A DNA stretch of 64,000 nt from positions 15,595,001 to 15,659,000 of the forward strand of contig NC_060105.1 of the NCBI RefSeq assembly GCF_021155765.1. Reading direction: 5' to 3'. Shown in pieces: positions 1-64,000 of this stretch (positions within the stretch are counted from its first letter, which is position 1; each line of letters opens with the position of its first letter). Under the pieces are notes generated by a model. The model did no database searches. It was not told the DNA's origin and saw nothing but the letters and a program-made list of their open reading frames with translations. The translations under genes and the position numbers were made by a program. This DNA comes from Diprion similis. Taxonomy: Eukaryota; Arthropoda; Insecta; Hymenoptera; Diprionidae.

Positions 1-1150
1 TTCAAAGCGAGAAACTTACACCCATAATGCACTTCTGAGTCCCAAAAAAAGCATCCTGGTGAGAGCGAGCAGCCCGCCCTACGTTATTCAACCAGTGAAA
101 CTAAGGAAAGAAAATAAGCGGAATTGCCACGACACAGAATCCCCAGCTGCTGATGATATTCAAATAAATCTAGTGCATCCAGAACAGATCAAGGATGGTG
201 AAGTCTCGACACAGAGTGTAAGGATTATGGAAAATTCTGGAAAAGTAATGAACAAGAGTGAAGAGCAGATGGATCACCCTGACTACGATAGAACGGAAAC
301 GAAGAAATTCGTGGAAAGTGTTAGTTGCAGCCACAAAGAACGACCGATTAATGATAATTTTGATGTGAAAGGATGGGATGCACGTGGAATATTGCAACCG
401 GGTAAAATACCGGTACGAATAAGTACACCTCGAAAATCTCCGAAGCACCCGTCTCAGCCATCCAGCCGTATGGATTTCGACGTATTTCCGAAACAGGAGA
501 GAAATTACATTCTGATGGAGCTCTCAAGTTCAGAAAGAAAAACTTACGTTGAAAAAAATGACTTAACGAACGAGTCGAGTACTGATTTCTCGCGATTTAC
601 TCAGGTTGTAACCGACGCGTTATTTGGCATGAATATTTCAACACCGAAAGCTAAAATCGTATCTCTTGATCAGTTTCTTAGCCATACAATCGATGACGTA
701 CAGACAGGCACGGATCAGAGATCTGCAGGCTTACATGTAACACTGCCACAACGGAGTTCGACGATAATACAACCGGATTGGCCAGATATGGGCAATATCT
801 TGTCCAAAAGTTTGCAGGATTTAGAAAGTGAAAAATCAGTAATCTCATTCGCGGCGAAGAAGAACTCCAAAGGAAGTTTTGGTCAGTTGCAAAAAGACGT
901 TAACGCGACACCGATTAGTTCTGCTTGTAACAAAAGAAGTGAAAATGGTGTCTATGCCGCGAATATTGTACTTGATAAAAATCAAAGTTTTCGGGAATTG
1001 CCACTGGGTAATGGCTGTGCCGAAACCACTCCGGATAAAAGTAAGAGTTCGAGTAAGAGAGGCAGCAGTAGCGAAGGCGGTACCGAGAAACTCGGCTGGG
1101 AAGAACTAGGGCCTGTCGATCCAGAATCTTTAAATGATCTTCATAATAAG
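1..1150 (+). CDS. Exon of an unidentified host gene, open from the window start
   Basis: The reading frame (codons starting at position 2) is already open at the left edge and runs to a splice-donor-like AAG|GTAGGA at 1150/1151 (phase 0). If unspliced it reaches TGA at 1184-1186. The product is a hydrophilic, Ser/Lys/Glu-rich, probably disordered segment of about 383 residues with many SP and TP dipeptides (SPKK near the start, STPRKSPKHP in the middle), the look of a kinase-regulated nuclear or cytoskeletal protein. No domain is recognised. Two acceptors follow: 1229-1230 (exon 1231-1305, TGA at 1303-1305, 80-nt intron) and 1293-1294 (exon 1295-1321, TGA at 1319-1321). Both keep phase 0, so the last exon is undecided. 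The gene is convergent with the sulfotransferase gene, whose stop lies about 260-280 bp away. Codon use and the long open frame suggest a real exon rather than transposon sequence. Confidence 0.6.
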
Positions 1151-1230
1151 GTAGGAGTAACATTGTATTTTTTCTTGCAAAATTGAGTGAAAATGAAAAG
1201 TGCAAGAGAAACGATTGTATATAATTACAG

Positions 1231-1305
1231 ACTACAAATTGTAAGGTGTTTGGTCATTGTGCATTTCGATTTATTTTTGAATTCTTAAAACCAGACGCGA
1301 AGTGA
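1231..1305 (+). CDS. Possible terminal exon of the gene at 1-1150
   Basis: An acceptor-like TATATAATTACAG precedes 1231 and the exon continues the upstream phase-0 donor, encoding 24 residues and TGA at 1303-1305. The alternative acceptor at 1293-1294 gives only 8 residues and a stop at 1319-1321. The choice is an inference from splice-site appearance alone. Confidence 0.3.
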   Translation, partial: TTNCKVFGHCAFRFIFEFLKPDAK

Positions 1306-1332
1306 CAAATTCCAGATCTGAATGAGCGATAC

Positions 1333-1338
1333 TTTATT
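1333..1338 (-). terminator. Polyadenylation signal AATAAA (minus strand)
   Basis: TTTATT on the plus strand reads AATAAA on the minus strand, about 245 nt beyond the sulfotransferase stop codon. This is a sensible 3'UTR length. It lies just past the end of the convergent gene, so the two transcripts may overlap at their 3' ends. Confidence 0.45.
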
Positions 1339-1583
1339 CTTCTGCGGTTGGCAAAAATCTCGAAGGTTCAAATAATAACATTCTTCTCGTGCGCCTATGT
1401 ATTTAATTTACTCAGATCTTCCGTAGAATCATTACTTACGATGAGCTATTATCTCATGAAAGTCAAATATTCTGATCCAAATGTTGAATATTGTAAATAT
1501 TACGAAGGATACATTGAGAAGTTGACTCGCACGCATGTGAAGTACAGGTTATGCATGTCTTCTTGATTTTGCAAAAAGCCAGG

Positions 1584-1820
1584 TCAGGATGCATTGAGTG
1601 TAGCGTATTCGTAATAATCCTCGGGTGAGTAGTCGAAGAGTTTGAAATCCAGTTTGAATTTTTCATAAAGCTGCATCACCAAATCAGAAGTTAGTTGGGT
1701 AAAGTAAATTTTAGCGGCATCGGAACTACCGGCATTGCTGTGTTTCCATTTGGGCGTCAATTGGTCCTCCACTCCAAGTTCGTACATTGCGAATATCTGG
1801 TCCCTCCACAAGGTCTCGAC
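1584..1820 (-). CDS. Sulfotransferase exon 6 (C-terminus)
   Basis: The acceptor GGTTGTAG precedes GTCGAGACC (VET). The exon reads VETLWRDQIFAMYELGVEDQ, then an AAKIYFTQL segment and LYEKFKLDFKLFDYSPEDYY, the family's conserved end. Stop TGA is at 1586-1584. Confidence 0.92.
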   Translation of the reverse strand, partial: VETLWRDQIFAMYELGVEDQLTPKWKHSNAGSSDAAKIYFTQLTSDLVMQLYEKFKLDFKLFDYSPEDYYEYATLNAS

Positions 1821-4800
1821 CTACAACCCCACAATCAAAATATTGTTTTCTGTGACGACTTTCGACAGTTGATTTTTCACTCTCTGCAGGTTTAAATGAT
1901 TCTGTTAAGGTAATACGAAAATATTTTGAATTTGTTTGGCGTGGTCAATTCTAAAAAGTTTGTCATATTATAGATGATGCCCTGTCGACGCGTTTTTCAT
2001 TACTACTGTGAACCAGTTGAAACATAGACGAAACATTCAGAAAAGTGGCTGAAACCGGTCCTAATATAAGATAGAACGACTTCAGTGTCCTTCTGCTTTT
2101 TTCTTACATCGTATCATACCGGTCCCATGTGCGAATATTAAAAATACAGACACGCTCACAAGTTCAGTTATATTGCTCCAGTAATTTGGTCCGTGTATTG
2201 TCGTTAACTTCACGGTACTCGTACGTCGAAACTACTCATTTAAAAAAAAATCAGTCAGACACAAACTGTTGCAAATTTTTTATAGAATGATTTTGTGAAC
2301 AACCATTTCTGTCTATAAATCAACTGGTAAAGTCACATTAGTAAGAAAACCAATTTTTACTACCGTTTTCTCCAAAGTAGTGCCACTTCCCATGCCGGTA
2401 CGACGTGGCAAAGTGAATTTCGAAAAGACCACCTCAAAATCTATAAGACCCACCAATTTTCAAAACTTCCTCTAAAATGTCCCGCTAAAAATACCAAATG
2501 ACTGGCCTACTTGAAAGAAAATTATTGTTTAAAGGTAACATTATTTTGGGTTGTTTGAAAAAATGGTTTCCTTGGTTGGAAGGATTATAAAATTCTAACC
2601 GGAAACGGCCTTCAAATTGTTTCTTTATAAAGGATAGTTGCCAAGATATTAGTGGATTCGTTGCGCGAAGTAACATTAACGAGATCATACACAGCGAGCG
2701 AGAGAGAGAGAGAGTAAACGTGAGCGAGTGAGAACGCAGCATACGATGAATGATAGGTACAGTGCATTTGAGCAACATATCGCGCCAAACGCCGTCCGAC
2801 TTCGCTAATGCGGGCACGTCGATCCCGACCGTTCTATTGCTTCTTTCTGAAAAATCATTATACAATGGCCCAAAACCCGATCATATTTCCGTAAATAGAT
2901 ATGGTAAAAACATTGGAAAAAAAATGGAAATTGAAGCTTAAAGTCTAAATTGGAATTTGAGACATTGCCGTAGTTGACGTAAGCTTTTGTATATAGGATT
3001 GTATTTATTCAAACATGTGACAAACGGCAGCCAATATTATGTTGAGGAAATTCGTTTGAATTGAGTATTAAATAAACACACATCGCGTACTATATATATG
3101 AGTCATTCCACGTCAAACCCGATGGCGGTTTCCTCGGGTGTTTCCGATTCAGGTATCAATTTTTTTACACATTTTTCGGATCAAATTAACTTATCGTACA
3201 ATTTTTATTTTATATTTATCGCCCCCATTCTAGAAGTTACAGAGGGTTGACATTTCGGGAAAACGGCAAAAATTCCAAAACACGCTCTCCTTCAATTGGT
3301 TATATCTCCGGTTCTGTTCATCCTACTGACTTTAAAAAAAATCCATTTTGAAGCTCTTGAATGCCAATCTCATTTATTTCATTCTGCGATAACGAACAAT
3401 TCCACTTGTTATAAAAAAATATATCATTCAAACATGGTTTTCAAGAGAATTGCCACAACTTAAAATTCCAAAAAAATATCAGCGCATTCATCAGATCAAT
3501 TCTCTACAAAATTGTGAAGTACAATTTATGGTGACTTAATGGACTCTATTTTAAAACGATTTATTTATAAGTGACGGCTCGCGCTGACAGTTTGCGCCGG
3601 AGCCATGCGACGCTGTTCGCATCCATATTAGGTTGGTTCATTGTTCCGTACTTCGCAATGAATTTATTGGAATGTTCATTATTATAATACTGAAAATGTC
3701 ATAGGGTTCTGAAAAATCGGTATCGATAAATTCCGAAGATTTTCTGCGTAGTGCCTCCTACCATTCATTGTGACGGCACTTGTTGTCCTAATGTTCAGGT
3801 AGTTTTTAACAAACACCTTAACTTTTGGCCATCCCCTCCATGGTTTCTTAGTCGTTGTTCATTGCTGTCTGCAAGCATTTTAGTATCTTTTTGAAACTTG
3901 TTCAGTTAACATCCAGTCTACAAATGTTTTAGGTTGGTATTGCTTATTTTGAGAGTGTGTGGCTTTATTATGTCACCAAAAATACGACTCCATGACCGTT
4001 GCTGCAACCCGTTTGAGTTGTAGAAGCACGGGAAAATAGAAAAATCTGAGACCAGTGCTCCCGACGATGCTTCAAAAATTGAATCGGAAACGAGATTCAA
4101 TATCTATGGATTCGAAAATTTGTGATACCTGCCTGTTACGCATTGCAAGAATGCCTGAAATCAGTGAAACCAGTGACAGGTCGTTGCGCAGCGAGGACCC
4201 AGGACCCAGTACGAGTTCAGTAAGATCGTCGGAATATGAGGAAGACTCAACGCTAACCAAGCAATCGGTTGATATTCGTGCATTGAACGAGAGCCTACTT
4301 GGATTGGGATAATCCAATCACCCATTGATAAACGGAAATTGGCACTGAAGAAATATCCTCGAGAAATTGGGACAGCTGAAGAAAACACTGACCTCAGAGG
4401 TATTTCATGTTGAAGAAGATGTTGAGCAGGGGGACGAAGAGAAAGAATTCAAAATAATTGACAAACTGAAGAAAGCTTTCCACACTACCGATACCACAAT
4501 ATTTGAGTCTTGGTCGTTTAAAAAGATTCAGGGAAATTTTGATTCCTCGAAACACACGATTACTGTCGCAAAAAATCTGCGCAAGAACACGAGATTTTAT
4601 TCACCCCTAACGTGAAGGCTGGAAAGAATTGGACAAAGCTACAGAGAAATTTGTTGTGGCTTTTTATACTTCTGATCTTATGAGTCGTGTAATGCTAGCA
4701 CAAAAGAACTACATTTCAGTTCGGTAAAATTGGAGAAAAAATCGACAAACAAAAACGATTGATACTCAGTGATTTGAAGGAAACGTACCATATTTTTAAA

Positions 4801-7800
4801 GAAAAGTATCCACTTCAAAAGGTCGGATTTTCGAAGTTTTGTGAACTAATTGTAAGACCAAAACACTGTGTACTTTCTGGAGCTGGCGCAACTCATTCCG
4901 TTTGCGTCTGTGCAATACATGAAAATGTGAAGTTAATATTATACGGGGCAAGGATACCACAGCTGACAGCCAACACATTTCAGCCAATAAACAATTACAA
5001 AGATTGTTTGGCCCAAATGATGTGTAACCCACCACCTACCGATTATCACTTGAAGTAATATTCAAGTTGCCCGGGGACAGAAAATTTAATGAATCAGCTG
5101 GAAGAGTTGTTTGAAGCCGAATTAATAGATAACGTGATGTACAAGCAGTGGATGTCGGTAGATCGAACAAATTTGGAAACAATTCAAGCAGCTGTAGAAG
5201 AATTCTTAACAAAATTTCGGGTACTACTAGAAGGACTGGTCATGTCTGCGTTTATCGCCCAGCAAGAGTCTGTTTATTTTTCCAGAAGAAAGGAGCAATT
5301 GAAACCAAGGGAATGCTTAGTAGTATGCGATTTTGCAGAAAATTATGCATTCGTGATTCAAGATGCGATTCCGGGTGTACATTGGAATAACGACTAAGTA
5401 ACGATACATCCTTTTGCGGCCTACTATAACGAAGACAACACAATCAAAACAAAAAATTAAATTGCAATTTCAGAGTGTCTGAAACATGACACTATTGCCG
5501 TCCATCTATTCCAAAGCAATTTTGTGAACTTGTTAAAACTAGAAATTCAAGATTTATCGAGAATCATTTACTCCTCCGACGGAGCAAGTGCCCAATCCAA
5601 GAACGAAAAGAATTTTTCAAACGTGTGTCTTCATGTGGAGGGCTTTGGAGTTGGTGCCGAATGGCACTTCTTCGCTTCCTCGCATGGAAAAGGGCCTTGT
5701 GATGGCTTAGGAGGAGCCCTCCAAAGACTAGCAGCTAAAGCAAGTCTGGAACCCTCGCAGTATCCAACCAATACACCACAAAAATTATTTTCATGGGCGC
5801 AGAATAACCAAAGTATAAAAAATATTAATTCAGAATATTTCCGAAATGCCGACTACCGAAGAGAAGCAGCTGCATTGCAAACTCGTTTCGAGAAAGCTAA
5901 ATTAGTTCGTGGTACACTGACGTTCCACTGTATTTTTCCACTAACAAACTATAAATAATAGCCAAGAGATACTCTGATGCCGATAAGTCGGTCAAGGCCG
6001 TTGTTTCCAAATAAACCACCAATTTTAAGCGAATATATATATGACGACGTCTAGGTATATACACTAGGGAATCTTTGTGTAAGATTTAAGATTACGATTT
6101 ACTTATTGTTAGTTGAATACTCAATGAACTGATATGAAATACATTGTTTGCTTGCACTTAAATTTTTTGTATCTAGATCGCCATGCCCACCGTTTCTTTC
6201 TCACGCTGTTTACACGAACACCGTGTACGGGTACGGAGCCAGGTCTCTCAGCGGCAACGCACGCGGTCGCTTAGAAATAAATGGTTTTAAAATAGAGTCC
6301 ATTGAGTCTCCATGAATTGGACTTCACAGTTTTGTAGAGAATCAATCAAGAAATGCGCTGATATTTTTTTTAGAATTTTAATTTGTGGCCATTCTCTTGA
6401 AAACCACGATTGAATGATATATTTGTTTATAACAATTAGTATTGTTCGTTACCGCAGGATAAAATAAATGTATAATGAGAGTGGCATTCAAGAGCTTCAA
6501 AATGCATTTTTGACAAAGTCAGTAGGATGAGAATAACCGGAAATATGAGCAAGAAAGAGAGCGTGTTTTCGATTTTTTGCTGTCTTTCCGAAATCTAAAA
6601 CCCTGTAACTTCTAAATTACGGACGATAAAAATAAAGCAAAAATTGTTCGATAAATTAATTTGGTAGGAAGAATCTAAAAAAAATCGAGACCTGAATCAG
6701 AAACATCGAGGTCAAAAATCACCCGTTTTTGTCCGGTTTGACGTGGAATGACTCATGTATTGTAAGTATATGTATAAAAGAGAAATCCTTTCACTTTACG
6801 GCTGCTTACGGTAGAAGCCTACACTGCTATACCGACTGCTACACTGCTAGACTTTGGTGGAGAAGGACGGTAGGCAGAGAGCCTGTTTATAGGTTTATAG
6901 GGAAGAAATGTTTTTGTCGTATCATTCTGTTTATAATTTCCCTCATTGTAAATAAAATTCCTCTTTATAGGCATCGAACACCTTGATCTCACTTTACTCA
7001 ACCTGATGTGAATAACGTTATTACATATGTTATACGCACAAGAATAACCTATTGAGAATAATGTTCATGATGCAGAAGAAGAAAACAATTATCGACTATA
7101 TCTTTATTTTTGATAGCAAATATATTTTCATTACAATAATTGTTGCATCTCTGAAAAATACTGTACAGTTCTACATGTATCCTGTTGTTCGAACGAAAAA
7201 AAATTATTGAAAACACCCGATTTTTAGAAAACAAAATATGCACATTACAAAAATCTGCAATGACAGAATTATAATTCTGCGTTTGTTTATTTTTATTTAT
7301 TAATCCTTAAACCTCATCAGGTAACACGTGAGATTTACTAACCTTTTTTTTGTTCAAGATCTTAAATACGCATTATGGAGATCACAAGAACCGAGATTCA
7401 GTGCCCATTCGTGCCTTGAAGCGAACAGACGTGTTTTCGGATCGTGCAGTGTTTATCGGTCGACACATCGGAGCGAGTAATCGGTGTGTGTGTGTATGTG
7501 CACGTGTATCAGCTACGTTGGTATACACCTTATCTACATAGCAGTGGTCAAGACTACTATAAATCGTCCACGGCGCCTTAGGCGCCGAAATACTCTCTAA
7601 GCCCCCACCGAAACCACCGTCATACAAACAAAATGTCAACCAAAAAACAGCTACGCTTCGATTGCTCAAAGGGAACAATTCCCGACGAAAGATCAAGCTA
7701 TCCTTATCGACTCGGCTGAAGGCTATCCTCTCTCGGTCTATGTCGAAGCTCTCGCTTCTCTGGTCAAACCCGAATCGATTGTTTTCGCCTCGCGAATATC

Positions 7801-10800
7801 TAATAATAGAGTTTGTATCTTCTTAGCATCGAAAATACTAGCCGAAAATTTAATAGACAATCACTCTCAGATCAAAGTAAACAACAGTATACTCCCAATA
7901 AGACCCCTTGTGACTCGATACAAACGTATTATCTTACCCAACGTGTGTCCGATCATACCACACAGCGAAATCGAGAAGATATTTACGAATCTCCAAATCA
8001 AACCCGCGTCTCCTATAACATTTATTAAAGCTGGCATATCGGCACCGGGATTCTCTCACATCCTCAGCTTTCGGCGTCAAGTATATACCTATCCAACCGG
8101 AGAACGAAACAAAAATACCTGACTCTTTCCAATTATCGTACGACTACACCAACTATTGGATCTATGCCGCTCCCGACACTATGTACTGTTTTAAGTGTAA
8201 AGCTACCGGACACATCGCTAAAAACTGTCCACAAAACTCGGTATCAACGATGCCCCCGCCCAGGTCTACTCCCAGTTCGATAACTCTCCTTACGTCTACG
8301 CCTACTACCTCGACACCACTGGTCACACGTGACCAATGCACCATGGATGAAACCAGTACTGAAAAGGCAAACCCTGCAGTAAAGCGACCGCTCTCTTCCT
8401 CTGATTCGAGTATAACAGCCAAATCGCTGGAATCTACGAAGTCAGATGCATCCGATATTGAGGACAAATTCGAAAATACAAAAAAAGGGCCGAAACAAAA
8501 GCCACAAAAAAGCGAAAACAGCCAGTCCTATTACCCAAAAGGAACAAACGACCGAAAAATTTGCAAAACTAGAGGCAGAACTTGAACATAACCCTGGAGC
8601 GTATCCACTGGACTTCATCCACTTCAAAAGCTTCTTCGAAGAAACTCGTGGAGTTAAAGTCCCCCACGAAATCGCTCGGAATTATGTAGACAACCCTGAG
8701 ACACTTGTAACCATGCTCAGACATATATACAGCCTCTTGCCAGACAAAGGATCAAAATCCCACTGTACTCCCTTAATAAACAGACTGCTCGAAACGGAAG
8801 ATGTAGCTATGGAATCAGAAGAGTCAGATAATGTACGTGACCCGGATAACGATAGCCACAAAGAGATTTCCGCAGACTGTTAAGACCTATTAGCACTAAC
8901 TAAACAGTAGGTAAATAACAAAATAAACATGAACATTATTCAATGGAACACAAACAGTTTTTACTCAGGACTAGATAGAATCCAAATGATTTCTGAGGAA
9001 CTCGCTCCAATTTTTATATGCATCCAAGAAACCAACTTTAAGGAAACTAAATGTGGCAAATTAAGAGGATTCAATGTGTGTGCAAAAAATAGGAACTCCG
9101 AACACGCCAATGGTGGAGTGGCTATCTTAGTCAGAAACTCTGTCTTTTTCGACGAAATTCCACTAGTCTCACAACTCGAAGCGATAGCCATAACTGTCAA
9201 CATCCCCTTCAAGATGACGATATGCAATGTTCACATCCCCAACAGCTACGTTTTTTCTCTTACCGAGTTGTCTACACTTTCTCAACAACTTCCCAAACCG
9301 TTCGTTATTATGGGAGACTTCAACAGCCATAACGAACTCTGGGGTTCCTCGAGTCGTGACTCCAGAGGCAAACTAATTGAGCAATGGATAGATCAGAATA
9401 ATATTGTCATCCTAAATCAAGGTGTATCCTAATACCAGATCTACATGACAGTGACCACTTCCCAATCGTAATCACAACCGACGAACGCTTAAAAGACAAA
9501 CATTAGTCCCCTCTAAAATGGAACATCAAAAAAGCCAATTGGACACAATATGAAGAGCCCCTATCCCCGGGAAACCCTCGAACTATCGACGAAATAGTGG
9601 GTGAACTCACAGATCTAATAATAAGTGCCGCCAAAAATAGCATACCCATGTCCACTGGATACCACAGGAAACCACAGGTTCCCTGGTGGAACAACGAATG
9701 TAGCAGCGCCATCAAAGAGTCCAATCATGCTTTCATTAATTACAAGAGGCACCTTCATGAAGTCAATAAGATAAATTTCAAGAAACTGAGAACTAAAACA
9801 CGTAGAACTATCAAAGAAAGCAAAAAACAATCATGGATCGAATACATTTCGACTCTGAATGCTCACACCCCGATAGATCGAGCATGGAAAAAAATTCGAC
9901 AAATTTCAAACGGCAGGAAATCTATTCCTTGCTCTCCAGCCCTAATAAAACCTGATGGCTCAACGACTACAGACCCCGACGAAATGGCCGAAATGTTAGC
10001 CAGCGCATTTGCCAAAAACTCGCACGACTCTAACTACTCGCCCGACTTCCTCGCATACAAAACCGAGTACGAGACGAACCACCACATCGTAATCAACGAC
10101 AATCTACACGACCCGATAAACTTTCCTCTTCGCCTTGATGAACTCAAAACGGTTCTCCGGAAGTGTAAAAACTCAAGCGCAGGCCCTGATGGCATTCCGA
10201 ACATCCTACTGAAAAATATCCCCAAGATCGGACTTGCGCATATCCTGAAAGTATTCAACATCATTTGGGAGAGAAAAGTTTTTCCCCGTGTTTGAAAAGA
10301 AGCTATCGTCGTACCCATCGCTAAGCCCGGTAAAGACCCTGCCCACGCGTCAAATTACAGGCCAATTGCACTAACCTGTACGCTTTGCAAATTGCTCGAA
10401 AAAATAGTAAACAATAGGCTGCGCTGGCGACTCGAGAACATTAACTTCTTAACCAGCGAACAAAACGGCTTTAGAAAGTTTCGCTTAACTATGGACCACC
10501 TATCCAAACTCGAACACGAAATTTGCTCTGCCTTCGCCACTAAACAGCACCTTGTCGGGGTCTCAATGGATATTGAGAAAGCATATGAAATGATCTGGAA
10601 ACATCGAATCTTAAAAATACTCAATGATTTGCAGATAAACGGAAACTGTCTTGCCTTTATCGACAACTTTTTAAAGTCAAGGTCGATATCTGTCAAATAT
10701 GCCAACACACTCTCAAACAAAAAAGAACTGCAAAACGGGTTCCCCCGGGTTCGGTGATCAGTGTCACCCTGTTCCTAATAGCTATCAATGGCATAATTAC

Positions 10801-13800
10801 TCCGATCCAGAGGCCAATCAAAGCTCTCCTGTTTGCCGATGACCTCGCTATAAACCATAGAGGCAACAACCTACAAAACACTTCATTATTACTCCAAAAC
10901 ACTCTGGACAGTCTCGAAAGCTGGACGACAAAGACAGGCTTCAAATTTTCAGAAGCAAAGACAGAATTCATGATCTTCTCCAGGAGTAGGCTCCCTGTAA
11001 ACCCGCCCAAAATTTATCTCCGAAACAAAAAACTGAAGCGGTCGACCCATCTAAAAATATTAGGCTTAACATTTGACCCCAAACTAACCTGGGAGCCGCA
11101 TATAAAGCAACTAAAAACTGAACGTATGAAACGTGTAAACGTACTAAAAAGTCTCTCTTTCTGTAACTGGGGAGCAGAACAAAACGTACTACTAAGCACT
11201 TATAAAACTCTAATAAGACCCAAAATCGATTACAGGTGTATAATCTATGGCTCCGCAAAAAAAACAAACCCTTAACAGATTAAACCCTGTCCAAACAACT
11301 TCTCTAAGACTGTGTTTGGGCGCCTTCAAATCTATTCCAAACTTCAGTGTGCTGGCTGAGCCGGCGAACCCCCATTAAGCACCAGAAGAACAAGGCTGAT
11401 ATCTAACCACGCAATGTCTACCACATCCGTTTGAATGTTTACACCAATGGACAAAAAACTTCAAGCCCAAATAGCCACACGATTCAGAAACCAAGGCTCG
11501 ATGCCCAAACCAATAAATATTCGCCTACAAAACATATACACAGACCTCGACTTTGATCCTCCTGCTATATTCAGAAGAAGATTCCACCCTCTACCGCCGT
11601 GGAAACCCTTCATCCCAGAAGTCATCCTTGACCTAGCAGATACAAAAAAAAACAATACATCCTCATCTGTCTACAAAGCACTGTTCAATGAACTATCTGC
11701 ATCCCTAGCGGAGTATTCTTTTATATATACTGATGGGTCTACCATGGACGATAAAGTAGGGTGTGCAATCGTCAAGGAAAACTCAGAACGGTTATTCAGA
11801 CTTCCCAATCAGTTCTCGATATTCTCCTGCGAAGCACACGCGATCCTCCAGGGGCTAAAAATGGTCCAAGACTTGAAAAGAACAAAATACGCTATTGTCA
11901 CGGACTCCATGTCGACGCTTCTAGCGACCCAAAATCCAGACACCGATGACTTCAAGATTCAAGAAATACAAAGGATCATTTCAACATTATACCCCATGGA
12001 AATTAAACTGATTTGGGCACCATCTCACAAAGGCATACGCGGAAACGAGAAAGCTGACAACGCAGCAAAAAGAGCCGCCCTATCCCCAACCCCGCCTATA
12101 ACAGAACCCCTATCAGTTAACGAGGGTAAACGTGCCTTTCGTAAAGCTGCAAGTGACCTGTGGGACGAAATGTGGCGAAACGCCGGTAACAGCAAATTAC
12201 ATCGAATCCGGAATAATATTCACGAGCCATCTCCTCACATCGGTACGAATAGAAGAGACCAGTGTGTAATTAACCGTCTGCGCATTGGACACACGAACGT
12301 CACCCACAGCCACCTATTTTCAAAAAAACCTGCAACTGAATGCAACATTTGTAAATCCCCGCTAACAGTCCAACATATTATCATCGACTGCCCATCCCTA
12401 CAAAGTGTGCGCCAAGACCTCAGTACACCATTAGACTAAAAACTTGTCTCAGTGATGTAATACAGTGCAAAAAAGTGATAGAACTTGTAAAACAAGCTAA
12501 CCTATACGACATGATATAAACAGAACAATTTAGCTATTCGTTATTACTGCTGGTCGCTAAAAACCATGCCGTTGATGCGCCGTTAAATAAACGCAAAAAA
12601 AAAAAAAAAAAAAAGAACCAGATTGCTCCAAGTAATAATAAACGAAGGAAGGAATACTCGTATATTTTACTAAGTCATAGGTTAAAATTCTTTTCAACAA
12701 CGATTAACAACAAAATGCATATACAGTTTCGATATTACAGAATCTGCGTCGAGCCTGAAGTATAGAAAAGGTTATTTTATGCATGGAAAAAAGTAACCTC
12801 TTTCGCTTGATAAATATATTACGAACGGAACTAGAAATTATGAGGAAATGCTAGATTACGAAAAGGAAAAGTGAGCCTACCGTTACATGCCAACGCAATT
12901 TTTTTCAAGGCGTTAATACTCATTTCTGTCTCATTCGTATATCTTTAATTGCTGGGACAACGGCAAAAAAGATTGGTGAATAGTTTTTTTTTTATTTTGT
13001 GCGCGTTTTAGGTGACATCGGACTACGGTAAGTTGGTCCTAAATAGGTAGATCAAGGTCGCATTTTGAAGAGCATAAAATTCAAGTATATTCTGAAGTTC
13101 GCCAAAAAAATTAGGTCTGAGTTTTTGCCACTGAATTCTTTAAAACATTAATAAATTGTAATGTGATGTTTTTTTGTTTGCTTTGGAGAAAAATAGTTTG
13201 TACCTACAAAATTTGTCCATCATATTAGCCTCTATAAAATAAGTTCCATAAAAAAATTACCTGTCATTGCTAGTTTATTTGTAAATTACGAATGAACACG
13301 AACATCGATCCTTTTGTTTATTGCTGTTAATTTTGTGCATTTTTAATGCCATGCCCTGAAACTCGTCTGACGTGTAGTGACGCGTAGACGTCGATAATAT
13401 GCTCTCGAATTTTCGGTCCAAAGTTCACCCGTCTGTTTCGTATAGTTCAGTCACAATAAGCGGTCCTCGTTATTCCGCACTTCTTCGGCAAGTTTTGGCA
13501 GATTAACCGAACAATGTGTAGATAAATCGTGGTGTTAGTTTTTAGTACTGATTTCAAAAGTATACCACTACAAAATAATTTTGTTTTATAAACCGCCGTT
13601 TTTGCAGGTACAAAATTTTAGCTCATAAACAAATGTAAATATCTTCGTTGATTGTCAAATTACTCTAAATATTCGCCAAGATTCTGATAAAATTTGTCCA
13701 GTCGCATAACTCAGAAGGAATAGAGATTCAACGGAAGCAACTAGGCTCAAATTACCAACTATAACAATTTATGTAGGATAAGATATGTTGGGCGCTTCGG

Positions 13801-16800
13801 TGAATTTTCAGCAAATTACAATTTTATTGAAGAGGTTTCGGTCGTGTACGGCCGACCATCCTCAGTTTCTGTGGGAGAGGAATAAAAGGAAAAAATTAAA
13901 ACCGAGCTAGAATATCTGATAATGCGTATAAAACGGCTGCAAGCCAAACGGGCAGTTCATACGCAGTTTATAGCCGTTGTATTGACCTTGCATTGATTTT
14001 ATCGAAAGATCACTCCTCTGCTTTTGCGCCTTCACACAACATCTAGAAGCGCTATCAGAAGTCTAATTTTGTAAGTAAATAATAATTGGTATGGAATTTT
14101 CGCAACGCATCTATTGAAAATCTTATTATACATATTTAGCTTGTTGGTATCATAGTTTAAAGTCTGTCGACCATTTAAATAAAGTAATATACAACTTCAA
14201 AAGTAGAGATCATAACCTCTTTAACATACAGGATAACTATACTGCGTGGTAAATTGCCACATAATGTTTTTTGCAGTCGTTTTGTGCACATTAACAGATA
14301 TTCTGGCTTGCTTCTAATTTTTTCTCTGTATTCCACCCCCACCAAAACTCAAGATTGTCGGCCATGAACGACCGAAACGTCTTCAATAAAATGATAATTC
14401 GCTACAAATTGACCGAAGCACCTAACATTTCTCATCCTCCATACATTATTATAGTTGGTAATTCGAGCCTGTTTACTTCTGTCGAATCTCTCTGGCACTT
14501 TTGTAATAGTTGGTAATTTGAGCCTGTTTGCTTTCGTCGAATCTCTCGGGCGCTTTTGTTATAGTTTCTGGTTTGAACCTGCTAGTTTCCGCTAGGGTAG
14601 GGAATTTGCCAACGAAGAGAGAGCGAGCGCGTAGCGTCTAATAGAAAAACAACGGCTGCCCGTGGTATACAGGAGGAATCCCGTTATAGCCAAGTCCAAT
14701 TCTGAGCAATCTAAGCGCTACTGGGGCTCTAGCGCGTGGTTTCACGAGTATAGCTGAAGCGCAGATGCCAACTTGACCGACGCCTAACAGCTTGATGCAA
14801 CAATGGAGGCGAATGCATGGGGCTAGGCATCATACCTGCGATCTTACCGCAGCGGGTTCATGTTTACGATTGATAAGAACTAACAAAGCTACCACACCAG
14901 CCTCTCACCAACATTGATTTACGCGAAACCGCTATCGATGAGAAAATTTCAAGTTTCGCGACGTTCCATGAAAAGTGACCCGTGAGCCGCGATCTTATTC
15001 CAAAACTGTCATATATTATCTACTAGCGATCCTTAAGTTTAATGGCTCCACCTATGCTCAAACTTTTGGTTTGCAAATGATATCCCCATAGGTATCTATT
15101 TTGTCAGATTCCGTAATGAAAGAGTTGTGAATACGATCCCTGCGTACTTTTTGAGGGCTTGAAGGTAGAAGGTAAAATTAATTTTATCGACATAACTGTA
15201 ATAAGGCACAATGGATCGATAATCACCGATTGGTACAAAGAACCAACCTGGTCTCGTAGGTAAATGAATTTTGAGATCCATTATTCACCTAAACAAAAAA
15301 AAGCCAGCATCTATAATTTACATGACAAGGGGATTCTATTGGTAAATAATAGATTTCATGACAAAAACATTATTTGATAAAAGAGGTTTTAGAAATTAAT
15401 GACTACCCGTTACGATTAATCAATTAATGCGACAATGCTAGGCTGACTTCTTTCGAAGAAATTACTCGGTGTTATAATCGAAAATGTTGATGTCGTTCCA
15501 GTTGATAAACCTCTCTTGAGATTTCTCTACGTCAAAGGGCTGCCTCAAGCAATAGTCGTTTCTTTTACCGAAAGACATCGAGCTCGAAGCAAAGCGTGTC
15601 AACTTGGTGTACAAAATACCACATAGGGATTGAAATAAATGTTATATTGGGTAAACTTGTAGGATGTTAAAAATCACGATTAACGAACATAAACGGAATA
15701 TTTCCATAGACCCGAAAAAACAAACATCGACGGTAAAACATACATTAGTGTTTGACCATGTGTTTGATTTTAGTCATGTTAGTGTTCTGTGCAATGAAAA
15801 GAATTATAGAAAAAGGCTCATATTGAAGATGTGTACTATTGTCGGTGACGTCAACATGTGAGTAACGGGTGAATTTTAGATCCAACATCTATAATGTCAC
15901 TGATGCTTACCACAACTTGGTTGATAAAAAGCGGCGTTTAATACCTTTCATTACAGACTATCTGACTCAGAGCCTCAAGTTTTGATATGTATGTTGGTTG
16001 TTAGCGCCCCGTGAGATTGCCACCACGTTTTGGTTTGTCGTCTTGGTTGATTTTCAGGCAAATGTGTTGTACTCTCTTTGCAAGACAATGTCACTGTCCC
16101 TGCGGTTTTCTGTATGCCGCTGTGGTTTTGTATTTGATTTCGCGTTCTGTGAGTTTTATCGTAAGTCCTAAGCAATGAGGTTATGAAAGGCCAAGAAAAG
16201 AATTAATTATTACGTTCTATTTCTTTTTTGGGGTAAGTGTTTAGAATAATACCCACAGATAACGTGTAGAAGGATATGATAACATCTGATGATCATGGGA
16301 TGATCTTTGAGGAAGTTTTTTCTCACTTGTATTTATGTAAGTGTCCGCTTAATTTTTGTCACAAACGTATTTCTCCCCTTGATATAGTTTCGCTAACTTG
16401 GTTTGTAACGAATAATTGTTTGTAATTAACCTACAGTTCTGAAAGGAGTGCCCTTCACAGGGCCGAAACGTAACATTTTGTTATGACCTCGTATTAATGA
16501 CCTGTGATAACAAAAAACCCTGTGCAAGATGAATAAATACCTTTGCGATGATGTTAAACCTGACCAAGCACGGGGTACAGAATAGATAATAAGGCATCCA
16601 GTGATCATCTCCATAACTCGCCAAATCCGTGTGGATTAAATATTGGACAAACTCCCTCCATGTTGGTTCTATTCCTGCGGGAGGTGGAATTTCCTTCGGT
16701 CTGATTACCTGATCTGACCTTGGAGGAGGAACATTCTTATCTGAAATTTGTTTTTCTTTAATATTATCTTATTGCCAGTCGTTTTGCAGGGACCTCTTTC

Positions 16801-19800
16801 AAGGGTAAATCCAATTAGATAATTGTTACTTTTGTTCATCAAACGCATAACCCAGCAATCAAAAATTAGTTGAATCCGGTTGAAAGAGATCTATTTCACA
16901 ATTTGTCAATCTGCATTTGCCAAAGTTTCGGATTCACCAACACAGATTTGAATTTTCTGTTCATTCAAACTTTTGAGAATGAATTGAAGATGAATATTTT
17001 TACATTTTCATGAATTCGTGAATTATTTAAATCTGCCTTCATGAATTAAATATAAAGAGGTTCGTGTTCACTCAGAATATACGTTACATGAATTCCGCTG
17101 TATTCCGATTTTGGTGTACGTGAGACCTTGAACTCGAACAAATTTTAACGGTAGGTAAATGAAATATGTGAATTTGAATTATCAGTTTACAATTATATAG
17201 TAAATGATACTAATTGGAATGCATTACTTCGGTATGTATATGAATTCGTAATTGCAAATTTTGTAAAGGTACTGTCAGTGGCTATCGGGCACTACGACAA
17301 TAAGAAACGTGCGTTGATATAATCACTTCAAATAACTGATACCATAATGATTTTTATGTGGTAATCAAGCACCTACTTGTACCCAATATATAATTTTATT
17401 GAATATATGTAATATTCAATGATTTGAAATTCATTCGAGGAAATGAAATATCTAGCTCCCCGTTTGTTTAGATAGAAATCACTCAACTATTCTTACTCGA
17501 ACCAATTGGACCAAAAGGATAGATAATACAAAATGCGAACCGAATACGATCAAATAAATAAAATAATTATGGAATCTTCAAAATGATAATGAAAATAATA
17601 TTTCTTACGTATGATGTCAGTGCCGGGTTGGTTTGATGCTTATGATACTGCACGTGCATAAAAAACAAGTCAAAATTGACAAAAGTAACATTTATCACAT
17701 ATACACAGGTAGTTAACATTTCTGTATGGTACATTATGGAAAAAACCTGTGGTGTGACCTTTTTACAGATAAAACTTATGTGTCGGGTAGCCTACACGGA
17801 GAGAAGTGAACACTGGTGGCCAATGTGCAAGACATTGTCAGGCAATTTCTAGCCAGATCGAACGGCGCTCGACACGGGCCGCACGTTTTTCGACATAGCC
17901 TGCTCGTGTTTCACGCATTGGTCGCCAGTGTCTTAGACACAGGCAGAAAAACATCGGGAATCCGTGTGCCGTCAGTGAGAGCCAATGTCTTGAACACGGC
18001 CCAGCAGTGCGCCACGCATTGTATGCTCGTGTTTATGAAAAACTTGGCGCCCATGCGCGTTCTCGCACTCGCCTCGCACATCATTTTCATAAAACTTGAA
18101 ATTTTATGTTTTCTTTAGCAAATTAAAATTTTCACAATTCTCAAACTAGTTAAAAATTTTGACAAATATGTATCGAAAAACTTGAAAAAAATAGACATCC
18201 GCATTATTTTCGAAAACTAATATTTTCCTAATTTTTCAAGAAACTACAACTTTTTATGATTTTGGAAAATTTTTGATTTCCTGATGTTTCAGAAAAATTT
18301 GGAATTTAAAATATTTGAAAAAATGCAAAATGTACGAGATTTTCAGGAACTCGGAATGATTTCATTCTTCGAAAAAAAAAAAATTGAAATTCTTGCGAAA
18401 AAACCAACATTTTCAAATTTTCTGAAAACATTCGAGATTTAGAAAATTTTTCAAATCTATATTCTTGAATTTTTTGAGAAAACTGTAATTTTCATGTTTA
18501 CGTTAATTTACAAATTTTGAAATTTTTCGAAAATCTCCAAATTTCAGAATTTTTTAAATATTTTGAAAATAATAAAAATTTTTTAAAAACTCCTAATTTC
18601 TTACATTTTGGAAATCCTCAAATTCGATATTTTCCTCTGGAAAACTCGATATTCTTTCTATTTTCAAGAAATTTAGAATTTTGAAAATTTCTAAACATAT
18701 GGGAATTAAATTTTAAGATTTGGAAAATACACAAGATGTTACTTTTTACTCCTACATTTCGTAACTCTCACTTTTTTATGATGTTTTTCTTACAAATTAT
18801 GATTATTTTACATGCAATTGAAATCTGAAGAATAAAGGCTGTTTGATACTATTGTCCTTGATTTTTTTATTTCTGAATATGATATACTCTAAATGTTTTA
18901 CTACCGCGTACGCTTGTAAATTCAGAAATGGAACGAAGTATACTGCGAAATATATTCCCCATGAATTTTGTTCACGCGATGGCTCCCCTTCACAATTATT
19001 TTTATCAGCAGGAATGTTACAAAGTAGACGGTGATTGAGAACCAATTGCAATTTCATCGAAAGTGTTTTAGAGATGTTTACGCGACTCAGAGAGACGTGG
19101 GACGTTACCTTGAAATCGTGATTTTTGTGTTCGCAGCTCATTGCCGACAAATTCCACAATGGACCCAAACGCCTCATAATTGTCACATAATGAATTAAAA
19201 AGTGATGCTTCTGTCTCAAATATGTCGGGAACAAAGCAGCCAAAGACTCAAGATATTCGTGGACAAGTGATTCTAATCTGAGTGCCAATCCTTCATGCAC
19301 GACATAAGAAGTTGCAAGATCTAAAATCTCCTTCAACAAAGTTATTATTCTCCAATTGTATTGTATTATGTATGAACTGGGGACAGCCTGGCGCTCAGTC
19401 CTGTCGGACCATTGTGTCCGGGCCCTTTAGGGGCACCCCTAATATGTAGGGAATGAGGTAAGGCCGTCCAGCTTTGCGAAATGAAGCAGCCTGCCCACCC
19501 CTATTTCCTCAATTTTGCCTCCGCCAGTGTAGTTAGGTCCGAGAGCCTGCGTGCGCGGTCCCTCGAGCCCACTGCACTGGTTGATGAGGTGGAGGGGAGT
19601 CTTCTGCTCCCCCTCGCATCTCGGGCACAGGGACTCTGTTTTGAGTCCCAGGTGTGCGAGATGCTTGCCCGTGTACCAGTGTCCGGTAATGAGGCCCCTC
19701 ACGGTTCTCAGCTCGGTCCTGTTCAGTCTTATGAGCGTGGCTGTTAAGCATGCGATGGCCCTTGGAAGAGGGCCCTCGTGTGAGCCATGCCTGGTGTTCT

Positions 19801-22800
19801 GTCCCAGATTATTCTCCAATACTTATGTCCGACAGGAATAAATTCACCAACCAGAACACCAACATTATCGACAAAACACAGTGATTCGCTTGCCGACATT
19901 TTAATAGGTTCGTTTTTTATTTGATCGTGCGTAACTGGTCGTGGCAAATTACGATTTTTATTTTCATCATACGTTAGATCTTAGATTCTCTTGTTCAGGT
20001 CTTCAACAGTAAATAGTTTCTGAGTTTCGATCAAATAATAGAAAATCATTCCAGAGTCATATTCCAAAATATTTTCTAGAATGTCGTGCATTACGTCAAG
20101 TGTTAGAAGATCTATTGTTGAAGAAGCTTTCAAATATGTAAAAACTGATAAGTCAAATCAAACTGATAAATCAATCAAATGTTGGGATAAATTTTCGCTT
20201 GTGCGCATTTCGCATTGCGATTGATAAACGATATTTATGTCTTTGGCGTGCATTAAACAAAATCTACAGAAATGATTTGTAGAAAAGCTTCTGACAAAAC
20301 CCAAGATAGTATTCACTACCAAATTATCCCCAATAACACCAGGTAATGTAGAATGAACATTTACACTGACGGAAGATGTGATAATTTCTATCCCCTGTTC
20401 TATGAGAAAATTCAATTCTTCAATTGCTTTGGCTAATATTTTATTCAAACTGACTTTTTTTCATCGTGAGCTTTATACATGGTTAATAAATGTGCATTTT
20501 CAGTTTTAGACCTCAAATGAGGTGGCAAGCATGGCAACACGACATAACCAACCAACCCCCCCCCCCCCCCCCCCATCCGACTTTTCCAATGCCCCTATGC
20601 GATCCAAAAGGATTATTCGTCTCAAAATCGTCCTGATACAGAAACATTGGAAGTGCGAGCCGATCATCAAACGACTTGTTTTTTATTTTCCATGCTTCAG
20701 CTCATATAACATTAGTGATTAAAGTTTTATTTTCCAAGTAATCGCAGTATTGTATGGTACTTTCAAACATATTTGGCAGTTCGAAAGATTGCTTCAAAAC
20801 CTTTCGCAGTGAAATGTATTGTATAAGCGCTACGTTTATTTGCCTCCCTTCTTCAAATTCTTCATCTGAACATTTTGCATAGCCATATTTTTGAATTTCC
20901 ATGGTTCGAGGAGTTATGTTCGAGGAGTGAGTTGCTGTGATTTTAAAATAATTCAAGCATTGCGATTCTGTACGAAAATTATCGAAAGGGTTTTGTAATT
21001 TTGGCATTGCGTTTGCGAAAGCAGTAAATTTATCCGCCGATTCGCCGAGTTCTTTCAATCTCATAAGCAAATACATAAATAAGAATGTTATTTAATTTTG
21101 CTCTAAGAAATTTTCTACTCGTCGTACAAAACTGAAAGATTGTGAACGTGGTAAACGCAAATCTTGCAGTAACAGGCTTACAAAAGTTGCCGCCGATTTT
21201 TCCAAGGAAATCGACTACGCAGAAAAGTTCATCGCTGTTTCAAATGTCAGTTTTTTCGAGCCACGCAAATATCACAGATCATCTTACAGGCTCTTCAATG
21301 TCATATAAAAATCAAATCACAGAATCACAAAAATCTTTATAGAAACTAAGGAATATTAATATTCAGATCAGATTCTAGAAATGGAATCGCTTGTTGAACG
21401 TGAGGTGTGACTGTTTCTCCTCTGACTGAAATTCGCAAACAAGATTTCAGCAAGAATTGCCACACATGGCTCGTGAGTTTTGGTAATTTGAAATCTTAGG
21501 CGACTGAAATTTGTAACTCCAGCTTTAAAGCTGCCAAAACCGACGTAACTGCACATGACACATTTTCGAGAACGCAAAAAAAAACATCAGGTGATATTAG
21601 TGCACCAACTACAACAATGTAGGGGTGCTGGGGCGAGCTGTTCGACTCAAATAATGACTTTTGTTTGGAAATTTTTCCATCGAATTCATCTGCGCTTTGG
21701 AAGTAGAAGACCGAAATTAAATATGAAGGAATACCCAGCTAAAAATATCCAGTTGGAATTCCCACCTGTGGTTTCCAGGGTGGGATTTTGGGCTGGGAAC
21801 CCCACTTGGATATTTTCAGTTTGGTATGAAAAGAACAATTTTTTTCAGACGTGTTGTCACGCCCAAACGGCATCATGTATTATAATCCTCGGAAGCGATC
21901 CACTTCTCCCGAATCAATCATTCCTTAAATTAACTTTGCCGTCGCAAAGCGCGAACAAAACGTATAAAAGACTGAAACTAGCCATATAATATTCAAAACT
22001 AGTAAAACTAAATAGAATAGGATAATATGTATACCATATAAAGAAGCATACCTGTATGAAGCACGCTAAATCGGTACAAACAAGCAAAAAACTATATCTA
22101 TAGAATATACGGCGTCCGAACCTCGCGTGCCGTCAGAGAGGGGGAAGCAACCAAAATAGCATATGACCGGCGCCCCGGACACAGGAGTACTCTCTTTTTT
22201 CCAGCTCTCCTTTAGAGACGCTAATCCCCAAACAAAGGATCAGCTGAGGCCGCTCAGTTGATTTAATTATATACATTGTGTTCTAATGGTATGATATCTA
22301 TTTAAAGTATTATATTCTTCCACTCGAGATCTCAGACCATTTCAAGCAGCAAGCTTTTATAAAATTCTATTATCTTTATTTGATGCACAGCATCCAATCA
22401 AACGATCTATAAAGACAGTCATGAATTTCAATACAAACATATAATTAATTAATTCGGTAGCTGGTGCCGATATTAGGCCACACAACTTTCTGTATTACTT
22501 CGTCGTTATTATTTATTATTATTATTATTTTATCACTTGATACCGTTTGATTCTTTATTTTCTTAATCTTTTTTTTTTTTTGCCAACTAAAAATATTTTA
22601 CCTCAACATCTTAAATTAAAAACGAAAAAGAAATTAGAAAAAAAAATTTACTTGTGTGAGTCTCGGGCACGTTGCTCTTATTCAATTGCTAACGACCAGC
22701 GTCGTAATCGAATTTGCGGACAGACGCGATTCTATCTCTTTCAACAGTTTTCCCAGGGTTGTAAAGAATCCCAGCACGCAATTTGAAGACATCGTGAATT

Positions 22801-25800
22801 TCACCAGCAAGTTTTCTTTTAAACATTTTTGAATGTACTCTGAAAATCGTAGGGGGGAATAAGTCAAACTTCCGATTTTTTCATAATTAGAAGATGTGAG
22901 ATTATTAACTCCTATGATTAGGAAAATTAAGAGGGTGTTTATTATATATAAATTTATCGTCCATCAGCCAATTCTGCGCATATTTTCATGCATGCTTTTG
23001 TTGCAATGAACTTCCGGCAGAAAAAACTACAGTCATCAATTAGAAACAAATTTGAAAACTTACTTACCAAAGGCTCTATAAATATTATGACTTTTGATTT
23101 TATATGACGATTAATTTTTACGCATTGAAAAGTTAGTTGTTATGACTATACAGATTTTTGATTTTCTACTATTCCATGATGACTGGGTTTTTTCTAAATG
23201 AATCAGTCACAAACTACGGGAATGGTGAAATTCGACAAATTTGATCACAGCGAGTAGATATATTATTTTTTGAAAAAATATCCAATAGGAAATAATAAGT
23301 AAGGGCTTACGAGAATTTTTTCAACGGATTGCCGGTTGAAATATTACTGTTGACAAGAACAAGGTGTAGTTCTCGATCTATGATTAATTGTGTTAAATAA
23401 TTTTGCATTGTTTCGTTCAGTGAGTTGTGTTTTTCATAATGAAGCAAAATTAATTTCCCCTGGCCACTGATGTTGAGGAATGCTTGTAAATTTTACCGCT
23501 GAAGGTTCAAACAAAATTCCTCGAATGGTATGGATAAATTTTTACTCGAAATGTATCCATTAATTTGAATGGAATTTTCGGGGTTTGGGATTATATCTGA
23601 CATGCTGAAATCATTAAAGGAAGAAGGCGTTGCGATAAACAACAATGCTCATATGACAAGCTAGGTAATGCACATGACATTACGAACGCAGTATGGAAAT
23701 GATGTACCTTGCACCTTGTCGCGATGTTCCGTGATTCACTTTTCCAATCGGACTAATATTTTGTTAATAACAATAAATTCAATAACAACGATTCAACAAC
23801 ACGCATTCACTTGTTGTTTTGTAATCATGATGTAGTTCACGTACAAGGCGAGTGCGAGAACGCGCATGCGCGCCAAGTTTTTCATAAACACGGGCATACA
23901 ATGCGCAGCGCACTGCTGGGCCGGTCTTAAGACATTGGCTCTCAGTGACGGCACACGGATTCCCGATGTTTTTCTGCCGGTGTCTTAAGACACTGGCGAC
24001 CAATGCGCGAGACACGAGCAGGTCATGTTGAAAAACGATCGACCCGTGTCGAGCGCCGCTCGTTCCGACCAGACATTGCCTAACAATGATTTGCACATTG
24101 GCCACCAGTGTTTATTTCTGTCCGTGCGATTAAGCTGCTTATAAAGACGCGTTGTACACCTCGAAAACGCGGGAATGCAAAACTCCTATACCGCTCCAGC
24201 GATCACGCATGCCGGTAATTTTTTACCGGCATTACACGCATACATTACCGGCATGCGCGTAGTGTCGGTAACAAATATCGCCAAAATGAGATTTCGGTGT
24301 ACTTCGTAATCGAAAACCAGATGAGCTGCCATTCCGTCATTTCACCATCAAATCTCATGGAACTGGGCTCAAAATGTGTGTTTCATCATCGCCGAGTGGC
24401 ATCATACCGGATAGTTCGATTCATTCAATGCAACTGTGAAAATTCGGCCAATTTCTGTGGGTGGTAACCAATCTGTAAAATTTTATTCCAAATTTTTAAA
24501 AAGTAAAAAGTCGCTCCACTTTTTGCCAAAATAAGGCATCAACTGCCCAAGTTTCACTCTGATCGCTGGAGCGGTAAAGGAGCTTTGCATCCCCGCGTTT
24601 TTGAGGTGTACAATGCGTCTTTATAAGCACCTTAAAACTACAGTACGTTCAAAAAAGGGTGATGTATGTACCTGGAAAGAACAGGAAGGGGGAGGGGGGG
24701 GGGGGGGGGGCATGACGCAAGCCCTCCACTATTTCTTGATGTTATATTGTGGGAGTGAAGATGGGGAATCACCGAATACGAATTTATCGATGATTTTTCT
24801 ATTTGTTCATGCTTGTTGGGAACAAGATCAGTAAGTATTCACACGGAAAATGGAGATACCGATGCTTACGTCAAAATTTGAATGACTGAATGTTCAAATA
24901 ACATTACGTTATCGTATCGGTGACTCATTGATTACCCCATACATTTACCTAACTGACAACGATGGTCGACTAGACGAACTCTGCTTAAGTAAACGAAATT
25001 AATGTCTATCTACACAAACATGGCTACCGATTTGTATAATAAGTTGTCACGAATGTTATTTCACCAGAAAATAAACATGACAGGTTGGCCGAAGCGCATT
25101 AAACAATTATACCCGCCTCTTACCTCGAAATTTTGCGACAATCTTGGATCCATATTTTCGATAGAAGTGAAGAGTCCCATGTTCCCTGCCTGCCACCGAA
25201 TTTTCCAGTTTATCACGATATGCGCTGAGCAAACGTTCAAAAGGATGTCGAACCACCAGCAGTTTGGTACTTTTTTCCAGAGCCTGAGGAAAAAAACGTG
25301 TGAAATCTTCCGAATGCTGACTCCTGAAATCATGGGTTAGCGATTTGAATGCAAAAAGAAGTGAAACCAATTGTTGACAACACATACCTCTACGGTCTCT
25401 GGTAATTCCATTTCCGGTAGGACGCTTCGTGCAATCTTTGAGATCTGTCCATTGCTGTTAGACAGTGATTCTTCTGGGATTCCATTCAGCAAACATAAAT
25501 TGTAAAACCATGTGGTACTTCCAGCTTTATACACTGGACAGTAGGATAAGTTGTGTACCCTGAATTTGTGCAATTGAGAAATCTATAGTGAAAATCTTCA
25601 TTTTTCATCGTTTTGATCGGTATCGGCAGCGTATCACGAGCGTAGTGATAGTAGATAATAGACAGTAGTGATAGCGTAGATGAGTGCTACTGCAGTCACG
25701 TACTGACTTGAACGTAAATGACACTGGTACCGCGAATAAAAACAACGTTTGTCTATGAACCGTATATTCTCAATTCACATAAATATCCTGAACTTACTTG

Positions 25801-26157
25801 TCTATGTAGAAGACTGTATACTGTGGAGCTGGTGGATGTTTATAGAAAGTGTTGATTTTTCGGTCCTGATACCGACCCAAATGGTAATGCTTGCAAGTTT
25901 CTTCCACCGTAGAAATTCTGCGACTATTTTCCCTGTTGGCTTCATCCTGAAGTGAGAGTCTCTCAATTGAATGGGACATTTCATATCATTATCACACATT
26001 TTGAATTGATTTATCTTACCAAAAGCAATCTTAGCTCGTGGGTGTCTGTTGGAACGGACTTGAATGCATCCCTGATAAAATCTTCTTTTATTTTTTTGGT
26101 AAGAAATACAATTATCCCAATGATAATGATAGCTACCAGTCCTGGTATTAAGCTCAT
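1584..26157 (-). CDS. Carbohydrate sulfotransferase, CHST11-like (six coding exons)
   Basis: Exons: 26157-26020, 25946-25798, 25559-25388, 25316-25124, 16740-16541, 1820-1584; total 1089 nt, 362 aa plus stop. Phases match at every junction (0, 2, 0, 1, 0). The predicted protein is a type II Golgi enzyme. It starts with a signal anchor (residues about 4-19, IPGLVAIIIIGIIVF) and a short stem. The 5'-phosphosulfate-binding motif of the Sulfotransfer_2 family follows in exon 3 (PVYKAGSTTW), then the 3'-phosphate-binding motif in exon 4 (VVRHPFERLLSAYRDKLE). Exon 5 has the EPTWREFVQYL and CTPC region and exon 6 the VETLWRDQIF and LDFKLFDYSPEDYY tail. This family transfers sulfate from PAPS to chondroitin, dermatan or HNK-1-type glycans in the Golgi lumen. 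The substrate cannot be told from sequence. The length is normal for the family and no break is seen. Introns 4 and 5 are very long and packed with transposons. Confidence 0.93.
1821..3097. other. Intron 5 sequence, nothing identified
   Basis: AT-rich sequence inside sulfotransferase intron 5. A short (GA)n tract lies at about 2698-2715. The minus-strand ORF at 2485-2865 shows no recognisable domain and has low-complexity parts. No RNA gene or further exon was found. Confidence 0.5.
3098..3600. repeat. Left terminal inverted repeat
   Basis: It pairs with 6240-6756. Shared blocks include ACACGCTCTC, CATCCTACTGACTTT, TGAAGCTCTTGAATGCCA and TCAATGGACTCTATTTTAAA, read on opposite strands. Confidence 0.85.
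4055..5958 (+). pseudogene. Transposase-like pseudogene (DDD/E type, possibly Sola-like)
   Basis: The coding sequence is split over at least two frames (4055-4615 in one; 4759-5058, 5089-5397 and 5524-5958 in another) with stops between. Diagnostic pieces in order: a Cys-containing region with RPKHCVLSGAGATHSVCVC (about 4850-4915), an acidic-residue block CLVVCDFAENYAF (about 5313-5350), SSDGASAQSKN (about 5574-5605) and AEWHFFASSHGKGPCDGLGG (about 5656-5715). The Asp residues of CDFAENY and SSDGA are likely catalytic. This layout is known from an arthropod transposon family encoding a single large transposase. The copy is inactive. Confidence 0.75.
6240..6756. repeat. Right terminal inverted repeat
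   Basis: Reverse complement of 3098-3600, ending GGTTTGACGTGGAATGACTC plus AT. Confidence 0.85.
6757..7385. other. Spacer between two transposons, nothing identified
   Basis: AT-rich intron sequence. It has a short tandem-like stretch of ACTGCTA units at 6822-6850. No coding or RNA feature is supported. Confidence 0.4.
7386..7398. repeat. Candidate target-site duplication of the I-like LINE (left)
   Basis: AAGAACCGAGATT at 7386-7398 matches AAGAACCAGATT directly after the poly-A tail at 12613-12624, with one base inserted or lost. This sets the LINE's 5' end at about 7399. Confidence 0.6.
7633..8883 (+). pseudogene. LINE ORF1 (Gag-like, CCHC)
   Basis: The first ATG of the element is at 7633. 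The frame is broken near 7680, around 7910, near 8120 and near 8446-8585. Fragments read as an RNA-binding Gag of I-like elements (ILIDSAEGYPLSVYVEAL, PNVCPIIPHSEIEKIF), then a CCHC knuckle CFKCKATGHIAKNC (about 8187-8228), then a Ser/Thr/Pro-rich and acidic tail. Such ORF1 proteins coat the LINE RNA. Confidence 0.75.
8929..12439 (+). pseudogene. LINE ORF2 (endonuclease, RT, RNase H)
   Basis: The endonuclease is at 8929-9432 (IQWNTNSF, IQETNF, MGDFNSHNELWG). A frameshift near 9430 is followed by 9597-10295 with SSAGPDGIP at the RT start. An in-frame TGA at 10293-10295 follows. RT then continues (GVSMDIEKAYEMIW at about 10558), a shift near 10754 follows, and the catalytic FADDLA lies at about 10830. 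RNase H is at about 11725-12080 (YTDGS, SCEAHAI, VTDSMS, APSHKGIRGNEKAD). A terminal CNICKS...H...C motif lies at about 12342-12395; stop TAA 12437-12439. At least two frameshifts and two stops mean no active product. Confidence 0.88.
12613..12624. repeat. Candidate target-site duplication of the I-like LINE (right)
   Basis: AAGAACCAGATT follows the poly-A tail and pairs with 7386-7398. Confidence 0.6.
12625..13721. other. Intron sequence, nothing identified
   Basis: AT-rich with no long open frame and no inverted or tandem repeat that I can see. Confidence 0.4.
13835..13865 (-). ncRNA. Hammerhead-ribozyme-like core
   Basis: The minus strand reads CTGAGGA, a stem GGTCG...CGACC with an 8-nt loop, then GAAAC. 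This matches the hammerhead core CUGANGA - stem II - GAAA. The flanking stems I and III were not resolved, so activity is unproven. Motifs of this kind are known from Penelope-like elements. Confidence 0.45.
14348..14378 (+). ncRNA. Degenerate hammerhead-like core (second arm)
   Basis: The inverted partner of 13835-13865. It keeps stem GTCG...CGAC and GAAACG but has CTCAAGA in place of CTGANGA, which would be expected to kill cleavage. Confidence 0.3.
15096..15281 (-). CDS. Short ORF of unknown origin
   Basis: 61 codons from an ATG, containing HLPTRPGWFFVPIGDYRS. An acceptor-like TTTTGTTTAG lies just upstream on the same strand. No family recognised. It could be an exon of a nested gene or a transposon relic, or it may be chance. 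It is not part of the sulfotransferase reading frame. Confidence 0.15.
   Translation of the reverse strand: MDLKIHLPTRPGWFFVPIGDYRSIVPYYSYVDKINFTFYLQALKKYAGIVFTTLSLRNLTK
15462..15578 (-). CDS. Short ORF of unknown origin
   Basis: 38 codons ATG to TAA, containing YCLRQPFDVEKSQERF and ending FDYNTE. It is rich in residues unusual for random AT-rich sequence, but no homology is recognised. It may belong with 15096-15281. Confidence 0.15.
   Translation of the reverse strand: MSFGKRNDYCLRQPFDVEKSQERFINWNDINIFDYNTE
16439..16469 (+). ncRNA. Hammerhead-like / Penelope-type motif
   Basis: CTGAAAGGAGTGCCC...GGGCCGAAACG, with a 4-bp GCCC/GGGC stem between CTGA and GAAACG. It has extra bases in the CUGANGA box, so it is only a relic. 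It lies 70 bp beyond the donor of sulfotransferase exon 5. Confidence 0.25.
16541..16740 (-). CDS. Sulfotransferase exon 5 (substrate-binding/CxPC region)
   Basis: Acceptor AAATTTCAG|ATAAG (16743-16741) and donor GCAAAG|GTATTTAT. The 200-nt exon supplies EPTWREFVQYL, DDHWMPYYLFCTPC and a hydrophobic end RFNIIAK, exactly the block the family has between the 3'-PB motif and VETLW. It is too short to appear as a long ORF and stands isolated, 8.4 kb from exon 4 and 14.7 kb from exon 6. Confidence 0.9.
16741..17794. other. Intron 4 sequence, nothing identified
   Basis: AT-rich sequence with no ORF or repeat structure recognised. Confidence 0.4.
17795..18080. repeat. Left terminal inverted repeat
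   Basis: Inverted copy of 23841-24126. It is internally repetitive, with CACTGGTGGCCAATGTG and CATTGGTCGCCAGTGTC being near inverted copies, so each arm can itself fold. The ORF in it is a by-product of the repeat. Confidence 0.85.
18110..18780. repeat. AT-rich degenerate motif array
   Basis: About 650 bp built from repeated variants of GAAAATTTT, TTCAAAATT and TTTTCGAAA, self-complementary at short range. It lies directly inside the left inverted repeat. No coding. Confidence 0.6.
19357..19807 (-). mobile_element. 5'-truncated LINE fragment (ORF2 C-terminus)
   Basis: 451 bp flanked by a perfect 13-bp duplication, ATTATTCTCCAAT (19344-19356 and 19808-19820). It encodes TVRGLITGHWYTGKHL, CPRCEGEQKTPLHLINQC, the post-RNase H Cys/His region of R1/I-type LINEs. 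It splits the host transposon's gene between KYWRI and ITLLKEIL, so it is younger than that element. Confidence 0.85.
20557..20575. repeat. Poly-C tract
   Basis: A run of about 18 C after ACCAAC. A simple repeat, and a likely place for length errors in an assembly. Confidence 0.8.
21578..23840. other. Transposon interior, little identified
   Basis: Contains a minus-strand ORF at 22682-22867 (FSEYIQKCLKENLL), which could be the start of the element's protein, an ATT microsatellite at about 22507-22530 and otherwise AT-rich sequence. No host exon found. Confidence 0.35.
23841..24126. repeat. Right terminal inverted repeat
   Basis: Inverted copy of 17795-18080. Confidence 0.85.
24134..24631. 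mobile_element. TTAA-flanked MITE
   Basis: 498 bp between TTAA at 24130-24133 and 24632-24635. The inverted ends read GCTGCTTATAAAGACGC on the left and GGTGCTTATAAAGACGC inverted on the right. Similarity continues inward over about 65 bp (TTGTACACCTC, CGCTCCAGCGATCA). TTAA targets are used by piggyBac and Kolobok elements; the ends do not start CCC, so Kolobok-like is somewhat more likely. It is non-coding. Confidence 0.75.
24636..25123. other. Intron 4 end with poly-G tract
   Basis: A G-rich run with about 19 uninterrupted G at about 24692-24710 stands out, followed by ordinary AT-rich intron sequence up to the exon 4 donor. Confidence 0.5.
25124..25316 (-). CDS. Sulfotransferase exon 4 (3'-phosphate-binding motif)
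   Basis: Encodes VVRHPFERLLSAYRDKLE, the 3'-PB motif (Arg and Ser contact the PAPS 3'-phosphate), then RKYGSKIVAKFR. The donor is CGAG|GTAAGAGG (phase 1). The acceptor is GAGTCAG|CATTCGG, chosen because it alone keeps the frame after exon 3. A nearby AG at 25322-25323 would shift it. Confidence 0.9.
25388..25559 (-). CDS. Sulfotransferase exon 3 (PAPS 5'-phosphosulfate motif)
   Basis: Acceptor AAATTCAG|GG and donor GTAGAG|GTATGT. The exon carries CPVYKAGSTTWFYNL, the P-loop-like 5'-PSB motif that binds PAPS and contains the catalytic-site Lys and Thr. The acceptor at 25560-25562 restores the phase-2 codon exactly. Confidence 0.92.
25798..25946 (-). CDS. Sulfotransferase exon 2 (stem region)
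   Basis: Acceptor CACTTCAG|GATG and donor GACAA|GTAAGTT (phase 2). It encodes the stem with a VEETCKHYHLG motif typical of this family just before the catalytic domain, and ends in FYIDK, completed by the next exon. Confidence 0.9.
26020..26157 (-). CDS. Sulfotransferase exon 1 (start codon, membrane anchor)
   Basis: ATG at 26157-26155 is the first in-frame Met after a TAG about 90 nt upstream. It opens with a strongly hydrophobic Ile-rich helix followed by KKIK, i.e. a type II signal anchor with a luminal stem. The donor is TTG|GTAAGA at phase 0. An upstream non-coding exon cannot be excluded. Confidence 0.85.
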
Positions 26158-26270
26158 CAGTCTGCATCGTTTCAGCGCTCTGCTCAAGAATTTAAGTAAT
26201 TTTGACAATGTTGATGAGTTTTTTTTAATGAATTGTGTGCGCTAGCTTACATGAAGGATATTCTAGTTTT

Positions 26271-26466
26271 GCATATGGGTCATTCCACGCCAAATCGACC
26301 ACTTTTGAACCCGACCCCTTTCGATTTCGCTGAAAATTTTTCATCATTTTCTACCTCATGAAAGACGTCTCTCAGAATTTTTTCAAATTTTTTTACCCAA
26401 CCAAAAAAAAATCATGAATTTGAAAAAAAAAAAATGTTTCTTTTTTTCTTTAAATCGCCATAACTT
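26271..26466. mobile_element. Left half of a MITE-like inverted-repeat element
   Basis: Starts ATGGGTCATTCCACGCCAAA. The degenerate inverted counterpart is at 36265-36420 (its reverse complement starts ATGAGGTATTCCATCCCA). The end resembles that of the transposon at 3098-6756 (GTCATTCCACG), suggesting the same superfamily. The Gypsy element at 26467-36264 lies between the halves. Confidence 0.5.
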
Positions 26467-26494
26467 TGTTACGTCCGACGTCCCGCCTCACGTC
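26467..26494 (+). repeat. 5' LTR remnant
   Basis: 28 nt identical to the start of the 3' LTR (TGTTACGTCCGACGTCCCGC and on). The following sequence up to gag cannot be aligned with the LTR by eye, so the rest of the 5' LTR appears deleted or replaced. Confidence 0.6.
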
Positions 26495-26665
26495 ACGGAC
26501 ACTTGACGACGTGCATCACATCTTCAAGTCTCACCTGCCTTCAGTCGCCTACAACCATGCTGTACCTTGCGTTTGTGTCCATCTTTGCTCTGAAAGTTCG
26601 TTGTAATCCTCAGTAATAAGTTGATCTTTCATCCCCGTACCCATTGCCCATCTACGAAAATCGAT

Positions 26666-27751
26666 ATGGCACCAACTAATGAGACCGGTTCATCTTTTTG
26701 GTCAGTAAAAGACGTCTTACCGACGATCCCTGCGTTCGATGGCAACAACATGCCTTTTGACCAATTTGTGGAACAATTGCGCCACGTGGAAACCCTCATT
26801 AGAGCTTCAGACAAAATGACCCTTGCTAAATTTGCACAATCAAAAATTACCGGTCCCGCTTCCCAATATTTAGTAGGCATTAATTGCAACGACGTCGAAG
26901 ACCTTATAACGGCCCTCAGCCGAGCATACCGTCCAGACATCCCCGTACGTCAATTATCAACTCAATTAGATAGAATTACCCAACAACCGCGTGAGCGCGT
27001 CATCGATTACTCATGCAGAATAAGAGTAATATCAAACGAAATAAGCAAAGCTGTCGAAAAAAAATACCCGCCAGACATAGCAAGCGCTTTGCTAAATGAC
27101 TTAAGAAAAGACACTGCTAGAACATTCATTAGAGGGCTAAGACCAGAATTAGAGTGGAGAATAGCTACCATCAGACCACTCCCTAGCTTTGATATCGCCG
27201 TCAGCGTCGCCGAAAGCGAGGAGACAGAGTTAAATAACCGTCAAATGCAACGCTTTGCACAATATTGTACTCCTCCTACACCTATGTATCCCCCAATTTC
27301 CGTCTCTGCCTGCCAAAACGATACCCCTCCACCTCAGGTGTCCATAACGCCCTCCCTCATCCCCCCTCTAATGTCATTGCCCACACCTGGTTACGCGCAT
27401 CAGCAAGCGCTCGGTGCAAGCACCCTCGCGCCTCCCGCAGATCGAACGAGGACCTCGCCGACTATTTGCCAATTCTGCAACCACCGAGGTCACCTGATCA
27501 CGAAATGCCATCGCCTGCAAAATACAAGATACTGCACCAAATGTCGCAGAATGGGCCACTTTTACAATAAGTGCAACCAACCCAGCAGAAGCGACAAACT
27601 GTACTGCGATAACTGTAAGCGCAGAGGCCACACATCAGACCAATGTAGATCTCCCCCGCGTGATAACCAAAACCATGTAAGTTCGAATCAAGATTTAAAC
27701 GGCAACACTGCCCGCGGGGAGAACGCGCCCGCGAGCTATGCAAACAACTAG
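26666..27751 (+). CDS. gag: Gag of the Gypsy element
   Basis: ATG at 26666 (MAPTNETGSS) to TAG at 27749-27751, 361 aa, intact. The N-terminal half is the capsid-like Gag region. A Pro-rich stretch follows at residues about 215-255. Then come three CX2CX4HX4C knuckles: CQFCNHRGHLITKC (about 27472), CTKCRRMGHFYNKC (about 27535) and CDNCKRRGHTSDQC (about 27604). Gag packages the element RNA into particles. The end overlaps pol by about 85 nt in the -1 frame. Confidence 0.88.
   Translation: MAPTNETGSSFWSVKDVLPTIPAFDGNNMPFDQFVEQLRHVETLIRASDKMTLAKFAQSKITGPASQYLVGINCNDVEDLITALSRAYRPDIPVRQLSTQLDRITQQPRERVIDYSCRIRVISNEISKAVEKKYPPDIASALLNDLRKDTARTFIRGLRPELEWRIATIRPLPSFDIAVSVAESEETELNNRQMQRFAQYCTPPTPMYPPISVSACQNDTPPPQVSITPSLIPPLMSLPTPGYAHQQALGASTLAPPADRTRTSPTICQFCNHRGHLITKCHRLQNTRYCTKCRRMGHFYNKCNQPSRSDKLYCDNCKRRGHTSDQCRSPPRDNQNHVSSNQDLNGNTARGENAPASYANN
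27694..27733 (+). promoter_or_regulatory. Programmed -1 frameshift signal (gag-pol)
   Basis: TTTAAAC at 27694-27700 is in the X XXY YYZ register of gag (GAT TTA AAC). Slipping one base back enters the pol frame, which is open from 27667. Twelve nt further, CGCGGG (27713-27718) can pair with CCCGCG (27728-27733) across a 9-nt loop. Frameshifting is the usual way errantiviruses make Gag-Pol. That it operates here is inference. Confidence 0.7.
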
Positions 27752-30669
27752 CGTTCCGATCCACAAGACACGTCTTAATAACAGCTTCAGCTGATCCCCC
27801 TTTAATTTCAATCGATACCCCTGAATTGACAAAGATCTCTAAATTTATTATCGACACCGGTGCAGACGTAAACTTAATCAAAGAAAGTTGCGTCAAGCCC
27901 TTCGTACGACGCACCACAGACGAACGTTTGACATTGACTGGTATAACGGACGAAAAGACGGAAACCATCGCAAAAACGGAGATATGATTTAATAACAACT
28001 CCAATACCTTTCACTTGGTCCCTGATTTATTCCCAGTCCCACATGACGGTATTTTAGGCCAACCCTTTTTACGAAAAGAGAAAGCAACTATCTCGTTCAA
28101 CTCAAACTCGGTAATGCTTGGACCCTCATTGCCAATCCACTTCAACAAAATCGAACAACCTCCTCCCGAAACCGCACGTGTTATCACAATACAGGCCCGC
28201 ACCGCGAAGGTCATCCCGATAATAGTTGCAAACCCAGATATCAAAGTAGGCTACCTTAAACACATTAATTTAGGCAACAATGTTCTTTGTGGTGGAGCAA
28301 TAGTTCGAAATCAGAACGGCATCGCTTATTCCTACGTGTTCAATTGCAACGAATCTGTCGTAGAGATAGCATCTCCAACGGCAACCCTGGAAGAATTCGA
28401 TGAACCACTGAGCACAGCCATGCCCGAAATTACGTCTACCCCGCCGAATAATGCCGACAAAAATAATGGACAAAAATCCCCCCTTCCTACCCAAACCACT
28501 TCTCATAATAATTCATTAATTCTTTCCACTAATAACCACATATCCCGTTCGCCCCATTACCCCCCCTTCAGCCCCCGCCAGCTCTCTGACCTCGCACATC
28601 GGCAACCTGAGCCCCGCATACCTGATAACAGTGCACCTCGTCGTGGCGCCGCAACAGTACTTTTGACTGACAGTAGGTCAGAGAGATTGGACACCCTAAA
28701 GAATAGTGTGTGCCTCGATCATCTAAATGACACCGGAAAACAATCAACACTCGACCTGCTAACAGAATTTAACCATCTTTTCTATCTCCCGGGAGATAAA
28801 TTAGGCCATACCAATCTAACCCATCACACTATCCCCACGACGGACGACACACCAATTCACACCAAACAATATCGTTTCCCAAAAATCCACAAAGATGAAA
28901 TCGAATCCCAGGTCAATAAACTCCTTCGGCAAGACCTTATTAAACATTCCGCATCTCCTTATAATTCTCCGGTTTGGATCGTCCCCAAAAAACCCGATAT
29001 TGACGGTAATAAACGATGGCGCATGGTGATCGACTACCGAAAGCTCAACGAAAAAACAATCGGCAACGCCTATCCAATGCCCGACATCACCGAAATTCTT
29101 GATCAACTTGGCTCAGCTAAATATTTCTCTACATTCGACCTTGCTTCCGGCTTTCATCAAATTCCCATGCACCCCGATCATAGTGCAAAAACTGCGTTTT
29201 CAACGCCCCGGGGTCACTATGAATTCTCCCGAATGCCCTTCGGACTTAAAAACGCCCCTGCCACGTTCCACAGGCTCATGGATCAAGTCCTGCTAGGCTT
29301 ACAAGGCAATGAGATGTTCGTATATTTGGATGACATAGTTATTTACGCTCGAAATTTACAAGAACATGAAATTAAATTCAGAAAATTGATGAAAAGACTA
29401 ACTGAAGCCGGCTTGACTCTGCAGCCAGACAAATGCCAATTTCTGCGCAAAGAAGTCGTTTACCTTGGTCACCTTATCACTGAGTCAGGAGTTAGACCTG
29501 ACCCCGGGAAGTTAGTAGCTGTGAAAGAATATCCTGTCCCGAAAAATCCCAAAAATGTTAAACAGTTCCTCGGTCTTTTGGGTTATTATCGCAGGTTTGT
29601 CCCAAATTTTGGGAAAATTGCAAAATGCCTCACTAATCTAACCAAGAAGGATACCCCTTTCAATTGGACATCCGAACACCAATCTGCCTTCGAAACCTTA
29701 CGTGATTGTTTATGCAAAGAGCCAATTCTCCAATACCCGGACTTCAGCAAGCCGTTTAAGCTCACTACCGACGCGTCAAAATTCGCCATCGGTGCGGTTC
29801 TGATTGTGAGTCAAGATAAGAACGGTGCCGACTTACCAATAGCGTACGCATCTCGAGCACTCAAATCCGCTGAATTAAACTACTCGGTGCCCGATAAAGA
29901 ATTTTTAGCCGCCTACTGGAGCATCAACCACTTCCGCCCCTACATCTATGGTCAGAAATTTACTTTAGTTACAGACCACGAGCCCCTCAAGTGGGTAAAA
30001 AGCGTTAAGAAGCCTAATTCTCGTTTATTACGATGGAGTCTAGAACTAGCAGAATACGATTTTGATACCAAACATAAATCGGGAAAAGCGAATGTCAACG
30101 CCGATGCTCTATCAAGAAACACGCCGCCTGACGTCGCACAAATCCTTCCTATAGATGCAAAACGCCCTCGTCCCACGACCGAATCCTCTGACAGCAGACC
30201 GAAAAAACGCACCAAAGAGACCCATCAGTACCCCCGACACCCTCGACAGACCACAGACGAATCTACGAACCCGGCCCCGCTAAAATGCCCAAAAATCTCA
30301 CAACCCACCTATCAAATGATATACCCCTCTGATTCTTCTGATCTCTCAGATGACGAATCCAGCGACAAAGAAACCGCAATGCTTTTTAAATCTCCTCCCT
30401 CCATCCCATGTCCGCACCCGGTTCATCCCTATCCGAAACGCCATCGAGAAACGAATTCCTCCACAAACCCTGGACCACGTAAGAGACCACAGCTGAGCTA
30501 CTTTTCGGATACTTCAACTAGCTCAGATGACCTACAAACCCCAGAAACGAACTCAGAAGTTGATGACATTAATTCGTCTACCGATTTACCTAGCTCCCCT
30601 CACATTCACAACCCTTCCGATAGCGATTTCCTTATAGAATGCGAGACGTTTCCTCTTATGCGTAATAAA

Positions 30670-31090
30670 TATATTAAAGAAATTAAAGCCGACCTACTAC
30701 AGCAAAAAGATAATTGAGCTCACTGTATATCAGCTGATTGCCAAATGTCAAAAGGAATCGCGTCACAGCTAAGAGAACGTAAATTCATAAATCGCGAACA
30801 ACTTAGAGAATTCTATCGGACTGTGACTGACGTTATTTCTACCACTCACGGGAACCGAAAAATTTACAACCTAGTGACAAAGCCAAAGTACAATGACAAA
30901 CCCTTACCACACGTTTTTTTTTATACCTTGGTCAACTTTAGGAAAACCTTGGAAGAAGATGGTGTAAGACCTGTCTCAATCCCGTTAATAGGCTGCGGAC
31001 TCGACAAACTAGAATGGAGCACGGTGCGCAAAATGATCCACTATATTTTCAAAGATTCAAAAATGAATATCACCGTTTGTCGCCTTGACC
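30670..31090 (+). pseudogene. Macro domain 1 (OARD1/TARG1, Poa1-like) within pol
   Basis: Same frame as pol. Motifs in order: IKEIKADLL (ADP-ribose-site Asp region), AHCISADC then MSKGIASQL (glycine-rich loop), YNLVTKPKY (Thr-Lys of the TARG1 site, codon 30880), IPLIGCGLD (30979-31005, catalytic Asp codon 31003) and a last strand NITVCRL. OARD1/TARG1-type macro domains remove ADP-ribose from proteins. The key Lys and Asp are kept. A TGA at 30715-30717 interrupts the second strand in this copy. The position, between RNase H and integrase, is where some retroviruses carry dUTPase. Function in the element is inference. Confidence 0.85.
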
Positions 31091-31589
31091 CTCCGCTTTC
31101 AACCCCCACACACCACGACGACACAACGGTGTCCGTTGATAACGCCTCACCTGACCCCATCCCTTCCACATCTGGTAACCCCGCTCTTCGTCTGCCGCGT
31201 AAGAAACCGCGACCTCCGACCAAATCAGTCGCACCTCTTGCGACCCCACCTCCCCTCCCAGCCACGAACGTCGTCATGCCCCCGCCTGTAGGACCCCCGC
31301 GTCGTGCTAAGAGACGCCCAACAGCTGTCCCCAGGCCAGTGAACTCCACTACTCACCCCCCTCTGCCTCCTCCCTCAGTACCCACACTGGCCTCTGATAA
31401 CGACACAGCTCCAACTCGCTCACGGATACCGAATACCATACATGCGCCTGACAATCCGACTCCGATATGGAAACCACACACTCTGACCATGACATTGATC
31501 CCAATGTCGACGACGATTTGACCGATACCTCCCACGATTTCACGAACTTTGTTGACAACTTGGACGACATACCGGTAGCTGACAATGTC

Positions 31590-32000
31590 AAAGACACCAA
31601 TGATGGTCTTTTGATGCTCAAAACCAATTATGCACACTTTATATCAACAGACTGCTCTTGGACTAAAGGCATACCATCACAACTTGCCCACGATAATATC
31701 GTTGACCCAGATATAGTTATGAGGCCCCGTCCACAGAAATTTGATATTATCGAATCCAAGCACAACAACCAACGGATCTTTACTCTAATACTAAATTCAA
31801 AAGAATCAGATAAAAGCAACCTATATGATATTTTTCAACTCTTGTCTAAACTGAAAACAGTCTCGACCGATTCAATTCCGAAATCCCTTGCTTTCTCAAT
31901 AACGGACGATAGTTTAGGTGGACTCGATCCTCGTGTTATCCGAAAACTCTTATCTTACCTTTTCGCAGACTTACAAATTCAAATCACGCTTTGCCGCAAC
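31590..32000 (+). pseudogene. Macro domain 2, degenerate, within pol
   Basis: In the integrase frame, preceded by a Pro-rich linker (31090-31560). It aligns with macro domain 1 at AHFISTDC and TKGIPSQL (from 31632), IFTLILN, and LGGLDPRVIRKLLSYLF before QITLCRN. The GCG loop and the catalytic surround are lost (DDSLGGLD instead of IGCGLD), so it probably no longer hydrolyses ADP-ribose. It looks like an internal duplication of domain 1 that diverged. A role in binding or structure is possible but unproven. Confidence 0.7.
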
Positions 32001-33201
32001 ACGACTGTCACCCCAGACGAATGTTTACGTAAAGAAATAATTAAAGAATGCCACGAATCATTAATTGGCAGTCATCAAGGCGTCACAAAAATATACAACC
32101 GCATTAGACAAAAATATTTTTGGCCGCACATGAAAGAACAAATCCAAGACTTCATAAGAACTTGTGAGAGTTGCCAAAGGAAGAAACTAGTAAGAGTAAA
32201 AACCAGGTTGCCGATGGTGATAACAGATACTCCTGCCGATGCATTCGACAAAGTAGCACCAGACATCGTTGGACCTCTCCCCCTTACTAAATCAAACAAC
32301 AAATACCTTTTGACGATACAATGCAAGTTGACGAAATTTCTGGACGCCATCCCTTTACCTGACGCCACTGCCAAAACAATGGGTGCAGCATTCGCGAAAG
32401 AATACATCACACGTTACGGTGCCCCTCGAGCAATACTTACAGACCAAGGACAAAATTTCATGAGCACAATCATTAAGCAACTTTGTAAACTCTTTGAAAT
32501 AAAACAAATTCGAACTGCAGCTCACCGCCCACAATCTAACGGATCGCTAGAACGCAGTCACCTTGTTCTCACCGAACACGTCAAGCATTACACGAATGCT
32601 GGTAAAGACTGGGATGAATACATCCGCTTTGCTATTTTCTGTTATAACACCGCGAAGCACGAAGGCACCAACTTCACTCCCCATCAGCTAATTTTCGGTT
32701 CCCATGCCAGACTTCCGACAGACGCGAACCCTGCCAGCGCTTACACCCGTTCCTACGATTCGTTCCTTCTAGATTTAATCTCCAACCTATCCACCATACA
32801 AAAAAACGCCGCGGCTAACCTCATTTTAGCAAAGCACCGTTCCAAGACGTACTACGACCGTCGTACCAATAACCAAAATTTCGAAGCAGCCCAAAAGGTC
32901 TATCTACTAAACGAAACCCGATCTAAATTTGACGACCACTATAAAGGAGCATATACGATCAAGCGCATAATTGACGATATCAATGCCGAAATTTTCATCA
33001 CTCCCCATAAGACCAAAATTGTCCATCTGAATAAACTCAAATTAGCACAGGAAGGAAGTGATTCAAATTAAACCACCTTTAGAAGTCAACAGCCGTATAT
33101 TATCAATCTACCCGTAACTGCATCATATTCCGCCTCATGCCCTCGGATATCATTGCAGGTGCAACGCCCTAAACAGCGAGACAGACGAATCATCCACTGT
33201 C

Positions 33202-35223
33202 ATGATTAAACAACTGGAACAGAACCCGGGAATCTTCTTCGAACAACTGCAAGACTTGCGTACATATAACGAAGAATGGACCCTGCTAAACTACGTGGAC
33301 CTCCAAAACCTATTCGACCGACTTGACCAAGCATCAGATTTCTTGAATATAATAGAGAAAAAGTGCTCTTTGGCCAAGAGCAATTGCCAGACCGGTAATC
33401 ACATCCCAATGTTGGCTAACAGAATAAAAACCATTAAAACATGTCAAAAAAGAATGGAATACCTAGTCGGCCATCGCACAGGCGAATCGACTCACTCTGA
33501 ACTTGCAAAGCTAGCCCACCATCGCAAAACACGAGGCGCGATTAACTTCATTGGTAGCATATCAAAATCTCTATTCGGTACCCTAGACGTAGAAGACGGA
33601 GAATATTACAATCAACAAATCGACAACCTTTACAATGACAGCAGACACTTAGCATCTCTCCTTAATAAACAGACTAATATCGTCCAGTCAACACTAGGCG
33701 CCTACAAAAAAGAACTCGACAGCATTATAAGCCACAACCACGAACGCGATACGTTACTTACGATTCTCTCGAATGATGCAGCTATCTCAAAAGCCTTAAT
33801 TGCTGACAATACCTTTAGAACAACCTTACTCAACCGACTAATGGACTTGGACCGACACTTGAACGAATACGAACTTGACCTGTACAGCCTATCAGACGCC
33901 ATTCTTTTCGCACAAAAAGGTATTGTCCACCCCAAAATTCTATCACCGAACCAAATTATTTATAGCCTTAAGCATATCCAGTCACTTAGACCGCAAATAG
34001 AATTCCCTATCCCACTAGACCCAAACTACGCCGAAGAATTAATTCGCATATCACAAATCGACATAGCGTATTCCAAGCCCAGGCTCCTTTACGCAATATC
34101 CATCCCACTGCTCAACCCCGACGCCTATAACCTATACAGACTGCTCCCCGTCCCTGTAAGACAGACGTACGACTCAACAAATAACAAATTCGCCTACATT
34201 CAACCTGGCAGTGATTACGTAGCTATAGCACTTAACCGAGCGTCATACTTCCAAATTTCAGAATCTAAATTCACTGGATGCGTTTTGTCTTTGGGTAAAT
34301 TCATATGCAAACTGACACAACCACTGTTTCACCCCTCAACTCACCGACTCTGTGAGGTTGGTCTTTTTCTAAACCCCTCTGAGAAAATTGCAAAAGAATG
34401 CGATATCAGACTGACCGCATTCGATGGTACCTACTGGACAGAACTATCTACATCCAATTCTTGGATTTTCTCGTCTTCCACTCCTGAAACTCTACATATT
34501 CTCTGCTCAAATGACCACACCTCCCGTGTGACGATCTCCGGCTCAGGAATTATCTCCCTGAATGACTTATGTACGGCTAGTACCTCTGAAGTAACCCTCA
34601 AAACCTCGAAACGTTCCCAATCTACCGAGACACTCTCCTACGTTCCCAAGGTTACCCTAGATTTAAGCGAAATATCCGTTAGTCTTGATTTTAATATTTC
34701 CACTGACTCATCCCTCGTCGCCATCCCCCCCTTGCGTGAACCTTCACACATTAACTCCCATGACCTTGCCATCGCTGGCGTTGCCCTGAATGACGTGCTC
34801 AAACGCTCAGCCGATCTAAGCACACACTATCGTACTCAAAGTAACATGCATCGCCTCACCACCAACCTCAGCTATGGCGGAATCGCCTTCGCGTCCCTCT
34901 TAGCAGTTTTCTTTTGCTACAAACTCTCATTATTTAGAAGAATCTCAAAAGTATACTCTTGCTGTAAATCCAGGCGAATACGCCACAACCTCGACTCACG
35001 TCATCCAAGACCCCAAATCCTTTCCCACCACGCCATTTCCCACCCTCACCTAGAAAATAGGTCATTCCCTAAGGACCTATCTCCTCGCACTTCGTCGCTG
35101 CCCCGAGCTCATTCAGAAATTGAAATGATGGAAATGTCCAAGCTACGACAACACCCACGTAAACTGCCCCGCGATCAGAGCCTTGACGCTAGTTCCGACT
35201 CCCTCTTCATCTGGACAGACTAA
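33202..35223 (+). CDS. env: Envelope fusion protein, baculovirus F/errantivirus type
   Basis: ORF of 673 aa from ATG 33202, open upstream to 33118. It starts directly with the F-protein ectodomain (FFEQLQDLRTYNEEW), with no signal peptide. A splice acceptor candidate (CATTGCAG, ending 33158) lies upstream, so translation probably relies on a spliced RNA, as in other errantiviruses. A furin-type basic site (HRKTR) is followed by a fusion-peptide-like INFIGSISKSLFGTLD at about residues 110-130. A transmembrane helix lies near residues 577-600 (IAFASLLAVFFCY), then a basic, Ser/Pro-rich cytoplasmic tail. The ORF is unbroken. Errantivirus F proteins allow cell-to-cell passage. Whether this one works is unknown. 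Confidence 0.88.
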   Translation: MIKQLEQNPGIFFEQLQDLRTYNEEWTLLNYVDLQNLFDRLDQASDFLNIIEKKCSLAKSNCQTGNHIPMLANRIKTIKTCQKRMEYLVGHRTGESTHSELAKLAHHRKTRGAINFIGSISKSLFGTLDVEDGEYYNQQIDNLYNDSRHLASLLNKQTNIVQSTLGAYKKELDSIISHNHERDTLLTILSNDAAISKALIADNTFRTTLLNRLMDLDRHLNEYELDLYSLSDAILFAQKGIVHPKILSPNQIIYSLKHIQSLRPQIEFPIPLDPNYAEELIRISQIDIAYSKPRLLYAISIPLLNPDAYNLYRLLPVPVRQTYDSTNNKFAYIQPGSDYVAIALNRASYFQISESKFTGCVLSLGKFICKLTQPLFHPSTHRLCEVGLFLNPSEKIAKECDIRLTAFDGTYWTELSTSNSWIFSSSTPETLHILCSNDHTSRVTISGSGIISLNDLCTASTSEVTLKTSKRSQSTETLSYVPKVTLDLSEISVSLDFNISTDSSLVAIPPLREPSHINSHDLAIAGVALNDVLKRSADLSTHYRTQSNMHRLTTNLSYGGIAFASLLAVFFCYKLSLFRRISKVYSCCKSRRIRHNLDSRHPRPQILSHHAISHPHLENRSFPKDLSPRTSSLPRAHSEIEMMEMSKLRQHPRKLPRDQSLDASSDSLFIWTD

Positions 35224-35329
35224 GCCCTCTACTACATATTTATAAGAACATATCCATTGTTATGCCCAAATACCATTCAATAAAAATGTCTCAAATAACG
35301 CTATTATAATAACCGTATACAATATCTAC

Positions 35330-35591
35330 AATCAAAACCCTAAAAATTATAATTTAACTATAATCGTATCTATACTATCTACAATTATACCCCTGACATT
35401 GTCATTTAACTTTGACTTGTATCTATAATATCTACAATCAAAACCCTCAAAATTATAATTTAACTATAATCGTATATATATTACCTACAATTATACCCCT
35501 GACATTGTCATTTAACTTTGATTGTATCTATATTATCTACAATCAAAACCCTAAAATTATAATTTAATTATAATTGTATCTTTATAATATG
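35330..35591. repeat. Tandem repeat, ~105-bp unit, 2.5 copies
   Basis: Units start at 35330, 35436 and 35541 with AATCAAAACCCT and contain CCCCTGACATTGTCATTTAA. It is AT-rich and lies in the 3' untranslated part of the Gypsy element between env and the LTR. Confidence 0.85.
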
Positions 35592-35815
35592 TAACTACTA
35601 CACACTTAAACTATAAGAACATACTTATTGTTACAAAAAAAAAAATATTTCTGCTAAAAATGTATACTAACCCGCTTAAACGCGCATTAACCCTAGACGC
35701 TATACTCTTTAAGGCAAACTATATTGTAATCTTTCGTAAGTGAGTCGATACATTACCCAAAAATTCGATTTTCCTTCGAACATTCGGCTCTGTACCCTCA
35801 CCGAATGTTCTTCCC

Positions 35816-35825
35816 GAAGGGGGGG
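35816..35825 (+). promoter_or_regulatory. Polypurine tract of the Gypsy element
   Basis: GAAGGGGGGG, two bases before the 3' LTR; the expected primer for plus-strand synthesis. Confidence 0.7.
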
Positions 35826-35827
35826 CG

Positions 35828-36264
35828 TGTTACGTCCGACGTCCCGCCTCACGTCTCTCCCACCTTCCTCGACGCTTGTCTTTACCTACCGTTCCCACAC
35901 TCCATATCTTGTCATCCTATTTCCATCTTGGCTTACACCACTCGCTATCGCCCTTACCTTGCCATTTCGATCCCCCTCTACCCTGTATCCTCGCTCATTT
36001 TCTCATGCAAAAGACTCACTCTCATTCCAACGCTCCTACCTCTTACATTCAACTTCAACTCCCGTTCCCCAAAACCGTTGCCTCAACTACTCCTCATCGA
36101 CTTCACTCAATTTCCAAATCAAAAGTTATAATCATTCTCTAATTACTGTTCTTTCCCTTCCGTTCCCTGAACGAAGACGTCGACGACTACGAACCAACAA
36201 AAATAGCACCCGAACCAACACCATCGGGTGGGTACATGGACTGCCGTCCCCCTGTACCGTAACA
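35828..36264 (+). repeat. 3' LTR of the Gypsy element
   Basis: 437 bp, TGTTACG at the start and CGTAACA at the end, pyrimidine-rich. Only the first 28 nt recur at the 5' end. Confidence 0.75.
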
Positions 36265-36420
36265 TTTTTTTAAATTTTTTTCTGAGATAAGGGATGTTTG
36301 AAAAAATCTAAAAAAAATATGAGGGTGTCTTTTAGGCTCAATGCGATCATATAAAAAAAAAATCCGAGAGGGTGAGGGTCACGGGTTTACACACCTGGGA
36401 TGGAATACCTCATATATTTG
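36265..36420. mobile_element. Right half of the MITE-like element
   Basis: Inverted, degenerate counterpart of 26271-26466 (shared TTTTTTCAAA blocks and ATTCCA end). Confidence 0.45.
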
Positions 36421-36844
36421 TAAATCGTGGTCGTGTGTTGTTCTGGCATCATCTGATACATACATAAAGTGAATAAGGGGTGGAAAAATATTAAGTATGC
36501 CGCAAAGACAATATCTGTATATATAAGTTTCGTACGACTGGCAGCTGTATATATGACCCCGAAATCACCGGTTACTCGCGGTATTTAAGTGTGTGTGTGT
36601 GAACCCCATACTTATGCAGCACACAATGAAGAACAAAGAAAAAAAATGATTTTGCGCTGGTGAGTAATTACTATATTTCCAACTCGCTGCAAAATATACA
36701 TAGATTATCAATTAGAATTACCCTCGTTTGGCTGATGGCATTAAACTACGAGACGATCTCGCGCTATTTGGTAATTACAACGAAATTTTAAAACGATGCG
36801 CATCTGCAATCTCGTCCCGAAAAATTATAAAGAAAACGATTTAG
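36421..36844. other. Spacer, nothing identified
   Basis: AT-rich sequence; a short GTGTGTGTGTG run lies at 36591-36601. Confidence 0.35.
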
Positions 36845-37781
36845 TACACCCAGGAAAATGGTTTGTTATTTGCAAATAAAACCCTCTATTTCAAATAAAT
36901 TTACTTGAATGAAAGAATTTTTTTCTACGATCAAGTGAATGACCATTTATCCCAAATATAGTCATGTATTTAGCCCAAATAAAAATCTCTATTAGAACGA
37001 TAATTTATTGCTGACAAATAAAACGGTTTACTTGAAATCCCTTTGTTTGAACTAAATTAATTTTTATTCCAATGAAAAAAATACTGTTTTCTCCCAAATA
37101 GTGTCATTTAGTGGCGTCGAATAAAAAAATCCTTTTGAAAAGAAGAATAATTTTTTGAAACAGATTCCTCGATCATATATACGTTTATTTAAGCCGAAGA
37201 TTGATTCATTTCACTCGAGGAAATATCATTTTCTCCTAAATATCATAAATTGTTGGTGTCATATAAGTAACTCCTTTCTGAAAAACGAATAATTCTTTGA
37301 AATAATTGAATAATTCTTTCGTAAATTTCTCTTACGGTATTTAGAATTTACTAAAAATTCTGATGAAATCACGTGATGAATGTCATAATTTTATTAAAGA
37401 GTTTTCAGTTACTGTATTATCTATCACGTCTGTGTGGAACGTACATTGTATTACGAATCAAGTAAAGTCGTGGACTTCTATAAAGTAGATTGGCGTAGTA
37501 GGTAAGGTGTCCGACTAGTAATCCGAACATTGCGAGTGAATGGGGTTCGAGCCCCGGTTAGGATTAATAATGCGCTAAGTTTCATAATCTATCTCAAATG
37601 CCTTTTAAAGGATTCTAGGTATTGATAAAATGTTAAAATGGTATTAGCGCTCACGAAAAATCATCAACATTAATTGTCCACGGGTTAAAAAAGAAACGGC
37701 TAGTAGGTTCATATACAAATAATTTTTTTTTTGCGTTCAATAAAATTGCTTGGAGACAACTAAACTTTTTTCTAGGTGTAG
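36845..37781. mobile_element. Possible MITE with TACACCYAG ends
   Basis: TACACCCAGGAAAATGGTTTG at the left and its approximate inverse (CAACTAAACTTTTTTCTAGG plus TGTA) at the right. Another such end occurs at about 38077-38100, so the right border is uncertain. AT-rich, non-coding. It encloses the tRNA-like sequence at 37484. Confidence 0.35.
37484..37567 (+). tRNA. tRNA-like sequence, probable SINE head
   Basis: A box TGGCGTAGTAGG (37491-37502) and B box GGTTCGAGCC (37544-37553) are good Pol III promoters. An anticodon-type loop CTAGTAA (AGT, or a Ser-like shape with a longer variable arm) is flanked by a 5-bp stem with one mismatch. The 5' and 3' acceptor strands do not pair, so this is not a functional tRNA. 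A tRNA-derived SINE, with body up to about 37700, or an old tRNA pseudogene is more likely. Confidence 0.5.
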
Positions 37782-39510
37782 CTGCAACCAAAGAGGGGTG
37801 TATCTATATGAATCCGTTTTCCCACCGCAACGCTATATTTTAGTCATGTCTGTATTATAATTTAATAGCTTCCTGGAAATTATTTTGTAATTAATTATTT
37901 TTTTGACAACATTAAGCAAATTGTTTGATATTCTGTAACAAGAGGTTTAACAGTCTCAATGAAAACATTTTGTTTTCTGCGCACTATGAGTCAACGAAAC
38001 TTTTTGGTCGTGTGAAAATAATGTTTGGTCGGATGTATATTATGAAATTACGTTATCATAACCAAAATTTGCTCATTACAACCAAACTTTTTTCTGAGTG
38101 TGGGACGACAGGCTCTAATAACCCACATGGGTGACATGAAACATCGGGCAAAAATTGCTGCTATGCAAAAATCCATAGCAGTGGCAGCATTTCTGGTAAC
38201 TTTGTCGACGACACAGTCTACAAATACAGTGACGACTGGAGCTGTGTGTACACCTACGCCTCCGAGTAATCTTGTGTCTGGCACACCCTCTGGATCTGTG
38301 ACTGCTATATGTTCCATCGCTAGCGAACTGACTATTGAAAAAGATTCCTCTCAACCATCATAATCTATCGTCAACTATCAGCCTTCACAATTCCGAGAGA
38401 TGTAAAAGTTTCTTGTGAATGACAAAATCATTTCAGCAGAGGTTCTATGGAGTTCACAGTGCGTCATGAGGTATAAATCAATGAAGACTGTCGGCAATGA
38501 CGTGGCTGTATTTCCATTAATGAATCCTGACATAAAAATAGCTTCGAACAACTTTGCTTTACGGTTTAGCACCCTACTTCAGAAGGGAACTAATCCAGAT
38601 TCTACAAAAATGTCCCCAATTAGTAATAAAATTCGACGAGTCCTTGAACAAAGTATGTCATTAACAACGGACAGACGTTAATGTTAGATACTGGAACGAT
38701 TATATTATTGAAGTTTGTTCTCGTCATTCTACTTCTGCCTTCTTGGGAAGTTGTAAGGCTTCAGATCTTTTAAAAGCATTCTATGAATCCGTATCTGAAC
38801 TATATCTCAGTAAAATACTTCAAGTATCGATGGGTGGTCCTAATGTCAACCATAAATTTGTTAAGGATCTCAAAATATCTTTTAAAGACTGAGCATGATA
38901 CTATTATTTTAGATCTTGGAAACTGTGGTATCCATACTCGTCATGATACCATTAAAACTGCGATGGCTGGTAAACAGTGGAAAATTGTAGAGTTTTTGAG
39001 AGCACTGTACAATATTTTCAAGGATATCCCAGCACGACGAACATTATGCACCTCGTACATCGGATCTCAACTTTTTCCCACCAAGTTTCGTTCCACTCGC
39101 TGGCTGAAAAATATCCCTGTCGCACACAGAGCAATAGAAATGCTTCCACATCTCAGAAAATTTACCACCAGTTTACGAAAAGACAACTCTAGGCCATCGT
39201 CAGCGAGCTATTTAATTGTCGAAGAGCAAGTAAAAGATCCATTGCTAGGACCTAAACTTGCCTTTTTCAAAACCTTGGCATCAGAATTGGAACCTTTTCT
39301 CCGCGAATTTTCATCACATCAGCCTTTAGCTTTGTTCTTAAATCCTGCCTTGAAATCAACAACAGAGTCCGTTACGGAACGGTTTGTAAAATCATCTATG
39401 ATTAAAATGTCAACTGATTACCAAAAAGAAAAAAATCTCATATCAACAAATGAAATTGAAATTGGATTTAAAACTTCTAAGGAGATTAAAAAGATTTAAG
39501 GCCTGAAGGA

Positions 39511-39517
39511 TGTTGAT
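39511..39517. repeat. Target-site duplication of the inserted element (left)
   Basis: TGTTGAT, repeated at 41496-41502. Confidence 0.6.
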
Positions 39518-41495
39518 TACGGTGTCCGTTATTTACCAACTTGATTATTTTTGTTGCGACGCCCCGTAAATTTTCCGTTTCAAGCCCAAGACAAAATATC
39601 AGAGCAATATAAGCCCTTAATATTCATGGTAAACCTTGCCCCACAGACAATACATTTTCCATTTGAATTCCATGGGAGTTTGCCACTTTTTACAATTAAA
39701 TTTTTTTTCTTGAACACGTTAATATACAGCAATGTGAAAAACTCACTCTTATAGGAAATTGAATGCTCTACAACAAAGGTTTCTTATAATTTTTCGATTA
39801 ATTCACTCCTTCAAAAGTTATTCACGATTAAAGTTGAACTTATTGTAAATTTTCGGATTTTTTTGCTTTTACGGCAAAATTATTATTATTTAGATGAACT
39901 TTAGTGGTTTATTTCTGAAAATATATAATTGTGACGATATAAAGGCAAAAAATTGAACAAAAGTTGAAAAATGCATAAGTGAAATGAAATTCGTACCACC
40001 TGAGTATTACTATTTACATTTCTCGTGCCAAATCCGAGAAGGGCATATTACAGCAGTTAGATAGGGTTTTGCGGCAAAAGGGCGTATAAAAAAAAAATTT
40101 AATGTACTAACGCCAAAAGGGCGTATCTCAGGACATACACCCTTTTTAGGCACATTTGTTTGCCCAGAACCAAAAGGGTGTATAAAAAAACTTCAGGAAA
40201 TTGAACTTTAGTAGGGAGAGTGAAGAAGGGGTACAATGGATAAAAGCAAAAAAAAAATATAGGAAATGTATATATGTATGTATTTCGCAATATACATATG
40301 AGGCGTTCTCTCGAAGATCGACCTGTAACGACTTAGGTCATTTCTCGGGAGAACGTATTGATGCGTAGACAAGGTCACAAAGTATCTACATACCAAATTT
40401 TATAAGATTTAATCAATTTTTGAGCAAACTGTAAGTGTTTGAAACCACGCGCCTACCATATTATCGCCCGCGTAATCTCGGCTCCTGTGCTTCAGCCTCA
40501 AGCGTCAAGCAGTGTAGCCGTGTCGTTTACTTTTTTAAAGCGATATATCTTCTAAATATAAACTAATGGATACATCTACGATTAATTCCACGACAACTTC
40601 AACATCAACAGCACCCATGGTTTAAAAAGAAAATTTTAATTATTCCTAATAACTTTTTCTAATAAGTAAAATAATAAAATAACAATAAAAAATAACATTT
40701 TTTTTTTTTTATATCTTTCAATAAAATTATATAAACAAATATCTCTACTATTACATTTTTCTCGAGTTTTTATAGCTGTAAAACATATTTTTAGTAGTTC
40801 TCCCGAAAAACGACCGTGCTCCTGCATAAACTGGCGCTAAAAATATTGTTAAAAAATGTTTATTGAGGATTTTATGCTTTAAATCCATTATTCGACAGTA
40901 TAATGTTCGCAATAAATAAAAAAATTTGATAAGTTATATTTAACAGTGTGCAGTACAATGTTGAGTTTTCAAATCGCTTCTTCTCGAAACGACTAAATTG
41001 CACTCAGGTCGTTCTTCGAGATAACGCCTCATATATACATTTTTCAACTTTGTCTCAACATTTTACCTTAATATCAGCAGAATTATATATTTTCAGAAAT
41101 AAGCCACTAAATTTCATCTAAATAATAATAATTTTGCCGTAAAAATAAAAAAATCCGAAAATTTGCAATAATTTCAACTTTAACAGTGAATAACTTTTGA
41201 AGGAGTAAATTCAACAAAAAATCATAAGTGACCGTTTTTGTAGAGCATTCAATTTCCTATAAGATCATGTTTTTGTCATTGCTGTATGTTAACATGTTCA
41301 AGAAAAAAAAAATTCATTATAAACAGTGGCAAATTTCCATGTCGTTTGAATGGAAAATGTATTGTATTTTGGGCAAGGTTTAACATGAATATTAAGGGCT
41401 TATATTGCTCTGATATTTTGTTTTAGGCTGTAAACTAAACATTTACGGGGCGTTGCAAGAAAAATGATCAACTTGGTAAATAACGGACACCCTAG
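39518..41495. mobile_element. 2-kb long-inverted-repeat element inside the transposase gene
   Basis: Ends TACGGTGTCCGTTATTTACC and CTAGGGTGTCCGTTATTTAC (inverted). The arms are nearly complementary over about 450-500 bp and continue, after a 280-bp extra stretch on the left (39985-40265), in a second block (ATATGAGGCGTT...TCTCGAAGA). It can fold into one giant hairpin and has no coding sequence. The 7-bp duplication and the interrupted reading frame show it inserted after the surrounding transposon. Confidence 0.8.
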
Positions 41496-41502
41496 TGTTG
41501 AT
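41496..41502. repeat. Target-site duplication (right)
   Basis: TGTTGAT, partner of 39511-39517. Confidence 0.6.
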
Positions 41503-42240
41503 ATTGCTTTGTTTCGTCGAGATTGCAGAAAGGCCTTGCAGAAGTTTGTTATAAAAATGAATGAACGCTCGCCGTTAAAATACAAACTCTTTAAAACTAT
41601 CACATGTTTAGTTGAAGGATTTGTTGGGAAGAGAAGAATGAAATAATTTCCAAGTATTCTCAACGAATCAAATTGGATCTCTAGTACTACTGCTGATAAA
41701 GCGATTCATCAATAGAACTTGATTTGTTGTGATACTAATGCAGCATAAGCAATGTCCAAATACAAACGCCAAGATGATCACTTTTGGGTAAAGTTACTTC
41801 ACAATCATACAGTTCACGAATATAAAGACTTGGGGAATGTAATCGGAACTATTTTAGTTTTGTCATACGGTAACGCAAATCTTGTGAGAGGCTTTTCAAA
41901 CAACTCTGAATGCATTTTTGATAACATGGAAGAAGAAACGTTCAATGCTCATAGAACAGTTTACGACTCTGTGGCGGTCCTGGGTAGCATTCCGGAAATT
42001 CCTATTGCAAAAAGCATAATTTTTGCTGCACAAAACGCACACTCGCTGTATCTTACAGCCCTAAGAAAAAAAAAAATTTCAAAGAAGCTGCATCTGAAGA
42101 AAATAGTTATCGAAGGCAAGATAATTAAAAAATAAAAGAACTTGTGGCTAAGAAATCAAAAGTTCTCCAAGATGCACGCAAGGAAGCTGAAATTCTGGAA
42201 GAAAAAATGAATAATCTAAGATCTTACAGAACAAAGTTAG

Positions 42241-45000
42241 TGACAATTTTAAATAGAATACGTCTTTACAGATTCTATTTTTATCTAACCTTTAGACTGC
42301 CGAGATTTGATGAGCTTTAATCTGCTTAAAAAGTCCCTAAATAGTGTGCCTATATCTTAAATATAACCTGTACAAGGTTCCGATCACACGTAGAGCCTAT
42401 ATTTAGGCTTTCCGGGGATTAACGGTAGGGAAAAAATTCAAAAGTTGTAGATTTGCAAAAGACCTGTATGTGGGGTTTTTGGGATCGCTGATAACCAATT
42501 CGGAATCAGTTTTCGGAAGCCACATGGCGGATCCAATATGGCCGATAAAAATTCTAAAAGTCATTCTACGCAACCGTATTAGATCCACTATAATGGATTT
42601 TGAAATTTTGAGTTTAGATTCGTAAACAGCAACCTCAAAAACCCCTGAGTACAGAGTTTTGATAAATTACTCCACAGCGCCTACACCTACATAGTTTTTT
42701 CGGTGACCGAAAGGATGATTACAATTTATTTATCATTGAAGTTTCTAATTTTCAAATAATTATTTCTCTCTGAGAACTACATGTGTATGAAAAAGTACTG
42801 TGAGTTTTTAACCGTATTATTAATAATTTAGATGTATCTAGTGTTACATTAAAGAGTAAATAGACACTATTTGAATTATAATATATCATTGAAAATTTGT
42901 TAATATGGTATCAAATCCAACATGTGTGCAATAAAAAAATCTTATAAAATCCCAAAGAGTCTATCTTATGTTACTCATTTATTACCAAACGTAGATAACA
43001 GTCGCATAGTTCTTTGCTTTTATAATATCTGTGGTAGACTTGATCTAAAAAAAAACTCATTTGTTAATAACTTGGGCCTTTATAATATAATAAATAAAGT
43101 AATTTCTGTCCGGGAAAAGCCGGATATTTCTTTCGTGGGTAAGAGGCCATCCTGCTACCAATAAGTTTTGTAGTGATAATAAGTTGTATTTATAAGTATT
43201 TTCTAAGTGAACATTGATACACGAATAAGTATTGACTCTGTACATCTATTTTTGTCGGAATTATACACAACGGCTGCTTTTTCTTTCAGTCCAAATACTA
43301 AAAGTTACTCTCGTGATTTTCGTTGTCCAATAGTTTCCGAGTAACAACTTCTTGTACTGTTGATGGAAAGATTTTGCGAAATGTTTTGTTTTTTCACATT
43401 ATCGTTACATACTACATATTAAGTACTACATATATCGATTTTAAACAAAATCAATGAAAATGATGCAGTGCCAGATCGTTGTATATTTTCAGATGCCATC
43501 GTATGATTCTTTGGTGACGTGGTTTACATGCTTGTCACTCGTCGTAAATCATAACTGCTGTACATAACCCTGATAAACTATTGCCGTACATGTTATGAAA
43601 AGTGTAATTAATTGGTATCAAGTTCATCAAATTATGTAAATGGTCATGTATTCCTAATTGTAAAGGAATCATTGTGAGTGGAGTTATAATAGCAATGTAA
43701 GGCAAAATCTGTAGAGTACGGCGTTGTATAGTGTAGTAAAAAGTAGAGAGACATCAAAAGAATGAACAAAAATAATAGATTTCCCATGGAATCGATCTTT
43801 TCTCTTGATTAATCGAGTATAGTGGATTATTTTTCAAAATCGATTAATCGACCGACTCGATTATTTTTCCTAACAATCGGTTTTTGTTTTTTACTGTCAT
43901 TAACGACGCAATACAATATAAATTTAAGTGATTAGAGTACCGATAGTTACTATCATTACCCTACTTCTAAATACCTATTCAGTGTAATAAATGAAAAATG
44001 AATGAATATTTTCTCCTGGAATTTGAAAATATTTTGAATGGAAGTATAAATTATCAAAAGACTTTCCAGCTATTTAGACTACGTACTGCAATTTATAAAA
44101 TTTTAGTATCCTATGCACCGTTTCCAAAAAATACGAAATAATTTATCAATCTATTAGGTTTTACTGATTCAATCAAGTCATGTTCGACTATTTTTTGGAT
44201 TGGATTAATCGACGTATTAATTAGCTTCAACGAAGTGGTCATGACTAATGTCTGACATTGCTTTAACACTGCCAAAGTCCTAAGCTACACACATGCATTA
44301 CTTACTATTACGTGGTAAAAGAGATCCTACAGCGCAGGCAACGCTCGACTACCTCAAATATGCAACAAAAACAGACTGACATCTTTTTCGCACATTTAAG
44401 CTGCATGTACAATTGACATTTATTGTTAGACACCCATAAGTATGTGCAAATCTTATATTCACCTCACGACGGACCATTTCTTCATTTCTCAGTGCGATTA
44501 TAACCATTCGCGAGAAAAAGTCGATGTTTTAAAAATTTCAGCATCCGAGTACTAACCACACATCTGATCAAAACCGGGTTCCGATGAAAATAAATTTCTC
44601 CGCGGTTCAAAGAATCTGTACGATATTCCACTTGGAGTTGCTGTTGACAAGGCAACCGGACACTGACTGCCGTTACTAATGTTCCGCGCTGTAGGGAGAG
44701 TGGGAGGGAATCTTCACCTTGAGAGAAAGGTTATTGAGCTGTGCATAGTAGTGATGTCCACTGAGCTGAAAATAATCGATGCATCGATTAAACGCGTCCG
44801 AAAAAATAATCGAAAGTGACTCAATTGAATCGGTCAAAATTAATCGATTTATCGGATATTTCGTATTTTATTTTAAACCATAATTTATTAAATTTCGTTA
44901 TGCATGTAGTCTTCGAGCGGATTTTTTTTTTCGAGGGTCAGGTTCGTGGTCAATTTTTGTATTCAAATAAAGGATTCGTCGTATAGGTCAGAAGAGACAT
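42241..45000. other. AT-rich region, no gene
   Basis: No supported coding sequence. Clusters of ATCGATTAATCGA-type motifs occur at 43790-43880 and, inverted, at 44775-44865. They could be the inverted ends of a roughly 1.1-kb element (the right outer end reads TAGTGATGTCCACTGAG, hAT-like), but the match is loose. Confidence 0.3.
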
Positions 45001-45990
45001 TTTTCTTTATTCATATGCGAAAATTCTAATCCGCAACGTTTCAATGGGTACCGCTATCATCATCAGGATACTGATATAAACAAAAAGGAAAAAAGAAATT
45101 GTTTGACATTGTATATCTTGTACGATGGTTAAATCTAGATGATATCTTAGCTTTTTGAGGTAATTACTATTAAACGTATGCTTTTTTAGCATAACAGGTT
45201 CTTGGATGCATATGTACTATACGACTTTTAAATTTATTCTGAAGAATTAACAATTATAACACTTAGGTAATTATTGAACATTTTAAATGGAAAATGAAAC
45301 AAAGGCAAGATCTATCAAGAAAAAATATGTGTTCTAAACTATGATGGGTTATGTTATGCATGCATGATACGTTTATAAAATTTTTTAAATTCGCAGGACA
45401 GGTTTTATATGTAGAGGTATAAGAGCAAAAAATTAGAAGAACATGTTTGTCATAAACAACAGGTATATAAGACAAGACGTGAATGGATTAAGTTACACTT
45501 AGCGACATTCCTACTGGCTTAGATGTTGTAAGCTCGCCATTCAAGGAGGAAGTGAGGATTTTAAGTTTGAAATGATATACGACGCACGATAATCGATTTA
45601 TAATAATCGATATCATGAATTATCCAAGATGGCTGATGTAGAGGAGGTGCCTGACTTTGAATGCTGTATAATGTCATTAAACAGATAGCTTAAATTTTGT
45701 ATATCTGTCCTTTTGTTCACAGTGATATTATTATTTTTGCTGCTAAGAATCATTTCTTAGATATTACGTTTCAGCCAGTTGTTTCAGTTGTTGGTACTGA
45801 TGGATTTTCGAAGTTGAGAGAGTGTCCTAAATTTGAACTATGCTGAGCTAAGGCGCAGCTATCAAGATCATGATTTTTAATGTTGGAACGATGGCGAGAA
45901 ATTCTGTTCCTGAAATGTTGTGAAGATTGTTGAATATATGGGCCAATTTACCAATTATCAACGAATGATCTGGGGGTCAAAAAATTGATT
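45000..45990 (-). mobile_element. Penelope-like element, 3' fragment
   Basis: On the minus strand a degenerate GIY-YIG segment at about 45975-45830 reads RNRISRHRSNIKNHDL then ALAQHSSNLGHSLNF, the conserved end of Penelope-like ORFs. It is followed about 750 nt later by a CTGATGATG...GAAACGTTGCGG motif and an AATAAA. Stops interrupt it, and the reverse transcriptase is missing. Confidence 0.6.
45037..45066 (-). ncRNA. Hammerhead-like motif of the Penelope-like fragment
   Basis: CTGATGA (45066-45060) and GAAAC (45042-45038) with a poor stem between. It has the consensus core letters of hammerheads known from Penelope-like elements, but the stem II pairing is weak. Confidence 0.35.
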
Positions 45991-47848
45991 CTTCAGAAAA
46001 TTTGTTCTCTTTGAGTGTGTACTAAAATTGGAAACTTCACCAAGTTTTAACCTTCTAGGACTTACCGTTCGCCAGAAATGCTACATCAAAGTTTATGATT
46101 TTGACCTGACTGATGCTTAAATACGAATTATTTTCGTATAAAAAAATTAAAAGGTATAAAAAAATTATGAAAAAATATGTATCTTATACATACAACTCTC
46201 ACCTTTCCGAATGTATTGTTCTTTTTTTGGGTAACTTTTTAAAATCAACCTCAAAAACACGGTTTTATGCGGGAAGCCACTTTTTCTCATGCGCTACCAA
46301 AATTTAACTTACTTTTGAGTTTTTCATGTGAAAACCGAGATTTTTTCAGTCAGTAGCCAAAATTTTTAGAGTAAAGAAGAATAGTAGTAGATGGCCATGG
46401 TATCTCACATGAGACACGTTTAATTGATAGAAGTCTGTTGATAATACGATCGTTTCCAAATTTAACGAGATAATTTTTTTTTTTTCGCCAACAACTTTGG
46501 TGTTTAACCCGTTGTGTTCATACCTGCTACCGACAATCTTACGGTCACATGAGGTCCAGCGAATCCCATGCAAAAAAACAGATCTCATTTGCGCTCTATT
46601 TAATGTATTGACTTGGATCTTGCGCCAAACTCCAATTAAGAATCTCTTCTAAATCATTTGATAGTTGTTTTTGTATTGAAGATTTTGAAATAGTAAAAGA
46701 TCGATAAGAAACAAAAAGTCACGAAATATAACTTTTTCTACAAAAAAATTCGTAGAGATTTCAATTTGTGCAATATGGTAAAAAAATATCACGACATTTC
46801 AATCGGGAGACAATATATTTTTGAGTAAAAAACTGAGCTTTAACGAACTTTGAGAAAAGTATATTGATCTTCGAAGTTTGAAATTGCGAATTTTGGCAAA
46901 TCTCTTAAAATAAGAATGGTACGTTTGTACATGCTAAATAATTGTAACAATTTACGATTGATAATAAATTTAAAATAGAAATAAATAATAAAAAGACAAA
47001 TATACGGAGTGGATAAAAATGTATATTACGATTATTCATTTATTTATGAAAACATATTAAAAAAAAGAGTTTACAATATACAGAAATGCAAGGGTCCCTA
47101 CTCGTCGCAAGCCCACTGACCGGACTTGTTAGTCTAACGAAGAACACAAATAGACGGCACAATATGTATAAATTAAAAGGTAGAACAAAAATAAATAATA
47201 TAAAATCAGACAATAGTCGTAAAAAGATAAATAAAGGTCAAGCGATAAAACGGAAATAAATAGATAAAATTGTATAAAATTGAAAGTAGAGCGATGATGT
47301 GGGTTGCTGAGTTGTGGGTGATAATATGTGATTTAAAATTGTCCTCAAAGTTCAAATCATCGATTTGCTGGACTTGGGCTGTCCATCGCTTAAACCATTC
47401 AAAAAACTTCAGCTGTACATGTACGATGTGACGAGCACACAATACCCAACGCAAACTGTGCAGCTCGAAACGTCATGTTACTCCAAAATTTGTTACTGAA
47501 TCACCATGTTGTACGGATGGCGACGGTGAGCGATTTGTGCTACTGCGCAGAAGCATCTACAAGAACGACCCCGCATTCCTGGCGGAAATATCATCCCGGT
47601 TACGATACTGTTGAATAAAATTATTGTACTAACGTTATAAAGTAATTTCAATACAGCTTTTTTTTTAAATATTTATGTATTAATTTGATACCTCACCTTT
47701 CGCTGTTTAGAGTATAATTTCTCCCATACTAATATCATTATTAGGATGAGGAAGGTTTTACGCTAAATGATAAACGCATAATAATTTCATTTATATTTTT
47801 ATTGAACGCATGACTTTTACAAGGTGGTGGATATACGTGATGTGTAGA
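45991..47848. other. AT-rich region, no gene
   Basis: Only short ORFs without recognisable content. A GACGAGCACAC...GTGCAGCTCGAAACGTC arrangement at about 47425-47473 resembles another hammerhead relic with a G in place of the first core C. Confidence 0.3.
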
Positions 47849-47898
47849 TCATACATAAATAAATTCAAGTTGGTTATAGGGTCCACCAAGGTAGCGTA

Positions 47899-47903
47899 TG
47901 TGC
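47899..47903. repeat. Target-site duplication TGTGC (left)
   Basis: Five bp directly outside the left LTR, identical to 52192-52196. Confidence 0.9.
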
Positions 47904-48077
47904 TGTTAGTATGTTATTAAAAACACATAATTAAGTCTTCATGACATTTTATTAAGGCAATACAAGTAATATATAATTAACAAGCTGCATCCATGTTAGC
48001 ACACGCTCTCGGCAATCTCTTGCTGCTACTTCGCATGCATACCAACCTTACTTCTAATAATTCCCTAGTCCTCAACA
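47904..48077 (-). repeat. 3' LTR of the Mag-like element
   Basis: Reads on the plus strand from TGTTAGTATG to CCTCAACA. The minus strand has AATAAA within it. Confidence 0.92.
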
Positions 48078-48092
48078 TCTCCCTTTTTTAAG

Positions 48093-51000
48093 TCAAGTTT
48101 CATAATCTCTGAATCTTACTGGAGGCTGCCTTAGTCTCTGAGGTCTCTCACCCCGATTCTGTTCATCACCAATCACAGCATTTGGCTCATTTCTCATTTG
48201 ATTTTCAATTATTGAATCATATATGCTTACATGAGTTCTACATGGGAACTCATTCTTTGATTCTCTTATATGTATTTTATTTCTACGATAAACCTGACCA
48301 GTTTCACTTTGTTGAACAAAGTACGACCTTGGGGCACTACTTTTACCTATTATCTTTGCAGGCTCCCACATCCTTCCTCTCTGAAGTAAAACACTTTGAT
48401 CTAGCTCTAGCTCAGGCCTTTCTTTACTTTTCTTATCAAACTTTTTCTTTACTATCTGTTGCTTATGCTTTAATTTTGTACATACTTTCTTATTATCTAT
48501 GACTTTAGGTTCTAATGATTTTTGGATTATTGGTAACTTCGTTTTCAACCTGCGATTCATCATCAATTCTGATGGGGTATAGTCAATTCCAGTTATTTTA
48601 GTGTTTCTATAATTAAGCAATGCTACATCTAAATCACAACCTTTTTTTAGTATCGCTTTTGCTATTTTTACACCACTCTCTGCAAATCCATTACTTTGTG
48701 GGTATCTCGGACTGCTATTAATTATCTGAAATTCAAATTCTTTTGCAAATTGTTTAAATGCATATGACGCATATGGCATGTTGTCCGCTATTAGCATATC
48801 AGGTATCCCATGGGTTGCAAAGCACACTTTAAATTTCTGTATTAATTCGTCAGCAGTTTTACCCGATGTTGGTATCACTTCAAGCCATTTTGAAAAATAA
48901 TCGAATATTATTAAGTAATTTTTTCCTGCATGTTCACACATGTCTGATGCGATTTTGGCAAAAGGTCTATCCAATATTTCATGATTGATGAGTGGTTTTT
49001 TTGTGTTATTTGGCAAATATCGCTCACAACTCTTACACTCGGATACAAACTCAATTATGTCTTTTGTCATTTCTGGCCAAAACAATGCCTCTTTCAGTCT
49101 TTCTGTGGTTTTATTTATCCCTACATGCCCTTCATGAGCTAATCTCATCATCTCTAATCTTAATTTACTTGGTACGATTAATCTATCCTTATACAACAAG
49201 ATATCCTCGACTAGACTAATTTCACTTTTATAGCTCTTGAATTTTTGGACTTCATCTGGTACTTTTGATGGCCATCCATCAATGCAGAATTTTTTTAGTA
49301 ATTTCAACACTGGTTCCTCTTCGATTCTTTTTTGGAACTCTGATTTTTTAGCATCCGTTATGTTCACTATTGCTTGGACATTGTGTATTACTTCTAGCAT
49401 TGTTGGATCGTCATCTATGACATCACTCAAATAATTTCTAGACAACAAGTCCGCCACATACATTTGCTTTCCTGGCATGTATTGCAAATTTATCAGATAT
49501 TTATTGAGTTTCGTTTTTATTCTTTGAAGCCTCGGTGACACTATGTCAGCTAATTTTTTATTCATTATCGCAACTAGCGGCTTATGGTCCGTCCACACAT
49601 TAACATGTCTCCCGTAGATGTAATAGTGAAATTTTTTGACAGCGAACCAAACCGCTAAGAACTCTTTTTCTATCTGAGCATAGTTTTTTTCTGCATCCGT
49701 TAAGCTCCTTGAAAAAAATGATACAGGTTTATTATTTTGTAACAGACAGCAACCCAAACCATCTTTTGATGCATCAGTTTGTATTGTTATTTGTTTTTTA
49801 CAATCAAAGTTTGACAGTACTGGCGCTCGCGTCAGTAATTGTTTCAACTCTGACAGTGCTTTTTCATGTTTACTGGTTCATGCAAAAACTACATCTTCTT
49901 TTAGTAAGTTTCTGAGTGGAGCAGATAGCTCTGACAATTTTGGCATGAAACTTCGGAAGTAATTGAACATCCCCATAATTTTTTGTAAGCCATTTTTGTC
50001 TGTTGGTGCTTTTAACTGTAAAATTGCTCTAATTCTCTCAGGATCTATTTCTATGCCTTGAGCTGAAAAAATGTGACCCAGATATTTAACCTTATCAACT
50101 TTATATTGTACTTTATTGGGGTTGAATCTAACATTTCTTTCTCTTGCTCTGTTTAACACTTTCTCTAAAATTTTATCATGTTCTTCCTCACTTGTTCCTG
50201 CAATTAACAAGTCATCAAAGTAAATTATTACACCCTTTATGTCCCCAAAATTTTCCTGATTTATTTTTTGAAATAGTTCCGGTGCCATATTTAACCCAAA
50301 AGGCATTCTGCAAAATTTATAGTATCCAAACGGTGAGCTGAATGTGCACACATCACTTGACTTTTCATCCAATTCTACATGGTAATACCCATCTTTTAAA
50401 TCTAGAACTGTAAACCAAGTTTTTCCTGTTAGTTTTGAACAAACTTCTTCAACCGTTGGTATTAGAAAGTATTCTCGCTTTATATATTTGTTTAAATCTG
50501 CTGGATCTAAACACACCCTCAGTGTTTTATTTTGTTTCTCCACAATAACTAAATTACTTGCCCACTCAACTTGGCCTGTAACTTTTTGTATGATGCCTCT
50601 AGATTCCAAATCATCTAAAGTTTGTTTCAGTTTTTCCTTTATTGCTAACGGGACTCTACGAGGCGCCCTAACAACTGGTATTGCATCTTCTACCAGTTTG
50701 ATTGCACATTTTTTATTGAACTTACCTATTCCTTCAAAGAGATCTCGGTGTCTATTAATAAGTCCATTTTTTTCTTTATATTCTACATTTTCAATCCTTT
50801 TTACTAACCCTAGCTGAGTACAGGACTCTAGTCCTAGCAACGGTGTCGAATCATTATCAACTATTACAAAATTCAGACATTTTCTTGTTCCTTTGACTTC
50901 GCAAATTAATTTTACAGTTCCAAGTGGTGACCATTTCGTACCTCCATACGCTTCTAATACTATTTTGGTTTTTTCAATTTTTTCTTTACCACCCAGCGAC

Positions 51001-51910
51001 TCTAACACTTGTTTAGGTATTATATTTACCTGTGCGCCTGTGTCTAACTTAAATTTTATAATCTTGTCACTTACTTTTAGATTTTCATACCACGATAACG
51101 ACTCTACTTTCGATATTACATTTATCACAGACTTGACTAGCAGCGTCTCTATCTCGTCACTGTTTTCTTCGTCCGCCTCTTCAAGCTCCTGAACGATCTT
51201 CACTCTGCAAGCGACTTTCCAGTGATTTAATTTCCCGCATCGAGCACACTTTTTTCCAAATGCTGGGCACTGGTTGACTCCATGTTTGGTTTGACATCTC
51301 GTGCATAAAAATGTGTTATGTTTTTCTTTTGACTTTTTGACGTACTCTTTTTTCTTGACAACACTGACTTTATTTTCTTCCTGCACAATTTTAACTTGAT
51401 CCCTTGTTACTTCACAGGATCTACAGATATTTATTACCTTCTCTAAGGTCACCTCCTCTAACCCGATGAGTCGTTCCTGCAATCCTCTGTCGCAATTCCG
51501 AGTACAATTCGGTCCCGAAGCATCTCATCTTCACTATTTATAAATTCACATTTTTTTTTAATTTTTTTTAGGTCAGTAACAAAGTGATCAAATGGCTCAT
51601 TTTCTTCTTGTTTTCGGTTGTAGAACAGGAATCTTTCGTAAATAATATTTTTCTTTGGGTTCACATATTTCTCAAATTCTTGTACTACGCGGTTGAATTC
51701 TTTTCTTTCTTCATTTGACAGTTTAAAATTATTGAAGATATCAATTCCTTCTTCACCCATAAAATTCAGAAGTAACGCTACCTTAACCTCATCTGTTGAG
51801 TTATTTTTTTCCGCAGCTAGCAAATAAATTTCAAAATGTTGTTTAAATTTCTTAAAATTTTCCAATATGTTGCCTTCAAATTTACATGGACCCGGTATTC
51901 TCGCGTCCAT
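48093..51910 (-). pseudogene. Gag-Pol of the Mag-like element (two lesions)
   Basis: Gag starts at ATG 51910 (MDARIPGPCKFEGN). A one-base loss near 51480 moves the frame into the rest. Then two Cys-rich knuckles (CTRCQTKHGVNQC, CARCGKLNHWKVAC), protease (FKLDTGAQVNIIP), RT (PFGYYKFCRMPFGL, IIYFDDLL), and a TGA at 49880-49878 where the family has Trp. RNase H follows (TIQTDASKDGLG, WTDHKPL), then integrase (HEGHVGINKTTERL, CKSCERY, IADNMPYAS, SPRYPQSNGFAESG), ending at 48093. The enzymes copy and insert the element; this copy cannot make a full product. Confidence 0.92.
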
Positions 51911-51998
51911 CTTGTTGTGGAATCACGTGTATCGTTGACGCTCAGTTACTGTAGACAATTTGATGCACTATTCCTTTCTTTTTTTAAACTTTTGACTT

Positions 51999-52017
51999 CA
52001 CTTGACCGACTGCGCCA
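51999..52017 (-). promoter_or_regulatory. Primer-binding site of the Mag-like element
   Basis: Directly inside the 5' LTR the minus strand reads TGGCGCAGTCGGTCAAGTG, as expected for pairing with a tRNA 3' end (TGG first). A Ser- or Met-type tRNA is plausible but not checked. Confidence 0.6.
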
Positions 52018-52191
52018 TGTTAGTATGTTATTAAAAACACATAATTAAGTCTTCATGACATTTTATTAAGGCAATACAAGTAATATATAATTAACAAGCT
52101 GCATCCATGTTAGCACACGCTCTCGGCAATCTCTTGCTGCTACTTCGCATGCATACCAACCTTACTTCTAATAATTCCCTAGTCCTCAACA
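52018..52191 (-). repeat. 5' LTR of the Mag-like element
   Basis: No difference from 47904-48077 found by eye. Confidence 0.92.
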
Positions 52192-52196
52192 TGTGC
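52192..52196. repeat. Target-site duplication TGTGC (right)
   Basis: Partner of 47899-47903. Confidence 0.9.
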
Positions 52197-52376
52197 AATC
52201 GTGCATCTTTACTGGCTGTGGTCACCTTATGGAACAGCTCTTTGTCTTCTTGGAGTGCTTTATTCAACCGGTTTGGAAGAAAAATGGTAAAGGAATCCTC
52301 CAAGTCTGCAACCACTTTGTCGCCGAACTTCGTTTTCACTCGACGAACACTGCTTACTCCGTACTCGTAGTATTCG

Positions 52377-52610
52377 TCAAGGTCTGCCAGCTTTTTCAAT
52401 GGCAAGAAAGTCTCCAAGCGTGCGATTCCATTTAATTTTGTGAAGTCCATGATGATGGTTACTGTTGAGTCGTATTTCCTCAAATCTTTTTGTGAGTTGA
52501 TGCAGTTCGGATCTGATTTGTAGGAGTTGTTTTACTTCTTCGATATTCTTGATTAAAAGTTGCAGACGCTTCTTGAATTCACGTTGTTGTTGATGAGGAG
52601 TACTTTTCAT
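52377..52610 (-). CDS. Short coiled-coil ORF overlapping the interrupted ORF
   Basis: ATG at 52610, 77 aa, rich in K, E, L and Q (KKRLQLLIKNIEEVKQLLQI), likely helical or coiled coil. It overlaps the start of the KTKFG ORF (52450) by 74 nt in another frame, which may indicate two overlapping genes of one mobile element. No homology recognised. Confidence 0.35.
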   Translation of the reverse strand: MKSTPHQQQREFKKRLQLLIKNIEEVKQLLQIRSELHQLTKRFEEIRLNSNHHHGLHKIKWNRTLGDFLAIEKAGRP

Positions 52611-52794
52611 GAAGAACAGCTTCAAACTGACGCTGACCTTTGCGGTTCCAACTTTTATAACACTGCTCCCCCACTTGCGTGTTGAAATTTGGTGGGGAGG
52701 GGAAAAGAATGTCACATGGTTAAAATCACTTCAGACTTCGGACTTTTGATAAGAATGACACGTGGTTCGATATCGTGGGAACGGAATGTCACGT

Positions 52795-53035
52795 GGTTCA
52801 CCCCAGCCATTCTCGGAACTATTAATTGTCGAATGTTAGGTGGTTGGTATCGGATTACCGAAAACAATTCTCGGAACTGTTAATTGTGGAATGTAGGGTA
52901 TCAAATATCGTGGCTCACCCTAGCCATTCTCGGAACTATCAATTGTCGAATGTTGGGTGGTTGATATCGGGTTATCGAAAACAATTCTCGGAGCTGATAT
53001 TTGAGGAATGTAGGGTGTCAAATATCAGACTGCAA
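52795..53035. repeat. Tandem repeat, 117-bp unit, two copies
   Basis: CCATTCTCGGAACTAT recurs at 52807 and 52924, followed each time by CGAATGTTRGGTGGTTG and CGAAAACAATTCTCGG. Confidence 0.8.
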
Positions 53036-53104
53036 GCCGCTCAAGGTTAACCGAAACATTCCTGAGATGGGGACGTTGGGAACAGAAGGGTTTGCGTCTC
53101 CGCT

Positions 53105-53300
53105 ATACCTCGACCGTCGGTAGGGGGGATGACAGCGAGACCAATGGTAAAGCCGCGTGATTTTGATCTTCGGTCGATAAAACGGTCGGTAAAGCAGCAA
53201 GATTTTGACCTTCGGCTGATAACACTGTCGGTAAGGTCAAACCTTCGATCGATAAAAAGGTAGCGCCATTTTGATCTTTGGTCGGTACAGCGGACTGTGA
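53105..53300. repeat. Imperfect short tandem repeats (~50 bp)
   Basis: Three to four units with GATTTTGAYCTTCGG, TCGATAAAA and GTCGGTAAAG. No coding. Confidence 0.6.
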
Positions 53301-53345
53301 CGTCATCGCGGGGAAAGGGTTTGAGTCTGGGGAAAATGTCGGTAA

Positions 53346-55670
53346 GTGTCGGTTACAGGAATCTATACGCAGAACTCTCCTTGTATTACTACTTTCAATG
53401 TATTTGTTGCATACAACAAAGGAGCGGCGACAGCAGATGAAGTAACTATCTACTTTTCAAGAGATCCAGCGTCGTGGCCAAAAATCGATGAAACCTTGCG
53501 TTCATACTGGGTGCAAAAAGGACCATCATCCTGTCAAAATAGAGACTGTGACTTCAATGGGTCGGCACGTAGTTATGAAGAAGGTAGCAAGACGAAGATA
53601 AGAACTTTACAGAAATCACTTTTCAAACGACGGCTACAGAATGGTGAAACTGTGGATCGCGAATGGCTTTTATATTCACCGTCGGAAGGACATGTTTATT
53701 ATTTTGTTTGCCGTTTGTTCGCCTCTGAAGTAAGTCCCTTTTCGTTGGGGGGGTTCAACGATTGGAAGCATGCAGCTACTCGTGTTGCAGAGCACGAGCA
53801 CAGTACTCGGCATATGAAGTGCCTGTTGACATATCATTCGCGTAAAAAGGAGACTGGTTGTATCGATACAGAATTGCTATCGCAGTTGCACGATGAACAA
53901 AATTATTGGGAAGAGGTCTTGAAAAGAGTAGTTGCAGTCGTAAAACTTCTCGCATCGCGAGGTCTCGCATTCCGAGGTGATAATCAAACCATAGGATCAC
54001 CTCGCAACGGCAATTACTTAGGTATACTAGAACTTTTCGGTCAGTTTGATCCATTCATTGCTAAATATATCAGCACCCATGCGAATAAAGGGAAAGGTAC
54101 AACTTCGTACTTATCAGCCAGCACTTGTGAGGAGTTTATAGAGCTGATGAGTGAAAAAGTAGATATGTACATTGTTGCTGAATTAAGAGAAGCAAAATAT
54201 TACTCTCTCAGCGTAGATTCCACTCCTGACATCACCCACACAGATCAGTTGACATTTATTGTACGGTATTTAAATAATAGCGGTCCAATCGAGAGATTTC
54301 TAGAGTTCATTTCAATCCACGAACATGGAGCCGAGTATATGGCAGATGTAATTGTTAACTTTTTGCGAGATAATCACATTTCCTTAGCTGATTGCCGTGG
54401 TCAGTCGTATGATAATGCGTCCAATATGGCAGGTCGTTATGCGGGATTGCAAGCAAAGATTAGAGATCAGAACAAATTTGCTGAATTCGTACCATGTGCA
54501 GGTCACTCCTTGAACTTGGTAGGCGTTAAGGCAGCCGAATGTAATTCGCATATGACATCGTATTTTTCATATCTGCAACGATTATATACATTTTATTCTG
54601 CTTCACCATATCGTTGGCAGAATTTAGTCTCTGTATTAGGTCCAGAACATAAAGTCATGAAAGCACCATCTACTACGCGGTGGTCAGCTCGTGCTGATGC
54701 AGTGAAAGCTTTTTCTAAGGGGTATAATCAAGTTCGCATAGCTCTTGACGCCTTGTCAAACAATGAACGACAGTCAAGTGAAACGAGACATGAAGCTAAA
54801 TGCATCTGCAAAAAAATGGATAAAATTGAAATTGCTTTTCTGACTGTGGTGTGGAATGATCTCTTGACTCGCATTCACGAAACAAACTTGACTTTGCAGA
54901 AGGAAGATATGAATCTATCTTTAGCAGTAATTCTGATCAAATCTCTGGAGGCATATATTCAAGATTGTAGAGATAAATTTGCTGCTGACTTGGATAAAGC
55001 AATGGTTTTAGTAATGAGGGATTCGAATTCCAATCAGAGAATTAGGCAACGAAGTGTTAGACTCACGCGCTTCGAGGGACAAGCTGAGCACGTGGCACTC
55101 GATGAAAATCAAAAATTAAAGATTGAAATGTTTCTTCCTATCATTGATTCTATCATTCATAATCTGACAGTACGCCGCAAAGCCTATGATCGATTTAACG
55201 ATAATTTCGGATTCTTCCTGACTCCACGAACCATGAACATTGATCAAATCGCTGATCACTGTGAAAGTCTCGCACACTTTTATCATGAGGATAGAAACAA
55301 AGAAAGTTTAATAGCAGAGTGCGTTCAACTCAAACACTATTTGCACCAGATTGGAGATCTAGAGGGAGCGATATCTATGTCTGATCTATACAGACAAATA
55401 AAAACCGACGGTTTAGAAACCCTGTTTCCTAACGTAGAAATATCACTTCGTATATTTCTGTGTATGATGGTTACGAACTGTAGTGGCGAGCGCTCATTTT
55501 CGAAACTTAAACTAATCAAAAATGAAATTCGAAACACAATGACGCAAAAAAGATTAAATAACCTTTCTCTGCTTAGTATTGAGTCTGATTTAGTAGACAT
55601 CATTGATTTTAAAAATCTTATTACCGATTTTGCCGCGAAAAAATGCAGAAGAAAGGTAAAAAATATGTGA
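53346..55670 (+). CDS. hAT-family transposase, long intact ORF
   Basis: 774 codons without a stop. The N-terminal TTF-type zinc finger is at about residues 35-160 (YFSRDPASWPKID, NGETVDREWLLYS, HVYYFVCRLF, AEHEHSTRHM). The DUF4371-like/RNase H fold follows at about 200-480 (YYSLSVDSTPDITHTDQL with the first catalytic Asp; RGQSYDNASNMAG; FVPCAGHSLNLV), and the hAT dimerisation end at about 690-745 (CSGERSFSKLKLIKNEI). The frame starts after TAA 53343-53345 with GTG. No early in-frame ATG exists before residue about 157. An ATGTCG|GTAAGT just upstream (53336) hints at a spliced first exon. hAT transposases cut and paste their element. Close relatives are annotated as zinc finger MYM-type protein 1-like. 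Confidence 0.88.
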   Translation: MSVTGIYTQNSPCITTFNVFVAYNKGAATADEVTIYFSRDPASWPKIDETLRSYWVQKGPSSCQNRDCDFNGSARSYEEGSKTKIRTLQKSLFKRRLQNGETVDREWLLYSPSEGHVYYFVCRLFASEVSPFSLGGFNDWKHAATRVAEHEHSTRHMKCLLTYHSRKKETGCIDTELLSQLHDEQNYWEEVLKRVVAVVKLLASRGLAFRGDNQTIGSPRNGNYLGILELFGQFDPFIAKYISTHANKGKGTTSYLSASTCEEFIELMSEKVDMYIVAELREAKYYSLSVDSTPDITHTDQLTFIVRYLNNSGPIERFLEFISIHEHGAEYMADVIVNFLRDNHISLADCRGQSYDNASNMAGRYAGLQAKIRDQNKFAEFVPCAGHSLNLVGVKAAECNSHMTSYFSYLQRLYTFYSASPYRWQNLVSVLGPEHKVMKAPSTTRWSARADAVKAFSKGYNQVRIALDALSNNERQSSETRHEAKCICKKMDKIEIAFLTVVWNDLLTRIHETNLTLQKEDMNLSLAVILIKSLEAYIQDCRDKFAADLDKAMVLVMRDSNSNQRIRQRSVRLTRFEGQAEHVALDENQKLKIEMFLPIIDSIIHNLTVRRKAYDRFNDNFGFFLTPRTMNIDQIADHCESLAHFYHEDRNKESLIAECVQLKHYLHQIGDLEGAISMSDLYRQIKTDGLETLFPNVEISLRIFLCMMVTNCSGERSFSKLKLIKNEIRNTMTQKRLNNLSLLSIESDLVDIIDFKNLITDFAAKKCRRKVKNM

Positions 55671-55745
55671 ATCTCTTGAAGTCCGAATAAAGCTGTTACG
55701 ACTCTTAATCAATGGTTTTTATTTTCAATTATTAGGCAAGAAATA

Positions 55746-55809
55746 GGATAATAGGGGGGCCCCGAAGATTTCCTGGCCCAGGGCCCCCGCATTCTTAAAG
55801 ACGGCACTG
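55746..55809. repeat. 3' terminal inverted repeat of the hAT element
   Basis: Inward from the end: CAGTGCCGTCTTTAAGAATG (reverse complement), then GGGGGCCCTGGGCC and an internal GGGGGGCCCC. The CAGTG end and CCGTCTTTA are typical hAT termini. No matching 5' end was found upstream of the ORF. Confidence 0.7.
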
Positions 55810-56572
55810 ATCATTTTACGGTCAAGTGTTCGCTTCAATATTAAGACATTTTACTTTTCGATCAAACGTGGCACAGAAATGTGAAAAGACTGTAGAATCT
55901 TGGGAAAATATTCGGCGTATTTTAATGTGTTGTGTATGATTGAGTGAATGAATGTGTAAGGGTTATTTTATATTCAATTGTTCGAATATTGAATTACCCA
56001 ACCATAAACACGTTTTGACCTGCTAGAGGCCCACCGTATAGTACCCCTGGCCCTCTCAGATTCGATTCTACCACGTAACAACGTGCGTAAAATACATTGT
56101 AGCATTATTTGGAGCATACGGAAACCGTAAAGGTGGATGATGGCCAAAAATATTAATTATTCTACTGTTCAATTCAAGATTATCGCTAAAGTATCGGAGA
56201 TAGAAAAAAAAACGTATAGAAATCTTTTTATAGTAAATTTAATAAACCATCTTTTTTATATAAACCATTTCTCCGATATCAGTGATAGTTTCGGAGATAC
56301 AAGCGAAAAACTGAAAACGTGTATCTTTTTTCCAAGATGGCGGCTCGAGCGCAACATGTATCGATTGGGCATTTTAGTATGTTCATCCGGAAGCCTTAAT
56401 AAGCTTCTATACCAAAATCCAGATTTTCACCGGTTAATGCATTTATTTTTTCTAATATGACTGGACTATTACTAAAAACTAGAATTTAAACTCAATTCAC
56501 TTCGGAAGAACTCACACGGTGCACTTTTCTACAGGCCAAAGGCCTAGAAAAGGCGTACATGTTACAATGTAT
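55810..56572. other. Spacer, nothing identified
   Basis: No supported gene; the plus-strand ORF at 56137-56460 is low-complexity and unrecognised. Confidence 0.35.
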
Positions 56573-58589
56573 TGTAACGTGCTTTTTGCTTCACCCGGGA
56601 AAAGGCGGAGTTGGCACAGAGGCAGGTTTACAAAAATGGCGGTCTCCAACACGGCAGTAAAAAGATGGAATATGGTTTAACGGCACTGCAAAAACGGGTG
56701 TTGGGCGCCAGGCTCGAGAGAGCCGTAAGAGACTATACTCTTACCAGTATCGAATACCTCGACTCTAGTAATCGTTCGCCGACTCGAACGGCGAACCAAA
56801 TCCACAACAGCTAGATCCAAAAGCAAAATCTATAACCAGGGCAGGCAAGCAAAAATAGCCGACTGGCTAGCGGTGAGCGGAACGTGGGCGCGGAGGTGAG
56901 ATAGTTTGTTTGACAATCGATTGATTGTAGATGTCATTACCAGTATTTATTAACGAAGAAAGCCGTTACGGCAAGGCAGAAGGCACAAAATAAAATATTT
57001 ACACGGCAAGCGGTCTTATCGGTGGCGGTAAGCTTGGATACAATTCAAATAAAAAAATAAAACATAACATCGCAACAAAATTAAACAATTAAATATAACA
57101 CGGCAAAATCAAGCAATATAAGCCAGTATCAGTGAGCGGCAAGCGACCAAGCTAAGCGAATAATGAGCAGAACAAATTCATTTACAGCTCAGTATCTCAT
57201 ACAATTGCAAATTAATAGCAAGGCAAATTCGTTGGCAGTTCAGGGTCTCATATCGTTACAAAATAATTCAAAAACAAATTCGCTAACAGTTCGACATTTC
57301 ACACAAGTACAAGATAACACTCTTTCGCTTGACTACAATATATCAGAGCGGTCGCCTGTCGCTGCTTAACAGTGGTAGTTACGCTTGGTAATAACGGCAC
57401 GGGCGGCACTCACTCACAGATTCGCTCTCTCTCTCGCACTCACGTACTCGGTACGCGGCCGGGAAGCGGCACGGTACTCGCTTCTATTACAAATTATTCG
57501 TTATAATTAAGCGGAAAAAAATCACCGAATGAACAACTAGACCTTCTTAAATTAATAATAGAACAAAATAGCAAATAAGATCAAGAATACAATTACCAGA
57601 AAAGCTTAGCTACCACGAAGATCGCGGGCTTTCACACTCAAAATGGCCGACCAAAGCCGGCCGGCAACCTGTTACAGAGGGAAAAATGGCCTGAGACCGT
57701 TGAGAATCTATAGCCAGCGAGGGTCGGAGTAACGACAGCCTACCTTTTTACGGCACACAGTTCCGGTCTTCCATCAAAAGAACGGCAGCTACTCGTTCAA
57801 CGGTACTCTACGAAATCGGCACAAACTCTTAAACAATGCAAGTAAACGGCGTAAAGCGGTAAAGCTTAGAACAGTGACAAGTAATTTCTCTACGAAACAC
57901 AGCTACTAGTAGCGAGGCGCAAGGGAGAGTGAGGTGGCCGCCGGCCCTCGGCGATCGCGATCCCGCGGTGGCGCTACGGGAGGGGATGATAGGTAGATTG
58001 GCGAGAGACCGGCGGGAGCCTAGGCAGCCAGGCTGTTCGCCGCGCTGTGCTGCGGGTTGCGAGGGTGGTCTGGCGAAGGCGGAATCGTCCGTACGGCATC
58101 GGCGTGCCCAGGGGGAGCCTGAGTCCGGTTGTTTGTGGGTGCCGGGTGGCAAGGCCGGGCTTATCAGAGATTCAGGTGGAGGCAACTCGACCCCTGGGCG
58201 GCATCGAGGTTCAAGCAACAGCGCGACTACTGGGTCCGGGGCTTCGAACTCCACGCCGGTCGTCCTGTGGTCCCTCCGGGTTTCCCGCGACGGCAGCGCA
58301 GGGTGGTTGTTGGCCGGCGTCGGCAGTGGCAGCGGCAGTGGCGGCGGCAGTGGCGGTCATCTCAGAGAATTTGGGCGGGGGAGTAACAAAAGCATTAGCA
58401 ATAATACATCAATCTCAAAGCTAACTCTGGTTGTTCATTGGCGGCACGGCAGGACTCTCCCTTGCTCTTTAAGAGCGCTTGACGCGGCCGCCTGGGAGTG
58501 GAGGTGCGGGTCGGTGACGGGCTGGTCGACCCGCCACGTCACACAACTTACTTCAAATTAAAACTAACTACGACTAGGTGAGCGGGCAA
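56573..58589. other. GC-rich, repeat-bearing region of unknown identity
   Basis: Begins near TGTAACGTGC. A TGTAAC...GTTACA pair at 56573 and 57677 could bound an LTR-like block, but no polyprotein follows. 57830-58520 is strongly GC-rich with GGC/AGT triplet runs (58318-58355). ORFs there on both strands are composition artefacts. Half-repeats of about 60 bp (GGCAAATTCGTTGGCAGTTC types) lie at 57165-57300. It may be an LTR, a 5' regulatory region or the 3' part of the neighbouring LINE. Confidence 0.3.
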
Positions 58590-60250
58590 CTACCTCGATA
58601 GCTCGGAGTCAAAGAGGAACTGCACGCAACTCAGAGTGGAGAGAATTCCAGAAATAAGCCCCGGAAATAGTGAAAGACCGTTTATAAGCCTCAGTGGCGA
58701 AACGGGAAATGAGAAGATCACCCCTGGCACGTCTAGAGGGCGCAGAAGTAGATGCAGCTGGGCGGTCCAAAAAGAAGGTCCGAAGTTAATCAGGAGAGTC
58801 GGAGCGAAGGACGGTAAAAAGCATAGCACCGAGAAAATAGAGCCTGCGATCCCGCGCAGAAAACCAACCTATGTTGCGACGATGGGGAGTGATGTGTTCG
58901 TCCCTTGCAACTCCCGAGACAAAGCGTACACAGCAGTTGAGTAAACGTTGGAGCCGGGTGTTAAGCACCCCAGAAATGTAGTTATAGACGACGCAACAAT
59001 AGTCGAAGAGAGGGAAGATCAGGGCAATGACAAGATAGCTGTGAAGAGACGCGAGAGTAACCTGCGGGAAGCGGAAAGCTGACGGAGTGTAAAATGCACA
59101 CGACTGGACACAGCGTCAATTTGTGGAACCCACGATAAAGAGATATCAAAGATGAGCCCAAGATTGTTAACTGACTGTGAGAACAGAATCGCAACTCCAT
59201 TTAGCACAACAGGCGGGCAGATTGCAAGACCCAACTTCGAGAGGAAGGGGGAGCCACCTAAAATGATAGCCTGAGTCTTAGCAGGGTTCAGCTTCAACGA
59301 ATTGGCGCCAGACCATTCAAAAACTCCCGTCACATCCAGGTTCAGCCACGCAATGGTTTCAGGAACCTCGAAAACGGGGCAATAAAGATAAATCTAAAGA
59401 TCATCCACGTAAAGCAGATGCTCAGAGTGCCGAAAAATCCGGGTAATATCGTTGAGGAAAGCAACGAAGAGCAGAGGGCTCAAGACAGAGCCCTGGGGGA
59501 CTCCCTGGTCAAGAGGCAGCCAGGAGGACACCTCAGCGGCAGGACCAACTACACCCTGCGAGCGACCCTGAAGATAGCTGGAAGTCCAAGTCAAGGCGTG
59601 ATGAGAGAAGCCAAATGCGCGAAGTTTAGCGAGAAGGATAGAGTGGTATAGAATCAGAAGCTTTACTAAAATCAAAGAGAACCAAGACGGTAACCAAGCG
59701 GTGTCGATGCTATGGTGAACATCGTCAGCAAGCTTGACCAAAGCAGTTTGCGTATTGCGTCCCCAGCGGAAACCCGATTGGCGGGAGTCAAGAAAAGAAC
59801 GGCTTTCGAAGTAAGTCATAATCTGGACGGAAACAATACGTTCAAGCACCTTGGACAGAAGACAGAGGTTAGCAATAGGACGCATTTGCTGCAGCGAGGT
59901 TGGAGATTTGACTTTAGTCAGAGGAACGATGCGAGCCTGCTTCCAAGAAACAGGAAAGACTCCGGACGATAAAGACCGATTGAAAAGAAGCAAAAGATAG
60001 GGAAAGATAGCAGGAAGGGCATTCTTAATGTTGCGAAGCGAGAGGTCATCCACACCATGAGACTGCGACGTGAAATGAAAGATGGCAGCAGAAAGAGAAG
60101 AGAGAGAGTTGTCATAAAAGTAAAATGAAGCGTCGTCATAATGCGGTGGCGGTAGAGCACGGAAAAACTCGGAAACTTCCAAAGCTGCACCTTCACGACG
60201 CAAGACCGAAGCGAAGTGCGAGTTCAGGTCGTCAATTGAGAACCCAATTA
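58590..60250 (-). pseudogene. 5'-truncated Jockey/CR1-like LINE, RT region
   Basis: The minus strand reads RT motifs: RPIANLCLLSKVLERIV, QSGFRWGRNTQTALV, PLDQGVPQGSVLSPLLF, LLYVDDL with a TAG (59396-59394) right after the catalytic box, NSLKLNPAKTQAI, then LQRLLNCCVRFVSG and a terminal NSLHSELR. No endonuclease or RNase H is seen. Several frameshifts after 59019. The 5' end stops at the microsatellite at 60251. Confidence 0.8.
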
Positions 60251-60436
60251 AGAGGGAGAGGGAGAGGGAGAGGGAGAGGGAGAGGGAGAGGGAGAGGGAG
60301 AGGGAGAGGGAGAGGGAGAGGGAGAGGGAGAGGGAGAGGGAGAGGGAGAGGGAGAGGGAGAGGGAGAGGGAGAGGGAGAGGGAGAGGGAGAGGGAGAGGG
60401 AGAGGGAGAGGGAGAGGGAGAGGGAGAGGGAGAGGG
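60251..60436. repeat. (GGGAGA)n microsatellite, ~31 copies
   Basis: 186 bp of perfect hexamer. On the minus strand it is read through as (Ser-Leu)n in frame with the LINE reverse transcriptase. On the plus strand it gives (Gly-Arg)n. Confidence 0.95.
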
Positions 60437-60489
60437 GGCGCTCACGTAATATAGCAAAAGTGCCGTTACAACTTTTTGTGACGGTCAAA

Positions 60490-62470
60490 TTTTACACTTA
60501 TTTCGGCCTAGCCCCCTCCGTCAAGAGTGTGTTAAGCGCGATAAGGAACCTTGTTTCAAAAATGGTACTACTTTTCTGAACTCAAATTACATGATACAAT
60601 TCTGTTATTATATACGAAAAATAGAAGAATATGATTTCAATGGTACAAACTTGAACAATGATAACGATTTGTTGGCTGAAAACTGTGATCCACCAGGCGG
60701 GGTTGGGTCACAAGGTCATTTTCCTGCAAAGAACCAAAAATCAATTATTCCCCTGATTTTGGTCCAAACTTTGTCCACTCCGTTTCCCGAAACCACATCA
60801 AGTTCTTGCTTTTCTTGTCCTACGATTAATTCCTTCTCCACACCTTGTGATTGTTCTCTTCGCATGATTTATAATGAATCAATTACGTAATCATTGAACC
60901 CCTCAATATCATTTGTAATAAGTCAACCACATAAACAATCATTCAACTCCTGAATATCAGTGCCTCTCATTGCCCCCGACCTTTCGTTCGCACGCGTAGC
61001 CGACAGGTTACCAACTACAATAGTGCTTGAGCATTCCGACTGGGCGTGGATGCAGTTATCGATAGCCGCTCGTCATGATTACGAAGCCATCCCCTCATAG
61101 CACTTCTCAATTCAATGTAATTTATTTATAAGATTTTGTGAGAAAATCATACATTTGAATGATAATTTTTTTTATATAACAATTCATAAGAGTATTTTTT
61201 TGCGGGAGGGACAGACTTTGCCCCCTACTGCCGAGCCTGTCGCCCATTTTCCGCCACCCTACATCCATATACCAATTGTATGCTTTTTTTAGGATTTATT
61301 CACATATTAATAACTTCTATTTCGAATTTTACGGATACTACGTCAAAATATATCGTATGCAATACGTGTGTACGTTTACCGCATTTGTTATAGATAAAAC
61401 ATACTATTCTACTTGCATATGATGATTTTTGTCCTTGGTACTTTTGTAGACTCGATCGAAAACCATTCTTCCGCTACAAGGGGGGGCAGCAGCAACAACA
61501 TTGGAATCTCGAATTCCTGTTTTGTGCTCTCGTTATCAACGACTGTTTACGAAGGCAACACTTCCACGAAATTTGGAGGGCTGGGGCGCTGGCGTTCGTG
61601 AGGCAGCCAGAAGTGGAGTTTCAATATACGATATACCATCCTGTACAACACCGAATTCCGAGTTGAACCGAGACAGCAACGTTAGGTAAATACTTTAATA
61701 AGTGTTGAGTCACCGTAGGGAATTCTTGGCTTCCTTGGGTGTAGTTTCTCCGTAAATATTAATCATTTCAAAATTTTTGGAAATACCTTCGTATGAGGCG
61801 AATGGATCACTAACTGAGGCTTGACGCGGAAAGAATCGCAAGAAATATTCTAGTAAGGTTAGATGTGTAGGGAAATTTCTATCAGATTTTTATGTATGGT
61901 ATTGGCATATCGCAAAAGAATCAATTTATAATCTATTGCAATCAATTTGCTCACCGGTGTCTTCAGCTCTGTTTCCATGTACCAACGCCGAAAACGCTTC
62001 ATCAAGAGAAGCGCCTTCCAAGCTCTGCAACCCACGCCAGATGCTGCAAAAAAGTTTTCTTGTTCGGAGTTGCGGTGTCAGCCGAATACATCATCGAGAA
62101 AATATCCTAAGCACATCGATAGGGATACGAGAACTACCAAGGTAAGTCTGCAGCAGGGCACTGAAGATTTAATGATGTGAATACGTATTTGCATTCCTGC
62201 AGATAATCCCAATAGTTATCAGGATGACGAAAAACTAGTTGAAATTTAATTCCCTGGCTGCTTGAGCGTACGGGATATTAAAGTTGCGTGCAAAATTTTT
62301 TTTTAAATATAGTTTTTACAAAAAAAATATTCTTTTAACCTTTATCTATTGTAACATTCAACTGCTGTTTATCATCCGTGGGCCTTCAGCTGGTGTGAGT
62401 AACAGATACACGTAGTGAGCCGCTAGCTCACCTTATTCCCAGCTTAACCAAGCAGCAACCAAGCAAAGAT
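60490..62470. other. No confirmed gene; two donor-like exon ends
   Basis: Splice-donor-like AGCAACGTTAG|GTAAAT (61686) and ACTACCAAG|GTAAGT (62142) follow moderately GC-balanced open stretches (61500-61685, 61930-62141). They could be non-coding or 5' exons of a plus-strand gene outside the window. No protein match. Confidence 0.25.
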
Positions 62471-62577
62471 GCTGTGACGTGTGCGAAAAATAGGCGACAT
62501 GACCAACATGACACCAACCCGTTGCCGCGTCAACTGGATGAACTAACTAGATCGATACCAATCGGTGGCGGTGATCG

Positions 62578-62612
62578 TATAAAGACAGGGTCGCGGACAG
62601 CTCGTCAGCAGT
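62578..62612 (+). promoter_or_regulatory. TATA/Inr core promoter, possibly of a solo LTR
   Basis: TATAAAG starts at 62578 and an arthropod initiator TCAGCAGT has its A at 62607, the canonical 29-nt spacing. AATAAA follows at about 62776, so U3-R-U5 architecture of an LTR (about 62470-62820) is possible, but no LTR borders or target duplication were proven. Confidence 0.45.
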
Positions 62613-62829
62613 CTGATTGCAGAGCGCCCACCTGACTCATTAAGGCCCCGCTGACCTGGCATGGCATATATATATTTCTAGCCGTCAGAAGCGAGGTAAT
62701 TGGGTGAAACGCCATTACGAATCCTGCGAGAACGGAAGCACGAATCTTACTCGGAAAATTTTTAAATTGAAGCTTGAATAAAAGTGTACGTGGTTAACTG
62801 AGTCACTGGTCATGCAAATCGCTGATAAT

Positions 62830-63656
62830 GTTTATAATAAAGAATAATGAAGTGAATAAAATCACGCCACAACAAACATGGCCGATCGGAGCTACCGCAT
62901 GTTGAATATTCACTGATTGCACTGTTTCACAATTTCTTTCACTCTCGCCAGACAGTTAGCCACGTACAAAAGCACTCACTTTATTCGGGAAAACTTATAC
63001 TATCAGTTGTTTTTTTTGTAAATATGGCACGATTCGTAACGGCGATTTTCATGTGACAGCAGCCCGCTCATGGCCCACAAGAAGTATGTCTCGATCTGTA
63101 ACTGATATCATTGGTTGGATCTAACAGAACAAGCCAATGAAATCAGCGGTGTTATTTCACCGTTTAATATTCAGACGCGCTGCACGTACTTATGACGTCA
63201 CGATTTGATATTTTCAAGTCAGTTCAGCGGCGCCTTAATTTCCATTGTGCTTTCACGTGGAGAGTAGTCTTGAATTTAGATTCTTTTTCTAATAGAACTG
63301 GAGTGATTCAAATGTAGAAACGTGAGAGGTGTCATAGGACACCCGGTTGGAACGAAGTTTCTTTCGCTGTGTATTATGTATTAAATAAAAGGCACAATTA
63401 AATAAATTAACAACGTTTGTGTGTAAGTAATGAAAAGTGATATTAATAACAATAACGACATACGCATACACGAATACAGCTGACGCGCACGCCGCCCGGC
63501 TTAACGCTATAGAAAGAGCGAGAGACAACGAAAGGATCTCGAGAGAGGCGCATAGCGCAGCTCTACGAAAGAGAGATAGATAGACAATTTATTTATGTCT
63601 ATTGCAATATAAGACAATGTATACATATATGTCTGCATACATCGTATACATATACC
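62830..63656. other. No gene identified
   Basis: Mixed-composition sequence with an AG-rich stretch at 63505-63585 and ATACATAT runs at 63615-63655. Confidence 0.35.
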
Positions 63657-63687
63657 CTGTTGGTACTGCTGCTTGCAGTACCAACAG
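63657..63687. repeat. Perfect 13-bp hairpin
   Basis: CTGTTGGTACTGC, loop TGCTT, GCAGTACCAACAG. Perfect pairing in otherwise ordinary sequence, 110 bp before a tandem repeat. It could be an RNA hairpin or an element terminus. Confidence 0.7.
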
Positions 63688-63794
63688 TGCGCCGGTGAGT
63701 AGTCTTTGTCCTTCTCTTAGATGAATTGTACTTTTACTATATTCAATATTGAGGACATCCACAGGTCAGTCAGTGCAAGGGTATAGGAGTTTGA

Positions 63795-64000
63795 GTGTCG
63801 TATGTCCTATCTCAGCTCGGGTTTTATCTGTCGCTATGTTTCTGAGCGCGGATTTGACTCGTTGCTCCTATCTACGTTGGTTTGTTAGAACACCTGTGCT
63901 GTGGCGCGGGTTTTATCCGTTGCCGAATGAGCGCGGATTTGACTCGTTGCTTCTAACTACGTTAGTTTGTTAGTACCTGTGCTGTGGCGCGGGTTTTATC
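63795..64000. repeat. Minisatellite, 85-bp unit, continuing past the window
   Basis: GAGCGCGGATTTGACTCGTT at 63844 and 63929; TGGCGCGGGTTTTATC follows each time. A diverged first unit starts near 63795. At least 2.4 copies. Confidence 0.85.

What the first reader, a model, noticed from the sequence alone, without database searches (positions are those of the whole stretch)
30670..31090. Macro domain (ADP-ribose hydrolase type) inside a Gypsy retroelement pol
Between RNase H and integrase, in the pol frame, sits a nearly complete OARD1/TARG1-like macro domain with its glycine-rich loop, Thr-Lys and GCGLD Asp. Macro domains are known in several RNA viruses, where they reverse host ADP-ribosylation. 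I know of no described errantivirus-like retroelement carrying one. The slot is the one used by dUTPase in some retroviruses, so this looks like gene capture. The role (countering host PARP-type defence or serving replication) is inference.
Basis: partly seen in the sequence, partly recalled or inferred. Interest (0 to 1): 0.9.

Follow-up and report, generated by a model that had tools for sequence, protein, structure and literature searches.

The report
Captured macro domain in retroelement Pol
A virus-like jumping gene family in this animal genome carries, inside its replication gene, an enzyme-like domain of the kind that removes ADP-ribose tags; related families in the same genome carry such domains too, at least one apparently taken separately from the host, which hints at a struggle over ADP-ribose tagging of mobile elements.

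Summary
The macro domain is real. Window 30718-31090 matches human OARD1/TARG1 (E=1.9e-17), keeps the Lys and Asp aligned with its catalytic pair, and its model is TARG1-like (TM 0.90). It lies between RNase H and integrase of an env-F Gypsy element. This copy is dead (TGA just before the domain, frame change after it, no 5' LTR found), but 40 of 41 near-full-length RT places of the family carry the domain, and 8 of 20 fetched copies are unbroken around it. Most families of the surrounding RT clade show at least M2; four judgeable Gypsy lineages outside show none and have short RNase H-integrase spacers. Family D's M1 groups with host OARD1 genes; one origin with the window's M1 is rejected (AU p 5e-5 to 0.0025): at least two captures. 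M1 is constrained (dN/dS 0.07-0.28 between diverged copies). A sawfly protein has RT-RNase H-macro, 57% identical. Hydrolase activity is likely; countering host ADP-ribosylation is inference. Macro reading frames are reported in fish retroviruses.

The parts
26621..27751 (+). gag-like ORF; homology to another family copy starts at 26505
   Evidence: Pfam Retrotrans_gag E=0.002, under cut-off; blastn of L057 to window 26505-27154 at 97.4%
28984..29472 (+). reverse transcriptase (RVT_1)
   Evidence: Pfam 5.1e-38
29740..30057 (+). RNase H (RT_RNaseH)
   Evidence: Pfam 3.8e-37
30670..31090 (+). M1: TARG1/OARD1-type macro domain; N-terminal strand 30670-30714, TGA 30715-30717 in this copy, the rest 30718-31090; Lys aligned with the TARG1 catalytic Lys and Asp of GCGLD kept
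31091..31600 (+). Pro/Ser/Thr/Arg-rich linker between the two macro domains; the open frame changes within it in this copy
   Evidence: ORF list; pN/pS 0.67 among 8 unbroken copies
31602..32000 (+). M2: second, eroded macro domain directly before the integrase zinc domain; GCGLD loop lost, aligned Lys is Asn in this copy
32016..32531 (+). integrase: H2C2 zinc domain 32016-32186 and rve core 32262-32531
   Evidence: Pfam 4.6e-22 and 5.1e-08
33202..35223 (+). envelope, Baculovirus F protein family (env-F)
   Evidence: Pfam PF12259 3.4e-54
35318..35573 (+). short repeats, spacing 52-53 nt, between env and the 3' LTR
35828..36266 (+). 3' LTR; no 5' LTR found in the window
   Evidence: 96.2% to the 442-bp LTR of another copy; no LTR pair for this element

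Best explanation
The window holds a dead copy of a multicopy env-F Gypsy (errantivirus-like) family whose Pol polyprotein has the order RT, RNase H, M1, linker, M2, integrase. M1 is a captured TARG1/OARD1-class macro domain with its catalytic Lys/Asp pair kept. Most likely it is released with, or stays attached to, the Pol products, enters the particle, and removes mono-ADP-ribose from acidic residues of element or host proteins, or from phosphate ends of element RNA or cDNA. That would keep reverse transcription and integration going in cells that mark foreign nucleoprotein with PARP-type enzymes. M2 is an old duplicate or relative with an eroded active site, kept next to integrase, probably as a binding or structural part of the integrase precursor. 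Such domains were captured at least twice: an older lineage (A/C M1 and M2, perhaps also B/E M1) and a younger one in family D (and G) from the host's own OARD1 lineage. Shown: presence, order, class, fold match, kept catalytic residues, constraint, copy number, support for two origins. Inferred: enzymatic activity, packaging, substrate, benefit to the element.
For: Sequence and fold: OARD1 E=1.9e-17; TARG1 as top Foldseek hits for M1 (TM 0.90) and M2 (TM 0.84). The 10 M1 rows compared, from five families and Neodiprion, all keep the Lys and Asp; of 7 M2 rows 3 keep the Lys, 4 the Asp and none an intact GCGLD loop. Family-wide: of 41 RT places matching at least 152 of 163 residues at 88% or more, 40 have an A-family M1 1.2-2.6 kb downstream; 8 of 20 fetched copies have no stop in 1125 codons around it. 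Clade-wide: M2-type domains in A, B, C, D, E and in the L065, L066, L068, L090 families (cellular profile E 6e-6 or better), weakly in L067 and L089 (E 0.0086 and 0.0053) and L048 (0.19; under 1e-3 only with the iterated profile); no macro match under E 0.1 in five stretches outside the clade. Constraint: M1 dN/dS 0.071 (B-E), 0.172 and 0.176 (two D copies against L046), 0.23-0.28 (C); M2 0.173 (B-E). Separate capture: D with A and C rejected, p=0.00043, 5e-5 and 0.0025 in three data sets; D, G and host OARD1 together 94/95 and 97/98. Other host: Neodiprion protein P0121, RT-RNase H-macro, 57%. Recent spread: LTR pairs 99.1% (one A copy), 99.9% (one B), 99.8% (one D).
Against: No assay, expression or proteome data. 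This copy is dead. Within family A, pN/pS of M1 among 8 unbroken copies is 0.46, looser than RNase H plus spacer (0.22) or integrase (0.16), on few differences (1.75 synonymous and 3.04 nonsynonymous per pair). Close pairs give higher M1 dN/dS: 0.40 (L044-L042), 0.55 (window-L003); one C_M2 pair gives 0.77. Broken copies L033 and L041 show changes in the GCGLD loop. L065, L066, L068 and L067 of the same clade show M2 only, so M1 is dispensable at least there. Not all clade members show M2: none was found in L040, the Neodiprion gene model ends before that place, and L085 was not scanned. The domain tree rests on 120 columns; several inner branches are weak and the groups were named after seeing a first tree; D with B/E as one clade is not rejected (p 0.115). 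Whether this host has PARPs did not complete.
Confidence: 0.65

Rival explanations
1. The macro domains are readers, not erasers: M1 and M2 bind ADP-ribose on chromatin and steer the integration complex to ADP-ribosylated sites, as the chromodomain is thought to do for chromovirus integrases (recalled).
For: M2 directly abuts the integrase zinc domain in A, B, C, D, E and in L065, L066, L068, and its active site is eroded while the fold is predicted to be kept. The ALC1-like class holds readers as well as erasers (passage in PMC7050489).
Against: M1 keeps both catalytic residues in all 10 rows, which a pure reader would not need; M2 has lost loop residues that may also be needed for binding.
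Confidence: 0.2
2. The domains serve as spacers or folding aids in a long Pol precursor; similarity to TARG1 is ancestry without enzymatic or binding function.
For: M2 has lost the catalytic loop; the linker and M1 are less constrained than integrase within family A; M1 is missing in some families.
Against: Catalytic residues kept in the 10 M1 rows, dN/dS 0.07-0.28 between diverged copies, and a second capture of the same domain class would be odd for a spacer.
Confidence: 0.12
3. The macro domain is a host gene or processed pseudogene lying by chance in one dead copy.
For: The window copy is broken around the domain.
Against: 40 of 41 RT places carry it, 8 unbroken long frames, and a relative in Neodiprion.
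Confidence: 0.01
4. All element macro domains come from one capture; the likeness of family D's M1 to host OARD1 is slow evolution or a tree artefact.
For: 120 columns, long M2 branches, groups named after a first tree; B/E M1 joins A and C without conflict (p 0.289; 90/91), and D with B/E is not rejected (p 0.115).
Against: AU rejection of D with A and C in three data sets including one without M2 rows, and of all M1 as one clade (p 0.0029, 0.0064). L067, whose RT (L076) groups with D, shows no M1 in a stretch that starts at the end of RNase H; L089 (RT L084) shows none either, but its stretch misses the first 0.3 kb.
Confidence: 0.1

Closest known systems
TARG1/OARD1 (C6orf130), ALC1-like class macrodomain hydrolase
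   Same: about 35% identity and TM 0.90, catalytic Lys and acidic partner aligned, 17 columns invariant between M1 and 45 homologues
   Different: embedded in a retroelement Pol, tandem with an eroded second domain; activity untested
Insect env-F Gypsy elements (errantiviruses / insect ERVs)
   Same: gag-like ORF, RT-RNase H-integrase order, Baculovirus-F-type env, LTRs TG..CA and a 4-bp duplication in one copy
   Different: about 1.9 kb with two macro domains between RNase H and integrase
Retroviruses with dUTPase between RNase H and integrase (EIAV, FIV; recalled)
   Same: host-like enzyme captured into the same slot of Pol
   Different: another enzyme class; here captured more than once, with a second macro domain
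Fish epsilon-like retroviruses with macro-domain reading frames (Basta et al. 2009, known to me only from a sentence and reference in PMC4977317)
   Same: retroelement with a macro domain gene
   Different: described as additional reading frames in vertebrate retroviruses; position and macro class not seen by me
Macrodomains of alphaviruses (e.g. Chikungunya nsP3)
   Same: macro fold in a virus replication polyprotein
   Different: weaker fold match (E 7e-5 to 1e-4 against 3e-10); MacroD-type by the heading of the review PMC7050489, while this is TARG1-type

Membership tests
TARG1/OARD1-type macrodomain hydrolase | sequence similarity over the whole domain | tested here: met
   E=1.9e-17 over residues 1-121 of 125
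TARG1/OARD1-type macrodomain hydrolase | catalytic Lys and acidic partner | tested here: met
   K55 and D96 of M1 align with a Lys and an Asp of the human chain and are invariant in A1; that these are TARG1 residues 84 and 125 follows from a +6 offset that I recall; the review passage writes Lys84 and Glu125
TARG1/OARD1-type macrodomain hydrolase | fold | tested here: met
   AlphaFold2 pLDDT 85.5, Foldseek TARG1 first, TM 0.90; the alignment given was itself made of OARD1 relatives
TARG1/OARD1-type macrodomain hydrolase | hydrolysis of mono-ADP-ribose | not testable with these tools
   needs purified protein
TARG1/OARD1-type macrodomain hydrolase (M2) | catalytic loop and Lys/Asp pair | tested here: not met
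   no intact GCGLD loop in 7 of 7 M2 rows; window M2 has Asn and Gly at the two positions
Errantivirus-like env-F Gypsy element | RT, RNase H, integrase in that order plus F-type env | tested here: met
Errantivirus-like env-F Gypsy element | LTRs with target duplication | tested here: met
   copy at C14:2.89 Mb has 442-bp LTRs 99.1% alike, TG..CA, with CAGA on both sides read by eye; the window copy has only the 3' LTR
Errantivirus-like env-F Gypsy element | phylogenetic grouping with named errantiviruses (gypsy, ZAM, 17.6) | not tested
   no named reference sequences were fetched
Viral MacroD-type macrodomain | closest to MacroD class | tested here: not met
   TARG1 and DarG, both ALC1-like, rank above alphavirus macrodomains by fold; TARG1 is the best PDB match by sequence

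The most novel reading that the evidence does not exclude
A lineage of insect-type endogenous retroviruses has used TARG1-class ADP-ribosylhydrolases as a standing part of Pol, has recaptured the host's own OARD1 at least once (also into a second slot, between protease and RT), and has turned an older copy into an integrase-linked module. This would be the footprint of a long conflict in which hosts ADP-ribosylate retroelement proteins or nucleic acids and the elements reverse it.
Probability: 0.4. Interest if true: 0.92.

Novelty: new variant of a known kind. Interest (0 to 1): 0.82.

Why it matters
ADP-ribosylation is an established battleground for RNA viruses, but the five paper searches that were answered listed no report of it for Gypsy-type retroelements. 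A likely ADP-ribosyl hydrolase kept in Pol across families, and apparently captured a second time from the host, gives a concrete reason to ask whether PARP-type enzymes restrict retrotransposition, which substrate is marked, and whether retroelement RNA or cDNA ends are ADP-ribosylated. It also offers a diverse natural set of TARG1-type domains; [quoted passage not shown]

Tried and rejected
Considered and rejected: chance likeness (E values); single-copy insertion (40 of 41 RT places); capture from the 12 viral contigs (33-37% identity): those placed in trees (L021, L024, L026, L027, L030, L031; L026, L027, L031) lie apart from the element domains. L051, which I first took for a host OARD1 exon, follows a weak retroelement protease match (RVP E=0.00094, just under cut-off) and is more likely an element relic; L093 and L094 look the same by eye; L095 was not judged. 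Host OARD1 candidates are two tandem two-exon genes in L092.

Led nowhere: the Pfam-family searches of the own genome for Macro and PARP did not complete. Paper searches and paper look-ups failed. Pfam Macro alone is too weak for this copy and under cut-off in P0121 (18.9 bits). PDB search by sequence finds nothing relevant for M2.

Limits of the counts and trees: the RT and M1 lists are capped (150 candidates scored); shorter RT matches of the family were left out of the 41. Trees have 120 columns; P rows were thinned at 75% identity and element rows at 97%; one search used 36 element and viral rows and 40 others, of which most were drawn at random; partial rows were left out; the M2 of D and the weak M2 of L048 were left out, and all M2 rows and P0018 out. 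The AlphaFold model of M2 used an alignment of OARD1 relatives and M1, which favours a macro fold.

Full report
What is in the window. On the + strand from about 26505 to 36266 lies a Gypsy-type element: gag-like ORF, RT (28984-29472), RNase H (29740-30057), integrase (32016-32531), an envelope of the Baculovirus F family (E=3.4e-54) and a 3' LTR at 35828-36266. No 5' LTR was found; homology to another copy (L057) starts at 26505. Between RNase H and integrase is about 1.9 kb of extra sequence.

M1. The piece after the TGA (30718-31093) matches human OARD1/TARG1 at E=1.9e-17 over nearly its whole length. In an alignment with 45 homologous proteins 17 columns are invariant, among them T54-K55 and G92-C93-G94-L95-D96 of M1. 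The AlphaFold2 model (pLDDT 85.5) has TARG1 as its first PDB matches (TM 0.90, rmsd 1.5), then DarG, with alphavirus macrodomains much lower. This copy has an in-frame TGA just before the domain and a change of frame between M1 and M2, so it is a dead copy.

M2. Residues from 31602 to about 32000, next to the integrase zinc domain, are 30% identical to M1 (E=4e-19 as a single comparison). They are found by a profile built only from the proteins (E=8.9e-10 here, about 1e-12 in L003 and L012). The model has the macro topology, TARG1 first, TM 0.84, though its alignment was made of OARD1 relatives. The GCGLD loop is not intact in any of 7 M2 rows; the Lys is kept in 3 of 7 and the Asp in 4 of 7.

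Copies in the same genome. The window lies in a 269-Mb genome of 60 contigs; the M1 query gave 151 matches (226 candidates, 150 scored; a lower bound). Of 41 RT places that match at least 152 of 163 residues at 88% or more, 40 have an A-family M1 1.2-2.6 kb downstream; shorter RT matches were not counted. Eight copies have an uninterrupted frame of 1801-1802 codons across it. Of the 20 best copies fetched (the window among them), 8 have no stop in the 1125 codons around it, and all 20 keep the Lys, Asp and Gly looked at. The copy at C14:2.89 Mb has LTRs of 442 bp, 99.1% identical, TG..CA, with CAGA on both sides. One B copy has LTR matches 99.9% identical over 1818 bp, one D copy 99.8% over 1271 bp. 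These families moved recently.

Other families. B (frames of 1841 codons), E (1589), C (broken copies) and D (up to 1724) also have M1 and an integrase-adjacent second domain. In D the Pfam Macro match is above cut-off (37.9 bits against 22). In D's relative L040 M1 is present (Pfam Macro 24 bits) but no M2 was found. Family C has a further macro-like piece upstream of RT in two copies (L035/L055 and L039/L056, E 5.5e-6 to 3.8e-10), after a weak protease match (E=0.052). Family G has a TARG1-like domain after a protease match in L048 and, with a match just under cut-off, in L051; L093 and L094 look alike by eye. L065, L066, L068 and L090 show only the M2 type (cellular profile E 4e-12 to 1e-10), L067 and L089 weakly so (0.0086 and 0.0053).

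Which Gypsy elements have it. In an RT tree of 25 rows, the window family, Neodiprion, B/E, C, D, G and the M2-only families form one group of 18 rows (81/96). In that group L085 was not scanned for a macro domain and the Neodiprion model ends before the M2 place. Sister families at 60-63% RT identity and three outgroup rows lie outside. In L070 and L091 (sisters) and L071 and L072 (outgroups) integrase follows the RT end by about 0.7-1.0 kb, leaving roughly 0.1-0.4 kb after RNase H if that domain has the same length, and no macro match is under E 0.1 (distances worked out by hand from hit coordinates; the spacer itself lies outside the stretch fetched as L091). L069, another sister stretch, is broken, gave no integrase match and no convincing macro match (best E 0.36), and cannot be judged. 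A further Gypsy element in the window itself (47904-52192, minus strand) has RNase H and integrase about 107 residues apart and no Macro match at E 0.001.

Origins. In the domain trees (IQ-TREE, 120 columns) A/C M1 with M2 form one side at 86/89. B/E M1 may belong with them (p 0.289; 90/91 without M2). D's M1 falls among animal OARD1 proteins. After adding the host's two OARD1 candidates (tandem two-exon genes in L092), D, G and host OARD1 group at 94/95 and 97/98. Holding D with A and C is rejected at p=0.00043, 5e-5 and 0.0025 (other alignment, M2 left out). Holding all M1 together is rejected at 0.0029 and 0.0064, all element domains at 0.0048. Not rejected: D with B/E (0.115). A caution: the groups were named after a first tree. 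D and G are not resolved from each other (p 0.476). Where the older lineage came from is open; an animal origin is not excluded (p 0.193).

Selection. Nei-Gojobori dN/dS of M1: 0.071 between B and E, 0.172 and 0.176 between two D copies (L044, L042) and L046, 0.40 between the close D copies L044 and L042, 0.23-0.28 among three C copies, 0.55 between the window and L003; of three D comparisons with L040 two are saturated (no value) and one gives 0.131 at dS 2.7. M2: 0.173 (B-E), 0.77 (one C pair with few changes). RT B-E 0.014 and D RNase H (L044-L046) 0.032. Among 8 unbroken A copies pN/pS is RNase H with spacer 0.22, M1 0.46, linker 0.67, M2 0.47, integrase 0.16. M1 is thus constrained over longer times, less than the core enzymes.

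Other species. A 1218-residue predicted protein of the sawfly Neodiprion virginianus (P0121) has a weak protease match, RT, RNase H and a macro domain (Pfam under cut-off, E=0.0015), 57% identical to M1. That search returned 5 proteins from 191 candidates; the other four carry DNA ligase domains, one named DNA ligase 3 of the salmon louse, with an OARD1-like domain. A wider search could not be made.

How it probably works. From TARG1 (passages of PMC7050489): it acts on mono-ADP-ribosylated acidic residues, O-acetyl-ADP-ribose and ADP-ribose phosphoesters at nucleic acid ends, using Lys84 and residue 125. Sitting between RNase H and integrase, M1 would be made with Pol and probably packaged, where it could clean element proteins or nucleic-acid ends of host-added ADP-ribose. 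This is inference; no activity was tested. M2 next to integrase could be a reader or a structural part.

Against what is known. The combination differs from described cases that I could see: a review on fish retroviruses mentions macro-domain reading frames (one sentence in PMC4977317), and viral macrodomains stand under the MacroD heading in the review PMC7050489. Of 11 paper searches, 5 were answered (in one search only 20 of 185 papers were listed) and no listing names a Gypsy element with a macro domain; a 2025 study of insect retroviruses (PMC12992720) has no word beginning with 'macro' in its main text. So 'not in print' is not established.

Verdict. Observation confirmed, interpretation supported and widened: a clade of Gypsy elements with TARG1-class domains in Pol, probably captured at least twice, one copy of the domain eroded beside integrase.

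Noticed in passing
P0122-P0125, P0005, P0016: Proteins with DNA ligase or LIG3-BRCT domains (P0124 is named DNA ligase 3 of the salmon louse) carry an OARD1-like macro domain; in P0123 and P0124 it lies before the C-terminal BRCT domain. A possible donor for element domains.
   Followed up: partly
L048 (C14:3854300-3860300): One open frame has the order weak M2, integrase, macro, protease, macro; either a fused pair of elements or an unusual element.
   Followed up: partly
L092 (C2:13508900-13512900): Two tandem two-exon host OARD1 candidates, 63% identical over 118 columns.
   Followed up: yes
L035/L055 and L039/L056 (family C): A further macro-like domain upstream of RT in family C, so up to three per element.
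   Followed up: partly
window 47904-52192: A second Gypsy element on the minus strand with 175-bp repeats 100% identical at its ends; no Macro match.
   Followed up: partly
window 53346-55670: hAT transposase-like ORF (DUF4371, Dimer_Tnp_hAT).
   Followed up: no
L021-L032: TARG1-like macro genes in 12 viral contigs of IMG/VR (12.9 to 249 kb, some near-duplicates).
   Followed up: no
window 39518-41494: Inverted repeats of 191 and 282 nt, 86-87% complementary, 1.0-1.6 kb apart, resembling a terminal-inverted-repeat element.
   Followed up: no
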